Shown here piece by piece: positions 1 to 32,114 of a stretch of DNA of 32,114 nt. The DNA comes from Candidatus Thermoplasmatota archaeon (GTDB lineage: Archaea; Thermoplasmatota; E2; DHVEG-1), in contig JAWABU010000020.1 of NCBI GenBank assembly GCA_038884455.1, positions 1 to 32,114 on the forward strand, in the 5' to 3' direction. Below the pieces are notes generated by a model, which made no database searches, was not told the origin of the DNA, and was given only the letters and a program-made list of their open reading frames with translations. The position numbers and the translations under genes were made by a program. Numbering within the stretch: the first letter of the stretch is position 1; every line of letters starts with the position of its first letter.

Positions 1-57
1 GATGCACCAAAAAAATACATAGGCAAACGAGCCTATGTTATCATCCTTAAAGACTGA
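1..57 (+). CDS. C-terminal fragment of a small DUF2080-like (transposon-associated) protein, cut by window edge
   Basis: The frame is open from the first base and ends at TGA 55-57, giving only 18 residues with the core PKKYIGKRAYVIIL. This pattern (P-K-x-x-I/V-G-K-x-x-Y/K-V-I-L at the C terminus) resembles the tail of the small AbrB-like DUF2080 proteins, which are often annotated as transposon-encoded in archaea. A 17-bp repeat shared with the opposite window edge starts 7 bases after the stop, which fits a gene at the end of an insertion element. The assignment rests on 18 residues from memory of the family and is weak. The same bases also form a hairpin that could act as a terminator on the other strand. 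Confidence 0.35.
   Translation, partial: DAPKKYIGKRAYVIILKD
10..38 (-). terminator. Hairpin plus T-run, likely terminator of the KaiC-family operon
   Basis: ACATAGGC (17-24) and GCCTATGT (31-38) form a perfect 8-bp stem with a 6-base loop. Read on the minus strand the stem is followed by A and then a run of seven T. It lies about 100 bases past the stop of the last gene of the minus-strand KaiC-like operon. Archaeal termination mainly needs the T-run; the hairpin is an extra feature. It could also be part of the partial plus-strand gene at the edge. Confidence 0.45.
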
Positions 58-63
58 TTATGG

Positions 64-80
64 AATTCTGTCCCAATGTC
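64..80 (+). repeat. Left copy of a 17-bp terminal-inverted-repeat-like sequence
   Basis: AATTCTGTCCCAATGTC occurs here on the plus strand and exactly, in inverted orientation, at 31989-32005. The flanks also resemble each other (GGA just before AATTCTG here, GGATT before it in the other copy). The geometry fits one insertion element ending at base 80 and another beginning at 31989. No other copy was noticed inside the window. Confidence 0.5.
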
Positions 81-136
81 CTTCAGAGATGAAAGTATAA
101 ATTTCACGTTTTAAAAAAAGATGAATATGAAGAACG

Positions 137-949
137 TTACATGATTCGTTCTATCATCTCGAGAACAAAACCACTATCATCTATGACATATCGGGCGATG
201 CCTATTTTTTTTGCATAATTTCTCATCTTTTTTACGGAAAGAAACCGTTCAAACGATGATCCTTTTTGGATAACATCAAGTTCAAGAACACAATCAGCAA
301 GACCTTCAAGTTTTCGTTCGAGAAGTTCTCCATGAATTCCCTTCGTCATGACAATAATGAAGGCACCACGTTTTTTAAGATTGGTGATTTTAGAAGCATA
401 AATTGTCTTTAATACGTCTTCTTGACGATACTGGCTGAGGAAAAAATCAAGAGAATTAATGATAACCATACGAAGTGCTGGTGCATCTTTTATCTTGTTT
501 GATACGACTGCGAGGTAATCTTCATCTCCGGTCACGGTTGATGGCATACCTGATGACCCTATTTCTATAAGTTCTTTGAGTTTGAGTTTGGATCGTTGTT
601 CGTAGATGCTGACTCTTTTTTGCTCTGTTTTCAAAACGTTTTGGTAATACTTTGCTGAAACATCGACGAATTCAAGACCGCTATGATTCCATTTGAAACG
701 ATTCATGGTATCGATGATTTCATCTTTGGTCTCTTCAGTGGTGATATATAAGGCATTACCTGCTGCTGCAATCTGTTTAACTAAAATTTCGGTACTGCTT
801 CCAGGTGATCCAAGAATGACGGTTGTAAAACCAGTGGGGATGCCACCTTCAAGGAGTCGATCAAGTTTTTCAATTCCTGTGCTAATAAACCCTTCTTTTT
901 TTTCTGTTGTAGAATTATCTATGAATGACTCTTTGATCATTGTATCCAT
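137..949 (-). CDS. KaiC/RAD55-family ATPase homologue with destroyed nucleotide-binding motifs
   Basis: A 270-residue RecA-fold protein of the KaiC/RAD55 family. The family frame is visible: STGIEKLDRLLEGGIPTG (residues 23-40) opens the domain, and a KKMRNY motif near 240-245 matches the KMRG motif of active family members. The Walker A position reads GSPGSSTE (47-54), so the essential lysine is T and the following Ser/Thr is E. The Walker B aspartate is also changed (VIINSLD, N165). It probably does not hydrolyse ATP and may be a structural or regulatory partner of the intact KaiC-like protein at 2132-2887. It is the last gene of the operon, 6 bases after the preceding gene, with a short AAGG sequence before the ATG. 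No frameshift is seen, so it looks maintained rather than decaying. Function unknown. Confidence 0.85.
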   Translation of the reverse strand: MDTMIKESFIDNSTTEKKEGFISTGIEKLDRLLEGGIPTGFTTVILGSPGSSTEILVKQIAAAGNALYITTEETKDEIIDTMNRFKWNHSGLEFVDVSAKYYQNVLKTEQKRVSIYEQRSKLKLKELIEIGSSGMPSTVTGDEDYLAVVSNKIKDAPALRMVIINSLDFFLSQYRQEDVLKTIYASKITNLKKRGAFIIVMTKGIHGELLERKLEGLADCVLELDVIQKGSSFERFLSVKKMRNYAKKIGIARYVIDDSGFVLEMIERIM

Positions 950-955
950 ATGCCT

Positions 956-1522
956 TTATAATTTTTTCGTAATAAGAAACGAGTTTTTTACTCGTTCTCG
1001 TTCAAATCGGTCCTTATATGATGCATATGCTTTGAAACAAATCTGAGGTGCTTGTGTAGCATCTGGATCTGAACTTGTAAGAAGCACTTCTCCTTTGGGA
1101 AACGCACTGAGGAATAATCCTCGTAAAACGCCATATGTGAAGAGTGAAGAAACAGTGGTTTCTGTGGTATTTGATAAAAGAGTTGACTTAGTGAGATGAG
1201 ATTGTACCTCATTATCTGTAATTTTTGTAAAAGAAAATTCTGCGCCAAGTGGTAAAAAGATTTCTTGTAAGGTATGTTGAAGCCAAGTTTGCAGTGTCCA
1301 TTCTTGTGGTTTCTCTTGTAGACGTTCAGCAAATAGCCCCCGACCGAATGCTTCTCCGGTTTGAAGAACGAGTTCGATATTTCCGCTGCTTGCAAGAAGT
1401 TTAGACACAGCGGCTTGAAATGCAGTTTCTTGCCGCTGGATCAACTCAGGACATTCCTTTTTTTCAGGAATCCAAATTGCCCCGCCACCGCTAGTTGAAA
1501 TTTTTTTTACTGATTCTATCAT
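956..1522 (-). CDS. Unknown 188-residue protein with weak V4R-like features
   Basis: I do not recognise this protein firmly. It is soluble, with no signal peptide or membrane segment. Two stretches resemble the V4R/Bet3-like ligand-binding fold: QTGEAFGRGLFAERL (about residues 54-68), and a glycine-containing helix YGVLRGLFLSAFPKGEV (about 130-146) followed by a strand. The usual V4R cysteine-rich tail is not clear; a single cysteine lies in QICFKAYA. It is third in a four-gene operon between two catalytically degenerate KaiC-family genes (gap 21 bases upstream, 6 downstream), so a sensory or adaptor role for the KaiC-like ATPases is plausible. That role is inferred only from context and faint similarity. 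Confidence 0.7.
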   Translation of the reverse strand: MIESVKKISTSGGGAIWIPEKKECPELIQRQETAFQAAVSKLLASSGNIELVLQTGEAFGRGLFAERLQEKPQEWTLQTWLQHTLQEIFLPLGAEFSFTKITDNEVQSHLTKSTLLSNTTETTVSSLFTYGVLRGLFLSAFPKGEVLLTSSDPDATQAPQICFKAYASYKDRFERERVKNSFLITKKL

Positions 1523-1543
1523 ACTTTAAACCCAGGTTGATGT

Positions 1544-2119
1544 TTATTCAATAAACGAATCTCGTAATACAATTATCTTGTCATTTAACTGAATAAGTTT
1601 ATCAGTATCCATTTCTTCTTCAATGACGATGGTAACAAGATGGACGTTTTCAGCACGAGTTCGATTCATTAAAAAATACACAAATTCCCTGATGATTTCT
1701 GAATCATTGTAGATCATTAATGCACTGAGCGAATCAATAACTATGTATTTATCTCCTTCATTCTTACTGGTTTGGATACTATTAATTATTTCTAGAGCGG
1801 TTTTCTCAAGCATCGTTGGACTTTCAATATAGGTGCAGTGTTTATCTAATTCAGAAATGCCGATGACTCGAGAGATACAATCAATAAATCTGACATTCGG
1901 GAGTTCGGTAATATGTTTGTATTTTTTAACAAGATAATCATAGGTGTTGCTGATGGTAACAAAGGTCCATGTATCCTGAGCATTGCTGGACATTGAGGTA
2001 AACAAGGCTTGTCGAAGATTTTCATGTCGATTTTCCGGTACTTGTATACCAACCGATTGGTTAATTTTAATTGCTACGCCAACACGATCTTTTATTCCTT
2101 CTATTATCGCATCAACCAT
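1544..2119 (-). CDS. RecA/KaiC-fold protein lacking Walker A, keeping a Walker B-like motif
   Basis: A 191-residue protein that looks like a RecA-fold domain shortened at its front. There is no P-loop in the first 60 residues, where strands WTFVTISNTYDYL and NVRFIDCISRVIG (about 51-87) stand in. A Walker B-like segment KYIVIDSLSALMIY (D129) aligns with RLVMDSITAL of the intact neighbour at 2132-2887. The C terminus (HLVTIVIEEEMDTDKLIQLNDKIIVLRD) matches the family's last strands and stops before the KMRG region. It resembles the shortened RecA-like proteins annotated in haloarchaea and Thermoplasmatota. The start is supported by AAGGAG about 8 bases upstream of ATG 2119. It is second in the operon, 12 bases after the active ATPase gene. 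Likely a non-hydrolysing partner; function unknown. Confidence 0.8.
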   Translation of the reverse strand: MVDAIIEGIKDRVGVAIKINQSVGIQVPENRHENLRQALFTSMSSNAQDTWTFVTISNTYDYLVKKYKHITELPNVRFIDCISRVIGISELDKHCTYIESPTMLEKTALEIINSIQTSKNEGDKYIVIDSLSALMIYNDSEIIREFVYFLMNRTRAENVHLVTIVIEEEMDTDKLIQLNDKIIVLRDSFIE

Positions 2120-2131
2120 TTTTATCTCTCC

Positions 2132-2887
2132 TTAATGTTTCAACAACGATTCAAATTCAGAGGAGCGTAACAAAGGAACCAGCTCGATACCTCGTTGTGA
2201 TGATATGTTCATTGCGTATTTTGTGCGGGAATGAGAAATACCTCGCATTTTAACAACCTGTAATGTTCGAATAAGATCACCACGCCGTTCCAGATCACCA
2301 AGAAAAATAATACCATCAGAAATAAACTCTTCAATTTCATATTGTGAGAATTTATATGTTCGTGGTGGCACCTCCGAGGTTAAAAACGTTGTACAATTCA
2401 TAACAGCAAGCGACGTTCCGAGTTTAAAAATAAAATCACGAATCATCTCTCGTGTCTGCAATCGATAACACAGTGCTGTAATAGAATCCATGACTAAGCG
2501 TTTGACATCAAGTTCATCAGCAATATCCTTTAAAATATCAAGCAACGCACCAGCATCCTCAACCGTATATTTTTCAGCATCAAGACCAAGTCGTTCGCTG
2601 ATAATCCGAAGATCAATGATGTTGACCATCCCAGATTCAATAAGTTTTTTATCGTAAAAACAAAAACCTTCGAGGTTTTTTGTAAGTTTAAACAAGGGCT
2701 CGGTGATGGTAAAAAAGACCCCGCGTTCACCTTTTCTTGCTCCATCAAAAAGATACTGCATACAGAGTGTTGTTTTACCCGAACCACTACAGCCGGTTAC
2801 TAGCACAGTGCTTCCTGTTGGTATACCACCATTCATCTGAGTATCAAGTTCTACAATTCCTGTTGAAACCAATTCTTTTTTAGGCAT
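2132..2887 (-). CDS. KaiC/RAD55-family RecA-fold ATPase with intact motifs
   Basis: A 251-residue single-domain KaiC-like ATPase. The family opener STGIVELDTQMNGGIPTG (8-25) is followed by Walker A GCSGSGKTT (32-40), an acidic ITEP segment after strand 2 (61-64) near the usual catalytic glutamate, Walker B RLVMDSITAL (D134), and KMRGISHS (213-220), the arginine/lysine motif typical of KaiC. No kinase, DNA-binding or second KaiC domain is attached. Family members of this kind are used in archaeal signal transduction and motility (FlaH is a relative), but the target is unknown. It is the first gene of the four-gene minus-strand operon, preceded by a GAGGAG-type ribosome binding site and a TATA element near 2938-2950. 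It is the only member of the cassette expected to bind and hydrolyse ATP. Confidence 0.9.
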   Translation of the reverse strand: MPKKELVSTGIVELDTQMNGGIPTGSTVLVTGCSGSGKTTLCMQYLFDGARKGERGVFFTITEPLFKLTKNLEGFCFYDKKLIESGMVNIIDLRIISERLGLDAEKYTVEDAGALLDILKDIADELDVKRLVMDSITALCYRLQTREMIRDFIFKLGTSLAVMNCTTFLTSEVPPRTYKFSQYEIEEFISDGIIFLGDLERRGDLIRTLQVVKMRGISHSRTKYAMNISSQRGIELVPLLRSSEFESLLKH

Positions 2888-2935
2888 AGCCCTCTCCTCA
2901 ACCTGTTCAACAAATGTATGTACGTGATATACAGA

Positions 2936-2950
2936 GCTATAATATAAAAC
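2936..2950 (-). promoter_or_regulatory. TATA promoter of the KaiC-family operon
   Basis: The minus strand reads TTAAGTTTTATATTATAG, an A/T-rich archaeal TATA element roughly 50-60 bases before the first ATG. A GAGGAG ribosome binding site lies just before ATG 2887. It separates this operon from the diaphorase operon upstream, whose transcript probably ends in the T-rich stretch at about 2957-2985. Confidence 0.45.
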
Positions 2951-2956
2951 TTAAGG

Positions 2957-2985
2957 TTTTGAAAAAAGAAAAAAAGAAAGAAAAT
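2957..2985 (-). terminator. T-rich terminator after the diaphorase operon
   Basis: Immediately after the stop of the NuoG/HoxU-like gene the minus strand is strongly T-rich (TTTTCTTTCTTTTTTTC and similar). Oligo-T termination is the usual archaeal signal. No strong hairpin is seen. Confidence 0.45.
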
Positions 2986-2987
2986 TT

Positions 2988-3599
2988 CTATTGTTTTTTC
3001 ATTGGTCGAAGTGGTGGACAGGATATATCTTGCACCATATCAACTAGATACACAATTTTTCCTGCATCGCAGACTGAAAAACAAGCTCGACAGGTTTTAC
3101 ACACATCAGAAACACCAGGTACTAAAGCAACAGCACGATCAACTCCGCGTCCTACAAAGCAGACTGCATGTTCTTTTTTTATTTCATTGCAATATCGAAC
3201 ACAAAGACCACAGAGACTACAAGGTGACTCAGGGGTATCAGCTTGTTTAAATCGAGATTGAGTAATACCATACTTTTTTGCCATCTCAACGTGTTCCCCA
3301 CTCGGACAGTTTGAGAGAAGGAGTTCTATGAGCATTTTTCTAATTTTGTCAACGCTGTCTGTTTTTGTTCGGACAATTAATCCGTTTTCAACAGGATAGC
3401 AGCATGACGCAACAAGTTTTTTCCTGTTGTTTTTTTCTATTTCGACCATGCATAATCTGCATGCTCCGTAGGGTTCAAGCTGGTCATGATGGCATAATGT
3501 TGGTATTTCGATTCCTGCTTTTTGTGCTGCATGAAGCACTGTTTTTCCTTCTTCGATTTGGATTGTTTTACCGTCAATTGTTAATGATACCGTTCCCAT
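2988..3599 (-). CDS. HoxU / NuoG N-terminal-like iron-sulfur subunit of an NAD(P)H diaphorase
   Basis: A 203-residue electron-transfer subunit. An N-terminal plant-type [2Fe-2S] domain has ligands C36, C47, C50 and C66/C67 (core CHHDQLEPYGACRLC). The C-terminal part has two CxxCxxCxxxC sets (127-137 and 167-177) for two [4Fe-4S] clusters. The intermediate His-Cys cluster domain of NuoG/HydA proteins is eroded: that region has only NCPSGEH (C98), so that cluster is probably absent. There is no molybdopterin or H-cluster domain. The length is close to HoxU of bidirectional NiFe hydrogenases. It is the last gene of the operon, 4 bases after the NuoF-like gene, and should pass electrons from the FMN subunit to an unknown partner encoded elsewhere. 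Part of a NuoEFG/HoxEFU-type module; the partner enzyme cannot be named from this window. Confidence 0.85.
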   Translation of the reverse strand: MGTVSLTIDGKTIQIEEGKTVLHAAQKAGIEIPTLCHHDQLEPYGACRLCMVEIEKNNRKKLVASCCYPVENGLIVRTKTDSVDKIRKMLIELLLSNCPSGEHVEMAKKYGITQSRFKQADTPESPCSLCGLCVRYCNEIKKEHAVCFVGRGVDRAVALVPGVSDVCKTCRACFSVCDAGKIVYLVDMVQDISCPPLRPMKKQ

Positions 3600-3603
3600 T
3601 AAG

Positions 3604-5502
3604 TCACCTCCGCTCTACAGATACTACTTTTTTTTGTTTGCCGGTTGCTTTTTGTACTGCATTAAATTTACACACCTCGTAACAATTACCGCATTTAATA
3701 CAAATATCAGAATTAATATGATGTACTGTTTTCTTTTCTCCGGTAATCGCTTCAACAGGACAATTTTTCATACACAGACCGCAACCGGTACATTTCGCAG
3801 CATCAATGGTAAACGTGAGTAATCCTTTGCAGACTTTTGCGGGACATTCACCATTGATATGAGCTTGATATTCATCACGGAAGTATTGGAGAGTACTTAG
3901 AACCGGATTTGGAGCAGATTGTCCAAGAGCGCAGAGTGACGAAAGTTGAACAACTTCAGAAAGTTCCTCCAAAAGTTTCACATCATCCTCAGTTGCTTCC
4001 CCGGTGGTAAGATCATTTAAAATACGAAGCATATGACGTAATCCTTCACGACAAGGTATACACTTCCCGCAGGATTCTTGAGACAGGAAATTGACAAAAT
4101 AACGAGCAATGTCCACCATACAGGTATCTTCATCCATGACAATCATTCCGCCAGAACCCATCATAGATCCGACCTTGTATAATTCGTCGAAATCTACAGG
4201 AAGATCGAGATATTTTTCTGGCAAACAGCCACCTGAAGGACCACCGGTCTGTACTGCTTTGAATTTTTTACCATTTGGAACACCTCCTCCAATGGTGTAA
4301 ATGATTTCTCGAAGAGTTGTTCCCATAGGAACTTCGACCAGTCCGGTATTATTGACTTTGCCGACGAGAGAGAAAATTTTTGTTCCTTTGCTGTTCTCGG
4401 TGCCGATTTTCTGGAACCAGGCAGCTCCATTATTGATGATCAGAGGTACATTTGCCCAGGTTTCAACATTGTTCAAACAAGTTGGTTTATTCCACAAACC
4501 ACTCACAGCAGTATGAATATATTTTGGTCGTGGTTCTCCAACCCTCCCCTCAATGGCAGACATCAGCGCACTTGATTCTCCAGAGACAAAAGCACCTGCA
4601 CCTCGATGAACAGTAATCGTGAAATCAAACCCAGATCCGAGAATATTTTTTCCGAGTAATCCAAGTTCCTCAAGTTTTTTTATCGCAATTTCAGTGTTTT
4701 CAACCGCAAGAGGATATTCCTGTCGGACATAGACAAAACCTTCATTTGCTCCTATAGCATATCCGCCAATCATAAGTCCCTCAAGAACAAGATGTGGGTT
4801 TCCCTCCATAAGTGCTCGATCCATAAACGCACCTGGATCTCCTTCATCGCAGTTGACAATAACGTATTTTTTATCGCTTTGGGCGTTTCTCGTAGTTTCC
4901 CATTTTCTCCCCGTGGGAAAACCACCGCCACCACGACCTCGAAGATTGGATTTTTTCACTTCTTCAAGGACTTCTTCAGGTTTCATGTCAAACAATGCTT
5001 TTGCAAGAGCACTATATCCACCGTAAAGGATATAATCATCAATATTTTTTGAATCAATTTTCATGTTGTTTCCAAGGAGTATCCGCTTTTGATGTTTATA
5101 AAAAGGAATGTCTGATTCTTTTTTTATTGGTTTTGTACTGTGTGGATCAGTGTATAATAATCGTGGAATAACTTTTTTCTTGACAATTGTTTCAGAAACA
5201 ATTTCAGCAACGTCTTCAGGTTGAACTTTGATATAGTTGATTTCTTCAGGATGAATGACGACAAGAGCTCCTTTTTCACAAAAACCAGGACACCCGGCTT
5301 CTTTTACTTCGACGTTTGCTGAGAGTTTATGTTTCTTGATTTCTTCTCTGAAATTATCGACGACTTCTTGAGCTTTGAGAGCAAGACAGCCAGTACCAGC
5401 GCAGACTGAAATTGTAATGTTTTTTGAACCTTTTTGTTTTTGAAGGTTTTTTCGGTATTGTTCTAATTCTTTTCTAGAAGTAATTTTCGTCATTTTTTTC
5501 AC
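3604..5502 (-). CDS. NuoF/HoxF/HndC-like NAD(P)H-oxidising flavoprotein with extra ferredoxin domains
   Basis: A 632-residue fusion. Residues 28-110 are a thioredoxin-like [2Fe-2S] domain (C34, C39, C71, C75). Residues about 130-470 form the NADH/FMN domain with GRGGGGFPTGRKW (189-201) and NCDEGDPGAFMDR (217-229). ESCGKCIPCREG (C478, C481, C484) plus C524 bind the N3-type [4Fe-4S] cluster. The C terminus adds two ferredoxin CxxCxxCxxxC motifs (571-581, 601-611). This order matches HndC/HydB subunits of soluble, often electron-bifurcating, NAD(P)-linked hydrogenases and dehydrogenases rather than respiratory NuoF. It oxidises or reduces NAD(P)H at FMN. Its start overlaps the end of the NuoE-like gene by 4 bases, indicating translational coupling. 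No catalytic hydrogenase or formate dehydrogenase subunit is adjacent. Confidence 0.93.
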   Translation of the reverse strand: MKKMTKITSRKELEQYRKNLQKQKGSKNITISVCAGTGCLALKAQEVVDNFREEIKKHKLSANVEVKEAGCPGFCEKGALVVIHPEEINYIKVQPEDVAEIVSETIVKKKVIPRLLYTDPHSTKPIKKESDIPFYKHQKRILLGNNMKIDSKNIDDYILYGGYSALAKALFDMKPEEVLEEVKKSNLRGRGGGGFPTGRKWETTRNAQSDKKYVIVNCDEGDPGAFMDRALMEGNPHLVLEGLMIGGYAIGANEGFVYVRQEYPLAVENTEIAIKKLEELGLLGKNILGSGFDFTITVHRGAGAFVSGESSALMSAIEGRVGEPRPKYIHTAVSGLWNKPTCLNNVETWANVPLIINNGAAWFQKIGTENSKGTKIFSLVGKVNNTGLVEVPMGTTLREIIYTIGGGVPNGKKFKAVQTGGPSGGCLPEKYLDLPVDFDELYKVGSMMGSGGMIVMDEDTCMVDIARYFVNFLSQESCGKCIPCREGLRHMLRILNDLTTGEATEDDVKLLEELSEVVQLSSLCALGQSAPNPVLSTLQYFRDEYQAHINGECPAKVCKGLLTFTIDAAKCTGCGLCMKNCPVEAITGEKKTVHHINSDICIKCGNCYEVCKFNAVQKATGKQKKVVSVERR

Positions 5503-6305
5503 CTACTTATTACGGGAGATGCCGGTTGATGTTGGGCAGTTGGTTTTCTTTTTTGTTGTTCGTTGGTTAATGCAGAAGTATCAGTTCGATACTGTTCAAG
5601 GATCTCTGGTACTTCGGAGGGTCGTAATTTTCCATGATAGTTTGTATCGACCATCATAACTGGTCCAAGTGCACAACAGCCAAGGCAGTTAACGCTTTCG
5701 AGGGTGAATTTTAAATCAGGTGTTGTTTCTCCTGATTTTATTCCAAGATGTTGTTCTGCTGCTTCGAGAATTTTTGGACCATCTCGTACATGGCATGCGG
5801 TTCCAAGACAGACTCGGATAATATGTTCACCATGCGGTTCCAAACTAAAAGCTTTATAAAAAGTAGCAATTTGGAGAATTTGCGCCATCGGAATATTAAG
5901 TCGTTCTGACACCCAAAGTAAAGCTGGCTTTGGTAACCAGTGTTTTTTTTCTTGAATCTTCAGAAGTATTTGAATGAGAGCATTCTTTTGACCCTGGTAT
6001 TCATCAATGATTTCATCGATTTCTCTGAGTTCTTGGATCATTTGTTTAACTGATTCTTCTCTTTTTTTAATTTGTTTAAGAGCTTGGAGGTGCTGTATTG
6101 CTTCTTCTTCAAGCTTTTTCAATTCGGTACTAAGGGGAGGTTGATCTAGACCAAGGGAATAGTATTCTGAGAGTAATTCAAGGCCTCGGAGGAGAATATC
6201 GCTTTTACTTAATTCAGAGGTTTTTTCTAGATTGTGTAAAGCTTTTTTTTGTTGTTCAGTTAGTCGTACTCCAACAAAATGGGATTTTGTTTTTTCTTTA
6301 GCCAT
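5499..6305 (-). CDS. NuoE/HoxE-like [2Fe-2S] subunit with N-terminal ribbon-helix-helix domain
   Basis: A 268-residue protein about 100 residues longer than usual NuoE. From about residue 105 on it is a normal 24-kDa-type subunit: a helical start (LLKIQEKKHWLPKPALLWVS), then thioredoxin-fold ligands C166, C171, C207 and C211 (VCLGTAC, NCLGCC). Before this lies an addition. Residues 9-52 (FVGVRLTEQQKKALHNLEK, then SELSKSDILLRGLELLSEYY) have the strand-helix-helix pattern of CopG/Arc DNA-binding domains, and residues 60-103 are a charged predicted coiled coil. A 3-codon upstream GTG start (6314) is possible; ATG 6305 is preferred. It is first in the operon with a TATA element at 6363-6375. The tail after about 245 is polar and low-complexity. 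The fusion might tie transcription to redox state or simply aid oligomerisation; neither is shown. Confidence 0.88.
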   Translation of the reverse strand: MAKEKTKSHFVGVRLTEQQKKALHNLEKTSELSKSDILLRGLELLSEYYSLGLDQPPLSTELKKLEEEAIQHLQALKQIKKREESVKQMIQELREIDEIIDEYQGQKNALIQILLKIQEKKHWLPKPALLWVSERLNIPMAQILQIATFYKAFSLEPHGEHIIRVCLGTACHVRDGPKILEAAEQHLGIKSGETTPDLKFTLESVNCLGCCALGPVMMVDTNYHGKLRPSEVPEILEQYRTDTSALTNEQQKRKPTAQHQPASPVISR

Positions 6306-6362
6306 GGGAATCACTTTGTGTTTAACTGTTTAACATATTTTGAAGGATGAGAAGGTAAAAGA

Positions 6363-6375
6363 GATTATAAATATT
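6363..6375 (-). promoter_or_regulatory. TATA promoter of the diaphorase operon
   Basis: The minus strand reads AATATTTATAATC here. Transcription should start near 6340, about 35 bases before ATG 6305. Confidence 0.5.
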
Positions 6376-6486
6376 GCGTACGAACGACAAAGTAAAAACT
6401 ATTTTTCAAAACCTTTGTCAAAAGATGATCCAATGAGCAGGGCTATAAAGGAGAATTTCCTATAGAACTAACAAAGAACATCTTTT

Positions 6487-7209
6487 TTATAAAGGTATTT
6501 CTTCTTCATGATGACATGGTTCAACATCATGATGGATTATGAGAAAGAGTGTTAAAAAAATCGTACCAATAATAAAAGCGTAGACATTCACGAACCATAA
6601 CGTAATCACGATACCATAGAATACTGCACGCATCCCAAACGTAAACCGATTCATAGCTCGTAAAAATGCATCTCTTTTTAACCGTTCAGCATCAATGTAA
6701 TAACAGTTTTTTTGATTTTTTGTTTTCTGCTTGGATAATAGTCTATATTCATCTGATAATTTTTTGATTGACTCACTGGATATGCCAATAAGTATCGAAA
6801 AACGGACCATTTGACGGAGTGATAATAAGAACATCGTAACTGAAAAAACAATTACTGCGACAAAGAGCATGAGTTTATAGTGTGCAAACACTCCACCAGA
6901 GGATTGAAGAGGATATATCAAAGAATTTGAATCAATCGGAGAACTCTGCAACAGCAAACCAAGCAAAAGAAGCATTGAGGAGGAGAGAAAAGTAACCACC
7001 ATGATTAAGTTTCGCATGGTCTGAACAGCAACAATTGTTTCTTCAGGGTTGATCATTCGTTTAACCCATAGTTCATACATAATATTAAGAAAACCTCGTT
7101 CCCCCCAACTCGGACGTTTGATTTTGTAGACAAGCCCAATTGCAAAGATAGAGACACAAATAACAAAAATGATAAACGCAAGAAGATCCAACAGCTCATT
7201 GGAACTCAT
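6487..7209 (-). CDS. DUF599-family membrane protein
   Basis: About 240 residues from ATG 7209. It has an N-terminal membrane helix (LLDLLAFIIFVICVSIFAIG), a second at MVVTFLSSSMLLLLGLLLQ, a third at KLMLFVAVIVFSVTMFLLSL, and a final pair around GMRAVFYGIVITLWFVNVYAFIIGTIFLTLFLII. The RFTFGMRAVFY segment and topology match DUF599, a family of unknown function in bacteria and archaea. A longer frame reaches 7263, but a TATA element (AATTTTATAAA, 7250-7260 on this strand) overlaps those codons, and GAGGT lies about 8 bases before ATG 7209, so the shorter start is preferred. It is transcribed divergently from hppA. No catalytic motif is visible; the tail is histidine/glutamate rich (HHDVEPCHHEEE). 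Confidence 0.8.
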   Translation of the reverse strand: MSSNELLDLLAFIIFVICVSIFAIGLVYKIKRPSWGERGFLNIMYELWVKRMINPEETIVAVQTMRNLIMVVTFLSSSMLLLLGLLLQSSPIDSNSLIYPLQSSGGVFAHYKLMLFVAVIVFSVTMFLLSLRQMVRFSILIGISSESIKKLSDEYRLLSKQKTKNQKNCYYIDAERLKRDAFLRAMNRFTFGMRAVFYGIVITLWFVNVYAFIIGTIFLTLFLIIHHDVEPCHHEEEIPL

Positions 7210-7249
7210 AGGTACAACCTCAGTGTAAACAGTACGAAACAAATTTTGA

Positions 7250-7260
7250 TTTATAAAATT
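7250..7260 (-). promoter_or_regulatory. TATA element for the DUF599 gene
   Basis: AATTTTATAAA on the minus strand predicts a transcript start near 7229, about 20 bases before ATG 7209. It fixes the start codon choice because it lies inside the longer possible reading frame. Confidence 0.5.
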
Positions 7261-7267
7261 CACTAAC

Positions 7268-7281
7268 CAGATACTTATCTG
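7268..7281. promoter_or_regulatory. Palindrome between divergent DUF599 and hppA promoters
   Basis: CAGATA-CT-TATCTG is a 6+6 bp dyad with a 2-base centre. It lies just upstream of the DUF599 TATA box and about 45 bases upstream of the hppA TATA box, a position suited to a regulator acting on either gene. No known operator is recognised. Confidence 0.3.
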
Positions 7282-7310
7282 ATAGCTCCTTTAAGTGAAA
7301 AAACAAGAAA

Positions 7311-7320
7311 ACATTTATAC
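7311..7320 (+). promoter_or_regulatory. TATA promoter of hppA with a ~95-base leader
   Basis: ACATTTATAC predicts a start near 7340. The leader up to ATG 7438 contains GAGGCGTACCGTTC pairing imperfectly with GAACCGGTA (about 7353-7388), and a strong GGGAGGAG ribosome binding site 8 bases before the ATG. Most other genes here have leaders under 40 bases. Confidence 0.45.
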
Positions 7321-7437
7321 ATGTGTCGTATTCACCTCGTGGAGATGAGGCGTACCGTTCATATCTGCTAGAATTGTCAAGAACCGGTAAAGCCAAGACT
7401 TCAGAAAAATAAATGTAAAATATGGGAGGAGTAAGAT

Positions 7438-9495
7438 ATGATAGTATTCATACCAATTATAGCTGGAATCATTGCACTTATCTGTGCAGGTTTTTTTATG
7501 TACCGAATAAATAAAGAAAGTTCAGGTACTGAAAAAATGCAAGACATCAGCAAAGCGATCCGAGAAGGAGCAATAGCCTTTTTAAATAGCGAGAATAAGG
7601 TTCTCGCAGTTTTTATCATATCAGTTATGATAATTCTAATTCTTGCATCATTGATTCCTGGAAGTACTATGCATTGGGGGACCGCACTCGCATTTGTACT
7701 TGGTGCTATTCTGTCTATGGCATCTGGCAATATTGGAATGAGAATTGCAACAAAAGCAAATGTCAAAACAGCTGAAGGAGCAAAACAAAATATAAACAAA
7801 GGATTATCAATCGCTTTTTCTAGTGGTGCGGTCATGGGATTGTTTGTTGTTGGTCTTGGAATATTAGGAATATGGGGAACGTACCTCTTTTTTATTGAGT
7901 TTCTAGGATATACACCTCTGCTTGTTACGAATATTCTTTTTGGATTCGGTTTTGGAGCATCATCGGTAGCTTTATTTGCACGTGTAGGTGGTGGCATCTA
8001 CACCAAATCTGCTGATGTTGGAGCTGATCTTGTTGGCAAAGTTGAAGAAGGAATTCCAGAAGATGACCCTCGAAATCCTGCAGTGATTGCTGATCTTGTC
8101 GGTGATGATGTCGGCGATACCGCAGGCATGGGTGCCGATCTTTATGAATCCTATGTCGAAGCAATTATCGCTACCATGGCATTAGCAGCTATAGCTGGAG
8201 GTTTTGCCTTTATTAACTATGGAGAAAACGCGCTTCTTCTTCCACTTATCATCGCAAGTGTTGGTATCATTTCTTCTATTATCGGCATGTTCTTTGTTCG
8301 AACCGGCAAAAAGGCAAATGTCTATACAGCGCTCCGAAATGGATTAATCGTCAGCACAATTTTAGTTGGTATATTCGGTGGTATCGCAACATGGTTTTTA
8401 TTACAGGGTCAATTGAATCCTTACTTTGCGATGCTTGCTGGTTTGATTGCCGGGTTTATTATCGGCTTAAGCACTGAGTATTTCACCTCCGAAAAACAGA
8501 AACCAGCAAGAACCATTGCTGAATCCGCTAAAACGGGCCCAGCTACAGTCATTATCCAAGGTATGGTAATCGGCATGATGAGTACAATTATACCTGTGAT
8601 TTCTGTTGTTATTGCTATGATTCTTGCGTATTTCCTTGCAGATTTCTATGGTGTTGCCTTAGCTGCCGTAGGGATGCTTAGTGTCCTTGGTATTTCTCTT
8701 GCAACAGACTGCTATGGACCAGTTGCTGATAATGCAGCTGGTATCGCTGAGATGAGTGGCATGGGTCAAGAGGTAAGAGAACGCGCAGAATCTCTCGATG
8801 CAGTCGGCAATACAACCGCAGCTATGGGGAAAGGATTTGCAATTGGATCTGCCGCGATAACAGCACTTGCGTTAATTGCCACATTTATAGTTTCATTAAA
8901 AGTCTACTATTCAGAAGCACTCATTGGACAAATGCTATCGATTAGCAATCCGAACTTAGTTGCCGGTGTTTTTCTAGGTGCTATGCTTCCGTTTGTCTTT
9001 GTTGCATTAACTATGGGTGCTGTTGGAAAAACCGCATATAGCATGGTTGAAGAGGTTCGATATCAGTTTAAAACATTTAAATTACTAACCGATCCAAACA
9101 GTAAACCCGATTACAAACGCTGTGTAACGATCAGTACAAATCGAGCATTAAAAGCGATGATACTCCCAAGTGTCATGGCGGTTGTTTCTCCGATTATTAT
9201 CGGAGTAGTTTTTGGACCTGCTGGTCTTGGGGGTCTGCTGCTCGGTTCAATTGCTGCAGGTTTCTTGCTTGCAGTTTTTCTTGCAAATGCTGGCGGTGCC
9301 TGGGACAACGCAAAAAAGTACATAGAAGCTGGTAACCTTGGAGGAAAAGGTTCAATACCTCATAAAGCAGCTGTAATTGGTGACACTGTTGGTGATCCTT
9401 GTAAAGATACCTCTGGACCGTCACTGAATATCCTAATTAAACTTATGTCAATTGTATCACTTGTCTTTCTTCCATTATTTGTTATCTTTGGATAG
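7438..9495 (+). CDS. hppA: Membrane-bound ion-translocating pyrophosphatase, K+-dependent type
   Basis: A 685-residue integral membrane enzyme that couples PPi hydrolysis to H+ and/or Na+ export. About 16 hydrophobic segments are visible. Active-site signatures are present: [23 protein letters not shown] (from D193), [17 protein letters not shown] (223-239), [13 protein letters not shown] (423-435), and [21 protein letters not shown] near the C terminus. The signature [10 protein letters not shown] (457-466) has Ala461 where K+-independent enzymes have Lys, indicating the K+-dependent subfamily. In helix 6, D234 is followed by both E237 and E241, the two alternative positions of the ion-gate glutamate; Na+ versus H+ specificity is left open. 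A strong ribosome binding site precedes the ATG, and the gene appears monocistronic, followed by a T-rich terminator. Confidence 0.96.
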
Positions 9496-9548
9496 AAAAT
9501 AGTTCATTGGAATACTTAGCAATAATACAATAACGGAAAGAGGCAAGT

Positions 9549-9575
9549 ATATTTTTCTTTTCTATATTTTTTTTA
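9549..9575 (+). terminator. T-rich terminator after hppA
   Basis: TATATTTTTCTTTTC followed by TATATTTTTTTTAT lies about 60 bases past the hppA stop, an archaeal oligo-T terminator without a convincing hairpin. Confidence 0.5.
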
Positions 9576-9611
9576 TATCACTCGATGAGATACAAGCAAA
9601 GAAAGTAGAAA

Positions 9612-9669
9612 TGCAGGGAGAAGGGATTTGAACACCAAAATACATGTAAAATTAAACCGCTACTCCTAG
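9612..9669 (-). pseudogene. Degenerate tRNA-like fragment duplicating the 3' end of tRNA-Leu
   Basis: The first 22 bases (9612-9633) match the 3' end of the tRNA-Leu gene (10016-10036) with a single inserted A, covering the acceptor strand, T-stem and TTCAAAT loop. Further along on the minus strand AGGAGTAGC resembles the GGGGTAGC 5' end of a tRNA, giving a collapsed tRNA of about 58 bases without a proper anticodon arm or T-stem partner. It may be the footprint of an integration at a tRNA gene, or a tRNA remnant. Confidence 0.5.
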
Positions 9670-9723
9670 TGAAACAAAAGAGCAGATTCATTAGTAAATA
9701 ATCTACAGAATTCTTATGAAACT

Positions 9724-9936
9724 TCAATTTTCTTTATCAGGAACGACCTTGACTGTTATACCCTTTCTACTTCCAAATGCTAAAGCAGGAAGTAAATGAG
9801 AAACCATCTGCTCACAAGTACAAGGAAACATACGACCAGTAGAAATGGTCAGGCTCCATCCAACCTTATCTTTTTTAAACTTGTTGATACATTTCTTGCC
9901 TTTCATAATGTAAATCGTACACTCTTCATTCTTCAT
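9724..9936 (-). CDS. Small unknown protein (70 residues)
   Basis: A compact protein with four cysteines (C6, C16, and C39-T-C41) and a plausible alpha/beta pattern: TIYIMKGKKCINKF, WSLTISTG, then a helix EQMVSHLLPALAFG and a final strand GITVKVV. An AAGGTG ribosome binding site lies about 8 bases before ATG 9936, supporting translation. I do not recognise the family. It sits between the tRNA-like fragment (9612-9669) and the tRNA-Leu gene, whose 3' end the fragment duplicates, so it may be the last passenger of a decayed integrated element, though it could equally be a resident gene. Confidence 0.6.
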   Translation of the reverse strand: MKNEECTIYIMKGKKCINKFKKDKVGWSLTISTGRMFPCTCEQMVSHLLPALAFGSRKGITVKVVPDKEN

Positions 9937-10015
9937 TTTAAGACACCTTCAATTGTGCAGTGCTCGTTACAAAATAAAATAAAACAACCAGGACTTATAT
10001 CTTTTCATAAAATTA

Positions 10016-10138
10016 TGCAGGGGAAGGGATTTGAACCCTCGGACTCCTGCGAGACAGGATGTCTCATCACGAACCTTTATCTTTTTTGATTAGATGATCT
10101 TAAGTCCTGCGCCGTTGGCCAGGCTTGGCTACCCCTGC
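10016..10138 (-). tRNA. tRNA-Leu(UAA) with a 38-base intron
   Basis: Acceptor GCAGGGG pairs with CCCCTGC and the discriminator is A; CCA is not encoded. The anticodon stem CAGGA/TCCTG closes the loop CT-TAA-GA, giving anticodon UAA. The 14-base variable region fits class II tRNA-Leu, and the T-arm is GAGGG-TTCAAAT-CCCTT. An intron occupies 10061-10098, directly after position 37, the canonical archaeal site. Its ends contain TCATC and GATGA, which can pair to form a bulge-helix-bulge structure. The spliced length is 85. The gene follows tRNA-Gly by 20 bases and is probably co-transcribed with it. Confidence 0.95.
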
Positions 10139-10158
10139 ATAGATAATTACAAAGAACA

Positions 10159-10230
10159 TGCGGATGCCGGGATTCGAACCCGGGCAAGAGGCTTGGAGGG
10201 CCTCAATCATAACCACTAGATCACATCCGC
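10159..10230 (-). tRNA. tRNA-Gly(UCC)
   Basis: 72 bases. Acceptor GCGGATG pairs with CATCCGC and the discriminator is A. The anticodon arm GAGGC-CCTCCAA-GCCTC reads anticodon TCC. The T-arm is CCGGG-TTCGAAT-CCCGG. Position 33, usually the invariant U, reads C in this alignment. A TATA element at 10273-10280 on this strand should drive this gene and the following tRNA-Leu. Confidence 0.95.
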
Positions 10231-10271
10231 AGAATTGAAAAGGTAAAATACGGTTATTGTTTTTGTAGTTT

Positions 10272-10280
10272 ACTATAAAA
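10272..10280 (-). promoter_or_regulatory. TATA promoter for tRNA-Gly and tRNA-Leu
   Basis: TTTTATAGT on the minus strand, 42-50 bases before the tRNA-Gly 5' end, predicts a start near 10252 and a short 5' leader. It lies just inside the gap after the receiver-domain gene. Confidence 0.45.
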
Positions 10281-10289
10281 ACATCGCTT

Positions 10290-10595
10290 TTAGATTTTTT
10301 TCCAAAGGTAGGATAGCAATTGATCCTTGGTAAACGGTTTAGGTAATATATCATCATTTGAAGCAGTGTTAAAGCGAGACGATGGTTTTAACGAAAAATA
10401 TGCTTTTTGTTCAGTTCCAGGAATAAAAGTATTTACTAAAATTAAATCAACCTTGTTTTCACTATTGCGATCCATATATTCCAATGCTTCTCGAGGAGTT
10501 TCGGCTGTTAGAACCTCAAAAGATTCAGTTTGCAAAAAAAATTTCATCTGGTCAATAACATTTTTTTCATCATCAACAATCATTATCGTTGGCAT
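10290..10595 (-). CDS. Stand-alone receiver (CheY-like) domain lacking the phospho-acceptor Asp
   Basis: 101 residues, a single receiver fold. It has IVDDE (acidic pair D8, D9), the helix KNVIDQMKFFLQTE, strand VDLILV, and the conserved lysine K86 in LPKPF. The site that normally holds the phosphorylated aspartate reads LILVNTFIPG, so N55 replaces Asp. The segment between it and the lysine is short and lacks the usual Thr/Ser strand. It is therefore probably a pseudo-receiver that binds partners without phosphorylation. There is no output domain and no neighbouring histidine kinase. A TATA element (about 10632-10642, minus strand) and a leader of about 17 bases precede ATG 10595. It is divergent from the HD-domain gene. 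Confidence 0.88.
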   Translation of the reverse strand: MPTIMIVDDEKNVIDQMKFFLQTESFEVLTAETPREALEYMDRNSENKVDLILVNTFIPGTEQKAYFSLKPSSRFNTASNDDILPKPFTKDQLLSYLWKKI

Positions 10596-10662
10596 ATAAC
10601 TTCACATAGCAAAGATTATCAAATATGGTATCTTAATATTTTGCTGTACAGTAAGGTCAAAA

Positions 10663-10671
10663 GTTTTAAAT
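10663..10671 (+). promoter_or_regulatory. TATA promoter deciding the start of the HD-domain gene
   Basis: GTTTTAAAT preceded by the A-rich GGTCAAAA (BRE-like) is a strong archaeal promoter. Transcription is expected near 10692, downstream of ATG 10670, so translation should begin at ATG 10700 on a nearly leaderless message. Confidence 0.5.
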
Positions 10672-10699
10672 GAACTTATATCATCCTATCCAGCATACT

Positions 10700-11254
10700 A
10701 TGATTAATCGAACGCAAGCAATGATACTACTCAAAAAATATGTTAAAACCACAAATCTGATAAAACATTCGTTAGCAGTTGAAGCTATTTTAAAACGGAC
10801 GGCTTGTTATCTTCGTGAAAATGAAGAACTTTGGGGGTTGACTGGTCTTCTCCATGATCTTGACTATGATCATACGAAAGATGCTCCACATACCCATGCA
10901 TCAGTAACAGCAAATCTTGTACAAGATTTATTGCCTGAAGAAGCACTGCATGCAATTAAAGCACATAATTATCAATTTACTGAGCAAATACCAGAAACAC
11001 AACTTGACAAAGCATTAATTGCAGCTGATGCTGTTTTAGGTTTGATCATCGCTACAGCATTAGTCATGCCGTCAAAAAAACTCAGAGAGGTCACCTTAAA
11101 AACCCTGATTAATAAATATAAAGATAAATCATTTGCTACAGGATGTAACCGAAAAAGAATAGAACTCTGTTTCGACTGTGGTATTGATCTTGAAATATTC
11201 CTAGAATTAAGTCTCAAAGCATTACAAAACATCTCAGAAGAACTTGGCATATAA
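10700..11254 (+). CDS. HD-domain phosphohydrolase (HDIG type)
   Basis: A 184-residue metal-dependent phosphohydrolase of the HD superfamily. The motifs in order are H23 (IKHSLAVE), H52-D53 (GLLHDLDYD), H64 (DAPHTH), and D110 (LIAADAV), which together form the metal site. The C-terminal half (ELCFDCGIDLEIFLELSLKALQ) is helical. Proteins of this size are often annotated as HDIG-domain or YfbR/5'-nucleotidase-like hydrolases; the substrate is unknown. The frame extends upstream to 10670, but the promoter overlaps that ATG, so 10700 is chosen. It precedes the aIF1A gene by about 50 bases and may share transcription with it. Confidence 0.85.
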   Translation: MINRTQAMILLKKYVKTTNLIKHSLAVEAILKRTACYLRENEELWGLTGLLHDLDYDHTKDAPHTHASVTANLVQDLLPEEALHAIKAHNYQFTEQIPETQLDKALIAADAVLGLIIATALVMPSKKLREVTLKTLINKYKDKSFATGCNRKRIELCFDCGIDLEIFLELSLKALQNISEELGI

Positions 11255-11305
11255 AAACTAAAGCAAGAGTATTAATAGTCATTGCATATAATGATGAGGG
11301 ATCTC

Positions 11306-11647
11306 ATGGACAATTTTACCCACGAAGAAAATCAAGAAGAAACAACAGGAGAAGAATACATCCGCTTGCCATTACCCAGAAAACGCGATAACGAAATGTT
11401 TGCAATTGCTGAACGACTCATGGGCGGCTCACGCATTAATGTTATTTGCGAAGACGGAAAATCTCGACTGGCACGAATACCTGGAAAAATGAAACGAAAA
11501 GCACGAGTTCGAGTCGGTGATCTCCTCATTATAAAACCATGGTCAATCCAAGATGAAAAAGCAGACATCGTATTTCGATACAGCAGAACACAAGCAATTT
11601 CATTGAGTAGGCGAAAATTATTACCAGAGGAGATTAATGTCTTTTGA
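11306..11647 (+). CDS. eif1A: Translation initiation factor aIF1A
   Basis: A 113-residue OB-fold protein that binds the A site of the small ribosomal subunit during initiation. An acidic N-terminal tail (HEENQEETTGEEYIRLPLPRK) precedes the S1/IF1 core with typical segments NEMFAIAERLMGGSRINVICEDGKSRLARIPGKMKRKARVRVGDLLIIKPW. In-frame starts exist upstream at TTG 11282 and ATG 11291 and 11294, but GAGGG lies 5 bases before ATG 11306, the most likely start. Its 3' end overlaps the RIO1 start by 11 bases. The cluster aIF1A-RIO1-KH is widespread in archaea and ties initiation to small-subunit maturation. Confidence 0.95.
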   Translation: MDNFTHEENQEETTGEEYIRLPLPRKRDNEMFAIAERLMGGSRINVICEDGKSRLARIPGKMKRKARVRVGDLLIIKPWSIQDEKADIVFRYSRTQAISLSRRKLLPEEINVF

Positions 11648-12425
11648 GTTTGACATTCATGATAAATGGTTGAAAAAACTAGATCAGCAAACACGAGAAC
11701 TTCTCCAGAAATCCGGTTCCGATCGAAAAACACTTAGTGAAGTTTTTGATCGCCATACACTTCTGAACATTGGAAAACTTATTTCTGATCAAATTATTGA
11801 GTATGTTGATTTTCCGATATCCACCGGAAAAGAAGCAAATGTATTTAGAGCAGTAACGCCAAACCAAGAATTTGTTGCACTTAAAATTTATCGCACTTCA
11901 ACACTGACCTTTAAACATATTATCCACTATATCGAAGGAGACCCACGATTCCGATTTACTACAAAAAATCGCCGGGGCATTATCTTAGAATGGGCAAAAA
12001 AAGAATTTAAAAATTTAGAACGAATGCATCAGGAGAAAATACGGGTACCGGTACCAATTAAACGTCTTGAAAATATTCTTGTCATGGAGTATATTGGTTC
12101 GTCTCAACAACCTGCACCCATGCTGAAAGATTACAAATTAAAATTCCCTCAGAGGATATTCAATAGTCTGACTTTGTCCATGAAGAGGTTGTATCAACAT
12201 GCTGGTTTGGTTCATGCAGATCTAAGTCCGTACAATATACTTTTATATAAGGAGAAACCTGTGATAATCGATGTTGGACAAGCAGTGGTTCTAGAACATC
12301 CCTCTGCAGAAGATTTTTTAAAACGAGATATTCATAATATTGTTTCATATTTCAGAAAATACAAAATAACTGCCTCTGAAGAACAAATCCTGAAAAAAAT
12401 ACATAAACAGAAGGGAAAAGTATGA
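11637..12425 (+). CDS. rio1: RIO1-type serine protein kinase/ATPase
   Basis: A 262-residue atypical kinase acting in late small-ribosomal-subunit maturation. The flexible N-terminal part is followed by the nucleotide loop STGKEANVF (62-70), ATP lysine K83 (ALKIYR), the RIO1 signature around IEGDPRFR, catalytic D195 in LVHADLSPYN, and metal-binding D212 in VIIDVGQAV. All key residues are intact and the length is normal. The start overlaps aIF1A by 11 bases with AGGAG just upstream. The stop overlaps the KH-protein start by 4 bases, indicating tight translational coupling. Confidence 0.96.
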   Translation: MSFEFDIHDKWLKKLDQQTRELLQKSGSDRKTLSEVFDRHTLLNIGKLISDQIIEYVDFPISTGKEANVFRAVTPNQEFVALKIYRTSTLTFKHIIHYIEGDPRFRFTTKNRRGIILEWAKKEFKNLERMHQEKIRVPVPIKRLENILVMEYIGSSQQPAPMLKDYKLKFPQRIFNSLTLSMKRLYQHAGLVHADLSPYNILLYKEKPVIIDVGQAVVLEHPSAEDFLKRDIHNIVSYFRKYKITASEEQILKKIHKQKGKV

Positions 12426-12955
12426 GATATTTACGAATTCCAAAAGAACGAATTGGTGTGCTAATTGGCCCAAATGGGGAAATAAAAAAACAAATCGAAC
12501 AAAGGTCACAGACAAAAATCGAGATCGATTCAAATGAAGGAGAAATCTGTATCGACGACCACGAAACGCATGATCAACTTTCAATTTTAAAGGCAGAGGA
12601 TGTCATAAAAGCAATCGGACGAGGATTTTCACCTGAACGTGCAATGCTTTTATTCCAAGAAGAAAACGAGTTTTTCCTTTTTGATATCTACGACTACGGT
12701 GGTAAAAAAGAAACCCATATTACTCGGTTAAAAAGCCGAATCATCGGCAGAGAAGGAAAAACAAAAAAAACCATTGAACAATTAACCGATGCTCAAATCT
12801 CCATTTATGGTCATACTGTTGCTGTAATATCTCATTTTGAAACAATGGATCTCGTAAAACGCGCCATAGACATGCTTCTCAGTGGTAGCGAACATCAAAC
12901 TGTGTATCGTTTTCTTGAACGTGAAATGAAAAAACTCCGTTTAGGTTTAGTATAG
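12422..12955 (+). CDS. Pno1/Dim2-like KH-domain protein
   Basis: A 177-residue RNA-binding protein with two KH domains, the archaeal homologue of Pno1/Dim2. KH1 has the GxxG loop GPNG (16-19); KH2 has GREG (109-112) in IIGREGKTKKTIEQ. In eukaryotes the homologue binds the 3' end of pre-18S rRNA with Nob1 and interacts with the RIO kinases; in archaea it is thought to assist 16S rRNA processing. It is co-translated with RIO1 (ATGA overlap). A T-rich stretch with TTTTCTTCTTTTATAT follows the stop, and a new promoter for the next gene lies at 12991-13000. Confidence 0.93.
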   Translation: MRYLRIPKERIGVLIGPNGEIKKQIEQRSQTKIEIDSNEGEICIDDHETHDQLSILKAEDVIKAIGRGFSPERAMLLFQEENEFFLFDIYDYGGKKETHITRLKSRIIGREGKTKKTIEQLTDAQISIYGHTVAVISHFETMDLVKRAIDMLLSGSEHQTVYRFLEREMKKLRLGLV

Positions 12956-12989
12956 TATATTTTCTTCTTTTATATTCTGTAGAATCCCG

Positions 12990-13000
12990 AAAGTTTAAAT
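12990..13000 (+). promoter_or_regulatory. TATA promoter of the MCM-like gene
   Basis: CGAAAGTTTAAAT is a typical BRE/TATA pair about 35-45 bases before ATG 13035. It makes the MCM-like gene and nadE a transcription unit separate from the aIF1A cluster. Confidence 0.5.
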
Positions 13001-13034
13001 CGTTGTTTGCCATAGCCTTTCAGTTCGTGAAACC

Positions 13035-14366
13035 ATGGAGGACGATCTTAGTTTACTTGGAGTTATACCCTCTGATCGGAAAAAATTAGAAAATATGGGT
13101 ATTACGACCCTTGAACAATTAGCAATTATGTCAGCATCTTCCCTTGGTCTTGGTACCACAAAAGGGAATATGTTAATTCAACGGGCACGAAATATTCTTG
13201 CAAATAGAAATATCACAGATATCACAATTAAAAATGAAGATTTAATTGAAATAACAGTTAAAAGTACTGACCGCGCAGTGATTAAATCAGTGTTAAATGC
13301 CGTTGATGTTTATACGGTTGGTTGGGGGAGTACCGTATTAAAACTCGATGGATCTATTTTGAAACTTTCGAGGAAATCCCAAGGTTTTAATCTCATTCTG
13401 AGCAAAGCGGAAAGCCTGCAAGAAATTCTTGAGTCGAAAAAGAGTGATCTTCGGGAAAAAAACGGCATCTATCTTCCCGATGATGAACTAATCTCATTTG
13501 CTCAGAAACGAGGATTTAACGGTTTCTGGAAGAATATTTTTCAGGAGATTCATGGAAACGACATTATGAAAAAAGTTTTAACGGCAAGTATTTTTTCAAC
13601 GTTTGAAGAACCGGTTCACAGTTTGATCATCGGCGAACCCGGAAGTAGCAAAACCATGGCAAAAGAAATCATCACAGAACAGTTCACGGGTGTAATAACT
13701 ATCGGTGCGAATACCACACGTTCTGGGCTGGTTTGTAATTTGGGAACTGGTGACCTGGGAGCGTTGCCTCATGCTCATAAAAAACTTGTCTTGGTCGATG
13801 AATTTGATAAAATACCACACGACGATATCGAATATTGCTACGAATTATTATCCAATGGCAAATGTAGCATTCATTCAGCAAAATTTCATCAAACCATTGA
13901 AAGTGATTTTATCATGATTGCTTTTGCAAATCCAAAAACAAAGGTGTTTGGTAAAAAAGCTTTATCAGATATTGGTTTATCTCCACTTCTGATGAGTAGA
14001 TGTGCGTTGATTGTAAAAGTTTCAAACATCAGTAAAGAAGATCGTTTTGATCTATTTAAAAAGAAATTCTATGGAAATGCTGAAGTTAAAGAAAAACATG
14101 ACTATTATGACCAATGGGTGAAGCTTGCACGTGGTTTTCAACCACAGATTACAGCCTCTGAAAAATCTGTCGATCAATATCTCTCTGAGATGAATGAAAT
14201 TGTAGAAAAGTATTATCATACAAGTTTACGACGAGATCTCCGTATGTCTGACTATATTCGTCGTATTCCTCTTGCAATTGCACGTGCTTCTTTTTCATCA
14301 GTTGATGATACGGTAATTAAAGAAGCAGGATCAATTTTAAAAGAATCAATCGAAACATGGACGTGA
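13035..14366 (+). CDS. MCM-like AAA+ ATPase with N-terminal helix-hairpin-helix domain
   Basis: A 443-residue protein whose ATPase core reads like MCM helicase. IFQEIHGNDIMKKVLTASIF (168-187) matches the IYGHEDIKKAI region. Walker A is GEPGSSKT (200-207), Walker B LVLVDEFDKI (D255, E256), sensor 1 AFANP (N299), arginine finger LSPLLMSRCALI (R322), and the lid segment RMSDYIRRIPLAIARASF near the C terminus matches the MCM sensor-2 helix. The N-terminus is not MCM: residues 5-55 (LLGVIPSDRKKLENMGITTLEQL onward) form a RadA-like helix-hairpin-helix domain, followed by an unrecognised alpha/beta region (65-130). The OB fold with zinc ribbon and the DNA hairpins of replicative MCM were not found. 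It is probably a DNA-binding accessory AAA+ protein; role unknown. nadE follows by 4 bases. Confidence 0.85.
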   Translation: MEDDLSLLGVIPSDRKKLENMGITTLEQLAIMSASSLGLGTTKGNMLIQRARNILANRNITDITIKNEDLIEITVKSTDRAVIKSVLNAVDVYTVGWGSTVLKLDGSILKLSRKSQGFNLILSKAESLQEILESKKSDLREKNGIYLPDDELISFAQKRGFNGFWKNIFQEIHGNDIMKKVLTASIFSTFEEPVHSLIIGEPGSSKTMAKEIITEQFTGVITIGANTTRSGLVCNLGTGDLGALPHAHKKLVLVDEFDKIPHDDIEYCYELLSNGKCSIHSAKFHQTIESDFIMIAFANPKTKVFGKKALSDIGLSPLLMSRCALIVKVSNISKEDRFDLFKKKFYGNAEVKEKHDYYDQWVKLARGFQPQITASEKSVDQYLSEMNEIVEKYYHTSLRRDLRMSDYIRRIPLAIARASFSSVDDTVIKEAGSILKESIETWT

Positions 14367-14370
14367 AGCG

Positions 14371-15204
14371 ATGAAAAGTATCGATTTTTCTCTAATGATT
14401 AATCCTGAAGAAGTTTCTACGATTCTCCAAGAGTTCATTAAAACCTATGTGCATACCTCAGGATATGATGACGTAGTTCTTGGTCTATCAGGAGGGATTG
14501 ATTCATCAGTGGTTGCTGTTTTATGCACGAAAGCACTTGGAAGAAATCATGTTCATGGAGTATTTATGCCGGATGAAACAACGCCACCTCAGGACAGAAA
14601 AGATCTCGAACTTCTTATTCAAACAGTAGGTATTTCGTGCACCGAGATCAACATTACTCCAATACTTCAATCTATTATGAAGGTTTATCCACAGAAAATA
14701 AACCAATTAACATTAGCAAATATAAAAACTCGTATCCGGATGGTATTGCTATTTACATTTGCCAACGAGAAAAGAAGTCTTGTCTGTGGTACGTCAAATA
14801 AATCAGAATTTTTAATAGGATATTTTACAAAATATGGAGATGGTGGTGTTGATCTCCAACCACTTGGAGATCTCTATAAAACTCAAGTTTTTCATCTGGC
14901 ACAATACCTTAACATACCAGAACAGTTTCTCTCAAAACCTCCGTCAGCTGGATTATGGGCTGGACAAACAGATGAAAAAGAAATTGGATTATCCTATCAG
15001 ATTCTTGATAAAATTTTATATGGTCTTGAACTAAAAATCGATGATGCTATAATTCAAAAAGAAGCAGGAGTTCAACAAAAAGATATTGACTACGTCAAAA
15101 ATCGATGGAAAACTAGCCAACATAAACGACGGATGCCACTTATCCCAAAAATAGGGATACGGACACCAGGATTTGATTGGCGTTCATCAATTCAAAAAGA
15201 ATAA
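14371..15204 (+). CDS. nadE: NH3-dependent NAD+ synthetase
   Basis: A 277-residue ATP-pyrophosphatase that amidates deaminated NAD with ammonia. The P-loop SGGIDSS is at 40-46. GTSNKSEFLIGYFTKYGDGG and PLGDLYKTQV form the family's ATP and NaAD pocket. KPPSAGLWAGQTDEKEIG is the conserved flexible loop. There is no glutaminase domain, so free ammonia is the nitrogen source. It is four bases after the MCM-like gene and probably co-transcribed. It meets purC tail to tail with 33 bases between stops. Confidence 0.95.
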   Translation: MKSIDFSLMINPEEVSTILQEFIKTYVHTSGYDDVVLGLSGGIDSSVVAVLCTKALGRNHVHGVFMPDETTPPQDRKDLELLIQTVGISCTEINITPILQSIMKVYPQKINQLTLANIKTRIRMVLLFTFANEKRSLVCGTSNKSEFLIGYFTKYGDGGVDLQPLGDLYKTQVFHLAQYLNIPEQFLSKPPSAGLWAGQTDEKEIGLSYQILDKILYGLELKIDDAIIQKEAGVQQKDIDYVKNRWKTSQHKRRMPLIPKIGIRTPGFDWRSSIQKE

Positions 15205-15237
15205 AAAAGAACAAATCGATGCAAATCGATGATTTCT

Positions 15238-16134
15238 TTATCTGAAAGAAAACTTTTTCCCGGTTAACAACTCATATGCATCTTGATATTTCTGCTGAGT
15301 TACCTGAATTACTGAATCCGGAAGATGAGGTGGCGTTGAATCTTTATCATATCCTATCGAGAGAAGATAATCTCGAACGTATTGTTTATCAAAACTTGGC
15401 TGTGGTTTTCCAGGTTCATATGAATCTGCTGGCCAGAACCGAGAAGAATCCGGAGTAAGAATTTCATCTACAAGAATAATTTCATTATTAAGCACACCGA
15501 ATTCAAATTTAGTATCAGCAATGATAATGCCTCGTTTTAACGCATAATCAGCAGCTGTTGAATATAATGCCAACGAATATTCTTTGAGTTTCGTAGCATT
15601 TTTTAATCCAATGATGTTCTTCATTTTTTCAAATGAAATATTAATATCATGACCTGAGGCTGCCTTAGTTGAAGGAGTAAATAAAGGCTCATCAAATTTA
15701 TCTGATTCGCGTAAACCTTTTCTTAATTTTATACCACAAACTGTTCCATCCTGTTTATAAGAATTCCAGGCAGACCCAGAGATGTAACCTCGAACAATGC
15801 ATTCAACAGGTAGAACTTTTGCTTTTTTTACTAGCATACTACGATATTTGAGAGATGTCTTATGTTCACGAAGTTTTGCAGGATATTTTTCTATATCTGC
15901 AGTAATAAAATGATTTGGGACAATATCTTGAGTAAACTCGAACCAAAATTTTGATAGTTGAGTTAAACATATTCCTTTTTTAGGGATTGGATCTGGAAGG
16001 ACATGATCAAATGCTGAAATGCGATCAGTTGCCACAATGAGAAGTTTATTGTCAATCTCGTAGAGATCGCGAACTTTACCGCGATTAAGAATTTTAAAAG
16101 GCAATTCCGTTTGAACAACAGTCTGTACAACCAT
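15238..16134 (-). CDS. purC: SAICAR synthetase
   Basis: A 298-residue phosphoribosylaminoimidazole-succinocarboxamide synthase of purine synthesis, which ligates CAIR and aspartate using ATP. The signatures LNRGKVRDLYEI, VATDRISAFDHVLPDPIPKKG, VECIVRGYISGSAWNSYKQDG and IIADTKFEFGV are present in order. The C-terminal part SFDKQYVRDYLLSIGYDKDSTPPHLPD matches the longer (yeast/archaeal) form. AGGAGG lies 7 bases before ATG 16134. It is second gene of the metG-purC unit, 14 bases after metG. Confidence 0.96.
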   Translation of the reverse strand: MVVQTVVQTELPFKILNRGKVRDLYEIDNKLLIVATDRISAFDHVLPDPIPKKGICLTQLSKFWFEFTQDIVPNHFITADIEKYPAKLREHKTSLKYRSMLVKKAKVLPVECIVRGYISGSAWNSYKQDGTVCGIKLRKGLRESDKFDEPLFTPSTKAASGHDINISFEKMKNIIGLKNATKLKEYSLALYSTAADYALKRGIIIADTKFEFGVLNNEIILVDEILTPDSSRFWPADSYEPGKPQPSFDKQYVRDYLLSIGYDKDSTPPHLPDSVIQVTQQKYQDAYELLTGKKFSFR

Positions 16135-16148
16135 AGGCTGCCTCCTTT

Positions 16149-18278
16149 TTATCGAACCTGCGAACCGGGTTTAATTTTTTTATCAGTTTTAACAGTAATG
16201 TTTTTGATTTTAAGTGGCTTTCCGTTGTACACAATTTCGTCATTGTCATTTGTGGTCATCTGTATAGATTTGAAATCATCAAATTCTAAAACAGAGACTG
16301 GCTCATGGGGTATACCTTCAACAAGAATCTCAGCCCCAGGATATGCATCTCCTGGGTTAAGCAAAACAACAGTACCTATATCATCTCCTGCAGCAAGGAG
16401 CATTCCTTTTGATTCAATACCTCGAATTGTCGCAGGTTTCAGATTATTAACAATTACGATTTTTTTTCCCTGAAGTTCGTCTTTTGAATAATATGGTTTG
16501 ATTCCAGCAACTATCGTCCTTTTTCCAAGTGGACCGATATCAATAGATAGGATGTAGAGTTTATCTGCCTTTGGATGATCTTGAACGTGCTCAATTTTTG
16601 CAACACGAAGATCAACCTTTGAAAACGGGTCGGTAGTTTCAACAATCATAGAAAGCTCCAATTTTTTGAAAACAGGAAGGGGTTTATCAATGTGTTTATT
16701 TTCTGGAAGTTCAGAAAAAGCATCATCCCAACGTGATATCGGCTTGGTAAAACCAATGCTGTTCCATATCGTATGAGAACCAAAAGGAAGGTACGGTGCT
16801 GTGAATACTGCTAATGCCTGAATGATTTTCAGACACACATATAAAACAGTATTGCAACGTTCTGTATCTTTTTTTACCAAGATCCATGGTTGGTTCTGAT
16901 CAAAATAAACATTTCCATATTGTGCTAGATTCATTGCTGAACGGAGACCTTTTTTAAACATGCAGTGACTGATCGCATCGCTTACCTCTTGCGAGGTTTC
17001 CTGTATCTTTTTCAATGCTTCTTTGTCAGCACTTGTAAATGTTTCTGGTTTCCTGAGCACACCAAAGTTTTTGTTGATAAAAGTAAGTACCCTATGAACA
17101 AAATTTCCATACGTCCCTACAAGCTCATCATTATTTTTTGCTATAAAATCGTTCCATAACCAATTCGTATCTTTATTTTCAGGCATGTTAATTGAAAGAT
17201 AATATCGAACGGCATCGGGATCGACTTTTTGTAGAATGTCTGGAACCCAAATTGCAATTTTTCTGCTTTTTGAAAACTGTTCTCCTTTGAGGAGAAGATA
17301 TTCATTTGCTGGAATATCATACGGCAGATTCAAATGGTGATCATATCCCATAAGAATTGAAGGCCAGATAATTGAATGAAAGGGAATATTGTCTTTTGCC
17401 AGGAAATAATAATGTTTACAGTTGGTATTTTTCCACCACATTTCCCAGAGGTCTTTTTTTCCTTGAGCGCATGCCCATTCCTTGCTTGCTGAAAGATATC
17501 CAATGACCGCATCAAACCAAACGTATATTCTTTTTTCTTCAAAACCGGGTAACGGCACAGGAATCCCCCAGGTTATATCCCGGGTTATCGCTCGATCTTT
17601 CAGACCTCCTTTTAGCCAATTTTCAGTAAATCTTAAAACGTTTGCCCGCCAATGAGTGTTTCCTTGAATATACTGAAGAAGCGGTGATTCAAACTTACTT
17701 AAAGCAAAAAAGAAATGCTCAGTTGAACGAATAACTGGTGGTGTACCGCAGAGTTTACATTTCACCTGGTCAAGTTCGAAACATTCTAACAGTTTTCCAC
17801 AGTGATCACACTGATCTCCCCGTGCCCCTTCTCTGTGACAACAAGGACAGATTCCTTCAATATAGCGATCAGGTAGAAAACGATGACAGCGTTCACAGTA
17901 ATATGCTTGGATCGTACTTTTATAGATATACTTTTTAGTATACAAGATTGTAAATATCTCTTGAACAACCTGTTCATGGTTTTTGGTTGTAGTTCGGGTA
18001 AAAAGATCAAATGAAATTCCGAATTGCCGCATATTCTCCTTATGCTCTTGATGATAACGATCAACGATCTCCTGCGGTGTAGTTTTTTCGTTATCTGCTG
18101 TAATTGTAATTGGAGTCCCATGTTCATCGCTTCCTGAAACCATCAGGACATCATCACCTTTTAATCGATGAAATCGAGCAAATATATCAGCAGGTAGATA
18201 ACATCCAGCGATATGTCCTAAGTGTAATGATCCATTTGCATAGGGCCATGCAACACCGATAAATATCTTGGAACTCAT
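16149..18278 (-). CDS. metG: Methionyl-tRNA synthetase with C-terminal tRNA-binding domain
   Basis: A 709-residue class I synthetase. The HIGH-type motif lies in PYANGSLHLGHIAG, and GSDEHGTPI follows. The zinc insert has four CxxC knuckles (from CERCHRF through CKLCGTPP). The KMSKS loop reads FSKSRK. The anticodon-binding helical domain contains FVHRVLTFINKNFG. Residues from about 600 (KVDLRVAKIEHVQDHPKADKLYILSIDIG and following) form a Trbp111/EMAPII-type OB domain fused at the C terminus; many archaea encode this separately. ATG 18278 is chosen over TTG 18287. The promoter TTTATAGATAAAAT (about 18318-18330, minus strand) gives a short leader. Confidence 0.96.
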   Translation of the reverse strand: MSSKIFIGVAWPYANGSLHLGHIAGCYLPADIFARFHRLKGDDVLMVSGSDEHGTPITITADNEKTTPQEIVDRYHQEHKENMRQFGISFDLFTRTTTKNHEQVVQEIFTILYTKKYIYKSTIQAYYCERCHRFLPDRYIEGICPCCHREGARGDQCDHCGKLLECFELDQVKCKLCGTPPVIRSTEHFFFALSKFESPLLQYIQGNTHWRANVLRFTENWLKGGLKDRAITRDITWGIPVPLPGFEEKRIYVWFDAVIGYLSASKEWACAQGKKDLWEMWWKNTNCKHYYFLAKDNIPFHSIIWPSILMGYDHHLNLPYDIPANEYLLLKGEQFSKSRKIAIWVPDILQKVDPDAVRYYLSINMPENKDTNWLWNDFIAKNNDELVGTYGNFVHRVLTFINKNFGVLRKPETFTSADKEALKKIQETSQEVSDAISHCMFKKGLRSAMNLAQYGNVYFDQNQPWILVKKDTERCNTVLYVCLKIIQALAVFTAPYLPFGSHTIWNSIGFTKPISRWDDAFSELPENKHIDKPLPVFKKLELSMIVETTDPFSKVDLRVAKIEHVQDHPKADKLYILSIDIGPLGKRTIVAGIKPYYSKDELQGKKIVIVNNLKPATIRGIESKGMLLAAGDDIGTVVLLNPGDAYPGAEILVEGIPHEPVSVLEFDDFKSIQMTTNDNDEIVYNGKPLKIKNITVKTDKKIKPGSQVR

Positions 18279-18317
18279 AGAGATCAAGCAGGAATAAGAA
18301 ACGTTTCATTTAATTTT

Positions 18318-18330
18318 ATCTATAAACGAG
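18318..18330 (-). promoter_or_regulatory. TATA promoter of metG-purC
   Basis: TTTATAGATAAAA on the minus strand predicts transcription about 20 bases before ATG 18278. No Shine-Dalgarno sequence is visible. Confidence 0.45.
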
Positions 18331-18433
18331 GGATCACGATCATCCAATCTACACAGCGTAAAGAAGGAGGCAATATCTTCCAAGTGCTATCACCCGTTGT
18401 GTAAATAACCATGTTGACAATTTCGAGCACAAG

Positions 18434-18458
18434 GTTTATATACAATACAATCTTGTAT
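18434..18458 (+). promoter_or_regulatory. Strong TATA box overlapped by a palindrome, upstream of dnaG
   Basis: GTTTATATAC (18434-18443) is a strong TATA element. Immediately after it lies ATACAA-TC-TTGTAT (18445-18458), a 6+6 bp dyad between the TATA box and the expected start near 18462, where a repressor would block polymerase recruitment. No known operator is recognised. Confidence 0.45.
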
Positions 18459-18461
18459 GAT

Positions 18462-18684
18462 ATGTATTCGAATTAAATCAACTTCATGAGAAATAGCACT
18501 GATTCATGGTGTTTTCTCATCTTGAGATTTACCTATGATTAAATTCCTTAAATCAAAAAATCTCCTGTACCATACATAGATGAGATAATAGATAAAAAAC
18601 CTGCTTCGCCTACCATGATACTGGTAGACAAGTGCTATTTTTCAAAAGAAGGTTGATAAAAAGAAAACATAAGGTGAATAGATT
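18462..18684 (+). other. Long structured leader or small RNA upstream of dnaG
   Basis: This gene-free stretch lies between the promoter at 18434 and dnaG. It contains a hairpin ATGAGAAA/TTTCTCAT around 18486-18519, and CTACCA-TGATAC-TGGTAG (about 18619-18636), a perfect 6-bp hairpin followed shortly by CTATTTTTC. The second hairpin plus T-run could end a small RNA of about 180 bases, or the whole may be an unusually long dnaG leader. The region 18288-18433 before it holds only the two divergent promoters. Confidence 0.35.
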
Positions 18685-19986
18685 ATGGTAATAGATCCAT
18701 CAACAACAAAATATCTAATTAAGGCTAAAATTCGAGCAGACGGAATTATTGAAAAATCTGATGTCGTCGGTGCTATTTTTGGTCAGACCGAAGGTCTTCT
18801 TGGCGACGAGCTTGATCTTCGTGAGCTTCAACGATCAGCGAGGGTTGGTAGAATAGAAGTCGACATTGAATCAAAAAATGGAAAAAGTGAAGGAATGATT
18901 ACCTTACCAACATCCCTTGATAAAGTTGAAACAGTTATTCTTGCCGCTGCATTTGAAAGCATCGATCGAGTTGGTCCTTGTAAGGCAACCATTAAAGTTG
19001 ATGAAGTTGAAGATGTTCGCGTATCCCGAAGGAAACAAGTCATCGAACGCGCAAAACAGTTACTCAACGAGATCATGGAAAAAAGTAAAACAGAAGGGGA
19101 AAGCATCTCTGATAATGTTCGACAATCAATTCAGATTGAAGAAATTACATCTTATGGTCAAGATCATTGCCCTGCTGGTCCGAACATTCAAGAAAGCGAC
19201 GCGATCATTATCGTTGAAGGACGACGTGATGTATTGAATCTATTGAAATACGGGATAAAAAATGTTATCGCTGTCGGTGGGACCAATGTTCCAAAAACCG
19301 TTATTGATCTGACAAAAGAGAAAATTACCACGGTTTTTGTTGACGGTGATCGTGGCGGAGAACTTATTTTAAAGGAATTATTACAAGTAGCAGATGTTGA
19401 TTTTATCGCTCGAGCACCTCAAACTCGAGAAGTCGAAGAAATTCCGCAGAAACTAATCATGAAAGCATTGAAAAATAAGATACCCCGTGAACAATACATG
19501 GATATGTATAACATCAAAATAGAACGAGATGATCTGAGACAGAACGGCGATGATCGACAGCAGAAATCAAAAAAAGAGTTATTCCAACAGAAGAAAAAAG
19601 AACGACGAGATGAACAAGAACAATTCCAAGAACAACCGCAAGAAAAACCACAACAACCACAACTTGAAGAAGAACCTCCTGAGATTACTCCAGAAAAACA
19701 AAAACATTATGAACAAATACTCAATGATATTTCAGGATCCCTGAAAGCAGTGTTATTCGATAGTAATGGGAATGAACTTCGAAAAATACCCGTGCGAGAA
19801 CTCACCGATGAAATAAAAAAAGATGATCATGTTACCGCTGTTGTCTTTGATGGTATTATTACACAACGACTTCTTGATATTGCAAATAATAAAAATGTTC
19901 GCGAAATCGTAGGGATAAAACTTGGCAACGTAGTAAAATTACCCAAAGCGATAAAAGTTTTAACGAAGAACGATTTTCAGAAATAA
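18685..19986 (+). CDS. dnaG: Archaeal DnaG (Toprim-domain primase / exosome subunit)
   Basis: A 433-residue archaeal DnaG. The N-terminal domain (1-165) carries ADGIIEKSDVVGAIFGQTEGLLGDELDL. The Toprim domain has E178 (IIIVEGRRDVLNLL) and the DGD metal motif at 220-222 (VFVDGDRGGELI). A Glu/Gln/Lys-rich low-complexity linker (about 285-340) separates it from a C-terminal domain (YEQILNDISGSLKAVLFDSNG to the end). The bacterial zinc-finger and DnaB-interaction domains are absent, as is normal in archaea, where DnaG also associates with the RNA exosome. AAGGTGA lies about 8 bases before the ATG. It is preceded by an unusual leader. Confidence 0.95.
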   Translation: MVIDPSTTKYLIKAKIRADGIIEKSDVVGAIFGQTEGLLGDELDLRELQRSARVGRIEVDIESKNGKSEGMITLPTSLDKVETVILAAAFESIDRVGPCKATIKVDEVEDVRVSRRKQVIERAKQLLNEIMEKSKTEGESISDNVRQSIQIEEITSYGQDHCPAGPNIQESDAIIIVEGRRDVLNLLKYGIKNVIAVGGTNVPKTVIDLTKEKITTVFVDGDRGGELILKELLQVADVDFIARAPQTREVEEIPQKLIMKALKNKIPREQYMDMYNIKIERDDLRQNGDDRQQKSKKELFQQKKKERRDEQEQFQEQPQEKPQQPQLEEEPPEITPEKQKHYEQILNDISGSLKAVLFDSNGNELRKIPVRELTDEIKKDDHVTAVVFDGIITQRLLDIANNKNVREIVGIKLGNVVKLPKAIKVLTKNDFQK

Positions 19987-19994
19987 TACATTAT

Positions 19995-20020
19995 TGCTTT
20001 CTTTTTTTTATTTTTTTGTC
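19995..20020 (+). terminator. T-rich terminator after dnaG
   Basis: TTTCTTTTTTTTATTTTTTTGTC lies within 35 bases of the dnaG stop, an archaeal oligo-T terminator. Confidence 0.55.
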
Positions 20021-20052
20021 ATATTGCTCATGTGCCGAGCAAAAATATAAAA

Positions 20053-20062
20053 ACCGTTTATA
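20053..20062 (+). promoter_or_regulatory. TATA promoter of the UPF0058 gene
   Basis: ACCGTTTATAGT preceded by an A-run predicts a start near 20085, a few bases before ATG 20091. This argues for ATG 20091 over the out-of-frame ATG 20074. Confidence 0.5.
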
Positions 20063-20090
20063 GTATTATCACAATGGTGGGCGCGTACCA

Positions 20091-20402
20091 ATGCAGAAAG
20101 ACGAATTGATACAACTTCATACTTTTTTATATCAGATACGAACACAACTTGAACAACTTTGTGAAAATAACAATGGTGGATGTAAACCATCATCATATGA
20201 AAAACTTGAGATTACACCCTACCAGATCCACAAATCAAAACGAGAGCATAAACTTGCGGTTTTTACACTAAGTAAAGACATCGCGTCAATATTATCAAAT
20301 AATACTCATGATCCAAGTCTTGAAAAAATCGCAAATCGTCTGGACCAGATGATGCTTCGTTTTATGACTGATAAAGAGAAATCAACGATGATTAATCCGT
20401 AA
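20091..20402 (+). CDS. UPF0058 family protein
   Basis: 103 residues, mostly helical. The opening MQKDELIQLHTFLYQIRTQLE is the hallmark of archaeal UPF0058 proteins, followed by YEKLEITPYQIHKSKREHKLAVFTLSKDIASIL. The function is unknown; the family is confined to archaea and sometimes annotated as a metal-binding protein. It is nearly leaderless. Its last 21 bases overlap the end of the convergent acetyltransferase gene. Confidence 0.9.
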   Translation: MQKDELIQLHTFLYQIRTQLEQLCENNNGGCKPSSYEKLEITPYQIHKSKREHKLAVFTLSKDIASILSNNTHDPSLEKIANRLDQMMLRFMTDKEKSTMINP

Positions 20403-20834
20403 CGGTAAAATCATTAAATATGCATCTTCATGGTTTTGATAAAAATTTTTTAAGGTACCTTGAATGATAAAGCCATGCTTTGTATAAAATCGAATAGCTG
20501 GAGTATTACTCGTTCGAACTTCAAGTTCAATGATGTTAATCTGATATAGTTCCATAGTTTCAACAAAATGGTAAAGCAATAACGACCCGATTTTTTTTCG
20601 TCGTTGGGAAGAAACAACAGCAAGCATGAGAATCCGAGCAGTCGTATGACTCGTTTTAACCCCAATGAGAAAACCAACAAGACCACCCTGATCTTCAGCA
20701 ACTAGGAAACCCTGAGGAAATTGTTCATAAAAATGATTAAAAATAGCAGGATTATAGCGCTCTGGTAAATTCTCAGATGCTAGTCTAACTACCGTGACGA
20801 TGTCTTCTGCGCAAACACGACGTATCAAAACCAC
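20382..20834 (-). CDS. GNAT-family (RimI-like) N-acetyltransferase
   Basis: A 150-residue GNAT enzyme that transfers acetyl from acetyl-CoA, probably to a protein N-terminus. MVLIRRVCAEDIVTVVRLASENLPERY gives the N-terminal substrate segment. MLAVVSSQRRKKIGSLLLYHFVE contains the acetyl-CoA pyrophosphate loop (RRKKIGS). LEVRTSNTPAIRFYTKHGFIIQGTLKNFY is the family's C-terminal signature. It resembles archaeal RimI/Ard1, though substrate is not proven. A TATA element (about 20857-20864, minus strand) places transcription at or next to ATG 20834, so the message is probably leaderless. It ends inside the convergent UPF0058 gene. Confidence 0.9.
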   Translation of the reverse strand: MVLIRRVCAEDIVTVVRLASENLPERYNPAIFNHFYEQFPQGFLVAEDQGGLVGFLIGVKTSHTTARILMLAVVSSQRRKKIGSLLLYHFVETMELYQINIIELEVRTSNTPAIRFYTKHGFIIQGTLKNFYQNHEDAYLMILPLRINHR

Positions 20835-20856
20835 AAAAGATACAGATACGCATCTG

Positions 20857-20886
20857 TTTTAAAGCATTAGCGGTATCTTTAAAAAT
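20857..20886. promoter_or_regulatory. Divergent TATA elements for the GNAT and thi4 genes
   Basis: TTTAAAAC on the minus strand (about 20857-20864) serves the acetyltransferase; CTTTAAAAAT on the plus strand (20877-20886) serves thi4. No other structure is visible in this 68-base gap. Confidence 0.4.
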
Positions 20887-20902
20887 AGTACATCAATAAA
20901 GG

Positions 20903-21697
20903 ATGCAGCCAGAGGTGTTTCTTATCGTTATTGACGATATTATGATAACAAAAACAATCTTCAAACGTTTTTCAAAAGAATTTCAGGATTGTTTTGATGT
21001 TGATGTGGCGATTGCAGGTGCCGGCCCAGCAGGATTAACTGCAGCAAACTATCTTGCCAGTGCTGGAAAAAAAGTTGTTTTGTTTGAACGAAAATTATCT
21101 ATCGGTGGTGGCATGTGGGGCGGCGGGATGACATTTCCAGTCATTGTCGTACAAAAAGAGTCGACATCTATTTTGACCAAAGCTCATATCAAATTTCATG
21201 ACGAAGGAAATGGGTATTTCAGTGCTGATTCTATTGAAGCAGTTACCAAGTTATGTGCAACTGCAATTGACGCAGGTACACGGATTTTTACTGCAATTTC
21301 AGTTGAAGATGTGTTACTCCAAGGAAAAAAAGTCAATGGTTTTGTCATCAATTGGACTGCAGTTGAAATGGCAGGGCTTCATGTAGATCCTCTCACCATC
21401 AAAGCAAAGTATTGTATCGATGCCACCGGTCATGCTGCTGAGATATGTCGTATCGTTCGGCAAAAAGTCGGACCGTTAAATACACCCAGCGGTGATCTTG
21501 AAAAAGAACGATCTATGTGTGCTGAGATCGGCGAAAAAACCGTCGTTGAAAATACTAAAGAGGTGTATCCTGGTCTCATTGTTGCAGGTATGGGAGCAAA
21601 TGCCGTATATGGTGCTCCCCGCATGGGTCCTATTTTTGGTGGTATGTTGCTTTCTGGGAAAAAAGCAGCTGAGATAATTTTAAAACAAATACAGTAA
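20903..21697 (+). CDS. thi4: Thiamine thiazole synthase Thi4, sulfide-dependent archaeal type
   Basis: A 264-residue enzyme making the ADP-thiazole precursor of thiamine from NAD and glycine. The dinucleotide fold is VDVAIAGAGPAGLTAANYLA (33-52). RKLSIGGGMWGGGMTFP and the C-terminal GMGANAVYGAPRMGPIFGGMLLSG are family signatures. The catalytic region reads AGLHVDP, with H160 where the yeast suicide enzyme has its sulfur-donating cysteine; archaeal enzymes with His use free sulfide and turn over repeatedly. The start is uncertain: ATG 20903 follows AAAGG closely, but ATG 20942 is also possible because the TATA element CTTTAAAAAT (20877-20886) lies so close. Confidence 0.94.
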   Translation: MQPEVFLIVIDDIMITKTIFKRFSKEFQDCFDVDVAIAGAGPAGLTAANYLASAGKKVVLFERKLSIGGGMWGGGMTFPVIVVQKESTSILTKAHIKFHDEGNGYFSADSIEAVTKLCATAIDAGTRIFTAISVEDVLLQGKKVNGFVINWTAVEMAGLHVDPLTIKAKYCIDATGHAAEICRIVRQKVGPLNTPSGDLEKERSMCAEIGEKTVVENTKEVYPGLIVAGMGANAVYGAPRMGPIFGGMLLSGKKAAEIILKQIQ

Positions 21698-21746
21698 ACA
21701 AAGAACATCAAAAAAAACGATGAAGGGGCTTCTTGAAAAGGGGATA

Positions 21747-21825
21747 CTAGGAAGGTGGGATGGGAATCAATAGTGCTTTCAATAAGCAATGGAAAAATTT
21801 TGATGATTTTGAAAATCCTTCCTAG
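21747..21825. other. Hairpin-rich intergenic element after thi4
   Basis: CTAGGAAGG (21747-21755) and CCTTCCTAG (21817-21825) are perfect complements closing a 79-base element. Inside, TGCTT-TCAAT-AAGCA forms a second hairpin and GATTT-TGA-AAATC a third small one. The region lies between the convergent thi4 and AEC genes, with no reading frame of note. It may be a small structured RNA or a bidirectional terminator. Confidence 0.35.
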
Positions 21826-21862
21826 CTGGAGGTCTCATTACGAATACGACTTATGAATGTTG

Positions 21863-21908
21863 CTTGTAGTTAGATATGTAGTTAGGTATTCACCAAATGA
21901 ACTACAAG
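21863..21908. repeat. 9-bp inverted repeat with internal tandem copies between thi4 and the AEC gene
   Basis: CTTGTAGTT (21863-21871) pairs perfectly with AACTACAAG (21900-21908). TGTAGTTAG occurs twice in tandem, at 21865-21873 and 21877-21885, 12 bases apart. It could fold as RNA at the 3' end of the AEC transcript or be a protein-binding site. Confidence 0.4.
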
Positions 21909-21938
21909 ATAAACCACTCTTTCTTATATCTGCTCCGA

Positions 21939-23015
21939 TTACGAGAGATATTGGGAAAATAGGTAGATAAGAAGTACGACAATGGGTACGCATACGATTG
22001 TCGTCCAGGTTACAACGTGTGCAGTTGTTTTTTTATCTATGCCGTAGGGTACAAGAAACATATTTGTACTCGTCACCGGAAGAAATGAATTGATGAGAAT
22101 CACAGAAAGCCATGCTCCAGAGATGATGTTCAAGATATACAGCGGGACAAAGATACATGCGATGATGCATGGTGTGATGACAACGGTTAAAAGAAATATC
22201 TTTCGAACCCAAATCATGTGCTCCCCGGAATCTGTGCTCTGGATTTTACCGAGTAATTTTTTTAGTTGATTGCGGGTGAGTTCAGAGGGATGAATCCCTG
22301 CTCCAACATAGTAGAGAGCTGCAGGTATTGTAATTGCAGTATACAACTGAAGATAGAGTCCTGCATCGCCTAAATTTTTTGTTGTAAGTCCTGTTGTTTG
22401 GTGGAGGAGTATTGCTAGGACGACAAAGCTCAGAAGATACCAGGGGTAGAGTTTCAGAAACCAGGGCAACGCTTTAATCGTTTTTAACTGCTGTTGTTGT
22501 TGATCCTGATGATGTTCACGTTTGTACCAGTTCGATAAGATATACGGGATAACTGCAAATAAGCCAATACCAACGAGTGCCATGTTAATTGCTGCTGGAA
22601 CACTCCATTCGGAGATAGCAAGCATCGCTCCACCGATAAATGCTGAGCTTCGACCTTGATTGGTAAGCACGGTTTTTAAAAAAAGAGTTCGTGATGGCTC
22701 GTTAAGTTTTAATCGAGATGCAGTATATCGCGCATAGAGAAACGCAAGAACATACATAAAAATAAGAATACCTGCAACGATCCCAGTAAATGCGAGTTGT
22801 TGTGTTGTAAAAGGTGTGTTTAAAAAAATTCGAAACAGCAATATAGGAACGAAAAAATACAATAAAATGAGACCTACTTTTTTCATAATTGCGTCGATTC
22901 TTTCACGTGACGATATTTTTGCAAAAAGGATTGTTAGGAGAAAACCAATGAGAATCCATGGTAAGGTCCACAGCCCGGTTATTTTGTCGAGTACAGCTAC
23001 AATAATTTCCTGCAT
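21939..23015 (-). CDS. AEC-family (auxin efflux carrier/malate permease type) transporter
   Basis: A 358-residue membrane protein with about ten hydrophobic segments in two halves separated by a hydrophilic loop rich in H, D and Q (REHHQDQQQQQLK, about 177-189). The last segments (LSVILINSFLPVTSTNMFLVPYGIDKKTTAHVVTWTTIVCVP) match the conserved end of the PF03547 membrane transport family, which moves organic anions across the cytoplasmic membrane. The substrate is unknown. It follows the arylacetate-CoA-ligase-type gene by 41 bases on the same strand, so the two may act on the same aromatic or organic acid. Confidence 0.82.
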   Translation of the reverse strand: MQEIIVAVLDKITGLWTLPWILIGFLLTILFAKISSRERIDAIMKKVGLILLYFFVPILLFRIFLNTPFTTQQLAFTGIVAGILIFMYVLAFLYARYTASRLKLNEPSRTLFLKTVLTNQGRSSAFIGGAMLAISEWSVPAAINMALVGIGLFAVIPYILSNWYKREHHQDQQQQQLKTIKALPWFLKLYPWYLLSFVVLAILLHQTTGLTTKNLGDAGLYLQLYTAITIPAALYYVGAGIHPSELTRNQLKKLLGKIQSTDSGEHMIWVRKIFLLTVVITPCIIACIFVPLYILNIISGAWLSVILINSFLPVTSTNMFLVPYGIDKKTTAHVVTWTTIVCVPIVVLLIYLFSQYLS

Positions 23016-23056
23016 AGTTTTTTCATCATCCTTTTTATGCCCAAAATGTTCTCTTT

Positions 23057-24352
23057 TTACACTCTTTCAATGACTCGTTTTGCTTTTCCGGTACTTCGAG
23101 GAATTGTTTTTGGTGCGATAGTCTTTACAGGAACATGGAGATTTAAAATTCTATAAATCTCCTGCTCAGCTTTCTTTTCTAAATCATCAAGATGCCCTTC
23201 ACGATATCGTTCTTCAGTTGGTTCAATTTCAACGCTCAATGAATAGATATCGCCAGTTCGTGTCTTAACGATTTGATAATTATCACTCACTCCCGGAACC
23301 TGCATGAGTGCTGCTTCGATTTGTGAAGGAAAGACAATAACTCCTTTGATTTTCATCATGTCATCACTTCGCCCTTTGATTCGAGATTGTATCGGTAACG
23401 TCCGACCACAGTCGCATTCTTCTTCAGTAATTAACGCAAGGTCGCGTGTTCGAAATCGTAGTGCTGGAAATGCTTCTTTGGTTAATGTGGTAAAGACAAG
23501 TTCTCCTTCTTCATTTAAATCAAGTGTCTCACCAGTATTTGGATCAATAATCTCCGGGAGAAAATGATCAGCATTAATGTGCAGTTTTTTACAGGAACAT
23601 TCGGAGACAACACCAGGACCGATAAGTTCCGTTAAGCCATAGTGTTCATGAGCTGTAATATTCCATCTTTTTTCGATGTTTTTCCGCATTTCATCACTCC
23701 ATGCTTCAGCGCCAAAAAGACCCAGTCGAAGTTTAAAATCTGTTGCAGGATCAAGACCTTTTTCACTTGCAACTTCAGCGATATGAAGCGAGTACGATGG
23801 TGTACATGCAAGTGCTGTTGAGCCGAAATCCCGCATAACATCAATTTGCCGTTCGGTGTTTCCTGAACTAATGGTAATAACCATAGCTCCAATCTTTTGT
23901 GCACCTTTTTCAAAACCATGCGCACCTGTAAATAAACCATATCCATAGGCATTTTGCATAACATCCTTTTTTCGTAGCCCATTTGCATAGAGTGAACGCG
24001 CCATAACTTCAGCCCAAAGTTCAACATCATTCCTTGTATAGGGTCCTACAACTGGTTTTCCTGTTGTACCTGACGAGGCATGCACTTCAATGATATCATC
24101 AAGCGGTGTACAGACAAGACCAAATGGATAATAATTACGAAGATCTTGTTTTGTAAGAAATGGTATTTTTTCGATGTCTTGGAGCGTTTTAATATCAGAG
24201 GGTTTGACTTTGTGTTCATCGAATTTCTTTTTATAATAGATGTTTGTCGTATACACTCTTTTTACCAACGTTTTTAATCGTTGTAGTTGAAGTTGGTGCA
24301 GATCTTTGCTTGAGATTGCTTCGTTTTTTGGATCCCACATTGGCTCAGCCAT
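23057..24352 (-). CDS. paaK: Phenylacetate-CoA ligase family enzyme (PaaK-like)
   Basis: A 431-residue adenylate-forming enzyme that activates an aryl acid to its CoA thioester. The AMP/phosphate loop is HASSGTTGKPVVGPYT. ACTPSYSLHIAE, EHYGLTELIGPGVVSEC and LRFRTRDLALIT are family motifs, and GRSDDMMKIKGVIVFPSQIE is the hinge and C-terminal domain; the catalytic lysine region is near the end (RSTGKAKRVIE). A CxC-containing segment (EECDCGRTLP) and CSCKKLHINAD are typical of PaaK. In archaea such enzymes usually serve aryl- or indole-acetate from amino-acid fermentation; exact substrate unknown. CCGGAGGAT lies 7 bases before ATG 24352. Upstream gene of the pair with the AEC permease. Confidence 0.93.
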   Translation of the reverse strand: MAEPMWDPKNEAISSKDLHQLQLQRLKTLVKRVYTTNIYYKKKFDEHKVKPSDIKTLQDIEKIPFLTKQDLRNYYPFGLVCTPLDDIIEVHASSGTTGKPVVGPYTRNDVELWAEVMARSLYANGLRKKDVMQNAYGYGLFTGAHGFEKGAQKIGAMVITISSGNTERQIDVMRDFGSTALACTPSYSLHIAEVASEKGLDPATDFKLRLGLFGAEAWSDEMRKNIEKRWNITAHEHYGLTELIGPGVVSECSCKKLHINADHFLPEIIDPNTGETLDLNEEGELVFTTLTKEAFPALRFRTRDLALITEEECDCGRTLPIQSRIKGRSDDMMKIKGVIVFPSQIEAALMQVPGVSDNYQIVKTRTGDIYSLSVEIEPTEERYREGHLDDLEKKAEQEIYRILNLHVPVKTIAPKTIPRSTGKAKRVIERV

Positions 24353-24397
24353 ACGTTTCTATCCTCCGGAAGAGTTAAGCATGAATATTATCATCAC

Positions 24398-24432
24398 ATA
24401 TAATAGTTATGAAAAAGCATGATTTTTTAAAC
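24398..24432. promoter_or_regulatory. Divergent promoters between paaK and the saccharopine-dehydrogenase-like gene
   Basis: CTATTATATGTG on the minus strand (about 24398-24409) fits a paaK TATA box. TTTTTTAAAC on the plus strand (about 24423-24432) fits a promoter for the gene at 24482. Confidence 0.35.
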
Positions 24433-24481
24433 AGAAAAGAATATCTCCCTAAAAAAGTAAGGTCAAGAAAAGGCGATATCT

Positions 24482-25627
24482 ATGAACGTAGTCGTGTGCG
24501 GCGCTGGTATGATGGGACGTGCAATTGCGTACGATCTCATTCACAAAACGTCCTGCAAATCACTTACTCTTGTCGATATTGATAGGAAAAATCTTTCAAC
24601 AGCTCAAAAATTTTTTTCCCACACTGACGTTCACTGTCAGAAAGTTGACGTTTCTGATGTATCAAAGATGAAAAACATATTTAAGAAAGCAGATATCGCT
24701 ATCTCCGCAGTTCCGTATTATCTCAATTATCGGTTGACAAAACTTGCATTACAAACACGATGTCACTTTGTTGATCTTGGCGGTAATAACGATGTTGTCA
24801 TGAAACAGAGAACGCTGAATGACCAAGCCAAAAAACAAGATGTAACTGTTATTCCTGATTGTGGTCTCGCTCCAGGATTAGTATCGATAATTACCCGTGA
24901 CATCGTAGATGAACTAGATCGTGTTGACCGGGTTCATCTCAGGGTCGGTGGTCTTCCTGTTTCGCCCCAACCTCCTTTGAACTACCAGATTGTATTTTCA
25001 CCGTATGGACTCATTAATGAATATTATGAAGATGCATTAATTCTAGATCATGGGGTTATTAGAAAAAAACCATCACTTTCTGAACTTGAAAATATCATGT
25101 TTCCAGCACCTTTTGGAAAGATGGAAGCCTTTCTGACGAGTGGAGGATGTTCAACACTCCCCTATACCTTTCAGGATAGAATTGGATATCTCGACTATAA
25201 AACAATCCGGTATCCTGGTCATTGTGAACAGATGCAAACGCTTTTTCACCTTGGATTTGCTGATCCGAAAAAACAAAAAATCGCAGGATGTATGATCGCA
25301 CCACGAGAAGTTCTCGTAACACTCCTGCAACAACATGTCCCGACACAGGGCAAAGACGTCGTACTGCTCTACGTCTTAGGAAACGGAGAAAAACAAGGAA
25401 AAAACATAACGATGACGTATACAATGATTGATTACGCTGATGAGACTACAGAATTTAGTGCCATGATGCGGACCACTGGTTTTCCTGCCGCAATAACCGC
25501 TCAGATGATCATGGAAGGAATGATCTCTGAACGTGGGGTTTTTTGTTCAGAAGAAAACATTCCGTCAAAACCATTTTTTTCGCTCCTTGCAGAACGCGGA
25601 CTACATCTTGAAAAAAAACTGATATAG
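24482..25627 (+). CDS. Saccharopine dehydrogenase family oxidoreductase
   Basis: A 381-residue NAD(P)-dependent enzyme. The Rossmann motif MNVVVCGAGMMGRAIAYDLI (1-20) is followed by the family's ADIAISAVPYYLNYRLTKLALQTRCHFVDLGGNN and VTVIPDCGLAPGLVSIITRDIVDELD. It resembles saccharopine dehydrogenase / lysine 6-dehydrogenase-type proteins of archaea and bacteria, acting on a basic amino acid or its imine; substrate not certain. The C-terminal part (VLYVLGNGEKQGKNITMTYTMIDYADETT) is the usual catalytic domain. It sits next to Taw3, which starts 1 base after its stop and so is probably co-translated, although their functions seem unrelated. Confidence 0.85.
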   Translation: MNVVVCGAGMMGRAIAYDLIHKTSCKSLTLVDIDRKNLSTAQKFFSHTDVHCQKVDVSDVSKMKNIFKKADIAISAVPYYLNYRLTKLALQTRCHFVDLGGNNDVVMKQRTLNDQAKKQDVTVIPDCGLAPGLVSIITRDIVDELDRVDRVHLRVGGLPVSPQPPLNYQIVFSPYGLINEYYEDALILDHGVIRKKPSLSELENIMFPAPFGKMEAFLTSGGCSTLPYTFQDRIGYLDYKTIRYPGHCEQMQTLFHLGFADPKKQKIAGCMIAPREVLVTLLQQHVPTQGKDVVLLYVLGNGEKQGKNITMTYTMIDYADETTEFSAMMRTTGFPAAITAQMIMEGMISERGVFCSEENIPSKPFFSLLAERGLHLEKKLI

Positions 25628-25628
25628 G

Positions 25629-26222
25629 ATGACTTTCATCATGAATGCAGGGAAAATATTTTTAGCAGGAAAAGAAAAAGCAGTACAAGATCTTGCTAAA
25701 GCAACAGATGCTTGCGAAGTTGACGACGAAATTCTTTCACTAGTAACATTAATTAATCAATCTGATTCATACTACACGTCGAGTAGTTGTGCTGGTCGAA
25801 TACTAATAATTGAACTCCCAAAACTTGGTGATAAACGAAACGCTGTTTTTCTTGGACGATGGCATCACCCTATAACCACTGATGAAATAAAAAATGCATT
25901 GAAAAATCAACAGAGGGCAATGGTATGGCTTCTTGCCCAAGCACCGATCATTCATGTCACTTGTCGTTCTCTAGAAACCGCAGAAAAACTTGTGAAATGC
26001 GCAAATAGTTGCGGTTTTAAAAATTCCTCAATTCGAAGTGTTTCGAAAAGAATCGTTGTTGAACTAGCAAGTACTGAACGATTAGACACCCCACTTTGTT
26101 ATCAGGGAAATATTTTATATTCAGAAGAACAACTTGAGCTAGTAGTTGAAATTGCAAATCAAATTATTTATCGAGCTAGAGAGAAGATTAATCGCTTGGA
26201 AAAAAAAATACGAGATTTATAA
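25629..26222 (+). CDS. taw3: tRNA(Phe) wyosine-derivative methyltransferase Taw3
   Basis: A 197-residue archaeal TYW3 homologue. In the wybutosine pathway it methylates the N4 position of the tricyclic base at position 37 of tRNA-Phe using SAM. Diagnostic segments are VDDEILSLVTLINQSDSYYTSSSCAGRI, FLGRWHHPI, HVTCRSLETAEKLVKCANSCGFKNSSIRSV and VVELASTERLDTPL. ATG 25641 (codon 5) is an alternative start. A charged C-terminal helix (IIYRAREKINRLEKKIRDL) ends the protein. Confidence 0.93.
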   Translation: MTFIMNAGKIFLAGKEKAVQDLAKATDACEVDDEILSLVTLINQSDSYYTSSSCAGRILIIELPKLGDKRNAVFLGRWHHPITTDEIKNALKNQQRAMVWLLAQAPIIHVTCRSLETAEKLVKCANSCGFKNSSIRSVSKRIVVELASTERLDTPLCYQGNILYSEEQLELVVEIANQIIYRAREKINRLEKKIRDL

Positions 26223-26263
26223 TAAAATCATTTTTATTGGAAACAGTAAAAAACGACAAAAAA

Positions 26264-26272
26264 TTTATATAT
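26264..26272 (+). promoter_or_regulatory. TATA promoter of the small secreted protein gene
   Basis: TTTATATAT preceded by an A-run gives an expected start near 26290, 15 bases before ATG 26307. This favours ATG 26307 over the TTG at 26292. Confidence 0.55.
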
Positions 26273-26306
26273 TAATGAAGATATTCGAACTTTGGGGAAA
26301 AAACTT

Positions 26307-26657
26307 ATGAAGGTTTCAAGAAGAAAGATTATAGGCATGTTTATGTGTATGCTGATGCTAGCCACAATACCGATGGTTGCAGCTGTTGAAATAAAAACAA
26401 CAACTCCTCCTGAAGAGGGAACAACTGATATTGGATCAACGTTTATCAGAGGTATTATAACTAGACCGCGACTTGTAAACGGTGGACATCATATCCAGTT
26501 TAGAGCAATTTATGTCCATTATCGAACCAGAAGTATCGGCGAAACACAATATGGTACCCTCCGATTGTTCCAGAAATTAGTTTTAAACAACGATTTTATT
26601 GGTTTTGTCGGCAAACACTATGTATTTGCCAGATTTGATGGAAAACTAGATGTTTAA
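26307..26657 (+). CDS. Small secreted protein with Sec signal peptide
   Basis: 116 residues from ATG 26307. KVSRRK is followed by a hydrophobic stretch IIGMFMCMLMLATIPMVAA and a likely cleavage before VEIK. The mature part is about 90 residues, predicted beta-rich, with polar TTTPPEEGTTDIGS then FIRGIITRPRLVNGGHHIQF, RAIYVHYRTRSIGETQYG and a final NDFIGFVGKHYVFARFDGKLD. It has no cysteine outside the signal region. I think similar small exported proteins occur as paralogous families in Thermoplasmatota-like genomes, from memory only. Its strong promoter and hairpin terminator make it a single-gene unit. Function unknown. Confidence 0.82.
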   Translation: MKVSRRKIIGMFMCMLMLATIPMVAAVEIKTTTPPEEGTTDIGSTFIRGIITRPRLVNGGHHIQFRAIYVHYRTRSIGETQYGTLRLFQKLVLNNDFIGFVGKHYVFARFDGKLDV

Positions 26658-26662
26658 ACATT

Positions 26663-26690
26663 AAAAAGTGCAAACAAGCACTTTTTTCTT
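26663..26690 (+). terminator. Hairpin-T-run terminator after the secreted protein gene
   Basis: AAAAAGTGC (26663-26671), loop AAACAA, and GCACTTTTT (26678-26686) form a perfect 9-bp stem that runs into TTTTTTCTTC. It is textbook intrinsic-terminator geometry, 5 bases after the stop codon. Confidence 0.7.
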
Positions 26691-26871
26691 CTCATTTTTC
26701 TTTTTTGAACAATCTTCCATGATTTTGTTTGACCATGCCTTGGATCGGCGGACAAAATATCTTCTGTCACTCCTTTTTCTTCCTAAATTGTGAGTTGAGA
26801 AAGGGTTTATGCTGTTTACAACATCTGGCAATCCAATAAGCTCATGGAGAAGAGTTTTTTGTTTATTATGA
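26691..26871 (-). other. Gap of 180 bases with a possible decayed coding remnant
   Basis: No clear gene. On the minus strand one frame stays open from about 26891 to the terminator at 26661 and reads LPDVVNSINPFSTHNLGRKR and RRYFVRRSKAWSNKI, which look protein-like (basic, with ordered aromatic residues). There is no ribosome binding site, and the start lies inside the neighbouring dehydrogenase gene, so it is at best a fragment, possibly of a transposase. Confidence 0.25.
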
Positions 26872-27990
26872 TTATTGTATTTTATCAGCAATTGCTTGAG
26901 CTACTTCCAGAGTAGTATTCTTCCCACCCATATCATAGGTTCGATATTTTCCTTCTAGAATAACATCAGCAACTGCTTGCTCAACTTTCTTGGCATGTTT
27001 TTTTTCACCAAGCCACTCAAGCATTAATTTCACCGATAGAATCATAGCAATTGGATTTACCTTATACTGTCCAGCATATTTTGGTGCAGAACCATGGGTA
27101 GGTTCAAACACTGCATACTCATCTCCGATGTTGCCACTTGAAGCAAAACCAAGTCCTCCAACAAGCTGTGCTGCAAGGTCAGAGATAATATCTCCAAACA
27201 TATTTGATGCAACCAATACATCGTAGTCATGTGGATTTTTGATAAGCCACATACAGATTGCGTCAATGTTAGCCTCTTTAAATTCAATCGAAGGATACTC
27301 TTGTGCGATTTTCCGAGCTTCCTCAAGAATCAAACCACTTGTCTGTCGTAAAACATTAGGTTTTTCTACAAGAGTAACCGACTTTCGTTTGTTTTTCTGT
27401 GCATATTCAAAAGCCTGACGGACAATATTCTGTGATGCTTTTTTTGTATTAATTCTACAGGAGATCGCAATATCTTCAAGCGGGATATGTTCAAACTTTT
27501 TCATATTTTTGTTGATCATTAATGCATCAAAAACAGATTTTGGAACCGGCCGAAATTCAACGCCTGCATAAAGATCCTCGGTGTTTTCACGAAAAACGAC
27601 AAGATCAATACCATCTTTATAATTTAAGGGGTTTCCTGCATATGCTTTGCACGGTCGTAGATTTGTATGCAAGTTAAATTCTTGTCGAAGACGAACAATT
27701 GGACTGGTATAGGTCAAACCCTTATTTTGTAACGACGGATGCAACTCCTTTTGTGCATCAGAAGCAGGTTTCGACGTAATAGCACCAAATAAACAACAAT
27801 CGGTTTCTCGTAAAAGTTGTAAGGTTCGATCAGGAAGCGCATTACCTTCTTTTTTCCAGAATTCCCAACCGATGTCACCAAGGAGATATTCAGCATTCAA
27901 ATCTATTGCGTCAAGGACTAACCGGGCTGCGTCTATAACATCTTTTCCAACACCGTCCCCCGGCAGAACTGCGATATGATACTTTGACAT
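26872..27990 (-). CDS. Isocitrate/isopropylmalate dehydrogenase family enzyme
   Basis: A 372-residue beta-decarboxylating dehydrogenase. IAVLPGDGVGKDVIDAA opens the fold. RLRQEFNLHTNLRPCKAY carries the substrate-binding arginines, DLVVFRENTEDLYAGVEF and the lysine in TLVEKPNVLRQT follow, then MFGDIISDLAAQLVGGLGFASSGNIGDEYAVFEPTHGSAPKYAG with the metal-binding aspartates and the adenine loop. The sequence falls among the mixed archaeal IMDH/ICDH enzymes: it may be an NAD-linked isocitrate, isopropylmalate or homoisocitrate dehydrogenase. No leu or other pathway genes are adjacent to decide. A TATA element at 28011-28021, overlapping the mptA stop, gives a practically leaderless message from ATG 27990. 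Confidence 0.9.
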   Translation of the reverse strand: MSKYHIAVLPGDGVGKDVIDAARLVLDAIDLNAEYLLGDIGWEFWKKEGNALPDRTLQLLRETDCCLFGAITSKPASDAQKELHPSLQNKGLTYTSPIVRLRQEFNLHTNLRPCKAYAGNPLNYKDGIDLVVFRENTEDLYAGVEFRPVPKSVFDALMINKNMKKFEHIPLEDIAISCRINTKKASQNIVRQAFEYAQKNKRKSVTLVEKPNVLRQTSGLILEEARKIAQEYPSIEFKEANIDAICMWLIKNPHDYDVLVASNMFGDIISDLAAQLVGGLGFASSGNIGDEYAVFEPTHGSAPKYAGQYKVNPIAMILSVKLMLEWLGEKKHAKKVEQAVADVILEGKYRTYDMGGKNTTLEVAQAIADKIQ

Positions 27991-28010
27991 AAAGGGATAA
28001 ATATTTTGTA

Positions 28011-28021
28011 GTTTTTAAAGG
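28011..28021 (-). promoter_or_regulatory. TATA promoter of the dehydrogenase gene, at the end of mptA
   Basis: CCTTTAAAAAC on the minus strand, directly after the mptA stop, predicts transcription beginning about 3 bases before ATG 27990. The gene can therefore be transcribed independently of mptA. Confidence 0.5.
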
Positions 28022-28903
28022 TTATTTTCGTCTCAGTTCACCAAGAGTTGTTACACGTTCAGCAAACGCATTATGCTTATGAATTGATTCAAAGCTTTCG
28101 CTCCGAGCGATAACGAGAACATCATCAGGAAGATCACCATAGCGTTTGAGAACATAAGACAAAATATCTCGTACAACATCTTCCACAAATTTTGGTCGCT
28201 CATGAGCATAAACAACCAACTCCGCTTCCTCTTTTCTTTTCAAAATGCTATATGTCGGTGAACTAAATGATTGTTCAACAATCTTTATCAAATCATCGGC
28301 ATCAACAGTACCTACATTCTGAGGCACTTGCATAATTAATGTACCAAGATTGCGTTGATTATGAGTTGGCGCAATTTTTTTTGTATTGTTTTTATGAATT
28401 TTTTGTACAACCTCCATGGCACACGGGCATGCCGTCATACCAATAACTTTAACCCCAATAAGTTTCGTGAGTTCACCAGTGTTCCGCACCTGCGCTTCGG
28501 CAACTAGTTTATATGGTTCAGCACCAGTTTTACCATTAGGATACATCACATCAAGGAAATAATCTGCCTCTGCTCGAATTTCAGCATAGGTAGCATAACC
28601 ATGTTTTTCAAGAAGTCGTTGCGCTATGGTTGCACAAAACGTTTCAAGATCAGAAACCGGCTGTTTGATGTTTTGATCAATAATCTCTGCAACGATTTCG
28701 AGATTTCGAGACATATGGCTACCTTTTTGTGTGGCAGGAAGATCAACAAAAAGATCCATGGTTACCGTCAAAGGCAACGTTGTTTTCTTATTTGGTCTCT
28801 GGATATGAACGAGTTTTTTAACGCCAGTAACACCAACTCGAGTAAGTTTAAACTGAGATGTGGTTAATCTGGATTGAACATCAGGTAAATCGACCGGTTG
28901 CAT
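28022..28903 (-). CDS. mptA: GTP cyclohydrolase MptA (type IB/IV family)
   Basis: A 293-residue enzyme of the FolE2/MptA (DUF198) family. In archaea it converts GTP to the cyclic phosphate of dihydroneopterin, the first step of methanopterin-type pterin synthesis. The signatures QPVDLPDVQSRLT, LTRVGVTGVKKLVHI, FVDLPATQKGSHMSRNLE and VIGMTACPCAMEVVQ (metal-binding Cys in ACPC) are all present, ending with HNAFAERVTTLGELRRK. A GTG at 28912 would extend it by three codons, but the AGGTG there looks like the ribosome binding site of ATG 28903. Confidence 0.95.
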   Translation of the reverse strand: MQPVDLPDVQSRLTTSQFKLTRVGVTGVKKLVHIQRPNKKTTLPLTVTMDLFVDLPATQKGSHMSRNLEIVAEIIDQNIKQPVSDLETFCATIAQRLLEKHGYATYAEIRAEADYFLDVMYPNGKTGAEPYKLVAEAQVRNTGELTKLIGVKVIGMTACPCAMEVVQKIHKNNTKKIAPTHNQRNLGTLIMQVPQNVGTVDADDLIKIVEQSFSSPTYSILKRKEEAELVVYAHERPKFVEDVVRDILSYVLKRYGDLPDDVLVIARSESFESIHKHNAFAERVTTLGELRRK

Positions 28904-29017
28904 AGGGAACACCTTTTATGCGTCAATAAAAAAGGTAGTCTAAATAGATTGCTCTGTAACTCAGTTTTTGCCAAAAAGTAAAATAAACCCTTAATTATTG
29001 TGGTGGTGCCATTTTAT

Positions 29018-29091
29018 GCCGCTGTAGCATAGCCTGGTTGCGCGATTCCTTGGTAAGGAATAGGTCGAGGGTTCAAATCCCTCCAGCGGCT
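29018..29091 (+). tRNA. tRNA-Thr(GGU)
   Basis: 74 bases. Acceptor GCCGCTG pairs with CAGCGGC and the discriminator is T, as in many archaeal tRNA-Thr. The D-arm is GCATAGCCTGGTTGCGC, and the anticodon arm ATTCC-TTGGTAA-GGAAT gives anticodon GGT. The T-arm is GAGGG-TTCAAAT-CCCTC. There is no intron and CCA is not encoded. A TATA-like CTTAATTATT (about 28990-29000) lies about 20-25 bases before the 5' end. Confidence 0.96.
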
Positions 29092-29109
29092 TCCGAAACA
29101 TTGGCTCCG

Positions 29110-29152
29110 CTGTTGTATATCCTTGAAACAATAATGTTTGACTCAACAACAG
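29110..29152. repeat. Nested inverted repeat downstream of tRNA-Thr
   Basis: CTGTTGT (29110-29116) pairs with ACAACAG (29146-29152); inside, AAACA (29126-29130) pairs with TGTTT (29135-29139). It lies between tRNA-Thr and the 3' end of the convergent threonine dehydratase gene. It may be a terminator structure or a small RNA; nothing else is seen in this gap. Confidence 0.3.
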
Positions 29153-29201
29153 TATTTAAAGAGAGACTCTTAGGATCTAATAGCAGTAATCTATCATTAA
29201 T

Positions 29202-30410
29202 TTAATGTAGTATTTGGTATTTTAATTTTTTTTGATCAAATGCTTTTTTTATGGTTTTTATTTGTTCTTCACCTAATGTTTGTAAAGTAATAGAAATTTT
29301 TACATAACCAACTGGTACCGATGTTGTACCTCTATTATGAGAAATCGATTGAACATTTGCACCAAGATTCGCTAATACCGTAAGAATATCTCTGAGAAAT
29401 TTTGGTTTATCATTGACAATAATTGATATTTTAACTAAAAGTTTATTTTTCATCATTCCCTGTTCAATAATTTGCGTAAGAAGGGACAAATTGATATTTC
29501 CCCCGCTTATTAATGCAACGATGTTTTTTCCAGGAAATGACACTTTTTTACTAAGAATTGCAGCAAGTGACGTTGCTCCAGCTGGTTCAACAACCAATTT
29601 TGCTCTCTGCAACAATAAATAAAGAGCATCAGCAATTTCTTCATCAGTAACTGTTACAACCTTATCAACATACTTTTTTGCTAATTCAAATGTAATATCA
29701 CCTGGTGTTTTCACTGCTATCCCATCAGCAATTGTATCCATTCTTTTAAGATGGTCGATTTTGTTTTTTGCTAAAGATTGTTTCATCGACTGAGCACCTT
29801 CAGCCTCGACACCAATAATTTTTACGTTGTCCCTCAACGATTTTAACGCTACAGCAATACCAGATATTAACCCTCCACCACCAACAGGGATAACCGTTGC
29901 ATCAATTTTTTGTAGATCCTCAGCAACTTCTATTCCTATGGTACCTTGTCCTGCGATGACATATTCATCATTAAAGGCAGGGATTAATACCTTGTTATTT
30001 TTTGTTGCATATTCTTTTGCAACCTCATAAGCATCATCATAGGTCTTCCCCTCAAGAACGACGTTAGCTCCATATGATTTTGTAGCAAGAATCTTTGTTG
30101 GTGGAGTATAAATCGGCATGAAAACAGTGCTTTTCACATGTAAGAGAGCAGAAGCGTAGGCTACACCCTGTGCATGATTCCCCGCTGAAGCACATACCAC
30201 GCCTCTCTTTTTTTCTTTTTCCGTTAAATGATAAATTTTGTTATATGCTCCTCGTATTTTAAAAGATCCTGTTGTTTGGAGGTTTTCAAGCTTAAGATAC
30301 ACATTTTCTTTTGTTAATTGCGAAAAAGTTTTTGATTTTTCAAGAGGCGTATGTCGTACTATCGGTTTAAGAATTTCATATGCATCTGATATCTCTTCTA
30401 ACGTCAACAT
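29202..30410 (-). CDS. ilvA: Threonine ammonia-lyase (threonine dehydratase) with ACT domain
   Basis: A 402-residue PLP enzyme that deaminates threonine to 2-oxobutyrate, the first step of isoleucine synthesis or a threonine-catabolic step. PLP lysine K51 lies in TTGSFKIRGAYNK; the phosphate-binding loop is VGGGGLISG; AGNHAQGVAYA and EPAGATSLAA follow. A C-terminal ACT domain (about 325-402, KLLVKISIIVNDKPKFLRDILTVLANLGANVQSISHNRG) suggests amino-acid feedback control. This size, with one ACT domain, is typical of the shorter archaeal and TdcB-like forms. TAGGAG lies about 10 bases before ATG 30410. It follows the DUF1805 gene by 12 bases on the same strand. Confidence 0.95.
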   Translation of the reverse strand: MLTLEEISDAYEILKPIVRHTPLEKSKTFSQLTKENVYLKLENLQTTGSFKIRGAYNKIYHLTEKEKKRGVVCASAGNHAQGVAYASALLHVKSTVFMPIYTPPTKILATKSYGANVVLEGKTYDDAYEVAKEYATKNNKVLIPAFNDEYVIAGQGTIGIEVAEDLQKIDATVIPVGGGGLISGIAVALKSLRDNVKIIGVEAEGAQSMKQSLAKNKIDHLKRMDTIADGIAVKTPGDITFELAKKYVDKVVTVTDEEIADALYLLLQRAKLVVEPAGATSLAAILSKKVSFPGKNIVALISGGNINLSLLTQIIEQGMMKNKLLVKISIIVNDKPKFLRDILTVLANLGANVQSISHNRGTTSVPVGYVKISITLQTLGEEQIKTIKKAFDQKKLKYQILH

Positions 30411-30422
30411 ATAATGATACTC

Positions 30423-30710
30423 CTACAGGAGTAGATGCAAAAATTCTTTTATGCTCATCCCTTCATATAAACCCATTTTTTTCGCATTTTCTGATACTTC
30501 AACGATCGTCGAATTAAGTGCATCTTCAAAATTCTTAACTCCAGTTATTTTTCCAGCGATATCACCAAGTTTATCCGCCGTGCACATATCAAGATAACCA
30601 CACATTACATATCCCTTTTTAGCTTGTAAAATGATCAGTGGTGCATTGTTGAGCTTAATTAAAAATCCAAGCACCTCTCCAGTTCCTATGCTAATTTTCT
30701 TTGTTCTCAT
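30423..30710 (-). CDS. DUF1805 family protein (YunC-like)
   Basis: 95 residues. PLIILQAKKGYVMCGYLDMCTADKLGDIAGKITGVKNFEDALN is the hallmark of DUF1805, a small family in archaea and Bacillus (YunC) with no assigned function. CGYL and the TADKLGD helix are the best conserved parts. It is first gene of the likely DUF1805-ilvA unit. The upstream GATAGGTGAT is a somewhat distant ribosome binding site for ATG 30710. Confidence 0.85.
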   Translation of the reverse strand: MRTKKISIGTGEVLGFLIKLNNAPLIILQAKKGYVMCGYLDMCTADKLGDIAGKITGVKNFEDALNSTIVEVSENAKKMGLYEGMSIKEFLHLLL

Positions 30711-30756
30711 ATTTTCATCACATCACCTATCATCTATGAATCAAGCTATAGTTGTT

Positions 30757-30792
30757 ACTTTAGATAGAACGTATTTTTTCTTGATCTAAAGT
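30757..30792. promoter_or_regulatory. Perfect 9-bp inverted repeat upstream of DUF1805-ilvA
   Basis: ACTTTAGAT (30757-30765) and ATCTAAAGT (30784-30792) are separated by 18 bases. The repeat lies just upstream of a TATA-like AACTATAGC (about 30744-30752, minus strand) for the DUF1805-ilvA unit, and downstream of the mscS stop. It is a candidate regulator site or a terminator hairpin for mscS; the position fits an operator better because no T-run follows on the minus strand. Confidence 0.4.
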
Positions 30793-30813
30793 TCCAACGT
30801 GACATTGACATTA

Positions 30814-31911
30814 TTAATTATTTTTATCAAGAATTATCGTTTGAGTTGGAAATGCAAATTCAATACCTTCTTTTTCAAAAGCAGCTTTGATTCCCATATT
30901 TATTTTATGCTGTGTATCCATATACTTGACATAATCTGAGGTGTTAACAAAGTACACAATTTCAAAATTCAAACTATACGGTCCATATTCTTTAAAATGG
31001 ATTCGATCAACAGTAGTCAATTCACATTGTAAAATAATGTTTCTTATGATATCAGGTATTTTTTCTAATTTTGATAATGGCGTATCATACGTTACACCGA
31101 TAGAAAAGAGTACACGACGTCTTTGTAATTTTTTAAAATTTCGGATACTTTTATCAAGAATCGTTCGATTTGACATAACTAGCTCTTCACCCTGAAGGAG
31201 CTGAATACGAGTTGATTTCATACTAATGTGGGTAACCGTTCCTGCGTATTCACCTACAATGATGAAATCACCGATTTCGAAAGGATGATCAAAATAGATT
31301 GAAAACGCACTAAAAGCATCGCCCAGCACACTTTGTAACGCAAAAGCAATAGCAATGCCACCAACGCCAAGACCAACAACCGCTCCAGATAAATCAATTT
31401 TCCCAACATACAGGATCGTAAGAAATGCAAAGATGTACACAAGTGCGTGGAGAAATTTACGGAATACTACTAATATATTAACACTAACTGGTTTGTCGGC
31501 AGTTTTCGATTTCCGTTCAACATACCATGCAAGAAGAACATTAATAACACGGGTAATAATATATGCGATAAGGAATATTTCAGCAGCAAGAAAAATAAAA
31601 GTAGTATACGTCAAATAAACGTCGAGCACAGTGAGCTGATCCACTGCAGTCCATGAACCTATGAGGATAACCAGAAAATAGACGGGGCGTTTCACATTTT
31701 TGATGATTTCATCATCGAGTGTCGTTTTTGTTTTTTTCGCCCATCGTGAAAAATAATGTTCAAAGACATGATATACAATCCAACCAAAAACCAATGCAAT
31801 TGCAAACAGAAGAAACGCTGCAAAACCTTGGCCAACAACAGGATCTACAATAATATTGTTTTCTCTAAAAATTTGATTGATTTGTTCACCAAGATTCACT
31901 GTCACATTCAT
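30814..31911 (-). CDS. mscS: MscS-family mechanosensitive ion channel
   Basis: 365 residues from ATG 31911. Membrane helices lie at FAAFLLFAIALVFGWIVYHVFE, VYFLVILIGSWTAVDQL, TTFIFLAAEIFLIAYIITRVI, and FLHALVYIFAFLTILYVG. The pore helix is LSGAVVGLGVGGIAIAFALQSVLGDAFSAFSIYFDHPFEIGDFIIV, the defining MscS TM3 and beta-domain start. The rest forms the cytoplasmic cage. It releases solutes on osmotic downshock. The frame extends to ATG 31986 but adds a lysine-rich, unconserved 25 residues; a TATA-like CTATATGG (about 31925-31933, minus strand) in that stretch favours ATG 31911. It is separated from the DUF1805 gene by 103 bases. Confidence 0.93.
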   Translation of the reverse strand: MNVTVNLGEQINQIFRENNIIVDPVVGQGFAAFLLFAIALVFGWIVYHVFEHYFSRWAKKTKTTLDDEIIKNVKRPVYFLVILIGSWTAVDQLTVLDVYLTYTTFIFLAAEIFLIAYIITRVINVLLAWYVERKSKTADKPVSVNILVVFRKFLHALVYIFAFLTILYVGKIDLSGAVVGLGVGGIAIAFALQSVLGDAFSAFSIYFDHPFEIGDFIIVGEYAGTVTHISMKSTRIQLLQGEELVMSNRTILDKSIRNFKKLQRRRVLFSIGVTYDTPLSKLEKIPDIIRNIILQCELTTVDRIHFKEYGPYSLNFEIVYFVNTSDYVKYMDTQHKINMGIKAAFEKEGIEFAFPTQTIILDKNN

Positions 31912-31988
31912 TAAAATCAAACACCATATAGGGTATTGTGGTTTTTTAATTTTTAGTTTTTGATTTTGAAAATTCAATCGATGCATGC

Positions 31989-32005
31989 GACATTGGGACA
32001 GAATT
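31989..32005 (-). repeat. Right copy of the 17-bp terminal-inverted-repeat-like sequence
   Basis: On the minus strand this reads AATTCTGTCCCAATGTC, identical to 64-80 on the plus strand. It immediately follows the stop of the truncated minus-strand frame that enters from the right edge. It is interpreted as the left terminus of an insertion element running off the window. Confidence 0.5.
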
Positions 32006-32114
32006 AATCCGGGCGTATTCTTGTGATAAAAATATTGTGAAAGAATGCGGTAGAAAATAATGCTATTTCTCGTCGATCTTCTCGTTTCTGTCTCACCAGA
32101 CCGCCAAAACGTCT
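32004..32114 (-). CDS. C-terminal fragment of an unidentified protein, possibly a transposase, cut by window edge
   Basis: The minus strand is open from the last base to a TAA at 32004-32006, giving 36 residues: a basic segment GLVRQKREDRREIA, then LFSTAFFHNIFITRIRPD. The stop sits inside the flank of the terminal repeat, as transposase stops often do, and the basic-then-aromatic composition would suit a transposase C terminus, but I do not recognise the family. The length is too short to exclude chance. Confidence 0.3.
   Translation of the reverse strand, partial: RRFGGLVRQKREDRREIALFSTAFFHNIFITRIRPD

Follow-up and report, generated by a model that had tools for sequence, protein, structure and literature searches.

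Here we report that a four-gene KaiC-family cassette from a Thermoplasmatota archaeon belongs to an arrangement conserved across its phylum, in which one complete ATPase (g1) is encoded together with two relatives that lack a working P-loop (g2 and g4) and, in some loci, with a sensor-like protein (g3). Based on motifs, predicted folds, synteny, co-inheritance and selection, we give an about even chance to the cassette encoding a hetero-oligomeric, ATP-dependent KaiC-type switch whose subunits would associate physically. The initial annotation of this DNA proposed a mixed ring in which dead subunits regulate the active ATPase; this is also the best explanation we can offer, and we hold it with middling confidence, adding a mechanism that centres on the KxR finger.

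Results

The window, that is the whole stretch of 32,114 nucleotides analysed here, is one entire contig (C20) of a 1.70 Mb genome that is 98% complete. Its minus strand carries all four cassette genes, read from position 2887 to position 137 in the order g1 (2132-2887, 251 aa), g2 (1544-2119, 191 aa), g3 (956-1522, 188 aa) and g4 (137-949, 270 aa). As first annotated, the four frames are intact and tightly spaced, with gaps of 12 bp (g1/g2), 21 bp (g2/g3) and 6 bp (g3/g4), and the contig ends 136 bp past g4. On inspection of the sequence, the intergenic region upstream of g1 (2888-2987, minus strand) contains a TATA-like TTTTATATTA and a Shine-Dalgarno-like GAGGAGAGG, making it the likely candidate promoter for the whole operon. 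The nearest named relative found, in one contig scan, was the Candidatus Thermoplasmatota MAG CSMAG_2710, which also carries these four genes. Directly upstream of the cassette lies a NuoE/NuoF/NuoG-like cluster, headed by a gene (5499-6314, minus strand) for a NuoE-like protein with what reads as an N-terminal ribbon-helix-helix-like segment.

The product of g1 is a complete KaiC-family ATPase, scoring 191 bits against PF06745 (cut-off 26.6) and carrying Walker A (GCSGSGKT), Walker B (VMDS) and KMRG (KMRGISHSR) motifs, all three of which had been recognised previously. Among 56-57 orthologues the Walker A Lys and Thr, Glu63, the Walker B Asp and the K and R of KMRG are invariant. The protein has a single Glu (TITEP) at the position where KaiC has a Glu pair. 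More specific identities were rejected by score: g1 reaches 108 bits against the circadian KaiC equivalog (TIGR02655, cut-off 546), 37 bits against ArlH (NF052589, cut-off 215) and 25.6 bits against RadB/RadA paralogues (TIGR02237, cut-off 172.4). A defence system was also considered and rejected, the sole match being weak and of P-loop type (mad8, 22.8 bits).

The fourth gene also encodes a member of the KaiC family (76 bits against PF06745, cut-off 26.6), but one that lacks the Walker A Lys and Thr/Ser by which an active KaiC-type ATPase is recognised. Its P-loop is a destroyed Walker A reading GSPGSSTE; across 62 orthologues the Thr position is Glu in 60 and Asp in two, and the Lys is left in only three. 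The initial annotation described this loop correctly for the window, together with an Asn in Walker B, yet that Asn is not general, being found in 34 of the 62 orthologues beside Asp in 21, His in five and Ser in two. What g4 has retained is the TEET Glu and the K-x-R of KKMRN: Glu73 is conserved in 62 of 62 sequences, and at KxR the first position is Lys and the last Arg or Lys in all 60 compared. The residue that follows is Asn rather than Gly in 59 of these 60, so the geometry of the finger may differ. In KaiC-type rings, ATP sits between neighbouring subunits, and the Lys and Arg of KxR, within the KMRG motif, are supplied by the neighbour. In KaiC itself, Lys224 and Arg226 from the adjacent subunit contact the gamma-phosphate of ATP (PMC9599734). 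The loss of a loop that acts in cis and the retention of a finger that acts in trans is the pattern that would be expected of a non-catalytic, finger-donating member of a ring, although the retained KxR could instead serve local folding.

In contrast to g4, g2 has kept neither interface motif. As previously noted, the P-loop is absent and Walker B retained (IVIDS), with its Asp present in 54 of 54 orthologues; in addition, the alignment places the end of the protein short of the KMRG hairpin. The window's g2 falls below all Pfam cut-offs (DUF7504, 22.4 against 27 bits; DUF835, 19.7 against 33.1; KaiC likewise sub-threshold) and DUF7090 has no match in the window's genome, whereas the g2 orthologue in L172 scores 32.7 bits against the DUF7090 cut-off of 27. 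Since profile-profile comparison of g2 with g1 gave a probability of just 70%, we judged the fold from a predicted structure. An AF2 model built with 21 orthologues (pLDDT 90) has as its best PDB match in Foldseek SSO2452 (E 3.4e-6), which we take to be a RadA paralogue, and also matches KaiC and PH0284. On this model, g2 is predicted to have the RecA/KaiC core fold, and we describe it as an inactivated, DUF7504/DUF835/DUF7090-like member of that fold.

The optional third gene has, in the window, no match in Pfam or NCBIfam, MetOD1 (PF18546) included. Its AF2 model (pLDDT 82) retrieves Bet3/TRAPP subunits in Foldseek (Bet3, E 2.8e-4, TM 0.52) and, with weaker E-values, H-NOX and the MopR phenol sensor domain, and is thus assigned, at fold level only, to a predicted Bet3/V4R/H-NOX type. 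Two distant orthologues, in L171 and L173, exceed the MetOD1 cut-off of 23.8 with 24.5 and 26.0 bits, and, by inspection of their sequences, contain two g3-like halves. MetOD1 has been described as a relative of HNOB, V4R and ATC hydrolase and is also found fused to receivers (PMC5847659). While g3 shares its predicted fold with these MetOD1, V4R, H-NOX and Bet3 proteins, it differs from them in having no Pfam match of its own in the window and in being a stand-alone gene within a KaiC operon. The earlier suggestion that g3 is a sensor gains support from the modelled fold and the MetOD1 kinship, and a ligand sensor is its probable identity. In G060 (L152:3588-4115) g3 is divergent and has an in-frame TAG, and is possibly decaying beside intact neighbours.

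Conserved synteny had been set beforehand as a test of the initial annotation, and it is borne out phylum-wide. In all 52 Thermoplasmatota loci where g1, g2 and g4 were identified together, the genes lie on one strand in the single order g1-g2-(g3)-g4, with g3 present in 21, a largest gap of 87 bp and 4-bp stop/start overlaps common; such constancy of order and strand is far above chance. These loci take in the majority of the genera sampled from the family of the window, family f2 of its order, and, elsewhere in the phylum, loci that were chosen by their g4. Outside the class, g1 and g2 adjoin g4 in 16 of 20 loci, a figure conditional on g4, by which these loci were chosen; as an internal control, the neighbour that ranks next in conservation recurs in just three of these loci. 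A search with the g4 profile (E <= 1e-30) hit 156 of 390 Thermoplasmatota genomes, with neighbours checked for part of these. Within the class, genomes sampled from families f7 and f10 showed no g4 at the threshold of the search used. A plasmid search, with haloarchaeal plasmids in mind, returned nothing for g2 and only weak KaiC-type matches for g4.

In four of the 20 loci (L174, L176, L179 and L183) there is no g1 or g2 near g4, which can thus work in another setting. Two of these lone copies (L176:6064-7014 and L174:6473-7453; families f16 and f26) have an N-terminal extension and adjoin a gene for a charged, coiled-coil-like protein, suggesting another partner. Among deviating members, G031 has g1-g3-g4, G033 has g1-g4 with no g2 between, and in G039 g1 and g4 are separated by a stand-alone CheY-like receiver gene of opposite orientation (L103:8874-9284).

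Within one genus (eight species), median dN/dS by NG86 is about 0.02 for g1, 0.06 for g2, 0.2 (0.21) for g3 and 0.05 for g4, values that are approximate because dS exceeds 1 in many pairs. The dead paralogues, whose loss of catalysis had been supposed to be selected, are thus under strong purifying selection (about 0.05-0.06), and pseudogene-like evolution was not seen; the interrupted g1, g2 and g4 frames that were checked (G001, G043 and G052) all lie at scaffold runs of N. In the tree, g1 and g4 form two separate, well supported groups that branch alike. Over 52 genomes, pairwise distances correlate at 0.86-0.92 among g1, g2 and g4 (g1-g4, 0.92; g1-g2, 0.89; Mantel test, 0/999), a correlation to which shared species history contributes. 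Since three ATPase-type genes hold one order in 52 of 52 loci across the phylum, it is almost certain that the dead copies function as regulatory parts and are not decaying genes.

Discussion

We propose the following model for the cassette. The sole subunit with a complete ATP site is g1. Since g4 has lost its phosphate-binding loop and kept KxR, we place it beside g1 in the ring as a finger donor, where it would complete or trigger the ATP site of g1 without binding ATP itself and so occupy a fixed regulatory seat. As g2 has neither P-loop nor finger, its role may be that of a cap, a wedge or an adaptor, either breaking the symmetry of the ring or carrying the output. Where present, g3 would be a replaceable sensor that biases the switch on binding a ligand, either small or lipophilic. 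A similar part in input or output may fall, in certain lineages, to an EarA-type regulator or CheY-like receiver encoded next to the cassette. The output itself may be transcription or surface structures. Taken to its full extent, the model describes a phylum-wide KaiC machine in which g4, with its ruined P-loop, donates a KxR finger to the lone active subunit, so that the ATP switch runs one way and is gated from outside, with a division into catalytic and non-catalytic subunits like that of F1-ATPase, but of independent origin in the KaiC family; this fuller version we put forward tentatively, as a real possibility that falls short of an even chance.

Conservation of an operon is not proof of contact between g1, g2 and g4, and it is conceivable that g1 forms homo-rings while g2 and g4 act elsewhere. 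In such a signalling hub, a homo-hexamer of g1 would be contacted transiently by g2 and g4 as separate adaptors with inactivated KaiC (iKaiC) domains, serving input and output, in line with what has been suggested in general terms for KaiC hubs of archaea. We consider this unlikely, though deserving of serious attention: iKaiC domains of other archaea are fused to receivers and sensors, g4 occurs without nearby g1 and g2 in the four loci described above, and both interface motifs are lost from g2. However, a hub leaves unexplained why g4 should retain KxR in 60 of 60 sequences beside a destroyed P-loop, and why the gene order should be so tight and fixed. Both are features that the mixed ring with g4 as finger donor would accommodate.

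The cassette could also be read as a recombination mediator of the Rad55/57 kind, in which an active RecA-fold subunit and two degenerate ones would load RadA or regulate it. RAD51-paralogue complexes such as Rad55/57 and BCDX2 do combine active RecA-fold subunits with degenerate ones, SSO2452 is the solved structure nearest to g2, and 11 loci of the window's family (L087, where the distance is 77 bp, L152, L153 and eight others) have a RadA-type gene downstream of the cassette on the same strand. We nevertheless find this identity improbable, as RadA does not recur as a neighbour in the 20 loci sampled beyond the class, g1 scores far under the RadB cut-off (25.6 against 172.4 bits), leaving the cassette without membership of a recombinase family by score, and a sensor-like partner of Bet3/V4R type would be unexpected in such a complex.

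A third reading, for which we see little prospect, casts the cassette as ArlH-like, a regulator or platform in the cytoplasm that would serve type IV pili or archaella and have the dead subunits as structural members of its ring. ArlH (FlaH) is itself KaiC-like (PMC13286277) and, like the cassette's ATPase, a single-domain archaeal protein, with a regulatory ATP-binding role. Genes for type IV pilins (Pilin_N) lie downstream of the cassette in L178, L181 and L182, from three families, and 14 loci, all without g3, have a gene for an EarA-family transcription factor at 26-1491 bp downstream of g4 (L081, L083, L085, L086, L092, L096, L097, L099, L100, L156, L157, L159, L160 and L161). This gene is absent from g3-bearing loci, although several of these stop short of where it would lie and the pattern tracks phylogeny. 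Against such a role, G000 has four EarA-family genes on other contigs, g1 reaches 37 bits against an ArlH cut-off of 215, no archaellum motor genes were recognised beside the cassette, and the cassette has two extra dead paralogues. Furthermore, T2SSF genes occur almost throughout the class, in families without g4 as well, and an association with pili by presence or absence is for this reason uninformative. No neighbour is universal; as a whole the context points to signalling, possibly towards surface structures or transcription. In L171 and L187, from two families, the upstream gene encodes a lamin tail domain protein with an N-terminal hydrophobic segment.

Finally, that g2 and g4 are functionless, decaying duplicates would fit their lost ATPase motifs but is refuted by a dN/dS of about 0.05, by invariant residues outside those motifs, by an order kept in 52 of 52 loci and by interrupted frames that proved to be scaffold gaps.

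The mixed ring that we favour can be set against other KaiC proteins. It would share with the cyanobacterial clock KaiC the PF06745 fold and a KxR finger between subunits, but clock KaiC is a homo-hexamer of double-domain subunits whereas in the cassette each KaiC-type protein is single-domain and has its own gene, and two lack a functional P-loop. Hubs of archaeal signal transduction that are KaiC-like and include iKaiC domains have already been described, and DUF835, whose holders include Thermoplasmata, is counted as iKaiC, according to Galperin et al., 2018 (PMC5847659), which cites Makarova et al., 2017. Those hubs resemble the cassette in tying a KaiC ATPase and inactivated KaiC domains to sensor or receiver modules; they differ in that the two distinct dead paralogues described here are separate genes, fixed phylum-wide in an operon with the active one, that the cassette proteins are not two-component fusions, and that one dead paralogue keeps the KxR finger. 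Given these earlier descriptions, the initial claim of a new signalling arrangement was too strong. A limited literature search found no description of the fixed three-gene core with its two dead paralogues, conserved finger and optional MetOD1-like partner.

If our reading is correct, the cassette represents a core signalling module that is conserved widely in Thermoplasmatota, with a function for which the same limited search found no description. It would also be a natural case of an active ATPase and its non-catalytic regulators having evolved within one family. The lost P-loop and retained finger of g4 offer a specific biochemical prediction that is cheap to examine, and the roles of archaeal iKaiC proteins, so far drawn mostly from genome surveys, would become directly testable. 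A second, paralogous arrangement was observed in relatives (L108, L109, L112 and L113), where a KaiC gene lies beside one or two g2-like (DUF835-type) genes.
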